Shown piece by piece: positions 1-64,000 of a stretch of DNA of 64,000 bases; position 1 is the stretch's first letter, and every line of letters begins with the position of its first letter. The translations under genes were made by a program, and so were the position numbers. The notes beneath the pieces were generated by a model. It was not told the origin of the DNA. It was given only the letters and a program-made list of their open reading frames with translations, and searched no databases. The stretch covers positions 62,001 through 126,000 of the forward strand of contig NZ_JAILWF010000005.1 in NCBI RefSeq assembly GCF_025699065.1. Reading direction: 5' to 3'. Source of the stretch: Nitrosarchaeum sp. (lineage in GTDB: Archaea; Thermoproteota; Nitrososphaeria; Nitrososphaerales; Nitrosopumilaceae).

Positions 1-2
1 TT

Positions 3-728
3 CACGGATACCAAGGCGAAGTCTTTACCAGTACTCCTGCACAACCAGAGACATACAGTGCACTTACATCACATGTTCATGTAACATGGAAAGATGGGAC
101 AACTCCAAGAATATTGAATTCTGAAAAAGCAATAACGGATGCAGAGAAAAAAGGAGAGATATCATTGACACCACTAGAAGTTGTCATAAACATGCCACAA
201 ATTGTTTGGCCAGATGGACAAATGATGGTAAAAGAAGACAAGATACTTTCTGATCATACACCATACGGTGGAGGACAAATTCTAGATATCGATACGGAAG
301 GAAAAACTGTGACATTCATTGCACATAGAGGTTGGGGTCCAGATGGAAGAACTATCTACTACATTGTAACTGATGCAACACCTTCAGGTCCAGCCGAGAT
401 GATGGGAGTGATTAGCTCACCAACATCTGCCAGTCTTATTGCAAATTCAGTCGCAGTTGATCTGTTTCAATTCACAAATGGAATTAAGGGCTCAGGCCCA
501 TTAGGATTCCAAGCTGGAATTGCCTCAGGGGCACAAGGAGATGCAAACTATTCTCCAATGTGGAGAATTAATGTAATTACTTGGAAGGATGCAAACAACT
601 CAGCATTGCTTGAAAACATTTCAGATATCACAGCATACCAAAAAGCAGGTTTGATCGATATAAGTCTAGCAAGACCAATGGATAGTGATCATATAGTTAA
701 CTGCCCATTCATTGATCCCTTTCAATAG
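3..728 (+). CDS. Conserved thaumarchaeal extracytoplasmic protein, 3' part
   Basis: The reading frame is open through the left edge of the window, so only the C-terminal 241 residues are visible and the true start lies outside; the ATT-TTG-rich stretch near 110 is not a convincing start. The visible part is rich in Gly, Pro, Ser and Thr with short beta-strand-like segments, no membrane helix, and an isolated Cys near the C-terminus (IVNCPFIDPFQ). It resembles the large secreted proteins of unknown function found in ammonia-oxidising archaea. I cannot assign a function. It ends 39 bp before the convergent antiporter gene. Confidence 0.75.
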   Translation, partial: HGYQGEVFTSTPAQPETYSALTSHVHVTWKDGTTPRILNSEKAITDAEKKGEISLTPLEVVINMPQIVWPDGQMMVKEDKILSDHTPYGGGQILDIDTEGKTVTFIAHRGWGPDGRTIYYIVTDATPSGPAEMMGVISSPTSASLIANSVAVDLFQFTNGIKGSGPLGFQAGIASGAQGDANYSPMWRINVITWKDANNSALLENISDITAYQKAGLIDISLARPMDSDHIVNCPFIDPFQ

Positions 729-766
729 GGATTAATCTTTTTTATTTTTTATTCCAAAATTTGGAG

Positions 767-2395
767 TTATGATTTCTGAGTTTCAGTTAACAAATTCATT
801 ATTCCATGAGTTGTTACAATTCCAATTACACGTTCATTTACAGGATCAATTACAGGAATCATATCAAAAGGATGTGAATTCATTTTTTGTATTACAGAAT
901 ACAAAAATTCGTCAGGTGACACGGTATAAACTTTTTTGTACATTACATCATCAATAGTAATTGCATCATAAGTTTTTTTATGAAATCTATCAATTTCTCG
1001 TTTTGAAACTAGTCCTACAAGTTTATCATTAGCATCAATTACCAAATATGGTTTTTTACTAATAACATTTTGGCTTAAAAATGACTTTACAGTAAGCAGA
1101 GGAGTTGTCTTTGGAAAATCAGTTTCAATAACAGCAATTGCAGGTACATCAGATACTACTCTTCTAAAATAAATTGGCATCAACCCAAGTTCTACGGTTC
1201 CTACTTTTACATGAATTATTTTCTTTAACTTTCGTTGGAGTTCGATGCTGGATATTATCATCGTTAAAAGAGTACCAAATACCAGAAGTGAGAAAAGATC
1301 GTTATCTAAGATGTCAGCCTGTAACAAAGACAACATTAAGGCTAAATCTACTGCACCTTTTGCCATTACACCATAGGCTACAGTTCTAGCAGGACGCATC
1401 TTTGCGATTCGAACAGCAATGTACGAGCTTACAAATTTCACACCAATTATGATTCCAATAAACACAGCAATAATCCACCAATCTAGATTTAGAAAACCAA
1501 GACTAAAGTGAAGACCGATACCTGCAAAAAAGATTGGAATGAAAATTCCATGTCCAATAACACCGATATTTTTTGAAATTTCAGAATAATCATCTTTAGC
1601 CATTCGAGAAACGGCAATTCCTAAAAGAAGTGCACCTATTGCACCGTGAATTCCACTAACCTCAGCAAAATACGCTACAAGTAAAATTACTCCTATTATA
1701 ATACCGAAATAAATTTGCTGATCTTTAAGCTGTTTTTTTAACATTCGGAAAAATCGTGGCAAAATAAAAACTGAAAGTAGACCTGCAACTGCAAAAAAGA
1801 TTATCATCTTTGCAAACAACCAGAAAAATTCTGAAACTTCAGGAGTATCACTTGAATTTACTTGGATTAATACACTTGTAACAATAATCGCAATAAATTC
1901 TACAATTGCAGTAACTGTGAAAATCTCAAGACCTATTGTAGATTTTAGCTTACCAAGATCACTGAGGATCTTTGCAGTAACGCCAAGACTAGATGCAGCA
2001 ATTACACTTCCTATAGCAAAGGCTTGTGTAAAATTCATGTCTAGCGAGAGACCAAAAAATCCTGCTACAAAAAATGGAATTAAAAATGCTACCGCAGAAC
2101 CAGCAAAAATTCTACCTTTCATCACATTGAATATTCCTGCTAAATCAATTTCCTGAAGACCAATTAAGAAAAATAAGAAAAACACACCGATTGAGGTAAA
2201 AAGCTCAATTGCATTGATTGGTTCAACTATAGCTAAAAGTGTAGGCCCAACGATAATTCCGGCAAGAACATTTCCTATAATAGTAGGCTGATTAATTCTA
2301 TGCATTAGTTCGCCAAATAATTTGGCAGCAATTATCAACACTGCAAGATAAAGAATTGCTTCAAAGACCAATATACAATAATCATGTATAGTCAT
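767..2395 (-). CDS. Cation:proton antiporter (CPA2/KefB type) with C-terminal CBS pair
   Basis: Predicted monovalent cation/proton exchanger in the cytoplasmic membrane. Residues 1 to about 390 form a run of 11-13 hydrophobic helices typical of the CPA2 (KefB/NapA) fold, including the unwound-helix region around GVTAKILSDLGKLKSTIGLE. Residues about 405-540 carry two CBS motifs (ending near DKLVGLVSKREID and ERVIGIVTTHGI), which usually bind adenine nucleotides and gate transport. The start is ATG; the gene diverges from 2476 over an 80-bp gap that contains the 10-bp palindrome CTTTCGAAAG at 2405-2414. A second antiporter at 18157 lacks the CBS part. Ion specificity cannot be read from sequence. 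Confidence 0.9.
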   Translation of the reverse strand: MTIHDYCILVFEAILYLAVLIIAAKLFGELMHRINQPTIIGNVLAGIIVGPTLLAIVEPINAIELFTSIGVFFLFFLIGLQEIDLAGIFNVMKGRIFAGSAVAFLIPFFVAGFFGLSLDMNFTQAFAIGSVIAASSLGVTAKILSDLGKLKSTIGLEIFTVTAIVEFIAIIVTSVLIQVNSSDTPEVSEFFWLFAKMIIFFAVAGLLSVFILPRFFRMLKKQLKDQQIYFGIIIGVILLVAYFAEVSGIHGAIGALLLGIAVSRMAKDDYSEISKNIGVIGHGIFIPIFFAGIGLHFSLGFLNLDWWIIAVFIGIIIGVKFVSSYIAVRIAKMRPARTVAYGVMAKGAVDLALMLSLLQADILDNDLFSLLVFGTLLTMIISSIELQRKLKKIIHVKVGTVELGLMPIYFRRVVSDVPAIAVIETDFPKTTPLLTVKSFLSQNVISKKPYLVIDANDKLVGLVSKREIDRFHKKTYDAITIDDVMYKKVYTVSPDEFLYSVIQKMNSHPFDMIPVIDPVNERVIGIVTTHGIMNLLTETQKS

Positions 2396-2475
2396 CTCAT
2401 ATCCCTTTCGAAAGAGACCACACCTACCAGATAACAGAATAATTGTTATAGGAGATAATTCAGGTAAATTTCAAA

Positions 2476-2763
2476 ATGGAGAAAATAGACTATGAGGGAA
2501 TTGTTTGGGCAATTAATCACAACAATCCAGAACCACTAGTTGAACATGCTATTCACACATTAGTTATGCATGGGGTAAAAAAAGAAGACATTCAATTAAC
2601 AGATGCGCCAGACAATGTCAAAGTTGGGGCTATAGTAGTTGAGATTTGGCCATATCATCTAGATGTTGCAAGAGTAAGAACAATTAGAAATGAATCTTTT
2701 ATCAGCGGTACAGTTATGACTATTGAGCTAAAATTAGACGGCGAAGGAAACTATACAGATTAG
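2476..2763 (+). CDS. Conserved hypothetical protein, 95 aa
   Basis: Small acidic, soluble protein with mixed alpha/beta character and no signal peptide, membrane helix or cysteine. I do not recognise the family. ATG start; the stop codon is followed two bases later by the TTG start of the next gene, so the two are probably cotranscribed. Confidence 0.7.
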   Translation: MEKIDYEGIVWAINHNNPEPLVEHAIHTLVMHGVKKEDIQLTDAPDNVKVGAIVVEIWPYHLDVARVRTIRNESFISGTVMTIELKLDGEGNYTD

Positions 2764-2765
2764 TT

Positions 2766-3257
2766 TTGAAAAAAGCAAAGAAACAAAATATCATCATTGC
2801 ATCAATTGCAATTATCATAGTAGGCGCAATAGTTGCATATAATTATTCATATGATCAAACAAGACAAAAGGGTTTCAAATTTGGAAACGAACTTCAACAG
2901 ATTCAAGAAGAAGTAAAACAGATTCAAATTCAATTTGACTCAAAGATTACACAGTGGAAAGAAGAGGATTTGAGTTTAGAAGAATTGCTGGATTACTCTA
3001 AAATACATTTGGATAATATGCAAGATCAGATTTTAAAATATGACAAACTAAATCCGCCAGCTCAATTTGCACCATCAGTGGAATTATTCAAGCTTTCAAC
3101 ACAAGCACAACTAGATAGTGATAAAGAATTCATAGAATGGATAAAAACGAATGATGAATCTCACAGTATTAGATCTGATTCATTATTACAAGAATCATTT
3201 GAATATGAAATGCTTGCATTGGGGGAGTTTAATTCAGTCAAAGTGGGATTAAAGTAG
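2766..3257 (+). CDS. Single-pass membrane-anchored coiled-coil protein
   Basis: Starts with TTG two bases after the upstream stop. Residues 1-25 are a lysine-rich n-region and one hydrophobic helix (IIIASIAIIIVGAIVAY), an uncleaved anchor; the rest is helical and rich in Gln, Glu and Lys, with a likely coiled coil at residues 40-75. The bulk should face outside the cell. No family recognised. It converges on the gene at 3260 with two bases between stop codons. Confidence 0.7.
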   Translation: MKKAKKQNIIIASIAIIIVGAIVAYNYSYDQTRQKGFKFGNELQQIQEEVKQIQIQFDSKITQWKEEDLSLEELLDYSKIHLDNMQDQILKYDKLNPPAQFAPSVELFKLSTQAQLDSDKEFIEWIKTNDESHSIRSDSLLQESFEYEMLALGEFNSVKVGLK

Positions 3258-3259
3258 AA

Positions 3260-3715
3260 TTATAACAAACTTAATTTCTGCAATAAATCTAAAATTGGTG
3301 AGATTTCTTTTATAATTTCATTTTTATCCAAAGGGGTTGGTTCTGAGAATTTAATTGGGAATGTAATTGTAAGCATGTCTTGGTCTGTGTGAGATATACG
3401 AATAGAATGAACAGTATTGTTTGTTTTTGTAATGAAATCTTTCCATTTTTTTAAATGCTCTCCAACACGATTAACTTGAGTATCTAATTCGTCAATATCA
3501 ATATCCAAATCAGAGTCAAATAGTCCAAATTTTACAAGAGGAATCATCATCAATCCACCTGAAATTTTATCATGATTTTTTAGCATTTGAGAGATGGTTT
3601 CTACAGAATTTTCTTTAGGATAGATAACCCCATAATCAGGATCAAAATATCCTGCTACAAGTTTCTTTGAATCTAAAATTCGAAAATATTCATCATCTAA
3701 ATCTAATTTCCACAA
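3260..3715 (-). CDS. Conserved hypothetical protein, 151 aa
   Basis: Soluble acidic protein with an Asp-rich segment around residues 75-90 (DSDLDIDIDELD) and no cysteine, signal peptide or membrane helix. Not recognised. Convergent with 2766..3257 and divergent from 3791..4114, so it is a single-gene unit. Confidence 0.65.
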   Translation of the reverse strand: MWKLDLDDEYFRILDSKKLVAGYFDPDYGVIYPKENSVETISQMLKNHDKISGGLMMIPLVKFGLFDSDLDIDIDELDTQVNRVGEHLKKWKDFITKTNNTVHSIRISHTDQDMLTITFPIKFSEPTPLDKNEIIKEISPILDLLQKLSLL

Positions 3716-3790
3716 TAATTAATCATCAATACATAATTAAATAAACAGTTTACCAATGACAGTTAAATAAACAAGGTGAAGATAAAAAAC

Positions 3791-4114
3791 ATGACAATTT
3801 CCAAAGAAAATAAAACATTCATCGATAGTTTAATTGATTATTACATCAGTGAAGCAGAATCATACAGACAGATTGCAGAGAACTTTGTACCAGAAGTAGA
3901 ATCAGTTCCAGATACAGCGTTTGGGATCATTACTGGATGTGTATATTCAGGATTTTTGCAGGCATATCAAAATCAACAACTAACACCAGGATTAGAAGAC
4001 ATGAACGAGTTTAATCAAATCATAAAAAAGCGTGCCCCACTAATCAAAAAGGCGCTTCTTGGACCCATAAAACAAGAAAATAAGCCAAAAGATACTCCTG
4101 AAAAATCAGACTAG
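3791..4114 (+). CDS. Hypothetical helical protein, 107 aa
   Basis: Starts at ATG 3791: a TATA-like GTTAAATAAA lies at 3761-3770, about 25 nt before this ATG, the spacing of a leaderless archaeal mRNA. The in-frame GTG at 3776 is too close to that box. The protein is helical, with a hydrophobic middle (TAFGIITGCVYSGFLQAY) and a basic, proline-containing C-terminus. No family recognised. Confidence 0.65.
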   Translation: MTISKENKTFIDSLIDYYISEAESYRQIAENFVPEVESVPDTAFGIITGCVYSGFLQAYQNQQLTPGLEDMNEFNQIIKKRAPLIKKALLGPIKQENKPKDTPEKSD

Positions 4115-4163
4115 TTTAGAAATCACAGCCAAAGTTTAATTTGATTTCAAGATATCAGAACGC

Positions 4164-4256
4164 ATGAAGGTAGATGGAAGTAAAATCATTTTTGGGATGG
4201 GGGTATCATCAGCAGTAGTAATGGTAATAGTAGTGCTTTATTTTGCAATACGTTGA
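4164..4256 (+). CDS. Small single-helix membrane protein, 30 aa
   Basis: ATG frame of 30 codons. A short charged N-terminus (MKVDGSK) is followed by one hydrophobic helix and a terminal Arg. It lies alone between two same-strand genes. Composition and topology are convincing for a membrane microprotein, but size makes it uncertain. Confidence 0.45.
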   Translation: MKVDGSKIIFGMGVSSAVVMVIVVLYFAIR

Positions 4257-4283
4257 TAAATCAATTTTTCTATAAATAATATA

Positions 4284-4604
4284 TTGTCAGCAACAGATGA
4301 GTTTAGAATTACACAAATTGTAGATAATGGGCAAGTAGTACAATTAACATTAATTGAAAATGTATCAACTGAGCCAATTTCACAAAAACAAATGATCATA
4401 GATAATGTTTCAAAAAGACTAGATGCAGAAACAAAAGAGCAGGTCATGCCATTATTAGAGGCAATATTACAAGCTCAGCCAACAGTCAACATTAGAAGTT
4501 ATCAACAAACACAAATCACAATAGGGATGCCAAAATCAAGATATGAAAAAATGGGCAGACCGCAAGTTGGAAGCTTACTTGGAATAGATATAAAAAAACT
4601 CTAA
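4284..4604 (+). CDS. Conserved hypothetical protein, 106 aa
   Basis: TTG start about 10-20 bp after an AT-rich TATA-like stretch (CTATAAATAATATA at 4270-4283). The protein is a small soluble alpha/beta domain with a basic C-terminal half ([18 protein letters not shown]). I considered a relation to the archaeal arcadin-1 cytoskeletal accessory family because of size and layout, but cannot confirm it by eye. Tail-to-tail with the DUF255 gene, overlapping it by 4 bp. Confidence 0.6.
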
Positions 4605-6628
4605 AGATTTGATTTTATATCACTTATAGTCTCTAAAGGTAACGAACAAGTAAAATTTTTGCAAACAAAGACAGATGTTTTATCATTGTAGGATTTACCT
4701 GCAAAAAATGGGAATGTAGATAGATTTTCTAGTTGAGATTTATTGTTAATTGACACCATAATTGATTCAGGTAAAAATTTAGAGTAAAGGAAATTACAAA
4801 TTTCGGAATTCTCAGAGTTGATAATTGTGATTTCAATTGGGTGTTGCATGAAAGTGTAAATTGTATTTAGCAAATAGCCAAAACCAAATGGGTTTTCAGC
4901 TGCAATTTGAGCCTGAGATTCCATTATTTGAGTTGCAATTTTTAAGAATTTTTCTTCTTGTGTAAGATGATACAATCGTAACATTACAAAACATGAAACT
5001 GAGTTACCAGACGGTAATGATAAATCATAATTGCTCTTTGGTCGGATGATTAATTTTTCATGATCATCGGATGTCATAAAAAAGCTGCTACTCTCAGAAT
5101 CCCAAAAGTGGTCAACTAAATGGTGTCCTAATTTAACTGCCAAATTCAGGTATTTTGCTTCAGGTTCAATCTCAAAGACGTCAAGTAATGCGTTTGCAAA
5201 ATAAGAGTAATCTTCTAAATAGCCATCTATTTTTGCCACATTGTTTTTGTAAGTTCGCAATAATTTAGTATCATCAAGGAGTTTTGTTTCAATAAATGAA
5301 ACACAGTTTTTTGCTGCATTCAAATATTTTGCTTCTCCAGTTACACGGTATCCTTTAGCAAATGCTGTGATCATCAATGCATTCCATGAAGTGAGTATTT
5401 TATCATCGAGTCCAGGAGGAACTCGTTTGGAACGAACATTCAATAGTTTTTCAGAGCAACGTACAAGAATTTCTTTGATTTTTTCTTCAGGCATTCCAAA
5501 ATGAAATGCGACTGCAGAAATGTTGATGTTATTGCACAAAATGCTGTTTCCTTCCCAATTACCGCCATCGGTAACATCATAGTACAAACAAAATATCTCA
5601 GCGTCATCACCAAGGATCTCTTTTATCTCACTTTTCTTCCATACGTAGAATTTTCCTTCTACACCTTCTGAATCAGCATCATATGCAGAATAAAATCCAC
5701 CTTCTTTTGAAGTCATTTCTCTTAGAACAAATCCCAAAGTCTTGTGAAGAACTTCAAGATAGAATGGGTCCTGGGTAATCTGATAGGCTTCAGCATAATT
5801 TACTGGGATTAAGGCATTATCGTAAAGCATCTTCTCAAAATGAGGAGCGAGCCATTTTGCATCAGTAGAGTATCTATGAAATCCTCCACCTATCTGGTCA
5901 AAGATGCCACCTTTGGCCATTTTATTTAGAGTTTTGAGCGCAAATTCATTAAATTTTGATAGTCCTGTAAGTTTTGCATATCTGAACAAAAATGAAACAT
6001 TAGCCGCATTTGGAAATTTTGGTGCAGAACCAAATCCACCATATGCTGAGTCTCCGAGTTGAAATAAATTCATTGCAGCTTCATCAAGAATAATTTTTTC
6101 TAGTTTAGAGGGAATTTTTACAGTCTCTGCTTTTTGTAATGCAGATAGAAAATTATCAGCGGACTTTTCAATGTCTTTTTGTTTTTCTTTCCAAGCTTGT
6201 GCTAGTTGTCGTGTAATACTTCCAAAACCTGGACGACCGTAAGAGTCCAAAACTGGAAAATAAGTTCCAACGTAAAACGGCTTTTGATCAGGAGTTAGAA
6301 AAATACTAAGAGGCCATCCACCCTGACCGGTTGCTATCTGACAAACTTTTTGATAGATATCATCAAGGTCTGGTCTTTCTTCTCTGTCAACTTTGATGTT
6401 TACAAAATTTTCATTCATGAATTTTGCAACTTCTTCGTTTTCAAATGATTCGTGTGCCATCACATGACACCAATGACAAGCACTATACCCTACACTAAGA
6501 AAGATAGGTTTGTTTTCATCTTTAGCTTTTTTTAGAGATTCGTCATTCCAAGCATACCAATCAACTGGGTTTTCGGCATGTTGTAATAGATATGGACTGG
6601 TTTCATGAATTAGATGATTTTTTGCCAT
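4601..6628 (-). CDS. Thioredoxin-fold DUF255 / YyaL-type protein
   Basis: Full-length member (675 aa) of the YyaL/SPATA20 family: an N-terminal thioredoxin-like domain with the CHWC redox motif at residues 51-54 ([11 protein letters not shown]), followed by a long (alpha/alpha)-barrel region resembling N-acylglucosamine 2-epimerase and cellobiose epimerase folds ([20 protein letters not shown]). The family is widespread in archaea and bacteria; its substrate is not established, and a redox-linked role is only presumed. Cytoplasmic: no signal peptide. ATG start. The small TTG gene 6667..6903 lies just upstream on the same strand. Confidence 0.92.
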
Positions 6629-6666
6629 GATTAATCAAGTTTCTTTTGTTATTTGTATCTAATTGA

Positions 6667-6903
6667 CTAGTAAAAGATGCCTTTGCCTTCTTCTAATTCA
6701 TAAATTCTGGTATTGATTTTGTTCAATAGTTTTTGTTTTGATTTTTGGGCTTTTTTATCATGACTGTAATCTTTTTTTTCGAGCAACTCTTGTAATCGTT
6801 TTAATTGCTCTAGTGTTAGTTTTTTGAAGTCATTTTTTGATCTTGAAACAATTTGGAGTAGAGTTACTCGTTCACGGTCCTCAGCAGAGATATCATCAGT
6901 CAA
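6667..6903 (-). CDS. Small lysine-rich helical protein, 78 aa
   Basis: TTG start. Highly charged helical protein; the centre (LTLEQLKRLQELLEKKDY) is a probable coiled coil. No cysteines or membrane segments, no family recognised. It precedes the DUF255 gene by 38 bp on the same strand and may share its transcript. Confidence 0.55.
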   Translation of the reverse strand: MTDDISAEDRERVTLLQIVSRSKNDFKKLTLEQLKRLQELLEKKDYSHDKKAQKSKQKLLNKINTRIYELEEGKGIFY

Positions 6904-6962
6904 CGATTGTTAGATGTTTAGGATCTTTATTTTTCTAATGAATGAGATAATCTCACAGGGGC

Positions 6963-7022
6963 TCAGTCACCATTTTGAGGATAAAAATGGACGCAGATAG
7001 GCGTGAAAAATCTAGTTTTCAT
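6963..7022 (-). other. 19-codon reading frame copying the upstream gene starts
   Basis: Directly after the 67-aa gene at 7039 the sequence repeats the translation-start module used by the two genes upstream: an AGAAAATGAAAACTAGA-like string is present here and (with changes in the first bases) at 7649 and 7242. The frame that follows encodes only 19 residues beginning MKTRFF before TGA. It may be the remnant of a further duplicated gene or a very short peptide; I favour a remnant. Confidence 0.35.
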
Positions 7023-7038
7023 TTTCTAATTCTCCACA

Positions 7039-7242
7039 CTATATGAAACCAAATAGTTCCATCATCCTAATTGATGTATTATCACAAAATTGTGTATTAC
7101 CGTCTGATTCACAATAAAAGATGTAGCCATCTTCTATCATCAAATAGTATCCAAAATGATACAAATTCATGAAAGAATTTGCAACAAACAAGACAGTAAT
7201 TGCAGTTAAAATTATAAATAAAATCAAGAGTCTAGTTTTCAT
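7039..7242 (-). CDS. Small membrane-anchored protein, 67 aa
   Basis: Begins MKTRLLILFIIL, an N-terminal hydrophobic helix (residues 5-27) that is either a signal peptide or an anchor; the short remainder has two Cys (residues about 49 and 58), suggesting an exported, possibly disulfide-bonded domain. Overlaps the preceding gene by 4 bp (ATGA-type coupling). Its first seven residues are almost identical to those of the upstream gene, so the pair probably arose by duplication. Confidence 0.6.
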   Translation of the reverse strand: MKTRLLILFIILTAITVLFVANSFMNLYHFGYYLMIEDGYIFYCESDGNTQFCDNTSIRMMELFGFI

Positions 7243-7649
7243 ATTTCAGAGAATCCTATTATTGAAATTATTTGAGCGTTATTTACACTCATTCCAAGTT
7301 TTCCATCTTCAAGTGTATAGGGTATTTCTATACCATCCGATAACACTGCAATTGAGATGATGTTTTTATCAGGAAATAATTTTTGTAGTATTGGCAATGG
7401 ATCATCCATGTGAATGAATCCATCAGTGTTGCTGCTAGTTGTAATGATTATTGCTTGTATCTCATCTTCAACAGTAATAGAGTACACATCCATGTTAGAT
7501 GCTATTGCAAAGCCATTTGTGACTTGAGTAATTCTAGGATCAATATCTTGAGTGTAATGCGTTCCACCTGACATATTACTAATTATGAATGGAAGAGATA
7601 TTGCTAGTCCTACAATTATTGGGATTATTATCAATAATCTAGTTTTCAT
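7239..7649 (-). CDS. Exported hypothetical protein, 136 aa
   Basis: Signal peptide or anchor at residues 1-24 (MKTRLLIIIPIIVGLAISLP), then a beta-rich domain of about 110 residues without Cys. Middle gene of a minus-strand operon: it overlaps the upstream gene by 11 bp and the downstream gene by 4 bp. Family not recognised; translational coupling suggests its product works with its neighbours at the cell surface. Confidence 0.65.
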   Translation of the reverse strand: MKTRLLIIIPIIVGLAISLPFIISNMSGGTHYTQDIDPRITQVTNGFAIASNMDVYSITVEDEIQAIIITTSSNTDGFIHMDDPLPILQKLFPDKNIISIAVLSDGIEIPYTLEDGKLGMSVNNAQIISIIGFSEI

Positions 7650-8136
7650 TTTTTCTCCTTTTGATCTTCATTACTATGTATGCAAATACAATAAACAGAG
7701 ACATTGCCAAAACAAACCATCCGAATGTATTTGATACATTACCCAATGTCTCTCCTTTTTGTAGTGATTCGTTATTAGAACCTTGTATGTTGTTAGGAAA
7801 ATTTGGATCTTGTAAAATTTTAATTGTTTTCAAAATATCTCCATTTGCAAATTTATATGCTGTGCTAACGCTTGCTGTTCCATAACCTTCAAGATCAGGA
7901 GCCATATCAGCAAGTTCTTGTGTGATAAATCCTCTTTTGATACATTCATCAAGGATTTTTTTTGCCCACTCTCTACCCTCTACTGTAGGTTGCCATTGAT
8001 CAAAAATTATCAATTCACAACCTTGCTTATCAAAATTAAAATCATTTACTGAATTCATTAATTGACCAAAAGAGAGAGATGGTAAAGATGCAAAAATTAA
8101 AGCAAGTATAATAATTATCGAAAGTTTGATTTTCAT
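7639..8136 (-). CDS. Exported protein with N-terminal signal and C-terminal membrane helix
   Basis: A signal peptide (residues 1-24, ending near LSFGQ) is followed by a globular part with two Cys (residues about 39 and 68) and a C-terminal hydrophobic helix (FGWFVLAMSLFIVFAYIVM) plus a basic tail KIKRRKNEN. This is a type I membrane topology with an extracytoplasmic domain. The central segment (IKRGFITQELADMA..DLEGYG) is not a motif I can name. It starts three bases after the PH-like gene ends. Confidence 0.7.
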   Translation of the reverse strand: MKIKLSIIIILALIFASLPSLSFGQLMNSVNDFNFDKQGCELIIFDQWQPTVEGREWAKKILDECIKRGFITQELADMAPDLEGYGTASVSTAYKFANGDILKTIKILQDPNFPNNIQGSNNESLQKGETLGNVSNTFGWFVLAMSLFIVFAYIVMKIKRRKNEN

Positions 8137-8139
8137 TTT

Positions 8140-8493
8140 CTAATTACTTGGTCTGATCTTATCACGTACTTTGTTTTTTATTAATTCATTTTCGTTAAAA
8201 GATAATATTATTCTCTTATAGAATCCGTTTTTGAGCTCAATATTAAGAAAAGAGTTGTTTCTTGTAGTATACCAAAATTCCCATCCCCTGTTTGTAAAAT
8301 AAGTTCCAGCTTTAATTAGTCCTGGAAAGCATGTTCCAGGAATTCGAAGTTCTTTAAAAGATTGTTTTGGAATATCGGTATGAATGAAGGATATGTTATT
8401 CAGTGGAATAACAAATGAGCCATGCACCCCCAGTATTTTTTCGACAGTGTTGAATTTTATCCGCACATTATCATCATCTACAATAATTTGCAT
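8140..8493 (-). CDS. PH-like domain protein
   Basis: First gene of the four-gene minus-strand operon 8493-7039. The 117-residue sequence matches the layout of a prokaryotic PH-like family common in actinobacteria: a first strand with charged residues, a turn followed by IPLNNI, then a conserved segment with LRIPGTCFPGLIKAGTY and a WEFWYT strand. No enzyme motifs; such domains bind lipids or proteins. Cytoplasmic, whereas its three downstream partners are exported or membrane proteins. Confidence 0.7.
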   Translation of the reverse strand: MQIIVDDDNVRIKFNTVEKILGVHGSFVIPLNNISFIHTDIPKQSFKELRIPGTCFPGLIKAGTYFTNRGWEFWYTTRNNSFLNIELKNGFYKRIILSFNENELIKNKVRDKIRPSN

Positions 8494-8550
8494 CAGATTA
8501 TTTTAAAAAAGATCATAATAAAATCATTGATTCCATTCAAGATAATTCCA

Positions 8551-8579
8551 CATCTATCATTTGAAAAATATGATAGATG
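8551..8579. repeat. Perfect 10-bp inverted repeat (hairpin) between genes
   Basis: CATCTATCAT and ATGATAGATG are separated by 9 bases. The hairpin lies between the end of the metallo-beta-lactamase gene (8597) and the start of the PH-like gene (8493), both on the minus strand. No U-tract follows on the minus strand, so it is either a processing/3'-end hairpin or an operator for the small operon. Confidence 0.5.
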
Positions 8580-8596
8580 AATTTTTGTAAATTAGT

Positions 8597-10180
8597 TTAT
8601 GGTTTCTCATTTAGATAATTTATCATTGCATTACAATGATCAGCCATGAAGGTCTCAAGATTTCCTAGTTTTCCTTCCCATTGATTTATGGTAGTTTGGG
8701 CACAGTTTCCAGTAGGATCATTTGAATCTAGAGCATTTTTTGCATTTTCCATAACACTTTCTGCAAATTGTTTGTTTGTTTTAATATCATCTTTAGTTGC
8801 AAGCAAATTTGTATGACCAGAAATTAAAACGTCAAAATCAAATGATTCTAAAACATCATGTGTTTTTAGATACAAATCAATATCGGGAGTAACACCAAAT
8901 GCCCTGTAAGGTGGCTCATCTGGACGCATCAAGTCAACTATCATTGCAACTTTTTGTTGAGGAGCTAAAATCAAAACATCCCCGTTAGAGTGGAAATTTC
9001 CAAGATAGTGTAACTCTAGTGTCTGTTCTCCAACGGTTAGAGAATACATTGAATCATCAAACGTTACAGATGGTATTGGTCTAGTACCATTTTCTTGTTT
9101 TAAAACATCTGCTGTTTGTTTGTGTGAAACATATGTAATATCTGGTGAAAATATTTTATCTACTGCACCAGTGTGATCTGCATGAGAATGTGAATAAATC
9201 ATATGAGTGATTGGTTCTGAAGTCACATCTTTAATTGCATCAAGATATTTTTCTCCAATAGGCTGTGGTGCATCAACGACAACTACGCCCTGCCCTGTCG
9301 TAACAAACATTGTCTGATAACCGCTACCAACTAACCAGTACACATTGTTAGCAATCTCTGTTACAAAGTATCCCTTGTCTCCAATAACTACAGGGTTGAT
9401 AGTGTAATCAAGTGTGCTTTCAAATATTCCTGTAGTTGGTTCAACTACACATTCGCCTTTATGGTCCATGGCAACGTGTTCTGCATTAAGGGTACACATG
9501 TTTCCATATGTCTTTGCATTCATTCCACAGACAGGTGCATATTCTAATGTACATGCAACAATTGGTTTTTCAATATACCATCCTCGTTCTTTTAGCTTGT
9601 TAACTGATTCAGGATTAACACATACAGGAGATATGTCATGTTTGAAAATTAATTCTAAAGGTTCGGCACAGATCACGCTACCTGCAGGAATTCCTGCGTT
9701 GCCCTGCTGTAATGGTCTCAGATAAGGTTGTTTTATTCCATCAATAACACAGACTTTTCCAGCATAGATGCCAGGTCCACATCTATCATTTAATACACAA
9801 ATTTTACCAAGTGAAACAAATCCAGGGGCACATAGATTTTTGTAAGGTACATGTCTTGAGGAAGATTTTTCTTCGATTATTTTTACTAGTTCATATTTTT
9901 TGCTTGAAGCATCAGCTGGAGGATTTGCGATATCTGTTACTTTAACAGATAGTTTGTATGAGTTTCCCTCTACAAAATCAAATCCTGTTATTTTATCGTA
10001 AAAATTAGTCCATTCTGATTTTTCATCATATCTTATTTGCATGCATTTTTGTGGGCCAACTCCAACACAGTCAATCAAATTTGGGCCAACAAAGATGGTT
10101 TTTATTTCTTCAGCATATGATAATGGAATTGAAAATACAAAAAATACAGACAGTATGATTAATAGAATCGTAAATTTCAC
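8597..10180 (-). CDS. Secreted DUF4377-Kazal-metallo-beta-lactamase fusion
   Basis: Domains in order: signal peptide (1-23); a DUF4377-like domain at about 28-104, with the DCVGVGPQKCMQIRYD signature and a later NPPADASSKKYEL segment; a Cys-rich linker (117-145); a small two-Cys module (171-201, also seen in two other secreted proteins here); a Kazal-type domain at 210-244 (PVCG...TYGNMC..GEC); and a metallo-beta-lactamase fold from about 270 to the end with the metal motif HSHADH at 331-336 and later His/Asp ligands (GNFHSNGD, DLMRPDE, SGHTN). It should be a secreted zinc hydrolase; the substrate is unknown. Single gene with ATG start. Confidence 0.88.
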   Translation of the reverse strand: MKFTILLIILSVFFVFSIPLSYAEEIKTIFVGPNLIDCVGVGPQKCMQIRYDEKSEWTNFYDKITGFDFVEGNSYKLSVKVTDIANPPADASSKKYELVKIIEEKSSSRHVPYKNLCAPGFVSLGKICVLNDRCGPGIYAGKVCVIDGIKQPYLRPLQQGNAGIPAGSVICAEPLELIFKHDISPVCVNPESVNKLKERGWYIEKPIVACTLEYAPVCGMNAKTYGNMCTLNAEHVAMDHKGECVVEPTTGIFESTLDYTINPVVIGDKGYFVTEIANNVYWLVGSGYQTMFVTTGQGVVVVDAPQPIGEKYLDAIKDVTSEPITHMIYSHSHADHTGAVDKIFSPDITYVSHKQTADVLKQENGTRPIPSVTFDDSMYSLTVGEQTLELHYLGNFHSNGDVLILAPQQKVAMIVDLMRPDEPPYRAFGVTPDIDLYLKTHDVLESFDFDVLISGHTNLLATKDDIKTNKQFAESVMENAKNALDSNDPTGNCAQTTINQWEGKLGNLETFMADHCNAMINYLNEKP

Positions 10181-10230
10181 AATAAATTACAATTAAGATC
10201 ATTTTTATCTTTAACGCTTCAAGAATACGT

Positions 10231-10593
10231 GTGAACAAAATAATTCCTATCGGAATAGGATGTGTAGCTGTTGGCATTATTATTATGACGATGGTTTTTT
10301 CAGGAGATACAAAGCCTGTTCCTCCTGTAACACAACATGATTTACGAATACTAATTGATCAATGGATGAAAAACCCAGATACAGATGACAGAAATCAACG
10401 CCTGGAAATAATGAAGGCATATTATACTTTTGAAGAATCAGGTCAGAGATTATCAGACGACCAAGAAGGCAGAGTGATGTTAAACCAGATTAGAAAAATG
10501 GTTAGCTTTGATATTCCAAAAACAGAGCTTGATCAAATGAAACAGGAGATTCGTGATGAATTAAGACAGTTAGGATTTAAAATAGAATCCTGA
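10231..10593 (+). CDS. Membrane-anchored hypothetical protein, 120 aa
   Basis: GTG start, then an N-terminal hydrophobic anchor (residues 4-24, IIPIGIGCVAVGIIIMTMVF) and a charged helical outside part. Divergent from the metallo-beta-lactamase gene, 50 bp away. No family recognised. Confidence 0.65.
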   Translation: MNKIIPIGIGCVAVGIIIMTMVFSGDTKPVPPVTQHDLRILIDQWMKNPDTDDRNQRLEIMKAYYTFEESGQRLSDDQEGRVMLNQIRKMVSFDIPKTELDQMKQEIRDELRQLGFKIES

Positions 10594-10676
10594 TTCATAA
10601 ATTAGAATACTAGAGACAATTTGAATCATTATTGGAAAAATGGACACAAACAGACATAAAATTTGAAAATTACAGA

Positions 10677-11408
10677 CTAATATTTTTCTAGTTTAATTTG
10701 AGAATCAGGTCGAAATTTGCTCCAAAATACGCCTAAAATAGTAGCCACCGATATCCAAAATACACTAACTGCAATTACAGACATTGTTCTGAAGTCATTT
10801 ACCAATTCCATAGGTGCAGATATTTCATCAGGATTTGGAGGCATCACTACAAACACTATGCTAATAAAAATTGCATATCCAACAAATGCAACAATCTTTT
10901 TTTGTGATTGTAATTTTTTGTATAATTGATAAAATCCTACTGCGCCAAAACCCGAGATTGTGATAAATGAAAGATACAGAATTGATCTCAGTATTACAGT
11001 TTCAGGGTCACCTACGGTTGGTGGATTTGCAGGATATTTCAAAAATGGGATAAAGTAAATTGCCAACCACATTATTGCCGCAAGTGTAAATGTTTTTTTC
11101 AGATCAGTTCTTCCAGGTAATGAACTTCTAGAATATGCGTAAACAATACCAAACAATGCACCAATAGATGTTCCCAAAATTGCTCCAGCTAAAACCTGTC
11201 CACCTTTTTGCCAGTATCTATATGAATCAAATTCTGCTCTAAATTCAGGAGTATCTTTTTCTTCACCTGATGCAAATAGATGTTGGTTTTCAATTCCAAT
11301 TGCTGTGTCAAGATATGGTTCAACAAGTATCAAATTTGCAACACCATGTATGGTACCTGCAAGAGCACCTGAAATCAAAACAATTGCAAGAAATAAAGCT
11401 GTTTTCAT
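10677..11408 (-). CDS. cbtA: CbtA family membrane protein (cobalt uptake)
   Basis: Predicted integral membrane subunit of the CbtAB cobalt transporter family. Six or so hydrophobic helices, the N-terminal AGTIHGVANLILVEPYLD segment, and the conserved KYPANPPTVGDPETV loop typical of CbtA. It follows cbtB by 11 bp, the usual order. The function in cobalt import is assigned in bacteria from regulon and context evidence; in this lineage cobalamin demand makes it plausible. Confidence 0.88.
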   Translation of the reverse strand: MKTALFLAIVLISGALAGTIHGVANLILVEPYLDTAIGIENQHLFASGEEKDTPEFRAEFDSYRYWQKGGQVLAGAILGTSIGALFGIVYAYSRSSLPGRTDLKKTFTLAAIMWLAIYFIPFLKYPANPPTVGDPETVILRSILYLSFITISGFGAVGFYQLYKKLQSQKKIVAFVGYAIFISIVFVVMPPNPDEISAPMELVNDFRTMSVIAVSVFWISVATILGVFWSKFRPDSQIKLEKY

Positions 11409-11419
11409 ATTATATCACC

Positions 11420-11635
11420 TTAATGACACGGGAATCCTGCTGCATGTCTCATGTCGTGAGTTAATTCATGAATGTAAAGATCTTCAAATGCTTGATTACC
11501 TAAAACAATGCTAAATAAATGTCCTTGATCATAACCTACAAGGAATAATCCAAATGCAAAAATAATTGCCAAAATCACAATTGAAAGAATAGAAACATTA
11601 GATTTTGAAACTATAATTTCTTTTGATTGTGACAT
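11420..11635 (-). CDS. cbtB: CbtB family protein (cobalt transporter small subunit)
   Basis: 71 residues: one hydrophobic helix (about 17-35) and the diagnostic C-terminal histidine motif HELTHDMRHAAGFPCH, which is the probable metal-binding part. Together with cbtA it forms a two-gene unit. An inverted repeat at 11670-11686 and a TATA-like TTTAAG at about 11660-11666 (minus) lie upstream and probably control both genes. Confidence 0.9.
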   Translation of the reverse strand: MSQSKEIIVSKSNVSILSIVILAIIFAFGLFLVGYDQGHLFSIVLGNQAFEDLYIHELTHDMRHAAGFPCH

Positions 11636-11669
11636 GAATCATGTAATTTTACAGTACATACTTAAACTG

Positions 11670-11686
11670 TTGGATGGTTTATCCAA
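11670..11686. promoter_or_regulatory. Candidate operator of cbtBA
   Basis: TTGGAT-GGTTT-ATCCAA is a perfect 6-bp inverted repeat with a 5-bp spacer. It abuts the upstream side of the minus-strand TATA-like box (about 11660-11668), itself roughly 28 nt from the cbtB start. The position suits a metal- or cobalamin-responsive regulator. Confidence 0.45.
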
Positions 11687-11738
11687 TTAATATACTCTAG
11701 GCATGAAAATAATATGAACATATGAAAAAATACAATTA

Positions 11739-11790
11739 TTCTACATTCATAGAATTAACAAATAGAATCACAATCAGATTTAAAATATAA
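11739..11790 (+). promoter_or_regulatory. Operator copy A plus TATA box
   Basis: The 16-bp inverted repeat TTCTAC-ATTC-ATAGAA occupies 11739-11754 and is followed after exactly 23 bp by an ATTTAAAATATAA TATA box (11778-11790). The small zinc-ribbon gene begins at 11808, about 25 nt after the box. The same operator and the same 23-bp spacing recur at 13876 (minus) and 15154. Confidence 0.6.
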
Positions 11791-11807
11791 AATACATTTT
11801 AAAATTT

Positions 11808-11912
11808 GTGATTCTAGTCATAACAAAAATATGCGGTCATTGCGATAATATTTATTCACATTTCACAAAAAAATCAAATGCATGCCCTAAATGCAATATA
11901 AATTCAGCATGA
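11808..11912 (+). CDS. 34-aa zinc-ribbon-like protein
   Basis: GTG start placed by the TATA box 11778-11790. The frame encodes CGHC and, sixteen residues later, CPKC, a minimal four-cysteine zinc knuckle. Its TGA (11910-11912) overlaps the ATG of the next zinc-ribbon gene (11909) as ATGA, so the two are translationally coupled. A decayed homologue with the same upstream region lies at 15221. Confidence 0.6.
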   Translation: MILVITKICGHCDNIYSHFTKKSNACPKCNINSA

Positions 11913-12076
11913 CGTGTAGGGGAATTTGTGAAAGATACCGTGCTGAAAAAAATAGATACACAGACAACACTAAAAGATGTACTTCATGTAACGTATACTT
12001 GACATATGAAGGAATAAAATGTCCTTGCTGTGGCACACAATTACGTTCTAAGCGAAAATCAAAATTCCGTAATTAA
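11909..12076 (+). CDS. Small zinc-ribbon protein, 55 aa
   Basis: Start chosen at ATG 11909 rather than 11891: the family, which occurs in many copies in ammonia-oxidising archaea, begins MTCRGICERY, and this start overlaps the preceding stop as ATGA. Cysteines: C3 and C7 in the N-terminal motif, then CTSC and CPCC. The C-terminus is strongly basic (RSKRKSKFRN), consistent with nucleic-acid binding. Function unknown. Confidence 0.8.
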   Translation: MTCRGICERYRAEKNRYTDNTKRCTSCNVYLTYEGIKCPCCGTQLRSKRKSKFRN

Positions 12077-12091
12077 TGATAAAATAAAAAT

Positions 12092-13819
12092 CTAAAACTT
12101 TGGAATTATTCTGGTTTTTGAAGTTACTACAACTATTGATATGATTGCAACTGCAAGTACCATCATTGCGACTGTACCAAATTCTGGAACTGACACTTGT
12201 ACAACATCCATGTCTGAGATGATTGCATCAATTTTTTGATTGACTTCAGATGAAGGTGCACCATTTTTTATCATGTCTCTTAGTTCTATGCGCATGCTGG
12301 TTTCAACTTCTTCCATAAGTTCTTGCTGTCCTACTTGTACTAGAGGAGCTTCCAAGAATTCAAAGTTATCAAGATATGCTTTAGTAGCAAGACTAAGCGC
12401 TAAATCGGTATTTCCATTGGCATATTCTGTCTTGGCTTGGGTAAGTAGACTTTTAATTGTATCAACGTAAGCTATCAAATCTGCATCTTCATCTTCTAGT
12501 CCAAGTATTTCATCAATCTCATGAACAATTCCTCCTGCGATTGTTTCAACATCAGCTGGGTCTGCTCTGTTATCATATGCATCCCACAAACCAGTGTAAA
12601 GTTCTTCAGTCTCTTCTACCTCATGTTCAGGTAGATCTGACTTTATCTCATCAAAGATTTGCTGTGATCTCCAGACAAATGCAGAGCCGTCCTGAAACTC
12701 TGCCATCTCACCTATCACACCGTCAGATACTGCTTCATGATACTCTGCAATTGAGGTTTGCAGTAATATTTTCATTAAAAGTAGTTTAGTGTCAACTGAA
12801 TTACTAAGATAATCTCCTACAACTGTTTGTCGTGCAATGGATATTATTTCTTTTGCATCATCAATTGCTTGCTGTGCTTGATCTCGAGATACGGTAGTGG
12901 TTGCTTTTTGTCCAAGATTCATCAAAATTGTTTGGACTTCTGAATCAAGTGTCGGATCAGATGCTTGCAATATTGGCTTCATAGAGTCGTATAGTTCAGC
13001 TACGGGGTGTGTTGCATGAACCAATGCAAGTTCTGCATTCTTTTCATCAAGATTCTGTTCTAATGCCCAAAAGTGACCAAGTGTTTCTTCAAGGGATGAT
13101 GCAAAGGAGAGCTTTTCATCTTTAATTTCATCTAGTTCATGAATGACTCGATTAGCTAGCACTTCAACGTCTTCTGGGTCTGCTCTGTTATCATATGCAT
13201 CCCATAGCAACTCATAAGATTCTTCAATTTCATCTGCAATGTGTGAATCAACGTCTGACTTTATCTCATCAAAGATTTGCTGTGATCTCCAGACAAATGC
13301 AGAGCCGTCCTGAAACTCTGCCATCTCACCTATCACACCGTCAGATACTGCTTCATGATACTCTGCAATTGAGGTTTGCAGTAATATTTTCATTAAAAGT
13401 AGTTTAGTGTCAACTGAATTACTAAGATAATCTCCTACAACTGTTTGTCGTGCAATGGATATTATTTCTTTTGCATCATCAATTGCTTGCTGTGCTTGAT
13501 CTCGAGATACGGTAGTGGTTGCTTTTTGTCCAAGATTCATCAAAATTGTTTGGACTTCTGAATCAAGTGTCGGATCAGATGCTTGCAATATTGGCTTCAT
13601 AGAGTCGTATAGCTCAGCTACTGGGTGTGTTGCATGAACTAATGCAAGTTCTGCATTCTTTTCATCAAGATTCTGTTCTAATGCCCAAAAGTGACCAAGT
13701 GTTTCTTCAAGGGATGATGCAAAGGAGAGCTTGTCTTGGTCGGATTCTGCAAAAATTAATGGTGAAGTGGAAATCATAAAAACAGCAAAAACAAAAGATA
13801 TTGCAGTTATTTTATACAT
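12092..13819 (-). CDS. PEFG-CTERM surface protein with duplicated helical domain
   Basis: Signal peptide (1-24), then two copies of a helical domain of about 206 residues (about 30-235 and 236-440), a third helical part, and a C-terminal PEFG sorting signal: VPEFG, a hydrophobic helix and a basic tail (KTRIIPKF). PEFG-CTERM proteins are processed by an archaeosortase and anchored at the cell surface. The two domain copies are identical in protein over about 158 residues and then diverge. The domains are rich in His, Glu and Asp (LGHFWALEQNLDE), so metal binding is possible but unproven. The promoter has a TATA box at 13845-13852 and the shared operator at 13876-13891. Confidence 0.88.
   Translation of the reverse strand: MYKITAISFVFAVFMISTSPLIFAESDQDKLSFASSLEETLGHFWALEQNLDEKNAELALVHATHPVAELYDSMKPILQASDPTLDSEVQTILMNLGQKATTTVSRDQAQQAIDDAKEIISIARQTVVGDYLSNSVDTKLLLMKILLQTSIAEYHEAVSDGVIGEMAEFQDGSAFVWRSQQIFDEIKSDVDSHIADEIEESYELLWDAYDNRADPEDVEVLANRVIHELDEIKDEKLSFASSLEETLGHFWALEQNLDEKNAELALVHATHPVAELYDSMKPILQASDPTLDSEVQTILMNLGQKATTTVSRDQAQQAIDDAKEIISIARQTVVGDYLSNSVDTKLLLMKILLQTSIAEYHEAVSDGVIGEMAEFQDGSAFVWRSQQIFDEIKSDLPEHEVEETEELYTGLWDAYDNRADPADVETIAGGIVHEIDEILGLEDEDADLIAYVDTIKSLLTQAKTEYANGNTDLALSLATKAYLDNFEFLEAPLVQVGQQELMEEVETSMRIELRDMIKNGAPSSEVNQKIDAIISDMDVVQVSVPEFGTVAMMVLAVAIISIVVVTSKTRIIPKF
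12636..13112. repeat. Internal direct repeat, copy 2 of the PEFG gene
   Basis: This 477-bp block matches 13254-13730 at a constant offset of 618 bp. By reading the two copies side by side I find three differences, all silent and all within about 30 bp near 12994-13022. The flanking parts of each 618-bp unit have diverged. Confidence 0.9.
13254..13730. repeat. Internal direct repeat, copy 1 of the PEFG gene
   Basis: Partner of 12636-13112. Near-identity at silent sites beside diverged flanks points to a very recent duplication or to gene conversion that homogenised only part of an older duplication. Confidence 0.9.
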
Positions 13820-13844
13820 TAGAATTTCACACGATAAATAAATG

Positions 13845-13891
13845 ATTTAAATGGTTTGCATGTTATGTAATATTGTTCTATAATCATAGAA
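13845..13891 (-). promoter_or_regulatory. Operator copy B plus TATA box of the PEFG gene
   Basis: Read on the minus strand, TTCTAT-GATT-ATAGAA (13876-13891) has perfect 6-bp arms; 23 bp later is the TATA box ATTTAAAT (13845-13852), about 29 nt before the ATG at 13819. The gap sequence is unrelated to that of copies A and C, so the shared spacing is independent evidence of a functional module. Confidence 0.6.
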
Positions 13892-13940
13892 TGAATATTT
13901 GAAAAATTAAAAATCATCTAATCAAATTAAAATCAGTTTT

Positions 13941-14075
13941 TTAATGAAGATGTGTTTGTGAATCTTCTTTTTGTTTACAACACTTACACAAAGTAGACAC
14001 TATCAAATTACATTTTGAGCATTTATCAAACTCGTCGATTTCACACTCACAAATTCTACATAGTTTATTATTCAT
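13941..14075 (-). CDS. Cysteine-rich small protein, 44 aa
   Basis: ATG frame with nine cysteines: CRICEC near the N-terminus, CSKC in the middle and CKCC further on, then a His-containing tail (QTHLH). The pattern suggests two zinc sites of treble-clef or ribbon type. It sits 18 bp after the start-distal end of the next upstream gene on the same strand and may be cotranscribed with it. Confidence 0.65.
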   Translation of the reverse strand: MNNKLCRICECEIDEFDKCSKCNLIVSTLCKCCKQKEDSQTHLH

Positions 14076-14093
14076 AAGAGAAAAAACATTCTG

Positions 14094-14393
14094 TCAATGC
14101 GACAGAATTGAGAGCAATGGCATAGCATCCCACTGTAACATGTGATAATCAAGTATTCCTGAGCATATCTTGCTATATTTTTCATAGAATATTTTTGCCT
14201 CTTGTGCTGTTCCTTCAAATACAGCCATACTTGTCTTGTTATCACTAAATGCACCAGACCACATAATTTTTCCATTTGCATGCCAATCATCAATTAATTC
14301 ACCAATTAATGGAGTGATTTTTTCTAAGTCATGCATGTTAGTTGTGTCCTTGAAACTACTGACTAAAACCCAGGGGATTTTTTGTTCAGTCAT
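14094..14393 (-). CDS. YCII-like dimeric alpha/beta-barrel protein
   Basis: About 99 residues. I place the start at ATG 14393 because the likely TATA box (GATATTTATT on the minus strand, 14411-14420) is about 22 nt upstream; the in-frame ATG at 14408 would be inside the promoter. The sequence has the small ferredoxin-like layout of the YCII/monooxygenase-like superfamily (ELIDDWHANGKIMWSGAF, then a FYEKY helix). A conserved thaumarchaeal family with no known function. Downstream of it on the same strand is the Cys-rich 44-aa gene. Confidence 0.65.
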   Translation of the reverse strand: MTEQKIPWVLVSSFKDTTNMHDLEKITPLIGELIDDWHANGKIMWSGAFSDNKTSMAVFEGTAQEAKIFYEKYSKICSGILDYHMLQWDAMPLLSILSH

Positions 14394-14440
14394 ATTTGTT
14401 TGTTCCATAAAATAAATATCACAAAATAGAATTTATCATT

Positions 14441-14462
14441 ATAGATTATTCCATCAATCTAT
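14441..14462. promoter_or_regulatory. Inverted repeat upstream of the YCII-like gene
   Basis: ATAGATT-ATTCCATC-AATCTAT, perfect 7-bp arms with an 8-bp spacer, lies 20 bp upstream of the presumed TATA box of the gene ending at 14094. It is not the same sequence as operators A-C but sits in a similar place. Confidence 0.35.
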
Positions 14463-14604
14463 TTTACATTAACATAACACACATTTGATTTCAAAATATA
14501 GAATAACTTTAGATAACATTCTGTATTTTTAATAACATTTGTAACACGAGAATAGTGTGATGTGTGTGGTTTTTTATTGTATGCACTACACATATTCCGA
14601 CCAA

Positions 14605-14701
14605 GAGACCATTAACCAAAAAACTTGTTTTGCTTCACTCACGTGCTTCAGGATCTAGTTGCTATTGGCATTACAAGTCATCTTAGTTGGTTAATGGTCT
14701 C
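14605..14701. repeat. 97-nt element bounded by 15-bp perfect inverted repeats
   Basis: GAGACCATTAACCAA (14605-14619) and its exact reverse complement (14687-14701) enclose 67 nt that contain a second inverted pair (ACTTGT near 14623 and ACAAGT near 14673). An A-A-T6 run follows on the plus strand (14702-14709). It lies in the 362-bp gene-free gap 14409-14770. It could be a structured RNA with a long closing stem and terminator, or a MITE-like remnant with terminal inverted repeats; no clear target duplication is visible. I see no open frame in it. Confidence 0.55.
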
Positions 14702-14770
14702 AATTTTTTAAAATCCATGATATGATTTAGTAATATATGAAATAAGAAATTAGGAGACATATTCCAACAT

Positions 14771-15112
14771 TCATGTTTTTGTAATCATATTATTTTGTTT
14801 TAAATGAATAATTGGTTCAAATTTTTTAATACAAATCTCAGCTTCACGAATGTTACTTCTATAGAATTTACTCTTTTGACGATTGATTAATTCAATTTTC
14901 TCCACACGTATCAACCCAAGAGATTCCAATGTCGATAATTTTTTGTAAACAGTACTTGAAGGTATTTTATTTTCAAAAGAAATTTGAGAAGGTAGTTTTG
15001 ATTGATTTACAATAGAAAATAGAATTGTTCTAGATTCTAAATCAGACAGTTCTTTTAGAATAATCTGATTAATGTTATATTTTCTCAACCCTAGTGGTGT
15101 AACTTTGGGCAT
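14771..15112 (-). CDS. Winged-helix transcriptional regulator
   Basis: 113 residues with a clear winged helix-turn-helix: helix pair at about 38-62 (LPSQISFENKIPSSTVYKKL), recognition helix followed by LESLGLIRVEKIE and a basic wing (NRQKSKFYRSN). Similar in style to MarR/TrmB-like archaeal regulators; no obvious ligand domain and no cysteines. ATG start. The best operator of the region (9-bp arms, 15151-15172) lies about 40 bp upstream, so autoregulation is likely, and the sites at 11739 and 13876 are candidate further targets. Confidence 0.75.
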   Translation of the reverse strand: MPKVTPLGLRKYNINQIILKELSDLESRTILFSIVNQSKLPSQISFENKIPSSTVYKKLSTLESLGLIRVEKIELINRQKSKFYRSNIREAEICIKKFEPIIHLKQNNMITKT

Positions 15113-15150
15113 TATTTTATTTCTAGAATACCTATTAATGTAAAATCCGG

Positions 15151-15172
15151 TAATTCTATTGACATAGAATTA
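15151..15172. promoter_or_regulatory. Operator copy C, perfect 9-bp arms
   Basis: TAATTCTAT-TGAC-ATAGAATTA. On the plus side, 23 bp after the 16-bp core (15154-15169), is an ATTTAA TATA box at 15193-15198 serving the decayed gene at 15221; on the minus side it lies just upstream of the presumed promoter of the winged-helix gene (TTTACATTA near 15138-15146). It may therefore act in both directions. Confidence 0.6.
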
Positions 15173-15220
15173 ATTTGTAGAACCGTAATCAAATTTAAGA
15201 TAAAAAATATTTTAGAATGT

Positions 15221-15306
15221 ATGACTCTAATCAGGAGAAAGATTTGCAATTGGGGTAACGTGTAACCTATTCTAAAAAATATACTTGCGTCCTAAATGCA
15301 ACATAG
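15221..15306 (+). pseudogene. Decayed copy of the 34-aa zinc-ribbon gene
   Basis: The frame starts ATG 15221 and aligns with the gene at 11808 (residues M-x-L-x-x-x-K-I-C at the start, N then I/V), but has lost the second Cys, stops after 14 codons at 15263-15265, and its CPKC end is shifted by one base (TGCGTCCTAAATGCAAC against TGCCCTAAATGCAAT). Its upstream region, operator and TATA box are intact copies of those at 11739-11790. The remaining part of the 403-bp gap 15113-15515 holds only the phnD promoter. Confidence 0.6.
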
Positions 15307-15515
15307 TAAAATAAAACATTAAAATCATTATTCACGGATTATTTTTTTATTTTTAGAGAAATTGGATTTTAGTTTCTGACCGCAATTTTTTATTTTGTGA
15401 ATATAATATGATATCAGAAATTAGTCCTGTAAGCGTATGTGTGGTATTTTTTGATCATATTCTATAACTGTGGAACTTATGTCAAATTTAAATAAACATC
15501 ACAAAGAAACATCGC

Positions 15516-16469
15516 ATGAATAAATTTTATGTCTTAATTCCAATAATATTGATAGCTGGAATTGGCATAGGATACGGTGCATTTGTAACAACAGACAACA
15601 GCATAGATACAACTACAAAGAAAGTCATAACACTTGCAATTCAACCAACAGCTCAAGCAAGTGACATAGAATCACAAGCAAATGAACTAGAACAATATCT
15701 AGAACAAGAAACTGGTTATGACATTCAAATTTACGTCCCAACTTCATATGCGGGAGTTGTAGAGGCCTTACGCTTTGGCAAGGCAGATGTTGCATTTATG
15801 AGTGCATGGCCTGCATATCTTGCAGTAGAGAAGGCAGGTGCAACATTAGAAATTGCAGAAGTAAGAGAAGTGGTTATAGGAGACACATTAACTGCGGAGA
15901 CATTTTATTATTCATATTGGGTTGTTCCAAAAGATTCACCATATAACACACTAGAAGATCTAAGGGGCAAACGTGCAGCATTTTCAAGTCCATTATCCAC
16001 ATCAGGGTATGTAACCCCAATGAAAACAATGGTAGAGACAGGGTTAATCACAGTAGAAAAAGGCAAGGAAGTTGATCCAAAATCATACTTTTCAGATGTG
16101 GTATTTGCAGGAGGTTACAGTCAAGCATGGGAAGCACTGAAAAGCAACAAAGTCGATGTTAGCATAATTGCAGGTGATGTAAGCGAGAAACTTTACAGAG
16201 AAGTAAGAGAAAATACAAAGGCAATCCACGAGCAGGGCCCTATACCATCACACGGTGTGGTATTTAGCAAAGAGATGGATCCTGCTGCAAAAATGGAAAT
16301 CAAACAAGCGATGTTAAAGATGGGAAATGATGACAGTACAAAACAGATCATGAGAAAACTTGTGTCTGCAATATTTGTGGGTTTTGAAGAAACCACGGCA
16401 GAGAAGCATCTTGAAAACTTGCAGAGCGCACTAGAAATGACAGGTTTGAAATATACGGAGAAAGTTTAG
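15516..16469 (+). CDS. phnD: Phosphonate/phosphite-type ABC transporter, substrate-binding protein
   Basis: PhnD-like periplasmic-binding fold (317 aa) with an N-terminal signal anchor (residues 4-24) in place of a lipobox. Family hallmarks: IYVPTSYAGVVEALRFGKAD near residue 70, the FYYSYWVV strand, LEDLRGKRAAFSSPLSTSGY, and GGYSQAWEALKSNKVD. The substrate may be a phosphonate, phosphite or another oxyanion; it cannot be read from sequence. A TATA box ATTTAAAT at 15486-15493 is about 27 nt before the ATG. First gene of phnDCE; no C-P lyase or phosphite oxidase is in the window. Confidence 0.88.
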   Translation: MNKFYVLIPIILIAGIGIGYGAFVTTDNSIDTTTKKVITLAIQPTAQASDIESQANELEQYLEQETGYDIQIYVPTSYAGVVEALRFGKADVAFMSAWPAYLAVEKAGATLEIAEVREVVIGDTLTAETFYYSYWVVPKDSPYNTLEDLRGKRAAFSSPLSTSGYVTPMKTMVETGLITVEKGKEVDPKSYFSDVVFAGGYSQAWEALKSNKVDVSIIAGDVSEKLYREVRENTKAIHEQGPIPSHGVVFSKEMDPAAKMEIKQAMLKMGNDDSTKQIMRKLVSAIFVGFEETTAEKHLENLQSALEMTGLKYTEKV

Positions 16470-16477
16470 TCAAACGT

Positions 16478-17197
16478 ATGAATGCACTCAGTATGAACAC
16501 CGTTCATCTGACTGTTAATAGTAAAAAAATACTCAACAATATTTCGATTGATATCCCACAGGGTGATGCAATTACTATAATGGGACCAAATGGGGCAGGA
16601 AAGACTACCCTTTTGCGAGTTGCATTAGGTCTTATCAAACCAACCTCAGGGGAACTATATTTTTTTGGAAAAAAGGGACTAGATAAAGAAAACCAAAAAC
16701 GTCTTGGGTATATTCCACAAAATTTAGGATTAGTCAATGAACTTAGTGTATTTTCAAATGTAATGATGGGCGCATTAGGAAGAATGCCACGTTGGCGTTC
16801 CATTACAGGTATGTATTCAAAGGATCTGTTAGATGACGCATATTCTCTAATGTATGATCTAAAGATTACTAATCTAAAAGATGTAAAAATAAAAAAATTA
16901 AGCGGTGGGGAAAGACAAAGAGTTGCAATAGCAAGAACGTTAATTCAAAAACCATCAATGATTTTAGCTGACGAAATGACTGCAAGTCTTGATTTTAAGG
17001 CAGCGGTTTCAGTAATGGATATTTTTTCAGAAGTAAAAAAGAAAATGAAGATCACATTATTAATGACACATCACAATCCAGATCTTGCCAGATTATACAG
17101 TGACAATGTATTGATTATGATAAACGGAAGAATTGAAAAAAATATTTTAGCAAGTGAAATAACACAGGACGTGATTGGGAGTCTCTATGAATCCTAA
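16478..17197 (+). CDS. phnC: Phosphonate-type ABC transporter, ATPase
   Basis: Complete ABC ATPase (239 aa): Walker A GPNGAGKTT near residue 35, signature LSGGERQRVAIAR, Walker B SMILADE, and the switch histidine in LLMTHHN. Energises import through the PhnE-like permease. It starts 8 bp after phnD and overlaps phnE by 11 bp if phnE starts at 17187. Confidence 0.9.
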   Translation: MNALSMNTVHLTVNSKKILNNISIDIPQGDAITIMGPNGAGKTTLLRVALGLIKPTSGELYFFGKKGLDKENQKRLGYIPQNLGLVNELSVFSNVMMGALGRMPRWRSITGMYSKDLLDDAYSLMYDLKITNLKDVKIKKLSGGERQRVAIARTLIQKPSMILADEMTASLDFKAAVSVMDIFSEVKKKMKITLLMTHHNPDLARLYSDNVLIMINGRIEKNILASEITQDVIGSLYES

Positions 17198-17945
17198 TCG
17201 TTTTCAGTATACTTGGATTGCCATACTGCTAATAATAATTGGAAGTTCTATACATCTTGGATTTAATCCATTATCAATAATTAGTGATGTAGACAATTCC
17301 GCAGTAATTGTTGGTGAATTACTAGAATTTGATTTTAGCGTATGGGACAAGGTATTGTTTTCTTTAATTGAGACATTGGAAATGGCATTAATTGGATCCA
17401 GTATCGGTTTTGTATTATCAATTCCAGCAGCATTGCTTGCAGCAAGAAACATCTCTCCATCATATGTAAGTATAATTTTTAGAGGTCTACTTGGAATATT
17501 GTGGTCAATACCTCCTTTGTTATGGGCGATTTTACTTGTGGTAGTTGTAGGATTAGGTCCAACTGCGGGAATATTTGCAATATCTCTATACATTATGGGA
17601 TTAAGTGGAAAATACTTGTATGAAATCTATGAATCACAAAATGCATCGGCATATGATGTGATGCATGTTATGGGTGCAACAAGAATGCAGATTGCCAAAT
17701 TCGTAACAATTCCAGAAGCACTGTCACATATGGGAAATCAATATCTGTTTTTATTATCATACAGTGTAAGAGAATCATCCATTTTGGGATTGGTCGGAGC
17801 AGGAGGAATCGGATTTTATATCATGCATCATCTTGAAAGTCTTAATTATGGAAAGGCAGCCCCGTTTATACTTGCAATACTGGTAGTGACATTAGGCATG
17901 GATTATGCCAGTACAAAACTACGAAAAAGATTGGTTCACAATTAA
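17187..17945 (+). CDS. phnE: Phosphonate-type ABC transporter, permease
   Basis: Six hydrophobic helices with the EAA-type loop (VMGATRMQIAKFVTIPEALS) that docks to the ATPase, and a PhnE-like C-terminus (GLVGAGGIGFYIM). I prefer ATG 17187 (overlap of 11 bp with phnC) to TTG 17175. One permease gene implies a homodimer. Confidence 0.88.
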   Translation: MNPNRFQYTWIAILLIIIGSSIHLGFNPLSIISDVDNSAVIVGELLEFDFSVWDKVLFSLIETLEMALIGSSIGFVLSIPAALLAARNISPSYVSIIFRGLLGILWSIPPLLWAILLVVVVGLGPTAGIFAISLYIMGLSGKYLYEIYESQNASAYDVMHVMGATRMQIAKFVTIPEALSHMGNQYLFLLSYSVRESSILGLVGAGGIGFYIMHHLESLNYGKAAPFILAILVVTLGMDYASTKLRKRLVHN

Positions 17946-18156
17946 ATTCAATTTCTCCATTACAAGAAAGGAAATGTTATAAAAAATATCAAAATGACAT
18001 TATTTACTTGACTAGTGACAATATTTTTGAAAAACATGTTCAAATAAGAACATTAGAAAATAATCAACAGTAACTAATACTGATTTTAGTAAACAAAAAA
18101 ATGAACATATGCACTGCCAAATAGACTTTTAAGGATTAAAAAGATAAAGTGAGTGA

Positions 18157-19926
18157 TTGGTATCTGCAGGAACAACAGAGTTTCTAAGCCTACTTGCGAT
18201 TCTTTTTGGTGGAGGAATGATTGGTGCTTGGCTAATGCACAAGATAAAATTTCCAACAATCATAGGATTCATACTAGTTGGAATTATAGTAGGACCTTAT
18301 GGATTAAGTGTAATAGAAGATACCGAATTAATTAACCTGTTAGCAGAATTTGGAATCATCATACTGCTTTTTGTTGTAGGATTAGAATTTAGCATTAACA
18401 AGTTAAAACGTGTTGGACTAAACGGAATCATCATAGGAACAGTTCAGCTTGGAATTGTATTCTTTTTGGGATATATTGTTGCAATAGCACTTGGATGGTC
18501 TCATCTAGAGGCACTTTTCTTGGGCAGTATTTTGTCTATTACAAGTACTGCGATATCACTTAGATTTTTGCGGGATCTCAATTTAGTAAATACCAAAGAA
18601 TGGGATACCGTAATCACCATACTGATAATAGAGGACCTTGCAGCTGTTCTTCTTTTAACATTACTTGGAAATGCTTCAAGTGGAGAACATTTTGCAATAA
18701 CTGATGCGGGTTCATTGATAATTCAAAGCATATTATTTTTTGTTTTGACTTTGGCAATAGGCATCAAGGTAATTCCAAAGCTATTGGAGCGGGTATCCAA
18801 AATAAACATGGAGGAAGCTCCTTTTGTCACTGCACTTAGTTTGGCATTTGGTTTGGCAGTTCTTGCACATTTTTTGGGTTTGAGTAGTGCGATTGGAGCA
18901 TTTTTGATGGGAATGATAATTGCGTCCTCAAAGTTTTCTGAAAAGATAACTCCGCGTGTTTTACCATTAAAGGATTTTTTCATTGTGATATTTTTTGTGT
19001 CAATTGGAATGCTTGTAAACATTACATTGATTCCAGATGCAATTTGGATTGCAATTCCAATTGTCATCATAGCGATAGTTGGGAAATTTATTGGAAACAT
19101 GTTTGCAGCCTCAATGTCAGGAAATACTTTCATCAGTGCATCAACTATCGGTGCCATGATGATTCCTATTGGAGAATTTTCATTTATCATAGCTAAGCTA
19201 GGAGTGGACAGTGGAAGTATAGACGAATCCATCTATCCTGTCACAATATTAGTGTCTCTTATCACCATGCTTGCAATGCCTCTTCTTTTACGAGCTTTAC
19301 CTACAGTTGTAGACCAAAGATCAATCATTCCAAAAAAACTCTTGAATTATGTTTTCTTTGCAGGCAGATTTGTAGGAGCAGGTGCATTTAAAGAAAAAAC
19401 AGAACAGAGTAATAAAAAAAATGATTTGAAAAAATACGGACCAAAAATCATGGTTCATTTTGTAATAATTGTATCATCACTTGCGTTGTTAAGTTATTTT
19501 ACACCAACAATAATAGATCTTTTAGAAAATCCAGACATACCATTCTTCATGAGCCCATCGCTGTTTCTTGGAATTTTAACTGCGCTTATTGTATCATATC
19601 CAATATTTTTGATGATAGGAAAAACTGAGGGAATAATAGATAGAATATCAAACACGATTACAGTAAATTACGGGCAAAATGAAAAACAACTTGTCAATAA
19701 ACCAATACATAGAGTATTGCGCAACATCATATTTATCGGAGTAATTTTACTTTTAGTTGCAATATTCATCAGTTTTGTGGATTGGGAGATGGAAAATGCA
19801 AAGGTGATCATTTCAACTATAGGTTTTGCAGTAATGATACCTCTGATTCTAAGCACAATATTTTCAATACGAAAACTTACACAGACTCAATTGTTTGACA
19901 GTTGGATGTCTTCAGACAAAGAATAA
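18157..19926 (+). CDS. Cation:proton antiporter (CPA2/KefB type)
   Basis: Second monovalent cation/proton antiporter. TTG start; a CTTTTAAGG TATA-like box lies at 18126-18134. About 12 helices form the exchanger fold (residues 1-385; SILSITSTAISLRFLRDL is the crossing helix region), then a basic linker rich in Lys (390-425) and three further C-terminal helices with a loop. It has no CBS or TrkA-N domain, unlike the antiporter at 767, so its control must differ. The 211-bp gap before it holds no gene. Confidence 0.88.
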   Translation: MVSAGTTEFLSLLAILFGGGMIGAWLMHKIKFPTIIGFILVGIIVGPYGLSVIEDTELINLLAEFGIIILLFVVGLEFSINKLKRVGLNGIIIGTVQLGIVFFLGYIVAIALGWSHLEALFLGSILSITSTAISLRFLRDLNLVNTKEWDTVITILIIEDLAAVLLLTLLGNASSGEHFAITDAGSLIIQSILFFVLTLAIGIKVIPKLLERVSKINMEEAPFVTALSLAFGLAVLAHFLGLSSAIGAFLMGMIIASSKFSEKITPRVLPLKDFFIVIFFVSIGMLVNITLIPDAIWIAIPIVIIAIVGKFIGNMFAASMSGNTFISASTIGAMMIPIGEFSFIIAKLGVDSGSIDESIYPVTILVSLITMLAMPLLLRALPTVVDQRSIIPKKLLNYVFFAGRFVGAGAFKEKTEQSNKKNDLKKYGPKIMVHFVIIVSSLALLSYFTPTIIDLLENPDIPFFMSPSLFLGILTALIVSYPIFLMIGKTEGIIDRISNTITVNYGQNEKQLVNKPIHRVLRNIIFIGVILLLVAIFISFVDWEMENAKVIISTIGFAVMIPLILSTIFSIRKLTQTQLFDSWMSSDKE

Positions 19927-19956
19927 TCAGGTACAATTTAGAAAATAACTTGTAGG

Positions 19957-20019
19957 ATGATGAAACAGTACATGATTGACAATATTGTGAAATGAAGCAT
20001 ACGTAACAATGTTACCTGA
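19957..20019 (+). ncRNA. Weak box C/D sRNA candidate
   Basis: A perfect C box ATGATGA (19957-19963), 12 nt, then a D'-like TTGA (19976-19979), a GTGA-containing C'-like segment (19987-19993) and a perfect D box CTGA (20016-20019). The C'-to-D interval is about 22 nt, longer than the usual 12, and there is no good closing stem, so chance is a real alternative. Confidence 0.22.
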
Positions 20020-20050
20020 CACTTATCAAGGAAAAATATCCAGTTCTCAT

Positions 20051-21145
20051 ATGCAATATTGGAAATTTGCATTTATGATTACCACGTTGTCTGTAATTGG
20101 ATTGAATATTTCTGAAGTCTTTGCTCAGGTGGAGGGAAATGTGTGGTTTCCAAACTACAACAATAACAAGATAGGTGTACTTCTGGTATCTGAATCTGAA
20201 AAAACAGCAGATACAAAAGATATGACAGATATGTCTCATGATCATTCTGGTCATGCACATGTGCCACCATTACAACAGGTAAAAAATGGAGTAGAACCAA
20301 CAAATGTGAAATGTAGTGATGGAATGGAACTTGTCTTAAGATACACAGATGGTAAACCTGCTTGTATCAAATCATCAAGTGTTTCAAAATTAATTGAAAG
20401 AGGTTGGGCAATCCATATTCTTCCGGATTATGAAAAAAATGAAAACAATAACTCGGTCATATTTTCTATTGGCAAATACAATACTGAGACAAATACTGTA
20501 GAGTATCATGCCAAATCAAATGGTTATCTAGCAAAACCAACTGAACAAGGTAATTTTCCTGCGGTCATAATGATTCATGAGTTTTGGGGATTAAATGACA
20601 ACATCAAAGAGATGGCAGAGAAACTTGCATCACACGGATATGTTGTGCTTGCAGTAGATCTGTATGAGGGACAGGTTGGAAAGACATCAGATGAAGCAAG
20701 ACAAATCAGAGGTTCATTTGAGCAGTCACAATGGGATAACAACATGAATTCTGCAGTAGAATATCTTGAAGAAAATTTTGATGCACAGTCTATTGGTTCT
20801 ATTGGATGGTGTTTTGGAGGGGGTCAATCATTGAATCTTGCACTAAATAATTCTAAACTAGATGCTACGGTAATTTACTACGGACAACTTGTAACGGATT
20901 ATGATTCTCTTTCAAAAATTTCTTGGCCTGTCTTGGGAATATTTGCTGGAAATGATTCAGGAATTCCTGAAGAGACTATCAAAAAATTTCAATCAACTCT
21001 TGATGAGTTAAACATAGAAAATGAGATTATCATTTACCCTGGAGTGAATCATGCATTTGCAAATCCATCAGGAGATAGATATGCACCAGAAGAATCAAAA
21101 GATGCATGGGAAAAGACACTTAAATTTTTTAACGAAAATCTATAA
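20051..21145 (+). CDS. Secreted dienelactone hydrolase family protein
   Basis: I prefer ATG 20051, which gives a standard signal peptide (MQYWKFAFMITTLSVIGL ... FAQ); an in-frame ATG at 20009 adds 14 residues. After the signal comes a His-rich patch (MSHDHSGHAH), the two-Cys module shared with two other secreted proteins (20312-20407, C-S-D-G ... ERGW), and a dienelactone-hydrolase alpha/beta fold with HEFWG, the nucleophile motif GWCFGGG, the acid in AGNDSG and the catalytic His in GVNHAFAN. It should hydrolyse esters or lactones outside the cell; the substrate is unknown. Confidence 0.85.
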   Translation: MQYWKFAFMITTLSVIGLNISEVFAQVEGNVWFPNYNNNKIGVLLVSESEKTADTKDMTDMSHDHSGHAHVPPLQQVKNGVEPTNVKCSDGMELVLRYTDGKPACIKSSSVSKLIERGWAIHILPDYEKNENNNSVIFSIGKYNTETNTVEYHAKSNGYLAKPTEQGNFPAVIMIHEFWGLNDNIKEMAEKLASHGYVVLAVDLYEGQVGKTSDEARQIRGSFEQSQWDNNMNSAVEYLEENFDAQSIGSIGWCFGGGQSLNLALNNSKLDATVIYYGQLVTDYDSLSKISWPVLGIFAGNDSGIPEETIKKFQSTLDELNIENEIIIYPGVNHAFANPSGDRYAPEESKDAWEKTLKFFNENL

Positions 21146-21210
21146 TTCTAACAGAAATTAGACAAGATCAAATATTTTATTCTGAATGGACGAAAAAATG
21201 GTTCAAATTC

Positions 21211-21228
21211 TATCAAATTAGTTTGATA
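21211..21228. promoter_or_regulatory. Inverted repeat upstream of the Ig-like secreted protein
   Basis: TATCAAA-TTAG-TTTGATA, perfect 7-bp arms with a 4-bp spacer. It lies 52 bp upstream of the TATA-like TTTAAAT (21281-21287) that serves the TTG start at 21311. Candidate operator. Confidence 0.35.
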
Positions 21229-21310
21229 TTTCGATACTAGAATTTTTATTAAAACCATTACTGTTCATTATGTATTTTACTTTAAATGCCAAAAAGTCCA
21301 TTTAAGATTA

Positions 21311-22324
21311 TTGCAAAAAATATTGTCCATATTTGGACTAGTTGCCATGCTATTTATTGGAATAATTTCTCTTGCAGTAGCAGAATCTAATGAGCAATCT
21401 CTTTTAGATAATTCATCATCACAATCAGTTGAAATTCCAAAATGGATTAAAGATAATGCACAGAATCATTCAATGCAAAATAATTCTAAACAAGATATTA
21501 TTTCATTACTTGAGAATTTATCAAACATCGGAATGATAAAAAATGTTGTACATACTCAAATGCAGATCTATGACATACCACCTAAAGGTAAGATAGATTT
21601 TGTAAGTATCTCTGGAAATGTAAATGAGTATGGAAAATCAGGATTTGTGACATTAGAAATACAAAAACCAGACAATACAAAAGAAATTCTACGCACACCA
21701 ATATTGGAAACTGGTTTGTATTCTACAGTTTTTCCAATTAATGATCAATCACAAAAAGGAACATATCGAGTCGTATCTGAATTTAACGGTAAGCAACTTT
21801 CTGTAAGCTATTTCTCTGTTGCAGATACTGTTAATGACTCCAAAAAAATTCCATCTTGGTTTGGTACTATTTTTTACTGGTGGATTGATAATAAAATAAC
21901 TGATGCCGAGTTCATTCAAAGCATTCAATATCTCATAGATAACAAAATCATAATTATTTTTATAAATAATCAAACTACTCCAGAACTAGAACTTTCTGTT
22001 GAGGGTCAACATTTGGTTCGAAGAGGTACTACTCACACTATAACATCGCATATCACTTATGGAGAGAAACCTGTTGAAGGTGCAAGAGTAACGTTAACAA
22101 TAGAAGATTATGATGAAAACATAATTCGAGAATTCAATGGATTTTCAGACAATTATGGAGAATTTGTTTTCTCATGGGAAATTCCTAAAAAATATGACGA
22201 TCTTGAAACTTTACTTGCATATGTCAATGTGACCTATGAGGATTCATCACTTACAAAATTATTTAAATTTCAAGTATATTGTCTGCCTGGTGAATCTAAT
22301 TGTAAGATTGATGGAAATAGATGA
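21311..22324 (+). CDS. Secreted protein with Ig-like domains
   Basis: TTG start with a TATA box 27 nt upstream. Signal peptide (1-24). Two copies of a short helical motif typical of thaumarchaeal secreted proteins: a degenerate one around IPKWIKDNAQN (about 43-75) and a fuller one around IPSWFGTIFYWWIDNKI ... YLIDNKII (about 178-218). Each is followed by a beta-sandwich, the second (about 225-325) with a typical bacterial Ig-like GEKPVEGARVTL strand. Probably a cell-surface protein; no enzymatic motif. Confidence 0.75.
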   Translation: MQKILSIFGLVAMLFIGIISLAVAESNEQSLLDNSSSQSVEIPKWIKDNAQNHSMQNNSKQDIISLLENLSNIGMIKNVVHTQMQIYDIPPKGKIDFVSISGNVNEYGKSGFVTLEIQKPDNTKEILRTPILETGLYSTVFPINDQSQKGTYRVVSEFNGKQLSVSYFSVADTVNDSKKIPSWFGTIFYWWIDNKITDAEFIQSIQYLIDNKIIIIFINNQTTPELELSVEGQHLVRRGTTHTITSHITYGEKPVEGARVTLTIEDYDENIIREFNGFSDNYGEFVFSWEIPKKYDDLETLLAYVNVTYEDSSLTKLFKFQVYCLPGESNCKIDGNR

Positions 22325-22333
22325 TATGTGATT

Positions 22334-22909
22334 TTAATTATGTAATTTTGATAACATTTGAGCTAGATTGGCACCAATCTTTTTTACTTGCTGTTCTTGT
22401 TTTTGATCTTTCATAGTTCCATCCAAATTGAAAGCTTCGTGAGCTTTTGATACTGCTACTTGAGATGGAATTACAAGTACGCCGATATTTTCAAGAATTG
22501 CACGAACATGAACTAGTCCTCGCAATCCTCCCAATCCGCCAGGTGATGCACTCATTATTCCGGCTACTTTATCTTTAAAACAAGACATTGGAGATTCATC
22601 ATCACCCTGTCTTGATGTCCAATCAATAGTATTTTTGAGAACGCCAGAAATTGAGCTGTTATACTCTGGAGATGATATTAGAAATCCATGATGAGATAAC
22701 ATCAATTCTTTTAGCTTACGTGTGTTAGATGGTAATCCTTCTTTTTTTTCTAAATCTTCATCATAAAGGGGCATCGGATAATCACGAAGATCAATTATTG
22801 TTACATCGGCGCCTGCTTCTTTTGCTCCAGCAGCTGCTACCTTGACTAGTTTTTTGTTAAACGAATCTGTTCGAGTACTTCCTGCAAATGCAAGTATTTT
22901 TGGAATCAT
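22334..22909 (-). CDS. NAD(P)H-dependent FMN reductase family
   Basis: Flavodoxin-fold reductase (191 aa): phosphate-binding loop AGSTRTDSFNKKL, the FMN-contacting SSPEYNSSISGVLKNTIDW, and a conserved ASPGGLGGLRG turn. Cytoplasmic NADPH-driven reduction of FMN, quinones or similar acceptors. Adjacent HxlR, pirin and nitroreductase genes suggest a redox-stress group. Confidence 0.9.
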   Translation of the reverse strand: MIPKILAFAGSTRTDSFNKKLVKVAAAGAKEAGADVTIIDLRDYPMPLYDEDLEKKEGLPSNTRKLKELMLSHHGFLISSPEYNSSISGVLKNTIDWTSRQGDDESPMSCFKDKVAGIMSASPGGLGGLRGLVHVRAILENIGVLVIPSQVAVSKAHEAFNLDGTMKDQKQEQQVKKIGANLAQMLSKLHN

Positions 22910-22943
22910 AAATAAAGTCAGTAATTGTTATTTAACAAGTTTT

Positions 22944-23402
22944 CTAGGATTTGCAATTGTTTATCTCATTGAATTTTGCCCAAGTTTGAGCAAATGAATT
23001 CATTGCAATGTGAACAAATTGGTCATATGATTTTACCATAGATAATTTTGTATCCACATACGACTGCCGATATTTTGAGCCTAAATCAATCCAATTTTGA
23101 TATGATTTACTTAATGACTCTAGATACTTGTCAAATTCCTTCAAAGTTTCTTGAGGAATGTTTAGTTTATCAAAGAATTCTTTTTGTGAAATATAACAGG
23201 TACCAAACATGTCATCAAAAGAGTGAAGATATGCAGTGTACAAATCAGAGTATTGTTGCATAGTTAATGGCAATTGATATTCCATTTTTTTAACGATTTC
23301 AGATGTCCTGTTTTTCATAATGTCGCAGATTGAAATTGTGGATTCATCGGGTTTGGTGTTTTTTGACAAGGTTATACTATACACTTGAAGAGATAAAAAC
23401 AT
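22944..23402 (-). CDS. Helical hypothetical protein, phasin-like composition
   Basis: Mostly helical and amphipathic (residues 40-150), with repeated Tyr/Phe-Gln-Lys segments (SKSYQNWIDLGSKYRQSY). The layout resembles phasin or PhaE-type polyhydroxyalkanoate proteins, but no polymerase gene is nearby and I cannot confirm it. ATG 23402 is the longest start; ATG 23318 is an alternative that removes a poorly helical N-terminus. Confidence 0.55.
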   Translation of the reverse strand: MFLSLQVYSITLSKNTKPDESTISICDIMKNRTSEIVKKMEYQLPLTMQQYSDLYTAYLHSFDDMFGTCYISQKEFFDKLNIPQETLKEFDKYLESLSKSYQNWIDLGSKYRQSYVDTKLSMVKSYDQFVHIAMNSFAQTWAKFNEINNCKS

Positions 23403-23441
23403 TTTTCAAATCTGCAAATATTTAGTTGTAAGATAATTTAC

Positions 23442-23804
23442 TCATCGTTTCTTTGTGAGATTTTCTTTTTTTCTTTGTTCAACCCATTTATCAAGCTGCT
23501 TTAGAATTTTCCCAAGATCTTGTGTTTGTTTTGTTATACTATATTCTACACGTATCGGTACTTGAGCATAAATTTTTTTTACAATTAACCCATGTTCTTC
23601 AAGATCACGTAATCTCTCAGATAATACGGTGTTACTTATCATTGGAATGGCTTTTTTTATTTCATTGAATCTAGTAGAATTACTTTCTGAAAGTTTTTTT
23701 AAAATCAACAGAGCCCAAGTCTTTCCAAGAACGCTCCATATTTCATCAGCCTTACATTCTACGTGATTACGGGTCCTTGCCTCTTTCTCAAATTCTGTTT
23801 CCAT
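23442..23804 (-). CDS. HxlR family transcriptional regulator
   Basis: Winged helix-turn-helix of the HxlR family: N-terminal Cys (VECKADEIWSVLGKTWALLI), recognition region RFNEIKKAIPMISNTVLSERLRDLE split over two helices, and wing YAQVPIRVEYSIT. The single Cys is placed as in redox-sensing members. I start at ATG 23804, since the TATA box (TTTTTATAATTAG on the minus strand, about 23826-23838) is about 27 nt away; the upstream ATG 23816 would lie in the operator. Likely controls itself and the pirin gene next to it. Confidence 0.85.
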   Translation of the reverse strand: METEFEKEARTRNHVECKADEIWSVLGKTWALLILKKLSESNSTRFNEIKKAIPMISNTVLSERLRDLEEHGLIVKKIYAQVPIRVEYSITKQTQDLGKILKQLDKWVEQRKKENLTKKR

Positions 23805-23807
23805 ACC

Positions 23808-23823
23808 TAGTAGCAAAATACTA
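23808..23823. promoter_or_regulatory. Candidate HxlR operator at its own promoter
   Basis: TAGTA-GCAAAA-TACTA lies between the TATA box and the start codon of the HxlR gene, where a bound repressor would block initiation. A TAGTAATTACTT-type sequence lies in the pirin promoter. Confidence 0.4.
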
Positions 23824-23872
23824 TCTAATTATAAAAAGGAAGTTGTGAGAAGAGTTTAGAATTGAATTTATT

Positions 23873-24784
23873 TTAAAAGTCAATTTTACCCATCTTCCCA
23901 GTGTTGTAATCTAGTATTGCTTGTTTAATTTCATCTTCAGTATTCATTACAAATGGTCCATAACGTGCAACAGGTTCACCTAGAGGAATACCTGCAATCA
24001 AAAGAACATCCAAAGGTAATGATGTTTCATTTGAGGCTTTGATTGTTATCTCATTTCCATCTTGTTCAAATAAAACAATCTGCTCTTTGTGAGCAGAAAT
24101 TTGTTTGTCTCCAAATAATCCTTCTCCATTTATGACATATGCAAATGCATTATAGTTTTGAGGAATAGTTTGTGTCACTTTGGCATTTGGTTGTAAAGTA
24201 AAATGAAGATACACAATAGGAGTTCTTGTATCGATGATTGCTTTTTCTCCCATGGATTCTCCTGCAATTACTTTAACCTTGACACCATCCTTTTGTGCAA
24301 TTGGAATTTTATTTGCTGGTAAATCCTGATAACGTGGATTCATCATCTTGTCTTTTTTTGGCAAGTTTACCCATAACTGAAATCCATGTAACGTTCCACC
24401 TTTCTGTGAAAATTCTTTTTCTGGCATCTCTGAATGAATTACACCAGAACCAGCTGTCATCCATTGAATGTCACCTGTTTTTATTTTTCCAGAATTACCT
24501 TGCGAGTCTTTGTGTTCAAATACGCCATCAATCATGTATGTAACAGTTTCAAATCCTCTATGTGGATGGTCTGGTGCACCTTTAGCTTCTCCAGCAGATA
24601 TTTCAATTGGACCCATCTCATCTAACAAAAGAAACGGATCAACTTCTCTAAGGCTGCCATTTGGAAATGCTCTATGTACCACAAATCCTTCACCTTCTAA
24701 TGTTGTTTTTGCATTAGTAACTTGTAATACTGAACGAGTCTTTGTTGTATTTTTTACTAGATTTTGATTTGTGTTTTGTTTCAC
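23873..24784 (-). CDS. Pirin family protein
   Basis: Bicupin of 303 residues. Metal-site motifs DHPHRGFETVTYM (about 75-87) and SGVIHSEMPE are present, with a second cupin half ending in PVARYGPFVMNTEDEI. Pirins are iron-binding cytoplasmic proteins, some with quercetinase activity, and are often linked to redox stress. GTG start, with a TATA box ATTTAAAT 26 nt upstream. Confidence 0.92.
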   Translation of the reverse strand: MKQNTNQNLVKNTTKTRSVLQVTNAKTTLEGEGFVVHRAFPNGSLREVDPFLLLDEMGPIEISAGEAKGAPDHPHRGFETVTYMIDGVFEHKDSQGNSGKIKTGDIQWMTAGSGVIHSEMPEKEFSQKGGTLHGFQLWVNLPKKDKMMNPRYQDLPANKIPIAQKDGVKVKVIAGESMGEKAIIDTRTPIVYLHFTLQPNAKVTQTIPQNYNAFAYVINGEGLFGDKQISAHKEQIVLFEQDGNEITIKASNETSLPLDVLLIAGIPLGEPVARYGPFVMNTEDEIKQAILDYNTGKMGKIDF

Positions 24785-24806
24785 AATATAGTATGCACTG
24801 TTAATT

Positions 24807-24829
24807 ATTTAAATATGGTAGTAATTACT
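24807..24829 (-). promoter_or_regulatory. Pirin promoter: TATA box with adjacent palindrome
   Basis: ATTTAAAT (24807-24814) lies about 26 nt before the GTG start; the palindrome AGTAATTACT (24820-24829) begins 5 bp upstream of it, with further TTACTTAGTA repeats beyond. Similar TAGTA/TACTA elements at the HxlR promoter suggest one regulator. Confidence 0.4.
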
Positions 24830-24901
24830 TACTTAGTAGGTTAGAATAACCTTACCACGATGGTTTGAATATTTTTGGAATTGACATAGACAGATGTAGA
24901 A

Positions 24902-25297
24902 TTAAATTTCTAACGCCTTTTTCCAACCTAAAATTTCATTATCAAAATTCTTCAGTTGTTCTTCAAACTGTTCATGGGTCATAGATTCAGGTCGAATAAA
25001 CAACCAAGATACAGTAGCACCACTTTGGTTAGGAGTAACTCTACACGATACAGTCCATTCTACACCACCGCCGATAAAGTCATTATCTAAAATTCCAAAT
25101 TTTTCATTTTGTCTTAATCTTATTTTTGCTTTGCCAGATGATGAATCGCATATCCACCAATCATCCTTATCTCTTTGAATATTTTTTAATGCACCGCCAG
25201 ATTCCCAGTTCTTGACATTTGTGAAAAATTCAAAAACAGTTTTGACATCTTTTGTTGTTACTAGTGTTTTTACAATTATGGATCTTGGAGCACTCAT
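24902..25297 (-). CDS. SRPBCC (START-like) family protein
   Basis: 131 residues with the helix-grip layout: an initial strand (RSIIVKTLVTTKDVKTVFEFF), VKNWESGG, six central strands and a long C-terminal helix (MTHEQFEEQLKNFDNEILGW). Hydrophobic-ligand binding is typical of the superfamily; the specific ligand is unknown. Confidence 0.75.
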   Translation of the reverse strand: MSAPRSIIVKTLVTTKDVKTVFEFFTNVKNWESGGALKNIQRDKDDWWICDSSSGKAKIRLRQNEKFGILDNDFIGGGVEWTVSCRVTPNQSGATVSWLFIRPESMTHEQFEEQLKNFDNEILGWKKALEI

Positions 25298-25405
25298 GTT
25301 CTAAAATCAATAACGTTGATGTCATATACGTTTCTTAGGTCATATTCGTAGGATCGGGTTGTTAAATGAAGAGTAAATTAGACATAAAAAAAATGTGAAA
25401 AATAA

Positions 25406-26392
25406 TCAATCCTCTAAAACATGAATTAGATCTTTTAGTTTACGTCTTGATTTTGGCGATTTGCGAACATCTGGATATCCAATACAAAGAATAGATGAAG
25501 GCCTCAAGTCAGTTCCAAGAACTTGTTTTACTTTATCTTCATCAATCATTCCAATCCAGATAGAGCTTAATCCCAAAGCTGTTGCTACTAGTTGAGAGTA
25601 AGATGCAGCCAAAGTAGCATCTTGCAGAGAAAACTTTGCAAGCATTTCAGGCGAGAAATTCATCTTGACTCTACTAGGATTCATACAAAAAACCAAAACC
25701 AGAGGAGCATTAACAAATGGTTGACGATTTGCAGCCTCCACAAGTGCCTCTTTTGCTTTTTTACTTTTCACATAAAATACTTCTAATCCCTGAAAGTTTC
25801 CAGCAGATGGAGCAGTATCAGCTGCTGCCAAAATCTTTTCAATCTTCCAGTCTTCAACCTTTGTTTTAGAAAATTTTCTTGTAGAACGTCTTGTAGAAAT
25901 GATCCTAAATATATCAGATTCAGATACTTCAGCTCCTTTTGTTTTACTTGATAATATGGCATTAAGAAGAGATGTTGGTTTTTGAGATTTTTTTTCAGAT
26001 GGCTTTACATCATCGTCTTTTTGAATCCATACAGATGGATAGAATTCTTTGGGGAAGATTTGAACGTATAGTGGATCATGTGGAATTTTTGCATATTCTA
26101 AAATTTTTTCCCTAAATTCTCTCGCATTTGCTTCAAGCTGATCTCTGTCTTTTAGTCTAAACTGAACAACATCAGAATTTATTAAAATTTCACTAAAATT
26201 ATCTTCCAGTTCTACTTTACCTACATTATTGTTTTTTAGAATTTCAACTAACTGATCTAGCTCATCTTTGTTTAATACAACTGTATCGACATCATCTTCA
26301 TCTATACCACTCCAAATAATTCTGCAACCATCCTTTGAAAAATAAGATGGTTCCACTTTAGAAAAAATCATTAATTCAGATATCAAAATCAT
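25406..26392 (-). CDS. Nitroreductase family protein with N-terminal extension
   Basis: Residues about 150-328 form an FMN-dependent nitroreductase domain (ISTRRSTRKFSKTKV, APSAGNFQGLEVFYV, ATALGLSSIWIGMI). The first 150 residues are an extra acidic domain not found in the plain family and not recognised by me. ATG 26392 is used; ATG 26371 is equally possible. Cytoplasmic; acceptor unknown. Confidence 0.85.
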   Translation of the reverse strand: MILISELMIFSKVEPSYFSKDGCRIIWSGIDEDDVDTVVLNKDELDQLVEILKNNNVGKVELEDNFSEILINSDVVQFRLKDRDQLEANAREFREKILEYAKIPHDPLYVQIFPKEFYPSVWIQKDDDVKPSEKKSQKPTSLLNAILSSKTKGAEVSESDIFRIISTRRSTRKFSKTKVEDWKIEKILAAADTAPSAGNFQGLEVFYVKSKKAKEALVEAANRQPFVNAPLVLVFCMNPSRVKMNFSPEMLAKFSLQDATLAASYSQLVATALGLSSIWIGMIDEDKVKQVLGTDLRPSSILCIGYPDVRKSPKSRRKLKDLIHVLED

Positions 26393-26475
26393 ACATAAAA
26401 AAGTAATCTGAAATTTTTCATTTTGACGACAAATGAAAAATAAATATTAAAATTTCACGCAAAAAACAGCTAAAT

Positions 26476-27507
26476 ATGAATAAAATGCGAGCCATGGTAT
26501 TATCTAAATGCGCACCAATTGAGACAAATCCTTTGAAATTAACTGAAATAGATAGGCATGAAATCAAAAGACCAGACGAGATTTTAATAAAAATTGAGGC
26601 CTGTGGAGTTTGTCACTCTCAGCTGCACGGAATAGAGGGAGATTGGAAAGATATTGGAATTCCACCGACTTTACCAACAGTCCCAGGTCACGAATTGGTA
26701 GGAAAAATTATTGAGATTGGCAGTAACGTAACTAAATTCAAAGTAGGAGACAGAGCTGGAATTACTCCACTACTTGAAGCATGTAAAACATGTCAATATT
26801 GTAAAGAAGGCAAGGAACAGCTTTGTGAATCTTCAGAGATCACAGGGGAATCGCTCAGAGGAGGATATTCAGAATACATTACAGTATCACAAGACTTTGC
26901 AACAAAGATTCCAGATAAAATGAAAGCAGAGTATGCAGCCCCGTTATTTTGTGCAGGAATTACAGCTTACAAGGCAGTAAAAGCTGCAGAACCAAAGTCT
27001 CACAAAAAGATTGGAATATTTGGAATTGGTGGTGTGGGCCATATGGCAGTACAGTTTGCAAAAGTAGAAGGATCCGAAGTTATTGCATTTTCACGTAGTA
27101 AAAATCATCTAGATGTTGCAAAGAAACTAGGAGCAATTGATGCCATGGTATTTTCAGATAAACAGGAATTTCTAGATGAGCTAAAAGATAAACATGGGAT
27201 GTTAGATGCTGCAATTGTCTTTGCACCAGCAGATGTGGTAACTGATGCTGCAATAAAATCAGTAAAGAAGGGTGGATTAATTGTAATTGCAACAGTTGGA
27301 AAGAATCCTACATTTTTTGCATTTGAAGAAAAAACAATTCGTGGAACTGTGATTGGTTCAACTAAAGATATGGAACAAGTAATCAAAATATGCGATGAAA
27401 ATAATTTGACTGTAGTTACAGAGACTTATCCTCTTGAAAAAGCAAACGAGGTTCTCAAGAAACTAAAAGAGTCTCAGATTCAAGCAAGAGCAGTATTGAT
27501 ACCCTAG
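26476..27507 (+). CDS. Zinc-dependent alcohol dehydrogenase family
   Basis: Medium-chain dehydrogenase of 343 residues. Catalytic zinc ligands in EACGVCHSQLHG and PTVPGHELVG, structural zinc cysteines in CKTCQYCKEGKEQLC, and a Rossmann motif GIFGIGGVGHMAVQFA. Reversible NAD(P)-linked alcohol/aldehyde conversion; the substrate is not determinable. Confidence 0.92.
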   Translation: MNKMRAMVLSKCAPIETNPLKLTEIDRHEIKRPDEILIKIEACGVCHSQLHGIEGDWKDIGIPPTLPTVPGHELVGKIIEIGSNVTKFKVGDRAGITPLLEACKTCQYCKEGKEQLCESSEITGESLRGGYSEYITVSQDFATKIPDKMKAEYAAPLFCAGITAYKAVKAAEPKSHKKIGIFGIGGVGHMAVQFAKVEGSEVIAFSRSKNHLDVAKKLGAIDAMVFSDKQEFLDELKDKHGMLDAAIVFAPADVVTDAAIKSVKKGGLIVIATVGKNPTFFAFEEKTIRGTVIGSTKDMEQVIKICDENNLTVVTETYPLEKANEVLKKLKESQIQARAVLIP

Positions 27508-27611
27508 TCTACAAAATAGGCTCAAAAATACCTATATAGATTATTGATATACTATAGGATTACAAGAAATCATTGTGATTCGGTTATACTTTCACATAGC
27601 AACTAATAATC

Positions 27612-27701
27612 ATGACAAAAACACCAAAAATTCAACTCGTAGATGATTTTATCGAAGGCGAGTTAGATTATGACGATGATGGAACCTATTATGGAGAATA
27701 A
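27612..27701 (+). CDS. Acidic microprotein, 29 aa
   Basis: ATG frame of 29 codons; the C-terminal half is almost all Asp, Glu and Tyr (EGELDYDDDGTYYGE). Stands alone in a 278-bp gap between the dehydrogenase and the next gene. Strong composition bias argues for a real protein, but the evidence is limited. Confidence 0.45.
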   Translation: MTKTPKIQLVDDFIEGELDYDDDGTYYGE

Positions 27702-27785
27702 TATTCCACATCGTTTATTGTAAAAAAATAAAAGAAATTTTTAGACAAAATCAACATTAATGTACTATTAGAGACAAGAATATTC

Positions 27786-27974
27786 ATGGCAAATTACACA
27801 ACACAAGTAAATACAATCCACAAAAAATTTACTGGTGCATTAAAAAAGGCAAAAACAAGACAGGCAATAAACAAAGCATACAGTGCCCATAGAAAAGATC
27901 ATGAGAGATTACTCAAAAGTCATCTTGCCGAAGAAATGAGACAGATTAAAAAAGCCAAAGCAAAACTTGATTAA
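27786..27974 (+). CDS. Small basic helical protein, 62 aa
   Basis: Lys/Arg/His-rich helical protein without cysteines (ALKKAKTRQAINKAYSAHRK). It could bind nucleic acid. Single gene, ATG start. Family not recognised. Confidence 0.6.
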   Translation: MANYTTQVNTIHKKFTGALKKAKTRQAINKAYSAHRKDHERLLKSHLAEEMRQIKKAKAKLD

Positions 27975-28046
27975 TCAAAAATATTTTTTATTTTTTAATA
28001 AACAAGATTTTTATGAATTTACAAGATTTAGTTTAAAACTATAGAA

Positions 28047-28544
28047 TTATGTGATTCGCTCTATTGCAACAAATCCTTCATCTAAAGTCGGAATATCAAA
28101 TGAATTGATTTGTTCTAGAATTACCTCTTTTGGTATAGATTTTCCGCTCTTTTTTTCTCTGTTTTTTAGTCGTTCAAATATTACATTTTTTGGTAATTCA
28201 AAACTAACTGCACTTAATTCCAAGTTTTTTCCATGTTCTAATGCAAATGACTTTAATTCATTAATCAGAGAGATTCGAATGTGGCGTTTTAGATGAGTTC
28301 TATCAATTACAAAGTCTTTATCATTTAAAATGCAATCATGTATCTTTTCAAAAAATTTTGATGTAATGTAATCAAATTTTTTTTTATTTTGTATATAATC
28401 AAATGCTTGAGTATATGAAATTCCCATGATATCAGCTAATTCTTCAATAACAAAATCAGTGGAGCAGGCGACGTATTCCTTATGAGAATTAACCCATGTA
28501 GTTTTGCCAGAGCCAGATACGCCAATCATAAATATTCCCTTCAT
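28047..28544 (-). CDS. P-loop kinase (AAA_33 / polynucleotide-kinase-like)
   Basis: Walker A GVSGSGKTTW at residues 8-17, a DFVIDRTHLKR lid-type motif near residue 97 and a C-terminal DIPTLDEGF motif shared with the paralogue at 42223. Such small kinases act on nucleotides, RNA ends or metabolites; the substrate is unknown. Confidence 0.8.
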   Translation of the reverse strand: MKGIFMIGVSGSGKTTWVNSHKEYVACSTDFVIEELADIMGISYTQAFDYIQNKKKFDYITSKFFEKIHDCILNDKDFVIDRTHLKRHIRISLINELKSFALEHGKNLELSAVSFELPKNVIFERLKNREKKSGKSIPKEVILEQINSFDIPTLDEGFVAIERIT

Positions 28545-28689
28545 GGAGATAGATGGATTTTGACAATTATTTGGGTATAACCAAACATGCCAAAAGAGGC
28601 AAAATCAGAGTAGAATTTAGGCATATTTTGATTCAAAGGGCTTTACAATAGTTTAATTACGACTCGATTTCAAGGAGCTTCAGAAAGAT

Positions 28690-29061
28690 ATGCCCTTCGA
28701 TAGAGATGGCCCAAGAGAAATGTTTACTGCAACCTGTGGTGACTGTGGCAATGAATGTCAAATACCATTCAAACCAAAAGACGACAGACCTGTATATTGC
28801 AGAGAATGTTTCCAAAAGCATAAACCTCAAGAACGCTCCGGCGGTTCTAGATTTGGCGGAAGATCAAGTTATGGCGGTAGATCAAGTTATGGCAGAGGAT
28901 CAAGTGATAGAGGCTCCAGATTCAGTAGAGATGATAGACCAAGAGAAATGTTTACTGCAACCTGTGGTGACTGTGGCAATGAATGTCAAATACCATTCAA
29001 ACCAAAAGACGACAGACCTGTATATTGCAGAGAATGTTTCCAAAATCACAGACAAAACTAG
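28690..29061 (+). CDS. Tandem CxxC-x17-CxxC zinc-binding protein
   Basis: Two copies of a zinc-binding domain, each MFTATCGDCGNECQIPFKP followed by YCRECF (residues about 8-41 and 84-117), joined by an Arg/Gly/Ser/Tyr linker (GGRSSYGGRSSYGRG-like) that resembles the RGG regions of RNA-binding proteins. The family occurs in bacteria and archaea, function unknown; RNA binding is a reasonable inference. A strong AAGGAGCTT Shine-Dalgarno-like string precedes the ATG. Confidence 0.85.
   Translation: MPFDRDGPREMFTATCGDCGNECQIPFKPKDDRPVYCRECFQKHKPQERSGGSRFGGRSSYGGRSSYGRGSSDRGSRFSRDDRPREMFTATCGDCGNECQIPFKPKDDRPVYCRECFQNHRQN
28711..28817. repeat. 107-bp perfect direct repeat, copy 1
   Basis: Identical to 28939-29045 at an offset of 228 bp; it covers one zinc domain of the gene above. 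No difference in 107 bp. Confidence 0.9.
28939..29045. repeat. 107-bp perfect direct repeat, copy 2
   Basis: Partner of 28711-28817. Identity at silent sites shows recent duplication or ongoing gene conversion. Confidence 0.9.
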
Positions 29062-29143
29062 TAAATTGTTTTGAGTAAAACTCAAAACTCCGAATATTTT
29101 ATCTAACCAAAGATTTAGAATCTTTCATTTCTGCCAAATATCA

Positions 29144-29341
29144 TTGAATGAAATACCAACCAGAGATAAAATAAAAATTGGAATTAAAGTAAAGATTGTT
29201 CAAAAACAAGATCAAAGAAATGGAAATTTGACTGAAGGGATGGTAAAAAGAATTCTTACATCAAGTAAATTCCACCCTCATGGGATTAAAGTGGAATTAG
29301 ATAATGGAAAAATAGGACGCGTTCAAAGTTTAGTGGCTTAA
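29144..29341 (+). CDS. ywbE: YwbE family protein
   Basis: 65 residues with the family signature: TRDKIKIGIKVKIVQKQDQR, GNLTEGMVKRILT and HPHGIKVELDNGKIGRV. A small beta-barrel of unknown role, found in bacteria and archaea. TTG start; an ATG two codons later is out of frame. Confidence 0.88.
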   Translation: MNEIPTRDKIKIGIKVKIVQKQDQRNGNLTEGMVKRILTSSKFHPHGIKVELDNGKIGRVQSLVA

Positions 29342-29365
29342 ATAACAGATGATAGAATTTTTCAT

Positions 29366-29518
29366 ATGAACTGCAAAAGATGCCATCATACTAATGAAGC
29401 CCACGTATCATCAAATGAAAGTAAATCATTGATGAGGGCAGGTAAATGCAACATTCCCAGTTGTACCTGCAAGCAGTATCTAGACCCTATTCAAGAGATA
29501 GACGAAGACTTGATGTGA
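29366..29518 (+). CDS. Small Cys/His protein, 50 aa
   Basis: ATG frame with CKRCHH at the N-terminus and CNIPSCTC (residues 28-35), a probable zinc site, then an acidic C-terminal tail (EIDEDLM). Lies 24 bp after ywbE on the same strand. Resembles small thaumarchaeal zinc proteins of unknown role. Confidence 0.6.
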   Translation: MNCKRCHHTNEAHVSSNESKSLMRAGKCNIPSCTCKQYLDPIQEIDEDLM

Positions 29519-29554
29519 CAATAATTCATATAGTAAATTCTACTAAAACATTTT

Positions 29555-29788
29555 ATGAAAAAACATGCACCTGCTGAAGAGATGAAACAAGAGTTAGATA
29601 ATTTATTATCCAAACTAAACGCAATGGAAATTGTTGCATCTGATGAATTTCAAAAAGGATCAGTTAAGGTGTTAAGAGCGCTAGTAGAAGGACAGATTCA
29701 CTCAATTAATGAATTTGAACATTTGAAAAAAGCAATGGACTTGCTTACATTAGAAATTTTCAAATTACAAAATAAGATCAAGAGTTAA
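29555..29788 (+). CDS. Small coiled-coil protein, 77 aa
   Basis: Two predicted helices with heptad spacing of Leu, Ile and Met (EEMKQELDNLLSKLNAM; LTLEIFKLQNKIKS). No cysteines. Overlaps the convergent gene 29778 by 11 bp. Confidence 0.6.
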   Translation: MKKHAPAEEMKQELDNLLSKLNAMEIVASDEFQKGSVKVLRALVEGQIHSINEFEHLKKAMDLLTLEIFKLQNKIKS

Positions 29789-30260
29789 GTCTAGTATCAC
29801 TAATTCCACATTCAGTACAACGAATAATGGTTGATTTTTCTAATACTTGATCAACTTTCATTTCAGAACCGCAACAAGGACAGGATATTTTTTGAGTATC
29901 TGATTTTTGACGTATCTTATAATCAGGCTTTACCTCTTTTATCTCCTCATTGCATATAGGACGGTATCTTGTAATGATAAGATCAGTTATTCTTTTTCGT
30001 TCTTCATTTCCTGATTCAAACATTGGCAATATGGCCAGATGTAATGATTTTTCTAAGGCTAAATTATTCCAGCATTTGAAACTAGGGTGATTGGTGAAAA
30101 ACTTCTCATCTGAGGTCTGCTCGCAATCATCGGCATAAATTATCTTAAAAGAGTCCTTTTGTCTAGACAGTATCAAATAGACAACTTTTTCCATTGGAGG
30201 TCCCCATTCTGAAAGTTTGATTGGACCGAGAAATTCGTATTGGAGAATTTGAATGCTCAA
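29778..30260 (-). CDS. Hypothetical protein with C-terminal zinc ribbon
   Basis: The N-terminal 110 residues (YEFLGPIKLSEWGPPMEKVV, IIYADDCEQTSDEKFF, FKCWNN) form a conserved thaumarchaeal domain I cannot name. Residues about 130-155 are a zinc ribbon (CPCC ... CTEC). Possibly nucleic-acid related. Confidence 0.65.
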   Translation of the reverse strand: MSIQILQYEFLGPIKLSEWGPPMEKVVYLILSRQKDSFKIIYADDCEQTSDEKFFTNHPSFKCWNNLALEKSLHLAILPMFESGNEERKRITDLIITRYRPICNEEIKEVKPDYKIRQKSDTQKISCPCCGSEMKVDQVLEKSTIIRCTECGISDTRLNS

Positions 30261-30379
30261 TGAATATAGATCAAATTACTGACTTTTGTTTTTTGCTAGT
30301 ATGATAAAAATAGTGCCAAGATTTGATCGTAATTAACTTCTTGAAAAGAATAAATTCAAGAGAATAAGATTTTTGTTGA

Positions 30380-30628
30380 ATGAAAGAACCTCACAATCAT
30401 GCTCAAGTAGGTTATAGCATGATTTTGGTAGCAGCAAGTCTTACAGCAATTGCCCTTATTGCACTGGCAATAGGTGCAGATGTGCTTTTTGGAGACAATA
30501 TTCAAAGGGGAAATACGGCTCATTTTGAAGAATGTAAAGCAATTGATTTTAAATCAAAAGACTGTGAGAAATATTGGGATAGAATTAACAACGAAGTATC
30601 TGGAATTTATGTAGATCTGGGTAAATAA
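30380..30628 (+). CDS. Small membrane protein, 82 aa
   Basis: One hydrophobic helix at residues 12-34 (MILVAASLTAIALIALAIGA), then a soluble tail with two Cys (ECKAIDFKSKDC), likely extracytoplasmic. No family recognised. Confidence 0.6.
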   Translation: MKEPHNHAQVGYSMILVAASLTAIALIALAIGADVLFGDNIQRGNTAHFEECKAIDFKSKDCEKYWDRINNEVSGIYVDLGK

Positions 30629-30712
30629 GTTCAAGACCAAAATAGAAAATTTGATTTATGTCAAGATAATTTATTATTAAAGCATATTAGGTTGATTTCA
30701 CTAAATTAATCC

Positions 30713-30925
30713 ATGAATGGTTACGAGTTTCCTAAAAGTTCAGAAATCATACAATTGCAAGAGAAGTTAGATACGTTAATTGAACATCATAAACAAAAAT
30801 GTAAGTTATATGAAAATGCCAGAAAAAGTAAAAACACAGAGATGGCAAATCGTTTGTATGAGGACAGTAAAATTTTATGGAAATCAATTGAAGATATAAA
30901 AAAAGAAATTAAAAAATTACAATAA
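30713..30925 (+). CDS. Small coiled-coil protein, 70 aa
   Basis: Highly charged, continuously helical; one Cys. Tail-to-tail with the membrane protein gene 30939. Function unknown. Confidence 0.6.
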   Translation: MNGYEFPKSSEIIQLQEKLDTLIEHHKQKCKLYENARKSKNTEMANRLYEDSKILWKSIEDIKKEIKKLQ

Positions 30926-30938
30926 TTTAGAAAATAAC

Positions 30939-31628
30939 TTAGTAGCCATTTGCAAAATCTTCCATGGTGTTTAGATTTTTAGTTAGCTTATTCATTGCAT
31001 AAAATGCACCACCAACGATTCCTGCATGGTAAAATGTATACAAAAATACAGCCGAAGATGTATGATCAGATTTTGTAAAACTTAGAATTAACATGGTAAA
31101 GAAAACAAATGTTCCAACGCATGTTACAAGTTTATTGAGTATACCGTCACTCATTCCAACAATTCTCTTTGTGGCACCTGCCATCAATGCAATGCTAGTA
31201 AGAATTAGAAAAGTTGCACCGCCGTTTGCAGTTACGTATTCGTTTAACCATGGAAGTAGGCCATCTTTTAATATATCAGATTCAGGCATTGTACTGCCTC
31301 CGTTTAATGCAAAGTTTACTGCACTGAACATGCTTCCGATAACAAAGAAGAACAAGAATGTTTTAGCAATGGACCTTTTGAGGGGACTGCGTATCTCACT
31401 TGGTTTTACGGCTCGCTCAGTAATTCTCACACCATAAAGAAATCCAATTGCAGCTGCTGGCAGAAACATCAGATTAATCAAAATTGGAGATTCTTGGTTA
31501 ATTGCTTCAATTTGAGGATAAAATACTAGAAACAAAAGTACGGCAAAGGAAGCAGATACTACAAACAAGATCAAATTAAGATATTTGCGGTCACCAGATG
31601 CTGTCTGGTCGTATTCCCAATTGTACAT
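30939..31628 (-). CDS. Polytopic membrane protein, 229 aa
   Basis: Six or seven hydrophobic helices with short loops; a cytoplasmic N-terminus (YNWEYDQTASGDRKYL) and a basic loop around residue 75 (ERAVKPSEIRSPLKRS). No transporter signature recognised. Confidence 0.75.
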   Translation of the reverse strand: MYNWEYDQTASGDRKYLNLILFVVSASFAVLLFLVFYPQIEAINQESPILINLMFLPAAAIGFLYGVRITERAVKPSEIRSPLKRSIAKTFLFFFVIGSMFSAVNFALNGGSTMPESDILKDGLLPWLNEYVTANGGATFLILTSIALMAGATKRIVGMSDGILNKLVTCVGTFVFFTMLILSFTKSDHTSSAVFLYTFYHAGIVGGAFYAMNKLTKNLNTMEDFANGY

Positions 31629-31732
31629 TTTTAAGAATCAGAACGAAATCATTAAAGTTCAAGTCGAAAAATCATTTGGTCAAAGTATCAATTCTCTTTA
31701 CCCTTTTTACAGACTTCAGCCTAACAAATTCA

Positions 31733-31939
31733 ATGAAATTGATTACTTTGGTAGGTGCTGGGATAACAATTATGGGCGTAATTTTTCATCTTCAAGGCCA
31801 ATCAATAGTGGGCCCAGAATCATCGTTTATGTATTCAAACCCAGAGTGGGTCAACTATGGAATTCAGATTGCGATGATAGGAACCATAATCATGGCAATT
31901 GGAATTAGTTTGAGATTTATTAGAAAATCTAAACGGTAA
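31733..31939 (+). CDS. Small two-helix membrane protein, 68 aa
   Basis: ATG 31733 begins a short protein with two hydrophobic helices (residues 3-18 and 40-60) and a basic C-terminus (RFIRKSKR). The frame is open further upstream but reads through the promoter of the divergent gene, so the short start is preferred. Overlaps the convergent AsnC-type gene by 11 bp. Confidence 0.6.
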   Translation: MKLITLVGAGITIMGVIFHLQGQSIVGPESSFMYSNPEWVNYGIQIAMIGTIIMAIGISLRFIRKSKR

Positions 31940-32159
31940 CTCGAAGAGTTATAGTGCTACGAATTTTTCCTACTTTACGAATTTTTGTTGAAATGATATT
32001 ATTTAGTTGGGTTATGGTTTCAGTCTCTAATGAAACTACAATATCATAATTTCCAAATGTGATAGTACAGTCTTTAATTTCTGGAATCTCTTTTAGTTTT
32101 AAATAGATTGAATGTTCTTCGCCAATTTCACAGCTGATCAGCATGTATGCTTTTTCCAT
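31929..32159 (-). CDS. Lrp/AsnC-type ligand-binding domain protein
   Basis: Stand-alone RAM domain: MEKAYMLISCEIGEEHSIYLKL, then GNYDIVVSLET and a final STITLRV strand. It has no DNA-binding domain; such proteins are thought to join Lrp/AsnC regulators in mixed oligomers that respond to amino acids. I start at the second ATG (32159), where the family begins. Confidence 0.82.
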   Translation of the reverse strand: MEKAYMLISCEIGEEHSIYLKLKEIPEIKDCTITFGNYDIVVSLETETITQLNNIISTKIRKVGKIRSTITLRVTV

Positions 32160-32217
32160 TTCAATTGCAATGAAAAACACTACAACTTAAAGACATCTTA
32201 GAAAAGATTCTACGATC

Positions 32218-33414
32218 TCAAAATCCAGATCCTAGTGGATCTTCAGGTTTCATAATTTCACGAAGAACTATAGTAGCAAATGAACCTCGAGATAAAGTAA
32301 ACTCTACTGTAGTATCTTTTGAGAAATGATCTGTACATTGAATTGCAGCTTGTCTAAATCCCCCTTCACTGCTAATTTCTTGCATCTCTTTGATGAAAAA
32401 ATCTTTGGGAGTGATTTCTTCAGTCTGAAGAATTTTAGATATCTGAAAATCAAAGCGAGTTTTTTTGTAATACGAATAACCGACAAAAGGCAAAGCAAGA
32501 AACTGATCTAGTCCTTTAACATATTTTCCAATAATTCCATGAGAATCATAACAAACATCACCCTCTTTAGCAGCAAAGAGATTTTCACCATCAGTAAATG
32601 CGGCACTTAATGTATGATTAAAAAGAAAAGATTGGTAAGCTTGGACGTAAAATCTTCGTAAAGGTAATGGTACTGCATGTATTGCTTTTTGTGGATCATC
32701 ATGTTCAATCATTTCTTGGAGCACGATTCTTTCAACATCCATTTGTGGAGGAACTTGATCCAAGTATTTTTTGTAATTTGAAGGGTCTGCAAGTTTTTCT
32801 CTTATCTCGGTATTTTCTTTAGAGTCATAAGTAGAGGTAAAAGATAGGAGTAAATCGACTGCTTTTTTGAAATTTCGCTGTAAAAGGGCCTTGCCAATAA
32901 GATGAGTTACGGCTCTTTTAGAGCCAAATCGTTGGTAACCGTAAAAATTTAGAATTTTATCATATTCTGCAAAGTCAGATAAATTTCCAACACAGTTTGA
33001 AATTTTAATGCTAAAATGATTACCAATCATATCTTTTTTTGATAGAGGTTTTTTTACATGGCCAATTTTTTCAAGAGAATATTTTTCGGAAGAATAATTA
33101 TCAATTGATTTACTTTTGCTATCAGAGCAAACAAATTGTTCAGTAACTGCAGATGCATCCTTTAATCCAAGTGATTTTAATCTAATTCCTGTTTTTTTAA
33201 AAATATCAGATAATGCATGGTTGGTATCTATTTTTTTCTTTTTTAGTTTGTATACAGCATAACCATCTTGTTGGATAATTGATTTAAGTGATTTTGGAGA
33301 GAGTACTTCATCTACTTTAAAGTGCTCAGATTCATCTTTAATTCGTCCGCCAATTCCATTAAATTTTGTACTATAAACTAAGATTCCTATTTGAGAATCT
33401 ATTTTTGGTATCAC
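32218..33414 (-). CDS. truD: tRNA pseudouridine synthase TruD
   Basis: Makes pseudouridine-13 in tRNA in the cytoplasm. Family signature GLKDASAVTEQ with the catalytic Asp at residue 86; the YQRFGSKRAVTHLIGKALL helix and the archaeal-length insertion are present (398 aa). The start overlaps the end of the upstream propeller gene by 4 bp. Confidence 0.93.
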   Translation of the reverse strand: MIPKIDSQIGILVYSTKFNGIGGRIKDESEHFKVDEVLSPKSLKSIIQQDGYAVYKLKKKKIDTNHALSDIFKKTGIRLKSLGLKDASAVTEQFVCSDSKSKSIDNYSSEKYSLEKIGHVKKPLSKKDMIGNHFSIKISNCVGNLSDFAEYDKILNFYGYQRFGSKRAVTHLIGKALLQRNFKKAVDLLLSFTSTYDSKENTEIREKLADPSNYKKYLDQVPPQMDVERIVLQEMIEHDDPQKAIHAVPLPLRRFYVQAYQSFLFNHTLSAAFTDGENLFAAKEGDVCYDSHGIIGKYVKGLDQFLALPFVGYSYYKKTRFDFQISKILQTEEITPKDFFIKEMQEISSEGGFRQAAIQCTDHFSKDTTVEFTLSRGSFATIVLREIMKPEDPLGSGF

Positions 33415-34979
33415 GGTAATATTGTCACTGTAACAAATTTACTAATTGAAACATCTTCAATTTGAGCACCTACCAATACTTTGTATGTTCCAGGAGCTGC
33501 TTCATCAGATGCAGAGATTTTTACATCTGCAGTTTTTGGAATACTTAGCTGGAAAGAATGAGAATCACTTGTAGCATCTAAAAATGTTACATAATCAGAG
33601 AGTATCAAGTATACATTCTCATCAACGGTACTCTGGGGTGTGACTGTCAGAGAGATATTTTTTGATTCTCCAGGGAGTAGCGAGATATTTTGAGTGTCAA
33701 GAGTTACATCAAATGGCAAAGGTACAGAAGTGTCAACTACTCCAATTTTATTTTCCACCCATTCGGTAAACCAGATTTTATCTTTGTATATGGAAAAGTC
33801 AAAGACTTGAGCTAAACCACAGTTAAAATTAAGATCACAGTCTCCCCAGGCTGGATTTTTTGATGGAACAAGGTACTCTACAAGAGAATCAGTTTTTGGA
33901 TCTAATACTGCAATACTGTTTGCAGTTTGTTCGTTAAACACTAACTGACCAACAGAATTACTTTCAATCCAATATGGTCTAGATATTGGAGATTTAATGA
34001 CGCCAGTGGAATTACCATAAGTGGATACTTTAGGATCAGATGTTGGGTAAGAGATGAATTGGTTTGTGTCTGGATTAAAAGTAAAGATTGCAGAGTTTGA
34101 GGTGTCAGCAATCCAAATCAGACCATCAGAAACTGTTAATCCGTTTGGAGTAAGTAAATCAGTTGGTAATTGGAATACTTGAATGAAATCAAGAGCTGGA
34201 AGTGAATTTGTATTAGCAGTTGCTATGGAAGTACGATATGCATCTTGATCAAATCTTACAAGTACTCCACCTTGTTGGAAGATCCAATTTGTATACCAGA
34301 CATTGTTGTCTTCATCGATTGCAAAATCACCAGTTACAGAACCATCTACAGGAGATGGAATATTGAGATAACTTAACTCTGCATCAGATAAAGTAGGGTC
34401 TAAGAAAGTGAGTTTGTTTCCATTAAAATCATTTACCACTACTTGTGAGCCAAGTATCTTTAATTTTTGTGGCAGAGAGTCACCATCAGATGGAAAATCA
34501 ATTCGTTGATATTTTTGATCATCTGTAGTAAATTTCCATATAGAGTCATAAGATTCATCTGTAAACCATACAGAACCGTCAGGAGAATAATCCATTCCCC
34601 AGATCATTGAACGACCATTTTGGGGCCAAAGGGGATTTTCAAATTCAGTAAAAGATTCAGAGATAGGATCAAATTTTCCTAGTTTGCCAGTATTTGTTTC
34701 TGCAAACCACACGTTTCCGTTATAATCTGTAACTATTGCTAAAGGATTAGTACAAACAGTTGGAATAGAATATTCTTTGATAAATTTGGTAGATTGTGCA
34801 GGTGAAGATCCACAAAATTGTGCACGTTGAGAGTCAGGAAAATTATCGGCTGGAGTTCCAGTTTTGGTTATCTCTTCATCTTGGATCATTGGCTGGTTAT
34901 TTAGAAGCACTCCTGCAGATAGTGACGTCAGCATGATTGTTCCAAAAAATATAGCGACAATGAGGCCTTTTTTCTTCAC
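33411..34979 (-). CDS. Membrane-anchored Vgb-like beta-propeller
   Basis: An N-terminal hydrophobic anchor (5-25) is followed by repeated propeller blades of the streptogramin-lyase (Vgb) type: GNVWFAETNTGKLGKFDP, GSVWFTDESYDSIWKF, GLIWIADTSNSAIFTFNP and KIWFTEWVENKIGVVD. A C-terminal Ig-like domain (about 425-522) has LLPGESKNISLTVTP. Extracytoplasmic; lyase activity is not implied. It overlaps truD by 4 bp. Confidence 0.85.
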   Translation of the reverse strand: MKKKGLIVAIFFGTIMLTSLSAGVLLNNQPMIQDEEITKTGTPADNFPDSQRAQFCGSSPAQSTKFIKEYSIPTVCTNPLAIVTDYNGNVWFAETNTGKLGKFDPISESFTEFENPLWPQNGRSMIWGMDYSPDGSVWFTDESYDSIWKFTTDDQKYQRIDFPSDGDSLPQKLKILGSQVVVNDFNGNKLTFLDPTLSDAELSYLNIPSPVDGSVTGDFAIDEDNNVWYTNWIFQQGGVLVRFDQDAYRTSIATANTNSLPALDFIQVFQLPTDLLTPNGLTVSDGLIWIADTSNSAIFTFNPDTNQFISYPTSDPKVSTYGNSTGVIKSPISRPYWIESNSVGQLVFNEQTANSIAVLDPKTDSLVEYLVPSKNPAWGDCDLNFNCGLAQVFDFSIYKDKIWFTEWVENKIGVVDTSVPLPFDVTLDTQNISLLPGESKNISLTVTPQSTVDENVYLILSDYVTFLDATSDSHSFQLSIPKTADVKISASDEAAPGTYKVLVGAQIEDVSISKFVTVTILP

Positions 34980-35030
34980 AAATTAAAAAATAATTAACCC
35001 AAGTTATATCTTATTGCAAGAAAAGATCTA

Positions 35031-35384
35031 CTAAAGTAATTTCAAATCGCCAGTAATTTTATCAATTAAATTCTCAGGAGCAGGACCAATTGAAATACAG
35101 GTGATAGTTCCTGGAGCGATTTGAGTATGACCAGCATCAGTGACTTCAGACCAGGGAAGGTCCAGATCAATAGCGTGTTTTTTTACTTCTTGCAATTCCT
35201 TAATTCCTGAAACTTTGAGTACAACTTTTTCTTGGCCTCCCCACCATTTACTGAACCATTCAGGATGAGATTTTCTTACATGTTCAGCACCTAAAACACA
35301 AGCATGACCTACTTGTGCAGCAATCTTTCCTTTTCCCATTTCAAGATCAGTTCTAATTACAATTACTTGCTTGATATCGCCCAT
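35031..35384 (-). CDS. pth2: Peptidyl-tRNA hydrolase, archaeal/eukaryotic type
   Basis: Releases tRNA from stalled peptidyl-tRNA. ATG 35384 gives a 117-residue Pth2: KQVIVIRTDLEMGKGKIAAQ, GHACVLGA, a QEKVVLKV strand and TDAGHTQIAPGTITC. The open frame upstream of this ATG runs through the divergent promoter and is not used. Confidence 0.95.
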   Translation of the reverse strand: MGDIKQVIVIRTDLEMGKGKIAAQVGHACVLGAEHVRKSHPEWFSKWWGGQEKVVLKVSGIKELQEVKKHAIDLDLPWSEVTDAGHTQIAPGTITCISIGPAPENLIDKITGDLKLL

Positions 35385-35441
35385 AAAGATATCAAAATCA
35401 TACTTAATGAAAAACTTTTGAGTTAAATAATTGACAATAAA

Positions 35442-36587
35442 ATGAGAATTGTGTATTATGACGTAATAATTGCTGGTGGAAGTGTTGCTGGATTGATTTG
35501 TGCAAGAGAAGTGGCAAGAAATAATCACAGCGTTCTTGTAATTGAAGAAGATTATGAAATCGGCACACCAGAACACTGTGGTGGATTAGTAAGCACCGCG
35601 GGTCTTGAAGAACTTGGGATAATTCCATTTAGAAAGACTTTTGATCATTTGATAGATTCAGCTGAGATTCATGCACCAAATGGCAATAGTTTTTCTATAA
35701 ACTCAAAGAAGCAAAAAGTTGCAGAAATTAGTAGAAGAGAGTTAGACAAACAACTAGCACATCAAGCACAGAAAAATGGAGCAGTAATCAAAGTAAGAAA
35801 TAGTTTTCAAGAAATAACAGATAAAGGAATAAGAACTAACGAAGGAGAAATTGAATGCACAATCTTTGTTGATGCAAGAGGAGTATCATCTTTAATTCAT
35901 AAAGATAGAACAGGAATTTTATCTTCGGCACAATACGAAATTTATGCGGATTGGATAAAGAAAGGAAGAGTAGAAGTATTTTTAGATCAAGAAAGATATC
36001 CAGGATTTTTTGCATGGGTAATACCTTCTGATGAAGGTAAAGGAAAGATAGGAGTTGCAGGAAAAGGAATCAATGTTGCAGAGACAATAGAAAAATTTCT
36101 GCAGACAAAGGGAAATTACTCAACAGTAAGGAAAATTTATGCCCCAATTTGGATTAAAGGTCCAATTGAAGAATTCGTAAATGGAAAAACAGTAACAATA
36201 GGAGATGCAGCAGGACAAGCAAAGCCAACGACAGCTGGGGGAATTTACTCTAGTGGTATGGGTGGAATGTATGCAGGACAAGCAATTTCAAAATATTTAG
36301 AATCAAAGGAAAGATCAGATTTAGAAGAATATCAAAAAAGATGGACCGAGAAATTTGGAAAAGAATTTGAAAAGCAATTGTTTGCAAGAAAGATTTTAGA
36401 AAGATTAGATAACAATACAATCAATAAATTATTTGAATCTATATCACCTGAAATAATAAAGGAGATTTCTGAAAAAGATGATTTTGATTTTCATACTGGA
36501 TCAATTGTAAAATTACTTGGGATCAAAGGATCACTCAAAACTGCTCAGGTCATAATCGGTGGAGAATTTAAAAAACTCCTAAGTTAG
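35442..36587 (+). CDS. Geranylgeranyl reductase family FAD oxidoreductase
   Basis: FAD-binding Rossmann start (YDVIIAGGSVAGLICAREVA), the CGGLVS motif near residue 47, and the GDAAGQAKPTTAGGIYSSG signature of the family (about 253-271). In archaea these enzymes saturate isoprenoid chains of membrane lipids or quinones, which suits the reduced biphytanyl lipids and menaquinone of this lineage. It could alternatively reduce another prenyl substrate. Confidence 0.9.
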   Translation: MRIVYYDVIIAGGSVAGLICAREVARNNHSVLVIEEDYEIGTPEHCGGLVSTAGLEELGIIPFRKTFDHLIDSAEIHAPNGNSFSINSKKQKVAEISRRELDKQLAHQAQKNGAVIKVRNSFQEITDKGIRTNEGEIECTIFVDARGVSSLIHKDRTGILSSAQYEIYADWIKKGRVEVFLDQERYPGFFAWVIPSDEGKGKIGVAGKGINVAETIEKFLQTKGNYSTVRKIYAPIWIKGPIEEFVNGKTVTIGDAAGQAKPTTAGGIYSSGMGGMYAGQAISKYLESKERSDLEEYQKRWTEKFGKEFEKQLFARKILERLDNNTINKLFESISPEIIKEISEKDDFDFHTGSIVKLLGIKGSLKTAQVIIGGEFKKLLS

Positions 36588-36638
36588 AATGCGTAATTTC
36601 TAAGCAAGGTATAAATGATGTTTACAGAAAATTGTGGC

Positions 36639-36818
36639 ATGTCATCTACTATTTCGTTACCAGCATGTAGTTGTTGTCACAGACATATTATGCCTAATGA
36701 TAAATGTGTAAAATTCAATTGCCCAAATTGCGGTGAGAAATTAATTTGGAGATGCGAAAGTTGCAGAGAATCCGCAAAATCATATACTTGTGATTTGTGT
36801 CATTCTCAGGGACCTTAG
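36639..36818 (+). CDS. Two-zinc-finger protein of the HVO_2753 type
   Basis: 59 residues from ATG 36639, with four CxxC pairs: CSCC, CPNCG, CESC and CDLC, ending SQGP. The arrangement matches the short haloarchaeal zinc protein HVO_2753. As there, it directly precedes the aEF1-beta gene. The upstream ATG 36615 adds eight residues that do not fit the family. Confidence 0.85.
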
Positions 36819-36822
36819 AAAA

Positions 36823-37104
36823 TTGACTCAGTTACTACTAGTTACAAAAATTCTTCCAACTGGAATGGATGTTGATTTAGATAAATTATCAGATTCAATT
36901 AAAGGAGTTCTAAAAGAAGGAATACAAATGAAAAGACATGCAAAAGAGCCATTAGCATTTGGATTAGAATTTCTCAAAGCAGAATTTGTTTTAGAAGACA
37001 AAGAAGGTCAAATGGATTCACTAGAAGATGCTGTTAAATCAGTTGAGGGAGTAAGTGAATTCGAAGTACTCAACATGAGTAGAATGTCTGTGGACATGAA
37101 ATAG
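36823..37104 (+). CDS. ef1b: Translation elongation factor 1-beta (aEF1B)
   Basis: Nucleotide exchange factor for aEF1-alpha. 93 residues from TTG 36823, which fits the family length (about 90); upstream codons overlap the zinc protein. Family features: [35 protein letters not shown] and the final [10 protein letters not shown]-like strand. Confidence 0.92.
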
Positions 37105-37112
37105 GTGATTTT

Positions 37113-39281
37113 TTGGTACGCAAAGATGAACCTTTGCAGATGAGAGTTGGTGAAGCTAAACAGAGAGATGTTGGTAAAAAGCGCGCCAGAGTCGGACCAG
37201 AAGCAATGGACCAGCTCAAAGTCACACCAGGAGATATCATTGAAGTTATGGGGTCAAGAACCAGCTGTGCCGTTGTTTGGCCAGTAGATGAAGATGAAAA
37301 ATCTCCAGATATTATCAGAATTGATGGACAGACAAGGAAGAATGTGGGAGCATCATTAAATGATATTGTAAAAATTAGAAAGGCAACATCAAAGATTGCA
37401 AAATCAGTAGTGTTGATTCCAGTTAATGATTCAGTTACAGTCGATAAAGAGTTTACAGATTTTGTAAAAAATAGATTGAAAGGATTGCCAATTACACATG
37501 GGGATGAAATTTCAGTTATGATTTTAGGAAACTCGATGGACTTTAAGATTAGCAAGACATCTCCAAAACACATTGTAAAGATTGACAGATCAACTACCCT
37601 CACAATATCTGCCGAAGCTTCAGGAGATAGGAAATCAAGAGTAACTTATGAAGAAGTTGGAGGATTAGGTCATGAAATTAAAGCAATGAGAGAAATTGTT
37701 GAGCTTCCATTAAAGCATCCAGAGTTATTTGTAAGATTAGGAGTAGAGCCGCACAGTGGAGTTTTGTTGTATGGTCCTCCAGGTTGTGGTAAGACATTGA
37801 TTGCAAAAGTTCTTGCAAGTGAATCAGAGGCAAACATGTTTTCAATTAATGGTCCAGAAATTATGAACAAGTATTACGGAGAAACAGAAGCAAAGCTTAG
37901 AGACATCTTCAAAGAAGCTAAAGATAATTCCCCAAGTATTATTTTTATTGATGAAATTGATGCGATTGCTCCAAAAAGAGAAGAAGCATACGGAGATGTA
38001 GAAAAAAGAGTAGTAGCCCAGTTATTGGCATTGATGGATGGTCTCAATGACAGAGGAAATGTAATTGTTCTTGGAGCAACCAACAGACCAGAAAGTATTG
38101 ATCCTGCACTTAGAAGACCTGGAAGATTTGACAGAGAGTTTGAGATATCAGTTCCAAATGATGATGGTAGATTAGAGATTCTCATAATTCACACAAGAGG
38201 AATGCCAGTTGCAGCAGATGTTGACCTTAAAGACTTGGCTGCAGAATTACATGGATATACTGGGGCAGATATCAAGTCACTTTGCAGAGAAGCTGCACTA
38301 AAATCAATTCGACGTTATCTCCCTGAAATTGATTTAGAGACTGAGAAAATCTCATCAGAGGTTTTAGAATCAATGCAAATAAAATTAAGCGACTTTTACG
38401 ATGCAATGCATGATGTAATTCCTACAGCAATGAGAGAGTTTTACGTTGAAAGACCAAAAGTATGGTGGCATGATGTTGGAGGATTAGATGAGATCAAAAA
38501 ATCATTAACAGATAATCTTATTGTAGCTATGAAAGAGCCAACTAAATTTACAAAGATGGGGATAAAACCACCAAAAGGTGCGCTAATTTATGGTCCTCCT
38601 GGTTGTGGTAAGACGTTGATTGCAAGGGCATTAGCTACTGAGACCGGAGCCAATATGATACTAGTCAAAGGTCCAGAGATTCTTTCAAAATGGATAGGTG
38701 AATCAGAAAAAGCTGTAAGAGAAATTTTCAGAAAAGCAAAAACATCATCGCCATGTGTTGTAATTTTTGATGAACTAGATTCACTTGCACGAATCAAATC
38801 TGGAGAAGGTGGAGTAGGCGAAACGGTTCTTAGTCAGTTGTTAACTGAGATTGAAGAAGGTACATCATCACGGGTAGCTGTAATTGGAATTACAAATAGA
38901 CCAGACGTTTTAGATAACTCGTTACTTAGAACGGGAAGATTAGATATTGTACTTTATGTTCCACCACCAGACGATAAAGGCAGATTGGAAATTATCAAGA
39001 TTTTGACAAAGAAAATGCCACTTGCAAGTGATGTAAAGTTAGAAGAGATTGCAGTTGCCACTCAAAATTATACAGGAGCTGATTTAGCTGCACTTTGCAG
39101 AGAATCAGCAGTTCAAGCAATGAGAAGCAATAATGCAAAAATTACAAACTCTGACTTTGCTAAAGGTATGAAGCAGATTAAACCATCAATCACTAAAGAA
39201 GTGGATCAATGGTACAAGACGGTAAGAGAAAGTATATCTAATGTCGTACCTAAAGTAGGAGATAAATCATTTTACGGATAA
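37113..39281 (+). CDS. cdc48: Cdc48/VCP-like AAA ATPase
   Basis: Double-psi-barrel N-domain (residues 1-190), then two AAA modules, each with Walker [10 protein letters not shown], Walker B ([14 protein letters not shown] and [12 protein letters not shown]) and arginine fingers ([19 protein letters not shown]). Unfolds or extracts proteins, usually for degradation. 722 aa, TTG start 8 bp after aEF1-beta. The second arginine-finger loop differs somewhat ([10 protein letters not shown]). Confidence 0.95.
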
Positions 39282-39283
39282 AA

Positions 39284-39580
39284 ATGGCAATACCACTAAG
39301 AAACAAAGTATTTGAAAAGATCAAAGAAGTAAATTCTCTTACAGATGTAGAGTTGTACAAAGCTTTGACCAAAGACGGGATGATTATCTCTGAAGACAAA
39401 TTCAATAAACTATTGCTGGATTTGGAAATTTTAGGGTTAATCAAAGTTGCATGGATTACAAAAGATGCACGAAGAATAGAAGTGGTAGTGATAAAAGAAG
39501 AGATAGACATTGTAGATGAGCAAAATCAGGAAATGATGGAAAAAGATTATGAAGCAAGCTTTCCTGGCTTTGAAAAATAA
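39284..39580 (+). CDS. Winged-helix-like small protein
   Basis: 98 residues: helices (MIISEDKFNKLLLDLEILG) and a wing strand pair (IKVAWITKDARRIEVVVI). An archaeal family often found next to cdc48; here it starts 2 bp after the cdc48 stop, so it is cotranscribed. Function unknown. Confidence 0.75.
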   Translation: MAIPLRNKVFEKIKEVNSLTDVELYKALTKDGMIISEDKFNKLLLDLEILGLIKVAWITKDARRIEVVVIKEEIDIVDEQNQEMMEKDYEASFPGFEK

Positions 39581-39587
39581 TTAATTT

Positions 39588-40496
39588 TTAGAATAGTGGG
39601 AAATGAAATGCTGCATCTAATGCAACTGCAACAAAAATTATTGTAAGATAAGGAGCAGTTACTTTGTATGCCTTCCATGCAAATTCAGATGTAGGAGTCT
39701 TTGTTAGTTTGTAATGATATGCCAACATCAAACCACCAGAGACTGCAGCGATTGCAGTGTAAACAATTCCCATACCAAATGCAGGAAGAATCATCGAGTA
39801 TGGAAGTAGGATCAATGTATTTCCTAGAATGTATTTTGATGTTCTTTGCATTCCAATTACTACTGGCAACATTGGAATGTTTGCTTGTGCATATTCATCT
39901 TTAATCTTCATTGCAAGACACCAAAAGTGTGATGGGGTCCATACAAATACCAAAAAGCCAACTAGGAATCCCAAGATATCCATACTGCCTGTTGCAGCAG
40001 ACCAACCAGCCCAAGCTGCAGCGCTGCCAGCAATTCCACCAATTACTATATTTGATGTGTTTAATCGCTTAAGCCACACTGTGTAAATAATTACGTAAGA
40101 GAAAATTCCTAGTGCAATAAAAAATGCAGATACTGGATTTAATGCAAAAAATCCGTAAATTACAGAGACACAACTTACAACAACTCCATAAAGTAATACG
40201 TGAGATGCTGCCATTCTACCAGAGGGAATTGGTCTAGTGCTGGTTCGGGTCATTTTTGGATCAATGTCTTTATCATAATAATGGTTCAAGGCACTTGAAC
40301 CAGCAGATGCCAAAGCTCCTGCAATAATAATATGCAAATAATGAATTAATTCAATTGGATTTTCAGTCGGAATTAGTTTATTTGCAGCATACATCGATGT
40401 AACAGCTGTAATTACCAATAGTACAACGATTCGTGGTTTGGATATTTCCAATATTTCCTTAAATCCCAATCTCACTATATCCAAATCAGAAGCCAT
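39588..40496 (-). CDS. ctaB: Protoheme IX farnesyltransferase (heme O synthase)
   Basis: UbiA-fold prenyltransferase with nine hydrophobic helices; the first Asp motif NHYYDKDIDPKMTRTSTRP (about 88-106) and second WTPSHFWCLAMKIKDEY are those of CtaB. It makes heme O for a heme-copper terminal oxidase. Convergent with the winged-helix gene, divergent from the copper protein at 40570. Confidence 0.94.
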   Translation of the reverse strand: MASDLDIVRLGFKEILEISKPRIVVLLVITAVTSMYAANKLIPTENPIELIHYLHIIIAGALASAGSSALNHYYDKDIDPKMTRTSTRPIPSGRMAASHVLLYGVVVSCVSVIYGFFALNPVSAFFIALGIFSYVIIYTVWLKRLNTSNIVIGGIAGSAAAWAGWSAATGSMDILGFLVGFLVFVWTPSHFWCLAMKIKDEYAQANIPMLPVVIGMQRTSKYILGNTLILLPYSMILPAFGMGIVYTAIAAVSGGLMLAYHYKLTKTPTSEFAWKAYKVTAPYLTIIFVAVALDAAFHFPLF

Positions 40497-40569
40497 TTAA
40501 TTTATTCGACTTTAATGATCTGATGTATTTCAAAAGGAATAAGTATCACAATCCTAACAGCTAGCTTGA

Positions 40570-41661
40570 ATGAGTAATTGGGACCTCATGATGCCAGGCA
40601 TGGGATTGACAGCTATTGGAGTTGCAGGTGTGACAATATCGTATTCAGGAATAGCTCACACCTTTGTAGATGGAATGCATGCTCTAACTGGTCTAACTAT
40701 GTTTGTTGGATTGATCTTTTTGGCAGCAGGTATCTTAGATGGGGGTGTCTCTACTAGTAATAGGGCCAAAGCAACTACCCTAGTAATCGTATCAATTGTG
40801 TTATCTTTTGCAACATTTGGACTTACAATGAACTCTTCAAATTACACCATTACACTTGCAGGACTCTTAATGGCCATTGCATTTCCATCAATAATTATAT
40901 CATATCTAATAATGAAGATGCCACAGTATGCTAAACCAGTAGGTGCCATAGTTGGAATGGCAGCTGCTACTGGAATTATCATGTGGTTTGCATTTGGTCT
41001 AGTTAGTCCAGATACATATATGATCAATGAGCCTATAATTGAAGAGATTAAAGAAGAGATAGTAGTATCTTCAGCTCCAATATATCCAATAACAATTTTG
41101 GAAAAATCAGATGTGCAAGGAAATCCAGATTATGATCCAGATGTGGCACATGTTCCAAAAGGTAATGTTGTTGAATGGACTAATGTGGATGCAGTAGTAC
41201 ACACAGTTACTAGCTCTGCTGACTTTGGAGACACATTTAACTCAAATATGATAAATGCTGGTGAGAAATTTTCACTAGATACAAACAATCTTGATGTTGG
41301 GGAATATGAATACATGTGCATAGTACATCCTTGGATGATTGCAACTTTGATAATTGAAGAACCAAAAGAGGATGTCAAAGTCGTAATTCCACAAGGGGCT
41401 GGAATAATTAGTGAAGGTCAGGTCTATTATGATCCACAAGTAATTCAGATTGAATCTGGAACAACTGTTGTTTGGGAGAATGCAGATAGTGCAATGCATA
41501 CAGTAACTTCAGGTAGTGCAGAGACAGGAGCAGATGGAAAGTTTGATTCAGAGATGATGGCAGCTGGTGATTCATTTAAACACTCATTTAATTCTCCAGG
41601 AAAGATAGATTACTTTTGCATGTTACATCCTTGGATGGTTGGTACTGTAGAAGTACAATAG
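40570..41661 (+). CDS. Membrane protein with two plastocyanin-like copper domains
   Basis: Five N-terminal hydrophobic helices (residues 1-150), then two cupredoxin domains (about 175-262 and 270-363). Each keeps the type-1 copper ligands: HTVTSS with YMCIVHPWM, and MHTVTSG with YFCMLHPWM (His, Cys, His, Met). An electron carrier at the outer face of the membrane; adjacency to ctaB supports a role in respiration. ATG start. Confidence 0.92.
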   Translation: MSNWDLMMPGMGLTAIGVAGVTISYSGIAHTFVDGMHALTGLTMFVGLIFLAAGILDGGVSTSNRAKATTLVIVSIVLSFATFGLTMNSSNYTITLAGLLMAIAFPSIIISYLIMKMPQYAKPVGAIVGMAAATGIIMWFAFGLVSPDTYMINEPIIEEIKEEIVVSSAPIYPITILEKSDVQGNPDYDPDVAHVPKGNVVEWTNVDAVVHTVTSSADFGDTFNSNMINAGEKFSLDTNNLDVGEYEYMCIVHPWMIATLIIEEPKEDVKVVIPQGAGIISEGQVYYDPQVIQIESGTTVVWENADSAMHTVTSGSAETGADGKFDSEMMAAGDSFKHSFNSPGKIDYFCMLHPWMVGTVEVQ

Positions 41662-41663
41662 AT

Positions 41664-42065
41664 TTGAAATTAATAATTACAGAATCTCAAAAAAATATAC
41701 TAGCAAATTATGCAGATAGTGAAAGACCAAATGAGTCGTGTGCTGTTTTATTTGGCGCTGCAAATGACGAACAATCTACAGTAAAAGAGATATTTCTTAC
41801 ACAAAATATCGAAGAATCACCAGTCAATTTTACAATATCAAATGATGAATTACTCAAAGTCTACAAAACTGCAGAAGATAAAAAAATGCAGGTTGTAGGA
41901 ATATTTCATTCTCATCCAAATTCAGAGGCATATCCATCAGAGACAGATAAGAAATTCATGCAAAGTAATCCCGTAATATGGGTGATTTATTCAGGAGTAA
42001 CAAATGACTTTAAAGCATATTTTCTAGAATCTGAAATAATTCAAGTTGCAATTGAAGTAAATTAA
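41664..42065 (+). CDS. JAMM/MPN+ (M67) metalloprotease
   Basis: Starts with TTG two bases after the copper protein. Residues for zinc and catalysis: ESCAVLFG (Glu), IFHSHPNSEAYPSETD (His, His, Asp). 133 residues, a minimal MPN+ domain, as in archaeal enzymes that cleave ubiquitin-like or sulfur-carrier proteins (JAMM1 type). The substrate here is unknown; no ubiquitin-like gene is in the window. Confidence 0.88.
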   Translation: MKLIITESQKNILANYADSERPNESCAVLFGAANDEQSTVKEIFLTQNIEESPVNFTISNDELLKVYKTAEDKKMQVVGIFHSHPNSEAYPSETDKKFMQSNPVIWVIYSGVTNDFKAYFLESEIIQVAIEVN

Positions 42066-42160
42066 CTATCTAACTGAAACTCGTTTTTTAGTATTTTTTC
42101 ATTTTTTTGTAATTTTTTTAGCTCTTCAGCATTTGTTTTACGAGTTTTACTTGTTGCCAT
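42062..42160 (-). CDS. Basic helical microprotein, 32 aa
   Basis: ATG frame of 32 codons, lysine-rich (MATSKTRKTNAEELKKLQKN) and continuously helical. Its end overlaps the JAMM gene by 4 bp on the opposite strand. Plausible but small. Confidence 0.4.
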   Translation of the reverse strand: MATSKTRKTNAEELKKLQKNEKILKNEFQLDS

Positions 42161-42222
42161 ATAGTAGAGTAATTTTTTCTAGTAGTTTAATATGTTGAAA
42201 AAAATCAATTTTGGTTTCAAAC

Positions 42223-42654
42223 TTAGGTACCTCTAGGTTGTTCATAGTCTTTTTTAATAATTAATTCATCAAAGCCTTCATCAATTACTGGTGTTTCAAG
42301 TTCTTTGAGTTGTTTGTAAATTACAGTTAGTGGAAATGGGTCATGTCTACTTTTTTGTCTTTTTTCAAGTAACCCCCTTGATGTATTCATCAAGATTCCT
42401 CTTACTTTGGCATTGTATTTTTTTGCAAGATCTATGTGTTGCTTTCGTATGGAAGTAGTCAGATTGGTGTCATCAATTACAACATTTTTTCCTGCTTTTA
42501 GACATTCTTCGATGTATTCAAGTTCCTTTTTTCTATTATTATCAAAAAAGGATAATGCTATACGTTCATGATCAAAATTTGCCTTAATGTAAGTGGTCTT
42601 TCCACTCAGCGCAACTCCAATCATTAAAACATATTCTAATTTTGACACATACAT
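42223..42654 (-). CDS. P-loop kinase, paralogue of the gene at 28047
   Basis: Walker A GVALSGKTTY, then VVIDDTNLTTSIRKQHI (lid/nucleophile region) and the C-terminal PVIDEGFDELI motif. Small AAA_33-type kinase, 143 aa; RNA, nucleotide or metabolite kinase activity is possible. Confidence 0.8.
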   Translation of the reverse strand: MYVSKLEYVLMIGVALSGKTTYIKANFDHERIALSFFDNNRKKELEYIEECLKAGKNVVIDDTNLTTSIRKQHIDLAKKYNAKVRGILMNTSRGLLEKRQKSRHDPFPLTVIYKQLKELETPVIDEGFDELIIKKDYEQPRGT

Positions 42655-42800
42655 CTCATACTAATCAAAGATTTAAAATTAGATTTTTGTTTTAAGCAGG
42701 ATTACAACTGAATTAACAGAATATACAATAATACTTTCTTCTGTATTGAAATATCATTTTTTATTCATAAAAAAAATACTAATATAAAAAAGTAAAAAAA

Positions 42801-43271
42801 TTATGCGAGAAATGCTCGTAGCATCCAAGCCATCTTTTCATGTTTTTCCATGAGGCCTGTTAAGAAATCAGATGTTCCTGCATCACCAAGTTTTGCACAT
42901 GTCTCAAGGTCTTGTCTTAATGCACGAATCACAGATTCATGATCATCTAATAGATTTCTAAGCATTGTTTTTGGTTCAGGATAGGTATCTGGTTGTTCTT
43001 TTAGTCTACTATTGCCAATAAACTCTGCAAGTGTTGCCTTTGCTTTACCACCTAATGCTCTATTTCTCTCTGCAACGTCATCGATGACTTGATCTATTTC
43101 CTCATATTGAGACTCGAAGAATTTGTGTAGATCATTGAATTGCATTCCAATTACATTCCAATGATAGTTTCTTGTCTTTGTGTACAAGATGTATTCGTCA
43201 GATACAAGACGATTTAGAATGTCAGAGATGTTTTTAGAATTTTCAGACGATATTCCGATGTTAGTTTCCAT
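42801..43271 (-). CDS. dps: Dps-like ferritin family protein
   Basis: Protects DNA against iron and peroxide by oxidising and storing iron in a 12-mer. Ferroxidase-site residues: YHWNVIGMQFNDLHKFFESQYEEIDQVIDDVAER (seen in two parts, H-x12-H and D/E). 156 aa with the family's four-helix layout. The 137-bp upstream gap holds only an AT-rich promoter. Confidence 0.93.
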   Translation of the reverse strand: METNIGISSENSKNISDILNRLVSDEYILYTKTRNYHWNVIGMQFNDLHKFFESQYEEIDQVIDDVAERNRALGGKAKATLAEFIGNSRLKEQPDTYPEPKTMLRNLLDDHESVIRALRQDLETCAKLGDAGTSDFLTGLMEKHEKMAWMLRAFLA

Positions 43272-43408
43272 AATAATTTTTTATCAATCATAAAATAAAA
43301 GGGTTGTTTTGACTTTCAGAAAGATTACAAATTTTATTTCATTATACAATTGTAGAACGAGTATGCCCAGAGTTTTTGAATTAAATATCCCTTCTTTCAA
43401 ATAAAATC

Positions 43409-43666
43409 ATGGAAATTCATGTATACGACACATATGTCAAAGCCAAAGATGGTCATACCATGCACTTTGATGTAATTACTGGTGAAAAAGATCACAACAA
43501 AGCCATTGCATATGGTAAAGAGTGGTTAAAATCAGTAGGTGAGCCAAACGCCCAAATGACTACAAATGAATGTCAATTTTGTCATTCACAAGGTGCACCA
43601 GAACCTGTAGAACGGGCAATTAAGGAAAAAGGTTATTTCATCCAAAAGATGGAAGGCTGTCCTTAA
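43409..43666 (+). CDS. DUF2024 family protein
   Basis: 85 residues matching the family: VYDTYVKAKDGHTMHFDV, a YGKEWLKSVG helix, CQFCHSQGA and the C-terminal KGYFIQKMEGCP. The CxxCH motif suggests metal binding. Function unknown. Confidence 0.88.
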   Translation: MEIHVYDTYVKAKDGHTMHFDVITGEKDHNKAIAYGKEWLKSVGEPNAQMTTNECQFCHSQGAPEPVERAIKEKGYFIQKMEGCP

Positions 43667-43731
43667 ACATCTTTTTTCCTTTTTTAATTATTTTGATCTA
43701 TATTTTTTAGGCAAGATATTTTTTGTAAAGT

Positions 43732-43911
43732 ATGACAGAACAATATGCAAAGTGGACAGTTGAAGGAGATAAAAAAACAAAATGGATTTGCGGATGTTTT
43801 CTAACTGCAGATGATTATTTTAAATTCTGCAAAAATCATAACGACATTTTGAAAAAAGCAATTCAGACACAGATTGATGAATTGGATATGACTTTAGTTA
43901 TAGAAGACTAG
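43732..43911 (+). CDS. Small hypothetical protein, 59 aa
   Basis: ATG frame of 59 codons with two Cys in WICGCF and one in FKFCKNH. Two helices follow. Lies 65 bp after the DUF2024 gene and overlaps the convergent pyrophosphatase stop by 4 bp. Not recognised. Confidence 0.55.
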   Translation: MTEQYAKWTVEGDKKTKWICGCFLTADDYFKFCKNHNDILKKAIQTQIDELDMTLVIED

Positions 43912-45947
43912 AGTGCAAGTATTGCAATAAATGCAGATACAAAGACGATTGCAATTGTATTTAGTAATTTAATTACAGTGTTTAATGCAGGGCCTGCGGT
44001 ATCTTTGTAAGGATCACCAATGATATCACCAACTACTGCTACTTTGTGGATTTCAGTTCCTTTATCACCTTGCATCTCTACTAGTTTCTTTGCATTATCC
44101 CATGCACCACCAGTATTTGCCAAATGATATGCAAGTGGAATTCCAGTAACTACTGCACCCATAAGTAATCCGGCAACAGCTGTTGGGCCCAACAAAATAC
44201 CTAAAACAATTGGTGAAATAATTGCAATTACTGCAGGTTTCCAAAGTTCTTTAATGGATGCAGCAGTTGCAATGTCTACACATTTTGCATAATCAGGCTT
44301 TGAAGTTCCTTCTAAAATTCCAGCGTCTGATTTGAATTGTCGTCTAACTTCATCTACCATCTTTCCAGCAGCACGAGATACACCATTGATTAGTTGTCCA
44401 GTGATAATAAATGGAATTAATCCACCAACCAACAATCCTACAATAACTGTTACATTTGTTAATCCATAATTCAATGCTAAAACTCCTTCAAAGATGTGGG
44501 CTGCTTCAAATTGGAATGCCTGTATCATTGCAAGCGCGGCCAATCCAGCACTGGCAATAGCAAATCCTTTGGTTACCGCCTTTGTTGTGTTTCCTACAGC
44601 ATCAATTTCATCAGTGACTTTTCTGTTTTCTTCGCCCATTCCAGTCATCTCAACAATGCCACCTGCATTATCTGCAATTGGTCCAAATGCATCGATGCTA
44701 AGTACAATTCCTGCAAGACTAAGCATAGCCATTGCAGTTAATGAAGTTCCAAAGATTCCATATAATATTGGGTCGGCACCTTCAGGTGCAGCATTAGAAG
44801 CAATACTAAATGAAACTATAATTGCAATAATTAATGCAATCATAAATGGTCCGGTGGATTGCATTCCTTTGATAATTCCCATCAATGTTAGTGATGCGTA
44901 TCCCCATTTTGCAGATTCAACAATCTCTTGAACTGGTTTGTATTTGTAATTGGTATATCTGTCTGTAATCTTTTGAATGACTGGTACTAGTATGACACCA
45001 ATCACAGTAGTTGCAAATAATGCATATGCGATTGCAGTTTGTCCGATAAAGTAGTAAGTGAAAACAAAATTCAGTCCAATTGCAATTGCTGCAGAGACAT
45101 AAAATGACAAGTTAAGAGGTTTCATAACATCAGTAATATTTGCAGAACGCACAATAACAATTCCAATAATTGATGCAATCATTCCAGATGCTCCGATTAG
45201 AATTGGGTACATGAAGATTTCAGGAGCACCAATTAGTGCTGCGATAAGTAATGATGCAAGTATTGTAACAATGTAAGATTCGTAAACATCAGAACCCATT
45301 CCTGCAGCGTCACCTACATTATCACCGACGTTGTCAGCAATTGTTGCAGGATTTCTAGGATCATCTTCAGGAATGTTTGCTTCAACTTTTCCTACCAAGT
45401 CTGCTCCCATGTCTGCGGCCTTGGTGAAGATGCCACCGCCAATTCTGATAAATAATGCAATGAGACTTGCACCGATACCAACTCCAGCAATGGTGATTGG
45501 GTCAGGATAAACCATGTAAAGTCCAGTAATTGCCAACAATGCCATTGCAGGAACTGCCAGACCAACTGTTGCACCGCCTCTAAAAGCCATTGCAAATGTC
45601 TTGCCTAGTCCACTGCTACTTAGATGGGCAGCTCTAACTGCTGCTTTAACTGTGATTTTTAATGAAATAAGTCCTGCAACTGCAGAAAGTGTTGCACCTA
45701 CTGCAAATGCTAACCCGTTTGAAAACCCGATAAAAAAACCGATAATAACTGATAATGCGATGGCTATTGGAATAATTATTTTCATCTCTCGTCTCAAAAA
45801 TGCAGCTGCACCAACTTTGACGGCGTTTGAAATCTCCATCATCTCTTTGGTACCTGAAGGTTGCTTTGAGATCCATGCAACTATACCTAGAGCAACGATA
45901 AATGAAGCAATGCCTGCCGCGATAGGCAAAATCAGTTGAAGATCCAT
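43908..45947 (-). CDS. hppA: Membrane-bound proton-pumping pyrophosphatase
   Basis: Uses pyrophosphate hydrolysis to pump protons. Sixteen or so helices (679 aa) and the family motifs: GGGIFTKAADMGADLVGK, DNVGDNVGDAAGMGSD and GDTVGDPYKDTAGP-like (IGDPYKDTAGPALN) near the C-terminus. The K+-selectivity segment is GNTTKAVTKG, with Lys where K+-dependent enzymes have Ala, so a K+-independent H+ pump is predicted. Confidence 0.95.
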   Translation of the reverse strand: MDLQLILPIAAGIASFIVALGIVAWISKQPSGTKEMMEISNAVKVGAAAFLRREMKIIIPIAIALSVIIGFFIGFSNGLAFAVGATLSAVAGLISLKITVKAAVRAAHLSSSGLGKTFAMAFRGGATVGLAVPAMALLAITGLYMVYPDPITIAGVGIGASLIALFIRIGGGIFTKAADMGADLVGKVEANIPEDDPRNPATIADNVGDNVGDAAGMGSDVYESYIVTILASLLIAALIGAPEIFMYPILIGASGMIASIIGIVIVRSANITDVMKPLNLSFYVSAAIAIGLNFVFTYYFIGQTAIAYALFATTVIGVILVPVIQKITDRYTNYKYKPVQEIVESAKWGYASLTLMGIIKGMQSTGPFMIALIIAIIVSFSIASNAAPEGADPILYGIFGTSLTAMAMLSLAGIVLSIDAFGPIADNAGGIVEMTGMGEENRKVTDEIDAVGNTTKAVTKGFAIASAGLAALAMIQAFQFEAAHIFEGVLALNYGLTNVTVIVGLLVGGLIPFIITGQLINGVSRAAGKMVDEVRRQFKSDAGILEGTSKPDYAKCVDIATAASIKELWKPAVIAIISPIVLGILLGPTAVAGLLMGAVVTGIPLAYHLANTGGAWDNAKKLVEMQGDKGTEIHKVAVVGDIIGDPYKDTAGPALNTVIKLLNTIAIVFVSAFIAILAL

Positions 45948-45999
45948 ACTATAATTTGCTTGCCTGAGATTAGGAAATATAAATCAATTAGGAAATAGA

Positions 46000-46362
46000 T
46001 TATTTTCTTTTTTGATAGGGCAAAAATGTTTTTCCTCGTAATCCTTGCCTAACTAATTTGTTGAATCTCTTACCATGTGCAAGATATGGAAATCTCATGT
46101 GAATTAATTCGTGAACTAGTGTATTTTCTAAGGTCTTTTCATCTGGGATTTTTCTAATATTGATAAAAACAAGATTATGTTGCAAATATGAAACTCCATA
46201 GTATTTGTAAGCTGAAGTTCTCCTACCTTCAGTCATCTCTTTTGGCATTTCAAGTACTTCTTTTGTGGTAAGTAGGATTTTAGGTTCTGGTATTGAGAAA
46301 CGATTAGAGTAAACTCCAACTTTTTCTAGTATTTGTAATTTTAGTTCAGGATCTAACTTCAC
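46000..46362 (-). CDS. SprT-like zinc metalloprotease domain protein
   Basis: GTG start, 120 aa. HELIH at about residue 83 with the third ligand in AHGKRF is the gluzincin-type pattern of SprT/M48-like proteins. Short, basic C-terminus (LPYQKRK). In eukaryotes SprT proteins degrade DNA-protein crosslinks; here the role is open. A 20-bp palindrome lies just upstream of its presumed promoter. Confidence 0.75.
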   Translation of the reverse strand: MKLDPELKLQILEKVGVYSNRFSIPEPKILLTTKEVLEMPKEMTEGRRTSAYKYYGVSYLQHNLVFINIRKIPDEKTLENTLVHELIHMRFPYLAHGKRFNKLVRQGLRGKTFLPYQKRK

Positions 46363-46400
46363 AGTTATTTTTGATAAAATGGATGTTTATTCTAAAATGT

Positions 46401-46420
46401 CAACTCTTGTACAAGAGTTG
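46401..46420. promoter_or_regulatory. 20-bp perfect palindrome
   Basis: CAACTCTTGTACAAGAGTTG is its own reverse complement. It lies between the box C/D RNA candidate and the SprT-like gene, immediately upstream of an AT-rich TATA-like stretch (TTTTAGAATAAAC, minus, about 46388-46400). An operator for the SprT-like gene is more likely than a terminator since no U-tract follows. Confidence 0.5.
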
Positions 46421-46452
46421 GTGTATTATGTTTTGGATGTTGAGAATTAATA

Positions 46453-46511
46453 GGGTCAGAATATTTTGTAGTGTAATCACAAATCATACAGCCACCGGCT
46501 CATCATACCCC
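46453..46511 (-). ncRNA. Box C/D guide RNA candidate
   Basis: Read on the minus strand: GGGG closing stem (46511-46508), C box ATGATGA (46506-46500), a 12-nt guide (46499-46488), D'-like ATGA (46487-46484), C'-like GTGATTA (46480-46474), a 14-nt guide and a perfect D box CTGA (46459-46456) followed by CCC, which pairs with the 5' G run. Such RNAs direct 2'-O-methylation by fibrillarin/Nop5/L7Ae. It begins two bases after the stop codon of the dephospho-CoA kinase gene. Confidence 0.55.
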
Positions 46512-46512
46512 T

Positions 46513-47010
46513 TTATTCCATTGAATCAAGTAATCTTTGTGTTTTATTTCTAATTTCTGGAGTTACCTTAACTATGACTAATCCTTCGTTTGGCTGACCG
46601 TATAGCACTACAGAGTTTTCAGGCGCATGAATACATACTGGAATTACTAGTAGGTCCTCTTCACCTACAACAGTTAGTCTTACAGGTGTCTTTGAGGTAA
46701 ATGCTTTTTTGATGATATCAATACTTACTGAAGTGATTTCAGCTGCAGGATTATTACATGAAAGTTCGGTGTATACAATTGGAGACATTGTTGGTTCTCG
46801 CTTTATTCGTTTTTCATAATTATCAATAATTTGTAAAGAAGGGATTAAACCAAATGAGATCATCTTTTCAGTTGTTCTATCTCCAACTGTAATGATGTAA
46901 GAATTTTTTCCGAGATGTTTTTCAATGTTTGATTTTGATACTTGATTTTCAGGAATTAAAATTCCCATTGGAATTTTCAGTTGGGCTCTAAGAGAATCAG
47001 GTAATTTCAC
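46513..47010 (-). CDS. GTP-dependent dephospho-CoA kinase
   Basis: Archaeal last step of coenzyme A synthesis (formerly DUF359). 165 aa with family motifs YIITVGDRTTEKMISFGLIP, KREPTM and VVGEEDLLVIPVCIHAPENS. Cytoplasmic; ATG start nine bases after the Mrp gene stop, same strand. Confidence 0.92.
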   Translation of the reverse strand: MKLPDSLRAQLKIPMGILIPENQVSKSNIEKHLGKNSYIITVGDRTTEKMISFGLIPSLQIIDNYEKRIKREPTMSPIVYTELSCNNPAAEITSVSIDIIKKAFTSKTPVRLTVVGEEDLLVIPVCIHAPENSVVLYGQPNEGLVIVKVTPEIRNKTQRLLDSME

Positions 47011-47019
47011 AAAAATCGC

Positions 47020-48123
47020 TTAGTTTGTTTTTGGAGTATCTTCAGGTGCCTCTGCAGACTTCATCTCGTCTTGCATCTTTGCAGCAAGAATACTACATTG
47101 GGCTGCGATATTTTTTGCACTGGTTCTAAATGCAAGTGCACTTGGAGAATCAGGGCTAGTAATCATTATTGGTTTACCTAAATCAGAACCAGACATTATT
47201 CCAGAGTTTAATGGAATTTCACCTAAGAATGGAATTTTAAATTGTTCACTGATTTTTTGTGCACCGCCATCACCAAAGATATAGTGTTTATCGTTGCAGC
47301 TTGGACAGATAAAGTGACTCATGTTTTCTACAACACCAATAATTGGGACGTTTAATTTTTCAAACATGCTGATTGCTTTTACTGCAACATTACTTGCTAC
47401 ATCTTGCGGAGTTGTTACAACCAAAATTCCGGTAATTGGAATTGTTTGTGCAAGTGTTAGTGGGATATCACCAGTACCTGGTGGAAGATCAACAATTAGA
47501 TAATCTAAATCAGACCAATTAGTGTCAACTAAAAATTGTTTTAAGATTCCTGAAATGATTGGGCCTCGATAAATTGCTGCCTGGTGTGATTGTTCTGCAA
47601 AAAATCCAAAAGAGACTACTTGAAGGCCATTATACTTTGCTGGTTGTAGTTTATTATCTTCTACTTCCATGTGACCACTCTTCATGCCAAGCATCAGAGG
47701 AATACTTGGACCATAGATATCAGCATCAAGTAAACCAACTTTAGCTCCAGTTTGTTGTAAAGCTAAAGCCAAATTCAAAGAGACAGTAGATTTTCCTACG
47801 CCACCTTTGCCACTTGCAACTCCGATAATATTTTTGACAGTTGCCATACCAGTATCTGCATCAAGGGAACGGCCTTCCATTACTTTTGCAGTTACTTTCA
47901 TATCAAAATTTTTGAGTTCTTTGAGTTCGCCAATTGCTTTTCTTACATCATCTTCAATCTCCACATTAAATGGACATGCAGGAGTGGTAAGCTCCAATGT
48001 AAATTTTAGATTATTATCATTGAGTTCAAGATCTTTGATCATTCCCATAGATACAATGTCTTTTTTCAAATCAGGATCAATTACTGTGCTAAGTTTTTCG
48101 AGAACTTGATCTACTCCGACCAT
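47020..48123 (-). CDS. apbC: Mrp/NBP35-type P-loop Fe-S carrier ATPase
   Basis: N-terminal DUF59/MIP18-like domain (1-95), then a deviant Walker A (VASGKGGVGKSTVSLNLA), the DADIYGPS loop, DLPPGTGD and the cluster-binding CPSC. Delivers Fe-S clusters to target proteins. Probably an operon with the CoA kinase gene. Confidence 0.93.
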   Translation of the reverse strand: MVGVDQVLEKLSTVIDPDLKKDIVSMGMIKDLELNDNNLKFTLELTTPACPFNVEIEDDVRKAIGELKELKNFDMKVTAKVMEGRSLDADTGMATVKNIIGVASGKGGVGKSTVSLNLALALQQTGAKVGLLDADIYGPSIPLMLGMKSGHMEVEDNKLQPAKYNGLQVVSFGFFAEQSHQAAIYRGPIISGILKQFLVDTNWSDLDYLIVDLPPGTGDIPLTLAQTIPITGILVVTTPQDVASNVAVKAISMFEKLNVPIIGVVENMSHFICPSCNDKHYIFGDGGAQKISEQFKIPFLGEIPLNSGIMSGSDLGKPIMITSPDSPSALAFRTSAKNIAAQCSILAAKMQDEMKSAEAPEDTPKTN

Positions 48124-48269
48124 TGGGTCAAAAAGTCGCTTTACATTATTTAAACATAGGTTAGATGAGTAAAAAAACGCAGATTATTTGGAAAATTGAT
48201 AAAAATTTACTCAAACAAAGCGTAAATTACCCAAAGATTCATAAATTCAAATTCAACAAAAACACACAG

Positions 48270-48863
48270 TTGTTTTCTATATCCACCCTAGTTGATGTTG
48301 TTAGGATTCCACCAAGCTTGTTTGGAACCGCACTCAAAAAGGCTGCAACAAACATTCTCAAAGACAAGTATGAGAGCATGATTAATGCAGAATTAGGTTA
48401 CATCATTATGATTTTAGATGCCAAAGTTGACGAAATGGGAAAGATGATTGCTGGAGACGGTGGAACTTTTCACAGAGTAGAATTTGAAGCATTGACATTT
48501 TATCCAAAACTCCAAGAAATTGTTCAAGGAGAAATTGTAGACATTACAGACTTTGGAGCATTTGTAAGAATTGGTCCAACTGATGCATTGCTACACTTGT
48601 CACAAGTTATGGATGACTATCTAAAGAGCGATGTAAAGTCTGGAATGATTTTAGCTAATCAAAGTGGTAGAACATTAAAAGTGGGTTCCACACTTAGAGC
48701 AAGAATTACTGCAGTATCATTAGGTAAAGCTGCTGCAATGGGAAAGATTGGAATTACATGCAGACAACCATTCCTTGGTGCAGATGCATGGATTGCAGAA
48801 GAGATTAAAAAATCATCTGGCGGTTCTAGTGATTCAAAAGAAGCTAAAGTAGAGGCAAGTTAA
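48270..48863 (+). CDS. rpoE1: RNA polymerase subunit Rpo7 (RpoE')
   Basis: Stalk subunit of RNA polymerase: N-terminal tip domain (FSISTLVDVVRIPPSLFG) and a C-terminal S1/OB domain (GEIVDITDFGAFVRIGPTDALLHLSQV). TTG 48270 gives 197 residues, the family length. The frame stays open to ATG 48165, which would add 35 basic residues not expected in Rpo7; a TATA-like TTTAAAC at 48149-48155 would allow either start. Confidence 0.9.
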   Translation: MFSISTLVDVVRIPPSLFGTALKKAATNILKDKYESMINAELGYIIMILDAKVDEMGKMIAGDGGTFHRVEFEALTFYPKLQEIVQGEIVDITDFGAFVRIGPTDALLHLSQVMDDYLKSDVKSGMILANQSGRTLKVGSTLRARITAVSLGKAAAMGKIGITCRQPFLGADAWIAEEIKKSSGGSSDSKEAKVEAS

Positions 48864-49052
48864 ATGGCTCGAGAGATGGCTTGTAGAAAATGCAAGTTTG
48901 TAACTACAGGTAAAGTTTGTCCAGCATGTAAATCATCGGATTTGACACCAGACTGGAATGGAGTAGTACTAGTTGTAGACCCAACAAATTCTCAAATTTC
49001 AAAGACATTGGGAATTAAACAAAAAGGCAAGTACGCAATCAAAGTTACGTAA
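48864..49052 (+). CDS. spt4: Transcription elongation factor Spt4 (RpoE'')
   Basis: 62-residue zinc protein with CRKC and CPAC, then DWNGVVLVVDPTNSQISKTLG. Pairs with Spt5 to promote elongation. Immediately follows the Rpo7 gene, the usual archaeal order. Confidence 0.94.
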   Translation: MAREMACRKCKFVTTGKVCPACKSSDLTPDWNGVVLVVDPTNSQISKTLGIKQKGKYAIKVT

Positions 49053-49084
49053 AATCTTTAAAATCATAGAATCATCATATCATC

Positions 49085-49903
49085 ATGATTTCATTTAATT
49101 CTAAAAAACAGTTAATTGCATTTTTAGCTGAAGATATTGGTAAAGGAGACATCACAAGTGTTCTCTTACCTAGAAAAAAAATTACTGCTAAAATTATCTC
49201 AAGGGAAAAAGCTATAGTTGCAGGTGTGAATCATGCAAGAGAGATTTTCAAATTAAAAGGATGTAGAGTAACAATTCTAAAAAAAGATGGCAGTAGAGTA
49301 AATCCAAATGATGCAATTTTGAAGATAACTGGGGATGCTGGGAAGATCCTCACATGTGAGCGTACTGCGCTCAATTTACTTACAAGAATGAGCGGGATTG
49401 CTACTCAGACTAGTGAATTGGTAAAAAAGATTTCAAATAAAACTAAATTGTATGCCACAAGAAAGACGGCACCAGGTTTGAGATATTTCGATAAAGAGGC
49501 AGTAGAGATTGGTGGAGGAGTAAGACATCGATTAAGATTAGATGAGATGGTGATGATAAAAGACAATCACATTGCAGTAAGTGATTCTTTGTTGTCTTTG
49601 ATTAAAAGTGCAAAGAAAAAACATAAAAAATTTGAAGTTGAAGTTGAAAATACTGCAGATGCAGTATTGGCAGCAAGAGAAGGGGCTACGATAATTATGT
49701 TAGATAATTTTTCACCAGAGCAAATTAAAAAAACAATTCAAGTTCTCAAGGAAGAAAAGTTGCGAGACAAAGTACTACTTGAAGCGTCAGGTGGAATTAA
49801 TGCAAAAAATATTGCAAAGTATGGAAAAACAGGAGTAGATATCATATCTGTTGGAAGTATTACAAATTCCGTCAAGGGAATTGATATGAGTTTAGAAGTG
49901 TGA
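49085..49903 (+). CDS. nadC: Nicotinate-nucleotide pyrophosphorylase
   Basis: Converts quinolinate and PRPP to nicotinate mononucleotide. 272 aa with EDIGKGDITS, RTALNLLTRMSGIAT, TRKTAPGLRYFDKEAV and the DNHIAVS and VEVENTADA strands. Third step of de novo NAD synthesis; its partners nadA and nadX are on the opposite strand 0.4-3 kb away. Confidence 0.95.
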   Translation: MISFNSKKQLIAFLAEDIGKGDITSVLLPRKKITAKIISREKAIVAGVNHAREIFKLKGCRVTILKKDGSRVNPNDAILKITGDAGKILTCERTALNLLTRMSGIATQTSELVKKISNKTKLYATRKTAPGLRYFDKEAVEIGGGVRHRLRLDEMVMIKDNHIAVSDSLLSLIKSAKKKHKKFEVEVENTADAVLAAREGATIIMLDNFSPEQIKKTIQVLKEEKLRDKVLLEASGGINAKNIAKYGKTGVDIISVGSITNSVKGIDMSLEV

Positions 49904-50284
49904 TTATTTTATTTTAGATAGTAATTCAGCAACTGCTTTATTTTTTGGATCAATTTCTTTGATTTTTTCACAGCATGCAAGCGCTTTTTTTGGTTCCCCA
50001 AGAAAATAATGCGAATTTGCTTTGAGAGTTAAAACTTCAACATCATAAGCGCCAATATCTAAAGCCCTTTCAAAATATGGCATGGCCGTCTGATATTGAT
50101 TTTTCATGTAATAGATACCACCTACAATAAACAAGACATTTTGTTCATATGGTGCTTTTTGTAGTATTTCCAATCCTAATTTCAAAGCATCATCATGCTG
50201 TTTTTTCTTGACTAGTTTTCGCAACTCTTTTCTTTTTTGTAAAAGGTTTTTTTCTTTTGGATTTTTACTAAACAGACCCACCAA
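49904..50284 (-). CDS. TPR-repeat protein
   Basis: Tetratricopeptide repeats from about residue 25 to 122 (YMKNQYQTAMPYFERALDIG; YFLGEPKKALACCEKIKEID) after a basic N-terminus. Protein-protein interaction role presumed; partner unknown. Tail-to-tail with nadC, 1 bp apart. Confidence 0.85.
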   Translation of the reverse strand: MVGLFSKNPKEKNLLQKRKELRKLVKKKQHDDALKLGLEILQKAPYEQNVLFIVGGIYYMKNQYQTAMPYFERALDIGAYDVEVLTLKANSHYFLGEPKKALACCEKIKEIDPKNKAVAELLSKIK

Positions 50285-50337
50285 ATCAAAATTATTTGAA
50301 ATAGGTCAAATAAGATAGTTGGGAAATTAGGCTCAGA

Positions 50338-51294
50338 TTAGCTAATTGCAAGCATTCGCTCTATTGCGGTTCTTGCCTTGTCTGCAATCTCTTTTGGCAC
50401 TACAACTTGGTTTCTCTCTTGAACTAGAGCATCATAGACTTTTTCAAGGGTTATCATCTTCATGTATTGGCATTCTGCTTTTTCAGATGCGGGGATGAAA
50501 TTTTTGTCTGGATTTTGTTGTTTCATTTTGTATAAAATTCCAGTCTCAGTTGCAACAACAAAGTTCTTTGCTTTTGAATTATTTACGTGATTTAGCATTC
50601 CTTCTGTAGATAAGATAGATACTTTGTTTCCATCAAAACTTCCAGCTGCTGCATCATACATCATTGGTGTGGTACAACTGCATTCAGGATGAATTACAAA
50701 TTCAGCGTCTTTGAGTGAATTTAGTTTTTCTGTGATATCTTCGGGTTTGATGCCTGCATGTACATGACACTCTCCTGCCCAGATGAACATGTTTTTCCTA
50801 CCAGTAACTTTAGCAACATAAGAACCCAGAAACATGTCAGGTAAAAATAAAATCTCGTTATCTTCAGGAATTGCCTTTACTACATTTACAGCATTTGCTG
50901 AAGTGCAGCAGTAATCTAATTCAGATTTTATCTCCGCAGTTGTGTTTACATAACCAACTGTGATTGCATTTGGATGTTGTTTCTTCCAGTTTCTTAGTTC
51001 ATCTATAGTTATAGAATCAGATAGTGAACATCCAGCTTCTAAATCAGGAATCAATACTCTTTTTTCAGGTGAGATGATTGCAGCAGTTTCTGCCATAAAG
51101 TGAACACCACAAAAAAGAATTGTTTTTTGAGGAACTTTGGCTGCTTGTCTTGATAGGCCTAACGAGTCACCAGTAAAATCTGCGATATCTTGGACATCTG
51201 GAATTTGATAATTATGAGCCAAGATAACAACGTCTTTTTCTTTTTTTAGACGCATGATTTCATCTTTGAGACTCGATGATTGTTGAACTAACAT
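50338..51294 (-). CDS. nadA: Quinolinate synthase
   Basis: Condenses iminoaspartate with dihydroxyacetone phosphate. 318 aa; [4Fe-4S] cysteines in YCCTSANA, GECHVHAG and KAECQYMKM; substrate motif ILAHNYQIPDVQDIADF. A TATA-like CTTTAAATG lies at 51325-51333 (minus). Confidence 0.95.
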   Translation of the reverse strand: MLVQQSSSLKDEIMRLKKEKDVVILAHNYQIPDVQDIADFTGDSLGLSRQAAKVPQKTILFCGVHFMAETAAIISPEKRVLIPDLEAGCSLSDSITIDELRNWKKQHPNAITVGYVNTTAEIKSELDYCCTSANAVNVVKAIPEDNEILFLPDMFLGSYVAKVTGRKNMFIWAGECHVHAGIKPEDITEKLNSLKDAEFVIHPECSCTTPMMYDAAAGSFDGNKVSILSTEGMLNHVNNSKAKNFVVATETGILYKMKQQNPDKNFIPASEKAECQYMKMITLEKVYDALVQERNQVVVPKEIADKARTAIERMLAIS

Positions 51295-51369
51295 TTACCA
51301 AGCTCAGTGCATGATGTAGTCATTTAAAGAATAAGATCAGGTCCGGTTTACTCTAGAAAATAGGCAATT

Positions 51370-51386
51370 ATGGCAATTTTTGCCAT
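51370..51386 (-). terminator. Hairpin directly after nadX
   Basis: ATGGCAA-AAA-TTGCCAT (minus strand) has 7-bp perfect arms and starts one base after the nadX stop. It is either a 3'-end hairpin of nadX or an upstream site for nadA; the following T-content is only moderate. Confidence 0.4.
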
Positions 51387-51387
51387 A

Positions 51388-52206
51388 TTATGTTCCAATA
51401 GATATTCCACTGGAGCAGTATTTTCTTAGAGTTTCAATTGCAGATAAAATTGCAAGTTTGCTAGTCTTTGGGTTTGTCTCATCTGGAATATTTTCAATGT
51501 TAAATGACATCTTTCCAAACTTTCCTTGTGCAATAATAGTATGAGTATTTTTGTCAGTGTTTGGATCTGCAACAATTTTTACCATTGTCTTTTCACTTCC
51601 CATTCCAACTAGACTAAGTAATGCTGCAACATTGATGTTTGCAGGAAATTGTGATACGGCTTCTTTTGCGGTTCCTTCAAAGATGATTGTCGGTGTTGTG
51701 ATTTTGTCTAGATTGATATCAGATGTCTCAAAGAATTTTGCACCCTTGAGTGACTTTGGATGTTTGGTGGTAGTTAGAGTAACTGATTCAAGTAAAGTGG
51801 AAACTGATTTTATTGCATCAAGACCACCAATTGCACCAGACGGCAAGTAGATTGTTTTATGAAAATGCTCACATGCTTCAGATAAAATATCATAAATTGA
51901 TTCATCAAGTAATGCGCCAACACTCATTATCATCAAATCTCGTTTATTTTGCAAGACACTGTGAGCTACATTTCTAACTGCTTCTTGTGATGCTGCTTCG
52001 ACTATAATGTCAACTGGATGAGAAGATAGTAGGTGGGGATTTTCAACAATGGTTGGTTTGTTTTGTAGTTTTTTTACCAGAGTTTCAGATGCTTCTTTAG
52101 AATAATCATACACGTGTGTCAGTGTACCTGGAATTTTACCTGAATCAATTGCTAATGCAATTTGAGTCCCAATTGCACCACACCCCAAGAGCCCAATTCT
52201 TTTCAA
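51388..52206 (-). CDS. nadX: Aspartate dehydrogenase
   Basis: Oxidises aspartate to iminoaspartate with NAD(P), replacing the bacterial NadB oxidase. 272 aa; Rossmann start RIGLLGCGAIGTQIALAI, VEAASQEAVR, and the catalytic-domain motif LPSGAIGGLDAIKS. With nadA and nadC it completes aspartate-to-NaMN in this window. Confidence 0.92.
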   Translation of the reverse strand: MKRIGLLGCGAIGTQIALAIDSGKIPGTLTHVYDYSKEASETLVKKLQNKPTIVENPHLLSSHPVDIIVEAASQEAVRNVAHSVLQNKRDLMIMSVGALLDESIYDILSEACEHFHKTIYLPSGAIGGLDAIKSVSTLLESVTLTTTKHPKSLKGAKFFETSDINLDKITTPTIIFEGTAKEAVSQFPANINVAALLSLVGMGSEKTMVKIVADPNTDKNTHTIIAQGKFGKMSFNIENIPDETNPKTSKLAILSAIETLRKYCSSGISIGT

Positions 52207-52225
52207 GTTATTTTACTTGGAATTA

Positions 52226-52810
52226 TCACTTAATTAATTCTAGTCTTGAGCCAAAAGAAGATTTTCTAGCAATGTAAACTGTACCAACAAGAATAATTCC
52301 TAAAATCATAATTGGCAACATACCAAATTCAGGAACAACATATGTTCCAGTAATTTCAACATTTTTTGCATCCTTTGGGAGCATCATTCCCAATGCATAG
52401 TTGTCAGGATATTTGATTAGGTCGTATTGTGTATCTACACCATCAATTGTTAGCTTGTATTGTGCACCTTCAGCAGATATCACATTGAGTGGTAGTCGTA
52501 GCCAAAAAATACTAGTTGAAGGGACACTCTCCATAGTAATTTGAATTGACTTTCTTTCAGGAACTATTTCCATAGAAGATAGTTTTGGATATTCTTGTGT
52601 TTTTTCTAGATTGACTTCAAAACTGCCATGATACCCATAATGAATATCATATGTCTTATCATCAATGGTTAGGACATATTTTTCAGAGGAAATTTGAGTA
52701 ATATCCAGGTACTGTGCAAATGCATCCATATCATCAATGATATGACTACCAAAAGCAAAACTTGTTGGAATCAACATCAAAAGAACAACAAAGGCAAAAA
52801 CAAATTTCAC
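52226..52810 (-). CDS. PEFG-CTERM surface protein, 194 aa
   Basis: Signal peptide (1-19), a beta-rich domain, and the archaeosortase signal VPEFGMLPIMILGIILVG followed by a basic tail. Second PEFG protein in the window. 19 bp upstream of nadX on the same strand, but the two are probably not related in function. Confidence 0.85.
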   Translation of the reverse strand: MKFVFAFVVLLMLIPTSFAFGSHIIDDMDAFAQYLDITQISSEKYVLTIDDKTYDIHYGYHGSFEVNLEKTQEYPKLSSMEIVPERKSIQITMESVPSTSIFWLRLPLNVISAEGAQYKLTIDGVDTQYDLIKYPDNYALGMMLPKDAKNVEITGTYVVPEFGMLPIMILGIILVGTVYIARKSSFGSRLELIK

Positions 52811-52910
52811 AATGAAAAATTAATTTTATTAAATATAATTAATTGTCAGATTATCATAATCGATAATTTGGAACAAGTATGATTTATCATCAATCTATTT
52901 ATGGTAAAAA

Positions 52911-53948
52911 ATGAATAATAAAATTATGAGTTTTGGTACAAAGGCATCATTTGGAATTGCCTTATTTTTGATATTATCTATTGGAATTGTAGGGAATCTT
53001 ACTAGTGCAGATGCAGAATCACCAAGAAAGCAGATGAAGAGAGGTGTTTCTGTAGAGGATATTTCTTGCAAAGATGGTCTTTCCTTAGTGATTAGAAATA
53101 ATGGGTCCCCAGCATGTGTCAGTGTGGAAACTGCAGATAGAATGGAAAAGCGAGGATTGGGGGAAATTGAAGTTAGAGCAGCTCAAGTCACTACAAATTC
53201 AGATGTTTCCATTAAAGATCTAGAAAAAACTACGACTCCAATAAAAAAACAGGAAAGTGTCAAAGTTGTTCCAGCATCAACTGGTAGTGTGATTAATTTT
53301 TACATCCAAGATGATGACTTGAATGTGGCCCATAATGGAGTAGAGACTGTATCAACTGCAGGATTGTTTGAGTTTACAATTAATGGAATTTCAATTGATG
53401 GTCCTCCAACTATGATTGAGACAGGGCCTAATACCGGAGAATTTTATGTAAAGTTACAATTGCCTGATACCATCAATGGAAGGCCTTTGAGTCAAAATGA
53501 TGTTGTTTTGATAAAATATTTGGATGCATCAGATTATTCAGGAGATAAACAAACCATAACACAGTCAGTTTCATTATCAAAATCATATGCAAATGTTGAA
53601 GCAGTTGGTGGCGGTTCTAGGATAGGTCATGAATTTACATTAAGGATTTACGAGCCAGATGCAAATAGAGATTCCAAAAATGAAGACAAGATATCTTTGA
53701 GTCAATTTGAGTTCAGAGGAGAAGGAGGAATTAGAACTAGTTTGTCAAATTCTGATTTTGATGCAAATTCAAACTATTTGATAGAGACTGGAAAAAATAC
53801 AAACATCTTTGAGGTAAAAATAAAAATTCCACGAACCATAAATGGAAAGACAATTCACATCGGTGACGAGTATGAAATTAGATACATCGATAGTTCGACT
53901 CCATCAGGCTCTAGTGAAAAGATAGTTCTGAAAGGCAGAATTGGTTAA
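52911..53948 (+). CDS. S-layer-like secreted protein with tandem Ig-like domains
   Basis: Signal peptide (1-35), the two-Cys module shared with two other secreted proteins (53067-53159: C-K-D-G ... PACV ... EKRG), and two homologous beta-sandwich domains, about 125-225 and 238-345. Each contains the ETG-x-NT-x-x-F segment (ETGPNTGEFYVKL; ETGKNTNIFEVKI) and a PxTINGx strand, as in repeats of thaumarchaeal S-layer proteins. Likely part of, or attached to, the cell surface layer. Confidence 0.75.
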   Translation: MNNKIMSFGTKASFGIALFLILSIGIVGNLTSADAESPRKQMKRGVSVEDISCKDGLSLVIRNNGSPACVSVETADRMEKRGLGEIEVRAAQVTTNSDVSIKDLEKTTTPIKKQESVKVVPASTGSVINFYIQDDDLNVAHNGVETVSTAGLFEFTINGISIDGPPTMIETGPNTGEFYVKLQLPDTINGRPLSQNDVVLIKYLDASDYSGDKQTITQSVSLSKSYANVEAVGGGSRIGHEFTLRIYEPDANRDSKNEDKISLSQFEFRGEGGIRTSLSNSDFDANSNYLIETGKNTNIFEVKIKIPRTINGKTIHIGDEYEIRYIDSSTPSGSSEKIVLKGRIG

Positions 53949-54022
53949 GTTTAACTTAAGTGTCACATAGGTGAAGAGTCAGTATAACCTAAAGATTTTA
54001 TTCGAACCTGCAAAGTATTGTT

Positions 54023-54859
54023 GTGCTAAATACTGTATACAAAGATGCCATAATCAATAGAGAAAAAATGCTGTCCATTCTAAAAGGGCCCAAATTTGAA
54101 CAGATTTTACAGAAAGCAAAGCAGAATTGGGTAGAATTTACGCCTACAAAACAAGACGTTAGTACTGCTGGAATAGACAGTAGCTTTAACAATACAAGAT
54201 TTCAAGGAATTGAACTCTGGGCAACAACTGCAGTATCAATTAAATCAAATGGAGAAGTATTGATAGATTTACATGATTCCGGATTAGGTTCGGATATAGA
54301 TCTATCAAAAATTGCAAGTAAAATGGAAATTGAGGCATGTGAAAAAACTGTGGATTCAGTAGATTTGGTATTAATGGATGGATCACTTCATTCACAATTT
54401 ATGACAAGACAATCATCATTAGATGCAATGGTTGTAAAAACAATAAAAAAAAGAGACAATGTAATTTTTATTGCAAAGACGTCAAATACAAAAAAACAAT
54501 TTGAGAATCTAGGTTCGTTAGCAGGAGATATTTTTTATTATAATCACATAACAAAAGGTGCAGGATTTAGTAAGATATTTGTTGAAAAGAAATATGGAGC
54601 AGATAAAGTAATTTCTTCGACATTTGTGAGATTAAGTGATTCAACACCAATCATAAAGCTAGAATTTTTAGGTGGAAATAGAGATAATGATGAAATAAAA
54701 TCAATAATGAATAAACTATACAAAAGTAGTGTTGGAGGATACCCATATGCATTGAAGCTTGCACATAACAACTGTAAAATATCTGACAAAGAACTTGCAA
54801 AAATGGTTAGCTTGTTAGGATTGAGTAACGAAATTGGTTCACGCGAGGTTTTAAGTTGA
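54023..54859 (+). CDS. nurA: NurA nuclease
   Basis: 5'-3' nuclease of the archaeal DNA end-resection machinery. GTG start. RNase-H-like motifs GIDSSFNNTRFQG (first catalytic Asp) and LVLMDGSLHS; 278 aa. First gene of nurA-herA-mre11-rad50; overlaps herA by 4 bp. Confidence 0.9.
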   Translation: MLNTVYKDAIINREKMLSILKGPKFEQILQKAKQNWVEFTPTKQDVSTAGIDSSFNNTRFQGIELWATTAVSIKSNGEVLIDLHDSGLGSDIDLSKIASKMEIEACEKTVDSVDLVLMDGSLHSQFMTRQSSLDAMVVKTIKKRDNVIFIAKTSNTKKQFENLGSLAGDIFYYNHITKGAGFSKIFVEKKYGADKVISSTFVRLSDSTPIIKLEFLGGNRDNDEIKSIMNKLYKSSVGGYPYALKLAHNNCKISDKELAKMVSLLGLSNEIGSREVLS

Positions 54860-56388
54860 ACACCGGTTTTGTAATAGGAGAATCAAAGCCCACATTTGTA
54901 ACGGCTATTACATCAAGACCACTTTCGGTTGGAGAATATATTAAAATTGATTCAGATGAAGGAGAGATTCTAGGATTAGTTGAAAAATCATCTGTATCAA
55001 GTGCTGCATTTGCAGATGTTAAAAATTTTGATGAAGCATTTGAAAGCACAGAAATTGCAGAGATAAACAAGAGAGATAAAACATACACTGCACATATAGG
55101 AATTTTAGGATTTTTAGAAAATTTACGAAAGGGACAATCAATTATACCAGCAGTTCCACCGATTCCAGGAACACCAATATCACAGCCAACAAAAGAGGAT
55201 TTGGAGACTATTTTCAGCCCACAAAAAGAGGGTTGGGTCAAAATTGGGAATTTATTAAGAGAAAAATCAATTGAAGCTAAAATCAATCTCGATAAAATTG
55301 TTGCAAGACATTTAGGAATTTTAGCGATGACCGGAATGGGAAAAAGCAATCTTGTTTCATTAATTACAAAACAGATTGGTAAACTAAAAGGGACAGTGAT
55401 AATTTTTGATTATCATAATGACTATACAACATTAAACATTCCACGCATAAATGTAATTGATGCAAAAATTAATCCTAGATTATTGGATGCAGATCAATTA
55501 TCAGAAGTTTTAGAAATTAGAGACGGTGCAAATGTGCAACAAAGAGTATTAAGAATGGCATTTACAAAACAAGTAAAAGAATCAAAAGAATTTTGGAAGA
55601 AATTAGAAACAGAAGTAGAATTCATTGTAAATTCAGAAGATAAAAAAATCAAAGAGATCAGAACATCAGCGTATAGAGTTCAAGACATTATAGAGGAAGC
55701 TCAAAGAAGATTTGAAGACATATTGGATCCAGATATGGGAGACCCAATTAGTTTTATCAAAGAGGGACGGACAAATATTTTAAATATTTCAGAATTATCT
55801 GAAAAGCAAGCAAACGTTGCACTGGCATTCTATTTACAACAACTACTCAAAGACAGAAAAGATGCCAGTATTGTAAAACATGGAAGATCAAAAAGAGAGA
55901 GAAATTACAAGTTTGATTCACCTATTTTTGTAATAATAGAAGAAGCACATGTGTTTATTCCAAAAGATCATGATACAAGTGCAAAATATTGGGCAGCCAA
56001 AATTGCCAGAGAAGGAAGAAAGTTTGGATTGGGTTTAGGAATAGTGTCACAGAGACCAAGAAGTGTAGATCTGAACGTTCTCAGTCAACTAGGATCTTTT
56101 GCCATAATGAAAATAATACAAGAAGATGATCAGCGTCAAATAGCAGCTGCTACAGAATCTACTAGTCGTGAATTAATTGCTCAATTGACTTCTTTGAATG
56201 TAGGAGATGCAGTATTGGTAGGACAATGGACCAATTTACCCTCGCTAGTACACGTTGAAGAAGTAAAGGAAAAGATCATGGGAGCAGATCAAAGTGCGGT
56301 TAATGCATGGGCAAATGCAGAAAAGATGAATGAGATTGCTGTAGAATCAACTCAAGGACTTGTCAAGAAAGATTTATTGTTAGACTAA
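54856..56388 (+). CDS. herA: HerA helicase/translocase ATPase
   Basis: Hexameric FtsK-like DNA translocase that works with NurA. HAS-barrel (1-100), Walker A MTGMGKSNLVSLI near residue 158, Walker B IFVIIEEAHVFIP, and the arginine-finger region GLGIVSQRPRSVD. TTG start inside the nurA stop; its stop shares one base with mre11. Confidence 0.95.
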   Translation: MNTGFVIGESKPTFVTAITSRPLSVGEYIKIDSDEGEILGLVEKSSVSSAAFADVKNFDEAFESTEIAEINKRDKTYTAHIGILGFLENLRKGQSIIPAVPPIPGTPISQPTKEDLETIFSPQKEGWVKIGNLLREKSIEAKINLDKIVARHLGILAMTGMGKSNLVSLITKQIGKLKGTVIIFDYHNDYTTLNIPRINVIDAKINPRLLDADQLSEVLEIRDGANVQQRVLRMAFTKQVKESKEFWKKLETEVEFIVNSEDKKIKEIRTSAYRVQDIIEEAQRRFEDILDPDMGDPISFIKEGRTNILNISELSEKQANVALAFYLQQLLKDRKDASIVKHGRSKRERNYKFDSPIFVIIEEAHVFIPKDHDTSAKYWAAKIAREGRKFGLGLGIVSQRPRSVDLNVLSQLGSFAIMKIIQEDDQRQIAAATESTSRELIAQLTSLNVGDAVLVGQWTNLPSLVHVEEVKEKIMGADQSAVNAWANAEKMNEIAVESTQGLVKKDLLLD

Positions 56389-57542
56389 TGCTGTTTTCAC
56401 ATATTTCAGATACTCATCTAGGACTAGTACAGTATGGTTCAGAGGAAAGAGAACATGATGTATATCATGTTTTTAATCAAGCCATAGATATTTCAATTAA
56501 AGATCATGTAGATTTTGTAATATTTGCAGGAGATATTTTTCACATACCAAATCCAAATGGTACTGCAATTATTCAAATGGCAAATGCGTTAAAGAGATTA
56601 AAAAATAACAGCATTGATTCATTTTTTATTTTAGGAGAGCATGACATAAGTAGAATTCGTGCAACTCCAATCCCATATGTGTATCACAACTTAGAGTTTT
56701 CAAGATACATTGGGCAGGGAAATCCAATTAATCATAAAGGTGTGTTAATAGCTGGATTTGATAAAATAAGGAAAACAGAAATTCCACAATTTGAAGAAAA
56801 ATTTAGAGCAGTGGATGAAATTGCAAGCAAACATACAGGACATAAAATTCTAGTATTACATCAAGGAATTACAGAGTTTAACAAGTTTGCAGGAGAATTA
56901 CAGTCAACAGATTTACCAAAAAATTTTACATATTATGCAATGGGTCATTTGCATGATCATGATATCAAACAATTTAGTCATCTAAACGGACCAGTGGCTT
57001 ATCCAGGATCAATAGAATTAACAACAAGTGAAGGAATCAAGGAGACGAAGAAGGGATTCTTTGAAGTAGATATTTCTGAAAAAGAAGTAAAAAACAATTG
57101 GATTGAGTTAGATACGAGACAGCAATTTTCATTTAAAACAAACTATGATGAATTAACAAAAGTAGTAGATGAAATCTCTTCAAAAATAAGCAACATAGAG
57201 CAAAAACCAATAGTAGAAATAAAAATTCAAGGTGAAAACATAGAAACTGACCAAATACAGGCACAAATTTCAAGGTTATATCAACAAACATTGAGATGTT
57301 TTTGGCGAATTACATCAAAAGAGATATCAGAGTCGTCAATATTCCTAGAAAGACCAAATACAATTGACTATGAAATGCTCAGATTAGCAGTTGATGCAAG
57401 TGGTTCAGAACAAATTGCAAACTTCGCTATAAAGGAATTACTTCCATTATTGTCATCTACTCAGATTAAAGAAGCTACTCAGATCATTATTGAAAACTTT
57501 GAAAAATACAAAAAGGAGAAAGTAAATGATAACGGCAATTGA
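56388..57542 (+). CDS. mre11: DNA double-strand break repair nuclease Mre11
   Basis: Calcineurin-like phosphoesterase with all metal motifs: FSHISDTHLG, FAGDIFH, GEHD, HQGI and AMGHLHDHD (residues 1-215); C-terminal cap and Rad50-binding helices (to 384). The N-motif reads GEHD rather than the more common GNHD. Overlaps rad50 by 17 bp. Confidence 0.94.
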   Translation: MLFSHISDTHLGLVQYGSEEREHDVYHVFNQAIDISIKDHVDFVIFAGDIFHIPNPNGTAIIQMANALKRLKNNSIDSFFILGEHDISRIRATPIPYVYHNLEFSRYIGQGNPINHKGVLIAGFDKIRKTEIPQFEEKFRAVDEIASKHTGHKILVLHQGITEFNKFAGELQSTDLPKNFTYYAMGHLHDHDIKQFSHLNGPVAYPGSIELTTSEGIKETKKGFFEVDISEKEVKNNWIELDTRQQFSFKTNYDELTKVVDEISSKISNIEQKPIVEIKIQGENIETDQIQAQISRLYQQTLRCFWRITSKEISESSIFLERPNTIDYEMLRLAVDASGSEQIANFAIKELLPLLSSTQIKEATQIIIENFEKYKKEKVNDNGN

Positions 57543-59604
57543 ATTAGGAGATTTTTTATCACATTCTCAAACAAGATTAGAATTTGGAAATGGAGTAACG
57601 GTATTTGTAGGACAAAACGGAGCAGGAAAATCAAGCATCATAGACGCAATTACGTTTGCATTGTTTGGACAACATACTAGAAAATCAAACAAGGGATTGA
57701 TAAAAAGAGGGTCTAATCAGGGATTTGCTAAAGTAGAATTTAACATCAATGGCAAACAATACCAAGCAGTAAGAAAAATAGATAACAAAGGTGGACTTGC
57801 TGCAAAATTCAGTGAAAATGCTAATGATAAATTTTTAGAAATTGCAGCTGGTGAAAGAAAGCAATTTGGTGAATCGATGACACACGAAGTTGAAAAAACA
57901 ATAGGATTAGGGTTTGAGAAGTTAAAGATTGCATCAATAGTACAACAAGGAGAATTAAATGCAATAATCAAAGCAAAACCAAAAGAGTTCAAAGAACTAC
58001 TAAATGCAATAATTGGAATCGATAAACTGGATGTAGCATCAGAAGCAATGAAAACAATTACAAAAAATTTCCGAGAAAAGATAAGAGATGAGAAAGGATA
58101 TGATGATACACATATTGGTATTTTATTACGAGAATTACAAAAAATCATGGTAGAACTAGAAGAATCTAAACCACAAAAAGAACAACTTGTTTTAAAACAA
58201 ATTGAATTACAAAAAGAAGTATCATCACTTAGAGCAAAACTAGAGATAGAATCCCCAAAAATAGATAAGAGGAATCAACTAGAATTAAGGAAGAAAGAAC
58301 TGCAATCATATGCAAAAGAGGCAATTCAAGCAATTCAGCGAGAAATTGCCGAAAAAGAGCACAAAATACGTGATTGCGAGGGATGTTTTGAGCATATTAG
58401 TCTGAAAAATGATTTAGAATCAAAAATGGAAAGAATAGAATTAGCAGTAGAAGAAAACCAGAAAAAAATGCAGGAATTAACAGGCAAAGTTGCATCACTT
58501 AAGGAAAAACAAGCATTAGCTGAAAAAATCCAATTAAAGGACAACAAATGTCCAGTATGTGACTCTAAAGTTGAAAAACTAAATCCATTATTTCAAGAAG
58601 AGCATCTAAAACAAGAGATCATATCTATTAAAGAACAAATTATTTCAGCAGAAAAAGAACGTCTATCATATAATCAAAAAAGGGCAGAGTTTTCTAAAAG
58701 ACTTCAAGACGTAAGAAATGCCGAAGCAACATTAAGAGCACATGCCATTAAAGATCAAGAAGATATAAGAAAAATTCAAGGAGAAATAAAATTAAAAAAA
58801 GAAAACGTACAAAAAATTCCATTATCTATTAACGGTAATTTATTAGAAATATCTCAGATAGACTCTAATGCAAAAAGAATTTTTGATATCATTACAAAAT
58901 TAGAGCAAGAGACTAAAGGATTTAATGAAGATGAATTTTTAAATCTAAAAAAATCAATTAATGAAAAACAGACTGTTCTTTCACAAACAGATCAACACCT
59001 AGGTGCAATAATAGAAAAAATATCAAAGTATGAAGAGCAAATAAAAACAATGCAAAAAATAATATCAGATCTTAAAGTTGTTAAGAAGTATATTGAAAAA
59101 TTAGATATCATTCAAATGAATATTTTTAGCAGAGATGGTCCTGTTGCAATGAGTTTAAGATCATGGGCACTAAATACAATCTCGGCAAAATCTTCAGAGT
59201 ATCTCACACTACTTAATACAAAAATTCAAAGAATTGCGCTATCAGAAAAAACAAGAGACATATCAATTACATGTTATTCCAAAAGTGAAATGTTAGATTT
59301 GGAATCCCTAAGCGGTGGAGAACAAGTCAGCGTTGCACTTGCTCTCAGGTTAGGCATGGCGAGTTTGCTTGGAGCATCTAATATCAATTTAATGATATTA
59401 GATGAGCCTACAACTCACCTTGATGCAGAACATAAAAGAGCACTTGTTGGAGTATTGTCTCAATTATCAGATATCGCAAACATTGGAAAACCAATGCAAT
59501 TTATCATAATTACGCATGATTCAGAGATATTTGAGGATTCAAATGTGGAAAAAATATACAAATTTGAATCCACAGAACATGGAAGTAATGTAATTGCACT
59601 ATAA
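57526..59604 (+). CDS. rad50: DNA double-strand break repair ATPase Rad50
   Basis: SMC-like ATPase, 692 aa, short for the family. Walker A FVGQNGAGKSSIIDAI (28-43), coiled-coil arm, zinc hook CPVC at about residue 343, second arm, signature LESLSGGEQVSVALAL and Walker B MILDEPTTHLD. Bridges DNA ends with Mre11. Last gene of the operon. Confidence 0.95.
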   Translation: MITAIELGDFLSHSQTRLEFGNGVTVFVGQNGAGKSSIIDAITFALFGQHTRKSNKGLIKRGSNQGFAKVEFNINGKQYQAVRKIDNKGGLAAKFSENANDKFLEIAAGERKQFGESMTHEVEKTIGLGFEKLKIASIVQQGELNAIIKAKPKEFKELLNAIIGIDKLDVASEAMKTITKNFREKIRDEKGYDDTHIGILLRELQKIMVELEESKPQKEQLVLKQIELQKEVSSLRAKLEIESPKIDKRNQLELRKKELQSYAKEAIQAIQREIAEKEHKIRDCEGCFEHISLKNDLESKMERIELAVEENQKKMQELTGKVASLKEKQALAEKIQLKDNKCPVCDSKVEKLNPLFQEEHLKQEIISIKEQIISAEKERLSYNQKRAEFSKRLQDVRNAEATLRAHAIKDQEDIRKIQGEIKLKKENVQKIPLSINGNLLEISQIDSNAKRIFDIITKLEQETKGFNEDEFLNLKKSINEKQTVLSQTDQHLGAIIEKISKYEEQIKTMQKIISDLKVVKKYIEKLDIIQMNIFSRDGPVAMSLRSWALNTISAKSSEYLTLLNTKIQRIALSEKTRDISITCYSKSEMLDLESLSGGEQVSVALALRLGMASLLGASNINLMILDEPTTHLDAEHKRALVGVLSQLSDIANIGKPMQFIIITHDSEIFEDSNVEKIYKFESTEHGSNVIAL

Positions 59605-59630
59605 GATGATTTTACAGTATAGATTAGTAA

Positions 59631-59690
59631 ATGATGGATAGTCTAAAGATTGAATGAAACAAAACATATGATTATAGAGCATCAAACTGA
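59631..59690 (+). ncRNA. Box C/D guide RNA candidate
   Basis: C box ATGATGG (59631-59637), 12 nt, D' TTGA (59650-59653), 14 nt, C' ATGATTA (59668-59674), 12 nt, D box CTGA (59687-59690). Both box-to-box distances are 12 nt, the value favoured in archaeal C/D RNAs. It lies in the gap after rad50 with no protein frame. The C box has one mismatch and the closing stem is weak. Confidence 0.42.
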
Positions 59691-59718
59691 ATGGTCAATA
59701 CCGTAATTGGGTTTTAGT

Positions 59719-61443
59719 CTACTGAACAATAACTTTGCCTGTCATCCAAGGATGTAACATGCAGTAATAATCATACTCACCAGAATCAGTAAATACATAA
59801 TCCCATGTTTCTTTTGGTATTATCATTCCTGAATCAAATAATCCATCATGTACTGCATTTACTCCACTAGTTACTGTATGAGCTGCAGAGTCAGCATTAA
59901 CCCAAACTACTGGCTCTCCAGAGTAAATTTCAACTATATAAGGAAGATAGCATTCGTTTGTAGTTTCACATCCAGGTGCACTAGACCCCAATGCCATTGT
60001 AACTTCAACAGGTTCTGAACGTTTCTCTGTTGGTTCAGGAGTTGGTTCTGCAATTGGTTCTTCAACAGGTTCTTCAACTGGTTCTGGAACTGGTTCTACA
60101 ACTGGCTCTTCAACTGGTTCTTCAACTGGTGTGGGTTCTTCAACTGGATTTACATACACCTCTTCAAATTCATTTACACCAATTTGTCCAATCATCCAAG
60201 GATGAACCAAACAAAAGTAAGGATATGTTCCTGCTTTATCAAAAGTAAATGGAAAAGTAGTTCCAGACATAAACAATCCAGAATCAAATAGACCATCCAT
60301 TCCATCTGGAGTTCCCGAAGTCACAGTATGTGCTGCAGTATCATCATTACTCCATGAAACAGTATCACCAACATTAATCTCTAAAGAATATGGCAGATAG
60401 CAAGAGTTAGTAGTCTCACATCCAGGAGACGACACATCTTGCGGAATTGAAACTGTATGAGTTGTTGGAAGAGCAGGCATTGTCATAACAGGAGATACCA
60501 TTCCAGGTGATTTCGTAGCACTGACAGAGTAACTTACTGTAAACTGAGTAGTGTTTTTAGTGTGAACTGCAAGTGCATTTCCTGAAAACTCCCAAGAGCC
60601 CATTGCATTTTGAGGATCAACAAATGTCATCTCAAAAATAGTCGTACCATCCACAGTCCAAATTTTTTCTGGATTTTCATCAGGACCAATTGGACCTCTT
60701 AATGTAATTAGTTGAATTGGCTCAGATGCAGAGTATGATAAAATTCCAGAATAAACATCACTTGATGGAGCAATAATCATTGCAATTTGATGTGACTCAT
60801 GTCCCATTCCAGGGTCTTGTACTGAATCCATAGTTCCAGACATTACAGTATCAGACATCAAACTATCAACCTTGTAATCAACAGTAAAGGGTGTTGTATT
60901 TTTTGTGTGAATTGCAACTGCATTACCTGCAAACTTCCATTCTCCAATAGAACTATCCGGAGTTACAAATGTAAGTGCATACTTTGTCGTACCATCCAGA
61001 GTCCAGGTTGGTTGCCCTTTAGCTTCGCCATCTTTTAGCGGACCATGTAATGCAATTAGTTGAATTGGTTCAGATGCATCATAGTGTAATGTACCAGAGT
61101 AAATTTTATCAGATAACGGAATAACAGATACTGATTGATGTGCTTCGTGTCCAATACCTGGATGTTGTGTGGATGTCATTCTAGTAAATCCATCTTGTAA
61201 TGGTTTTTCAACTGCGCATTCACCAGGATACGCAAGTTGTACATTTGCTGCACCTAACATACATAAATTACCATAAGTTACACCGTCAACACCGCAAACT
61301 GGATCATACTGCATAGTACATGCAACAGGTTTTGCCTCAGGTTCTACAATATATCCAGGATCCATTGAAATGAAAACCAAACTGATTGCTACTAAAACGC
61401 CAACTGCTGCAATTATTCCAACTGTAAAATTCATCTTATCCAC
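59719..61443 (-). CDS. Membrane-anchored Kazal / double-cupredoxin protein
   Basis: 574 aa. N-terminal anchor (6-26), Kazal-type domain (42-76: [14 protein letters not shown] ... GEC), two homologous beta domains (about 85-205 and 210-325, each with HPG/DPGMGHE-H ... and [11 protein letters not shown]-like strands), a first plastocyanin domain (about 340-430, AAHTVTSG ... YFCLVHPWM), a Pro-Glu-Val repeat spacer (about 435-485) and a second plastocyanin domain (to the end, AAHTVTSG ... YYCMLHPWM). Two type-1 copper sites facing outside; probably an electron carrier or copper-holding protein. The upstream HEAT-repeat gene overlaps it by 8 bp. Confidence 0.9.
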
Positions 61444-61924
61444 CTGTTAGTTTTGCAAACTTTTCATTCTTACTTAACTTTTCCATAAATTCAATATTAG
61501 ATAATGCGACCACGGCAGACTCTACTACCGGAGTCTCTGGATCATTTAATGCTTTTTCTAAAATTGCTTTTGCATCTTTTGAGCCAATCACACCAAGTGC
61601 TATTGCAGCTTCGTGTCTTACAAACAAACTAGGGTCATTAAGTGTGGCATCAGCCAAAGGAGGAATGCAACTAGATAGACACATCTGCCCAAGTGAAAAT
61701 GCTGCTTCATGTCGTACTAGTTCGTTAGTATCATTTTTCAAGACTTTGGCAACGTGTGGAACTTTATCTTCGCCACCAAAATCAACTAGAATGCAAGTAG
61801 CCCTAGTTCTTATTACAAAATCTGGATGAGACAAAAGATTCACAAAGTAGGCAGTATCTTTTTTTTCATATTTTGCCTCCATCTCAGCAAATAGATCCAA
61901 TCTGTTTTGAGTTACTGCCTGCAT
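61436..61924 (-). CDS. HEAT-repeat protein
   Basis: 162 aa of about four PBS-lyase/HEAT-like repeats ([45 protein letters not shown]). Scaffold or cofactor-handling role presumed. Its 3' end overlaps the start of the copper protein by 8 bp, suggesting joint expression. An internal Cys pair (MCLSSC) may bind metal. Confidence 0.85.
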
Positions 61925-62028
61925 TTTGCTTTCAGGTTTTTTATATCCTATATTAGGTTACCCGAAATATCTGCATCATTATACAATATGCGTTATCTTT
62001 TTAAAAGAAAAAAAATCAACGTCGAACA

Positions 62029-62691
62029 ATGAGTGTCGTAATAGGACAAAAAGCGCCAAATTTTGCAGTCTCTGATTGGGTTCAAGGAGCTCCGACAAAC
62101 TTTGATCAGGAAAAAGATCACATCGTACTAGTCGAGGTATTTCAGGTAAATTGTCCTGGCTGCTTTATGCATGCATTGCCTGAGGCAATTAACATCTACA
62201 ACAAATACAAAGATGATGGGGTACGAGTAATAGGAATCGCTACTGCCTTTGAAGATTATGATAAAAATACTCTAGATAATTTAAAAAAATTAGTTGAGAC
62301 AGGCGAAGTAATTGGAGAGACAAAAGATGCACTGTCAATGTACGGTCAACTACAAGCAGGTAACAAACTGCCATACAAGATTCCATTTCCATTAGCAATG
62401 GACAAACTAACCAAGATAGATGGCAAAGTAAGTGATGATAAAGTAATGCAGTTTATCTACGGACAAATTCCAGAATTTGATTCACAACCAGAAGAATACA
62501 GAAAACAGATAATCCAAAGAGTCAAAGACTACATGAAATCAAAAGAGTATTCAGCAGAAACTTTTGAGAAATTTTCCTTACAAGGAACACCTTCAATGAT
62601 CATAGTGGATAGAAAAGGAATCTTAAGAGATGTCTCCTTTGGACAATCAGGAAATGTAGATGCAGTTATTCGAAAATTGTTAAGCGAATAA
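62029..62691 (+). CDS. Redoxin / TlpA-like thioredoxin-fold protein
   Basis: Thioredoxin fold of 220 aa with active-site CPGC (VNCPGCFMHALPE, near residue 43) and a late cis-Pro loop (SLQGTPSMIIVDRKG). An insertion of about 60 helical residues (100-165) distinguishes it from ordinary TlpA. No signal peptide, so cytoplasmic; a thiol reductase or peroxidase-like role is presumed. Confidence 0.85.
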   Translation: MSVVIGQKAPNFAVSDWVQGAPTNFDQEKDHIVLVEVFQVNCPGCFMHALPEAINIYNKYKDDGVRVIGIATAFEDYDKNTLDNLKKLVETGEVIGETKDALSMYGQLQAGNKLPYKIPFPLAMDKLTKIDGKVSDDKVMQFIYGQIPEFDSQPEEYRKQIIQRVKDYMKSKEYSAETFEKFSLQGTPSMIIVDRKGILRDVSFGQSGNVDAVIRKLLSE

Positions 62692-62693
62692 AA

Positions 62694-62912
62694 TCATTTA
62701 GATTTTTTATCTTTTTTCTTTGATTTGTTTTTATTTTCCAAAAGGTCTATTGCTCGTTGATTCGATAAAGTCCAGGCTTTGAACATCTGTCTAAAAACTT
62801 CATTTAGTTGCTTATTTTCTGTAGTTCCTATCTGTATCTTGTAAGACTCCCATGCAGCAATAATTGATTGATTGCTTTTTTTTAAAAATGCTAGCGCTTC
62901 TTTTTCTCCCAA
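62694..62912 (-). CDS. Small lysine-rich helical protein, 72 aa
   Basis: Helical, ending in a Lys/Ser-rich tail (ENKNKSKKKDKKSK). Convergent with the redoxin gene, 2 bp away. No family recognised. Confidence 0.6.
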   Translation of the reverse strand: MGEKEALAFLKKSNQSIIAAWESYKIQIGTTENKQLNEVFRQMFKAWTLSNQRAIDLLENKNKSKKKDKKSK

Positions 62913-62950
62913 TAATGAAGAGGTAAAATCACCGCTATTTTAGCCAATAT

Positions 62951-63028
62951 CTAAAGTATAACAAGCAACACAGATAGTATCACAACAATACAAAATCCGC
63001 CAATTAGTGCAACCTTTCCATTATCCAC
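62951..63028 (-). CDS. Membrane microprotein, 25 aa
   Basis: GTG frame of 25 codons: a short charged start (MDNGK) and one hydrophobic helix to the stop (LIGGFCIVVILSVLLVIL). The rest of the 230-bp gap 62913-63142 holds the promoter of the channel gene. The pattern resembles tiny membrane peptides of ammonia-oxidising archaea; uncertain. Confidence 0.4.
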   Translation of the reverse strand: MDNGKVALIGGFCIVVILSVLLVIL

Positions 63029-63142
63029 AAATATTCACCATACAGATAAAATAAATATGAATTTCATTTGCAAATGTCAAATATTCACCGTAGAAAAGTG
63101 GCAGGGTTTGTTTTTATACAAGGAAAACAGGATTGTCTGACA

Positions 63143-64000
63143 ATGAAAATCACTTATTATGTTTTGGCATCATTGATTATTTTATCATGCACACTGGTTA
63201 TTCCCAATATAGTTGCACAACAAAGTCAATCAGATAAAAAAACATACACCATAGGAACATATCTCCTAAATATTGGAAAAATTGATCTTCAAAATGGAGC
63301 TTATGATCTTGACTTTTACATTTGGATAAAATCTGATGATGCTAATTTTATTGAAACAAAACCAAAAATTGAATTTATGAATGGAAAAGCCACTATAGAA
63401 CCAATCACAATTGAAAAAAATTACTATGAGGTAAGAGTGAAAGGAATATTTCAAAAAAATATGGATTTTAGAAATTACCCCTTTGAAAAGATCTTTCTAA
63501 CAGTAGAGATAGAAGGTCTTGAAGACATGAAATCTTTAGAATTTGTTCCAGACTTGGAAGAAAGTGGTGTGGATGATCTAGTAAACATTCCAGGATGGAA
63601 TCTAAAATCTACAAACTCGGATGTTTCTATTCACAAATATTCAGATGGTTCAGAATTTTCCAGATATGTGTATTCACTTGAGATTGAAAGATTTCACTTG
63701 TCTTCATTTTTGAAGACTATGCTACCAGTAATTATAATCACAACTATTGCAATGCTTGCATTTTGGATGAGCCCAACAAACTTTACTGCAAGAATAGGTC
63801 TAGGGGCATCTACATTACTTGCAGCAGTTGCAGCCCACCTTAATGCTGCAAATCAATTACCCCCGATTGGATATCTGACACTGTTTGACAAGATAATGAT
63901 TATAGCTTATGCTCTATTTCTCAACAATCTTCTTTCAATGGTTATTCAAATGAGATTAATCGATCACAAACGTGAAGAAGATGCAATCAAGATTAATGCA
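63143..64000 (+). CDS. Pentameric ligand-gated ion channel homologue, 5' part
   Basis: ATG 63143, with a TTTTTATAC TATA box about 28 nt upstream; the frame runs off the window after 286 codons. Signal peptide (1-25); a beta-sandwich extracellular domain with GTYLLNIGKID, YDLDFYIWIKSDD and, in place of the Cys-loop, MDFRNYPFEKIFLTVEIE; then M1 (FLKTMLPVIIITTIAMLAFW), M2 (ARIGLGASTLLAAVAAH), the M2-M3 loop LPPIGYLTLFDK and M3. No Cys pair, as in prokaryotic members such as GLIC. M4 is beyond the edge. An ion channel gated by an unknown extracellular signal. Confidence 0.85.
   Translation, partial: MKITYYVLASLIILSCTLVIPNIVAQQSQSDKKTYTIGTYLLNIGKIDLQNGAYDLDFYIWIKSDDANFIETKPKIEFMNGKATIEPITIEKNYYEVRVKGIFQKNMDFRNYPFEKIFLTVEIEGLEDMKSLEFVPDLEESGVDDLVNIPGWNLKSTNSDVSIHKYSDGSEFSRYVYSLEIERFHLSSFLKTMLPVIIITTIAMLAFWMSPTNFTARIGLGASTLLAAVAAHLNAANQLPPIGYLTLFDKIMIIAYALFLNNLLSMVIQMRLIDHKREEDAIKINA

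Follow-up and report, generated by a model that had tools for sequence, protein, structure and literature searches.

The analysed stretch of DNA (the window) spans 64,000 nucleotides of a Nitrosarchaeum genome and ends inside a gene for a pentameric ligand-gated ion channel (pLGIC) homologue. Codons 1–286 occupy positions 63143..64000 of the + strand, with 60 bases more beyond the window. The full gene, recovered from the source genome (G000, contig C5; L002:5143-6063), continues for 20 codons past the window end to a stop and encodes 306 amino acids. As read from the sequence, these last 20 codons supply the fourth helix, M4 (MRKSMPIICVLIFLALLVV), whose absence would have refuted the family assignment made in an earlier note from the truncated frame. 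A TATA-like TTTATA (63113-63118, + strand) lies approximately 28 bases 5' of the ATG, a spacing that would fit a leaderless archaeal transcript. Both this element and the start context TGACAATG are kept in an orthologue from the same genus (L004), and the region of a longer, TTG-started frame carries indels relative to it; the ATG at 63143 is therefore the likely start. The L004 orthologue, from another genome, is 88% identical to the window protein. The dN/dS ratio for this pair is 0.066/0.656 (approximately 0.10), which shows that the gene is under purifying selection. The source genome holds a single copy and no paralogue.

The flanking genes (peroxiredoxin, L15e) are shared only with a genome of the same genus (G024), and the other orthologues lie in unrelated surroundings. 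With no conserved partner beyond the genus, the neighbourhood was dropped as a clue to function. Genome G216 (L146, G216:C1:525000-542000) shares with window 61000-64000 and L002 a block of peroxiredoxin, L15e, a D-3-phosphoglycerate-dehydrogenase-like gene and a multicopper oxidase. There is no pLGIC at the window's position in this block; a different pLGIC, of the GER type, sits a few kilobases off, with the multicopper oxidase on one side and the dehydrogenase-like gene on the other. On the – strand of the window, positions 59719-61443 encode a secreted protein with one Kazal-type domain and two cupredoxin domains.

The window protein is made of a signal peptide, an extracellular domain (ECD) and helices, all encoded on the + strand. 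The predicted signal peptide comprises residues 1–30 (63143..63232; end approximate), for which the pLDDT is low. Residues 31–184 (63233..63694) form the extracellular β-sandwich, with AlphaFold strands at 33–182 and support from Foldseek. The β6–β7 Pro-loop motif Y112-P113-F114-E115 lies at 63476..63487, and P113 is invariant in a conservation set of 85 sequences. M1 comprises residues 185–208 (63695..63766) in the AlphaFold model and contains a nearly invariant kink proline, P195. It is followed by the pre-M2 triplet T215-A216-R217 (-2', -1' and 0'; 63785..63793), the predicted charge filter, which is free of acidic residues. The pore helix M2, defined by the alignment and the model, comprises residues 214–236 (63782..63850) with R0', G2', S6', L9', A13' and H15'. 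The M2–M3 loop QLPPIGY (residues 238–244; 63854..63874) contains P240 and Y244, both invariant in the 85-sequence set. M3 was modelled at residues 247–274 (63881..63964). M4, at residues of about 288–306, lies outside the window; it was assigned from the sequence and is modelled in the homologue L033. The coordinates given in the earlier note hold for the open frame, the signal peptide, the YPFE strand, the M1 proline, TARIGLG, the LPPIGYLT loop and M3.

Sequence and structure searches agree on the family. Used as a single query against the PDB, the truncated window protein retrieved GLIC first (6e-16), and sTeLIC also scored approximately 1e-15. A profile of the 85 relatives matched GLIC chains from end to end at approximately 1e-34, with a GLIC–GABA-A chimera marginally at the top. 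The AlphaFold model of the window protein has a pLDDT of 91.6, with a confident β-sandwich and helices; that of the full-length homologue L033 has a pLDDT of 92.4 and shows all four helices. The best Foldseek matches were GLIC, sTeLIC, DeCLIC, GABA-A and GlyR, with E values of about 1e-22 to 1e-20, so that prediction and fold comparison bear out the pLGIC fold that the earlier note had proposed. The conserved superfamily residues, which have been listed together with the F/YPxD motif (PMC4795631), are all present: the β9 Trp (W152), the pre-M1 Arg (R183), the M1 Pro (P195) and the M2–M3 Pro (P240). The Asp of the [F/Y]PxD Pro-loop is replaced by E115, a known rare substitution (PMC4795631). 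These results show that the gene product is a pLGIC with a β-sandwich and four helices. The earlier note had described a Cys-loop superfamily layout. The fold and residues are those of that superfamily, but residues 31–184 contain no cysteine, so the protein belongs with the Pro-loop receptors and falls outside the Cys-loop receptors strictly defined. Pfam PF02932 scores 27.8 bits against a cut-off of 28.1, so automated annotation would narrowly miss the gene; the NCBIfam model TIGR00860 (1e-15) also falls below its family cut-off.

Members were found in 24 of the 250 genomes of the family, 37 of the 330 of the class and 41 of the 397 of the phylum sample, the class and phylum samples overlapping that of the family. 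Across the family, where the earlier note had proposed to check conservation, the distribution is patchy. Several genomes have a second or even a third copy, and not every copy is intact, a pattern compatible with a dispensable gene subject to frequent loss. The broken relatives include L133 and G355:C1:2688045-2690212; that of G355 is split, and L009, L011 and L018 have internal stops, which suggests repeated gene decay, though sequencing errors may contribute. A scan of named genomes with one peptide pattern, hence no census, found relatives in Bathyarchaeota, Brockarchaeota, Hadesarchaea and several DPANN groups, and among bacteria in Bipolaricaulota, Chloroflexota, Myxococcota and Planctomycetota. 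A record labelled Hodarchaeaceae (Asgard; L094) holds a relative in two open frames, probably owing to a frameshift; for Lokiarchaeota, no significant match has been reported (PMC4795631). The plasmid search retrieved only distant bacterial relatives, mainly from Azospirillum, at 22–28% identity.

GLIC and sTeLIC, the proteins closest to the whole window protein in both sequence and fold, share about 22% and 19% identity with it and differ from it in the pore. GLIC has E-2' and N0', an M1–M2 linker two residues shorter, and a histidine at 11' instead of 15'; sTeLIC has D2' in the alignment, and ELIC has E-1'. When the transmembrane domain was compared alone, it scored best against the anion-selective GABA-A α5/α1, slightly above GLIC. 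The M1–M2 linker aligns without a gap to GABA-A and with a two-residue gap to GLIC and sTeLIC. GABA-A shares with the window protein its linker length, A-1' and R0'. GlyR and GABA-A differ in having the Cys-loop cysteines and a large intracellular domain, P-2' and T13', and the window ECD is acidic. Of the anion-type pattern (P-2', A-1', basic 0', T13'), the window protein has A-1' and R0', but T-2' and A13'. The acid at -1'/-2' or in the inner pore that marks the cation type is missing, with no D or E from -2' to 20' in the alignment; the lack of an acidic residue at the pore start, in which the earlier note set the protein apart from GLIC, is real.

We aligned 91 domains. The 0' residue is basic in 90 of them, whatever the residue at -1'. 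The window clade consists of eight orthologues, six of which belong to the family of the window genome and two to a second family in its order. M2 carries no acidic residue from -2' to 20' in any of the eight, and 0' is R. The pre-M2 triplets of this clade are TAR, TSR, APR or PPR, with PPR in the two orthologues from the second family. In the adjacent thaumarchaeal clade, 12 of 13 members bear an acid (D or E) at -1', and the triplets AER and GER found there resemble the motif of animal cation channels. On a tree built without the pre-M2 columns, parsimony gave 7 changes for an acid at -2', -1' or 2' versus 19 with shuffled labels (none of 500 shuffles was as low), and 4 for an acid at -1' alone; the tree was made quickly and has long branches, so the counts are approximate. 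An acid-free pore start is typical of the Bathyarchaeia, DPANN and Bipolaricaulota sequences sampled and also occurs in distant bacterial relatives. The likeness of TARIGLG to the GlyR start quoted in the earlier note, PARVGLG, is fair and agrees with the GABA-A match of the transmembrane domain, but it is not peculiar to the window gene because such starts are widespread in prokaryotic relatives. Genomes G214 and G217 each hold one acid-free and one acid-bearing pLGIC gene. In G217 (L139, G217:C14, 8776-10700), an AER (cation-like) and an APR (anion-like) gene are adjacent on one strand; judged from this arrangement, the pair could be co-transcribed and form heteromers. The net charge of the ECD, which is -8 to -17 in the window clade, was tried as a discriminator and fails, as both clades are acidic (acid-free -12, acid-bearing -14).

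Our preferred reading, which we hold at a little above an even chance, is a homopentameric Pro-loop pLGIC that is most likely anion-passing and gated by a ligand or by protons. We infer the pentamer, its gating, its anion preference and its physiology along the following lines. One gene would supply one subunit, and the homomer is the simplest assembly because the source genome has only one such gene. The pentamer would sit in the cytoplasmic membrane, its β-sandwich facing outward beneath the S-layer. Between the extracellular domains, a small ligand from outside or a proton may bind, and the signal would travel through the YPFE loop, then the pre-M1 arginine and the M2–M3 loop, to the five M2 helices, opening the central pore. 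A ring of R0' with no acidic ring at the inner pore end would favour anions. The open channel would most likely conduct chloride or similar small anions, shifting the membrane potential or ion balance.

We put the odds of an anion preference at somewhat better than even. The lack of an acidic ring, the ring of arginines, an M1–M2 linker as long as that of GABA-A and the GABA-A score of the transmembrane domain speak for it; T-2', A13' and the acidic ECD speak against it. Work cited in PMC8011927 bears on it from both sides: neutralising the ring of GLIC gave anion selectivity in simulation, E-1'A in 5-HT3A gave slight anion selectivity and A-1'E in GlyR gave cation selectivity, but E-1'A alone did not invert the selectivity of the α7 nAChR in experiments. 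Selectivity of both kinds has been predicted from pre-M2 residues for prokaryotic ART-LGICs (Tasneem et al. 2004; PMC549065), a set that is mostly bacterial with two Methanosarcina sequences and is without Thaumarchaeota.

A pLGIC that is cation-selective or weakly selective is a serious alternative, though we place it clearly below an even chance. Here, the acidic outer vestibule (ECD net charge about -12 in the window clade) would concentrate cations, and R0' would be inert toward ions passing the pore, as suggested by its occurrence in almost every family member irrespective of -1'. The pre-M2 motif is said in general not to predict selectivity in prokaryotes (PMC4795631), and the characterised channels ELIC and GLIC conduct cations (PMC12637682, PMC8011927). 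Yet those two keep E-1' and E-2', respectively, and the window M2 has no acidic ring; with -1' acidic in almost all of the sister clade, the position looks constrained both ways. We think it unlikely that the pLGIC fold serves here mainly for sensing and not for ion flux, in a receptor that conducts poorly or in one subunit of a complex. The patchy distribution and the lack of a conserved operon partner outside the genus would suit such a role, but there is no cytoplasmic domain for signalling, and conservation is highest in M2 (82–100% identity to seven orthologues; ECD 54–65% in six of these), in keeping with a pore that gates and conducts. That the gene encodes some unrelated membrane protein or is a pseudogene in decay was rejected as very improbable indeed: the split and stop-bearing relatives would speak for decay, but the frame is intact under the low dN/dS, and the profile and fold matches extend over the full length.

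An archaeal pLGIC as such is already known. Jaiteh et al. (2016; PMC4795631) reported a robust Thaumarchaeota clade of Pro-loop receptors that comprises ten sequences, spread over six species; one of the examples depicted is that of Nitrososphaera viennensis. The clade members are like the window protein in phylum, in lacking the cysteines and in their conserved residues. That report is silent on the selectivity of the clade; the division into acid-free and acid-bearing members and the M2 15' histidine come from the present analysis. What is new is the window clade of eight acid-free orthologues against an acid-bearing sister clade, the two being paired in two genomes. The paired paralogues are the part most worth experiment. 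They may represent two thaumarchaeal lines of opposite selectivity, anion for the window gene and cation for the GER/AER/SER/DEK genes, an idea that we put forward tentatively and would sooner doubt than accept. If true, prokaryotes would have a parallel to the division of animal receptors into inhibitory and excitatory ones, and the window gene would be a prokaryotic anion-selective pLGIC. A literature search, with subscription journals mostly outside it, found no characterised archaeal pLGIC and no prokaryotic anion-selective one, and as of 2016, none of the unicellular pLGICs had a known biological role (PMC4795631). A compact acid-free archaeal homologue with acid-keeping paralogues offers a natural test of the residues that set charge selectivity, and the same contrast bears on whether anion selectivity existed outside animals. 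Here, an ammonia-oxidising archaeon carries a gene related to the channels of animal nerve receptors, and the product resembles chloride channels at the inner pore end more than it does the known cation channels of bacteria.

Four relatives have longer open frames and possibly, to judge from these frames, extra domains: in L067, L088 and L089, roughly 200 or more additional residues precede the channel part, and in L100 they follow it. A histidine at M2 15' (H232, window 63836-63838) is present in 86 of the 91 aligned sequences and in 98% of the 85-sequence set. It was absent in all three plasmid-borne bacterial relatives examined. In known structures, 15' is turned from the pore, toward neighbouring helices. 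A part for this histidine in pH gating is a guess. It is common to archaeal relatives of both pore types.
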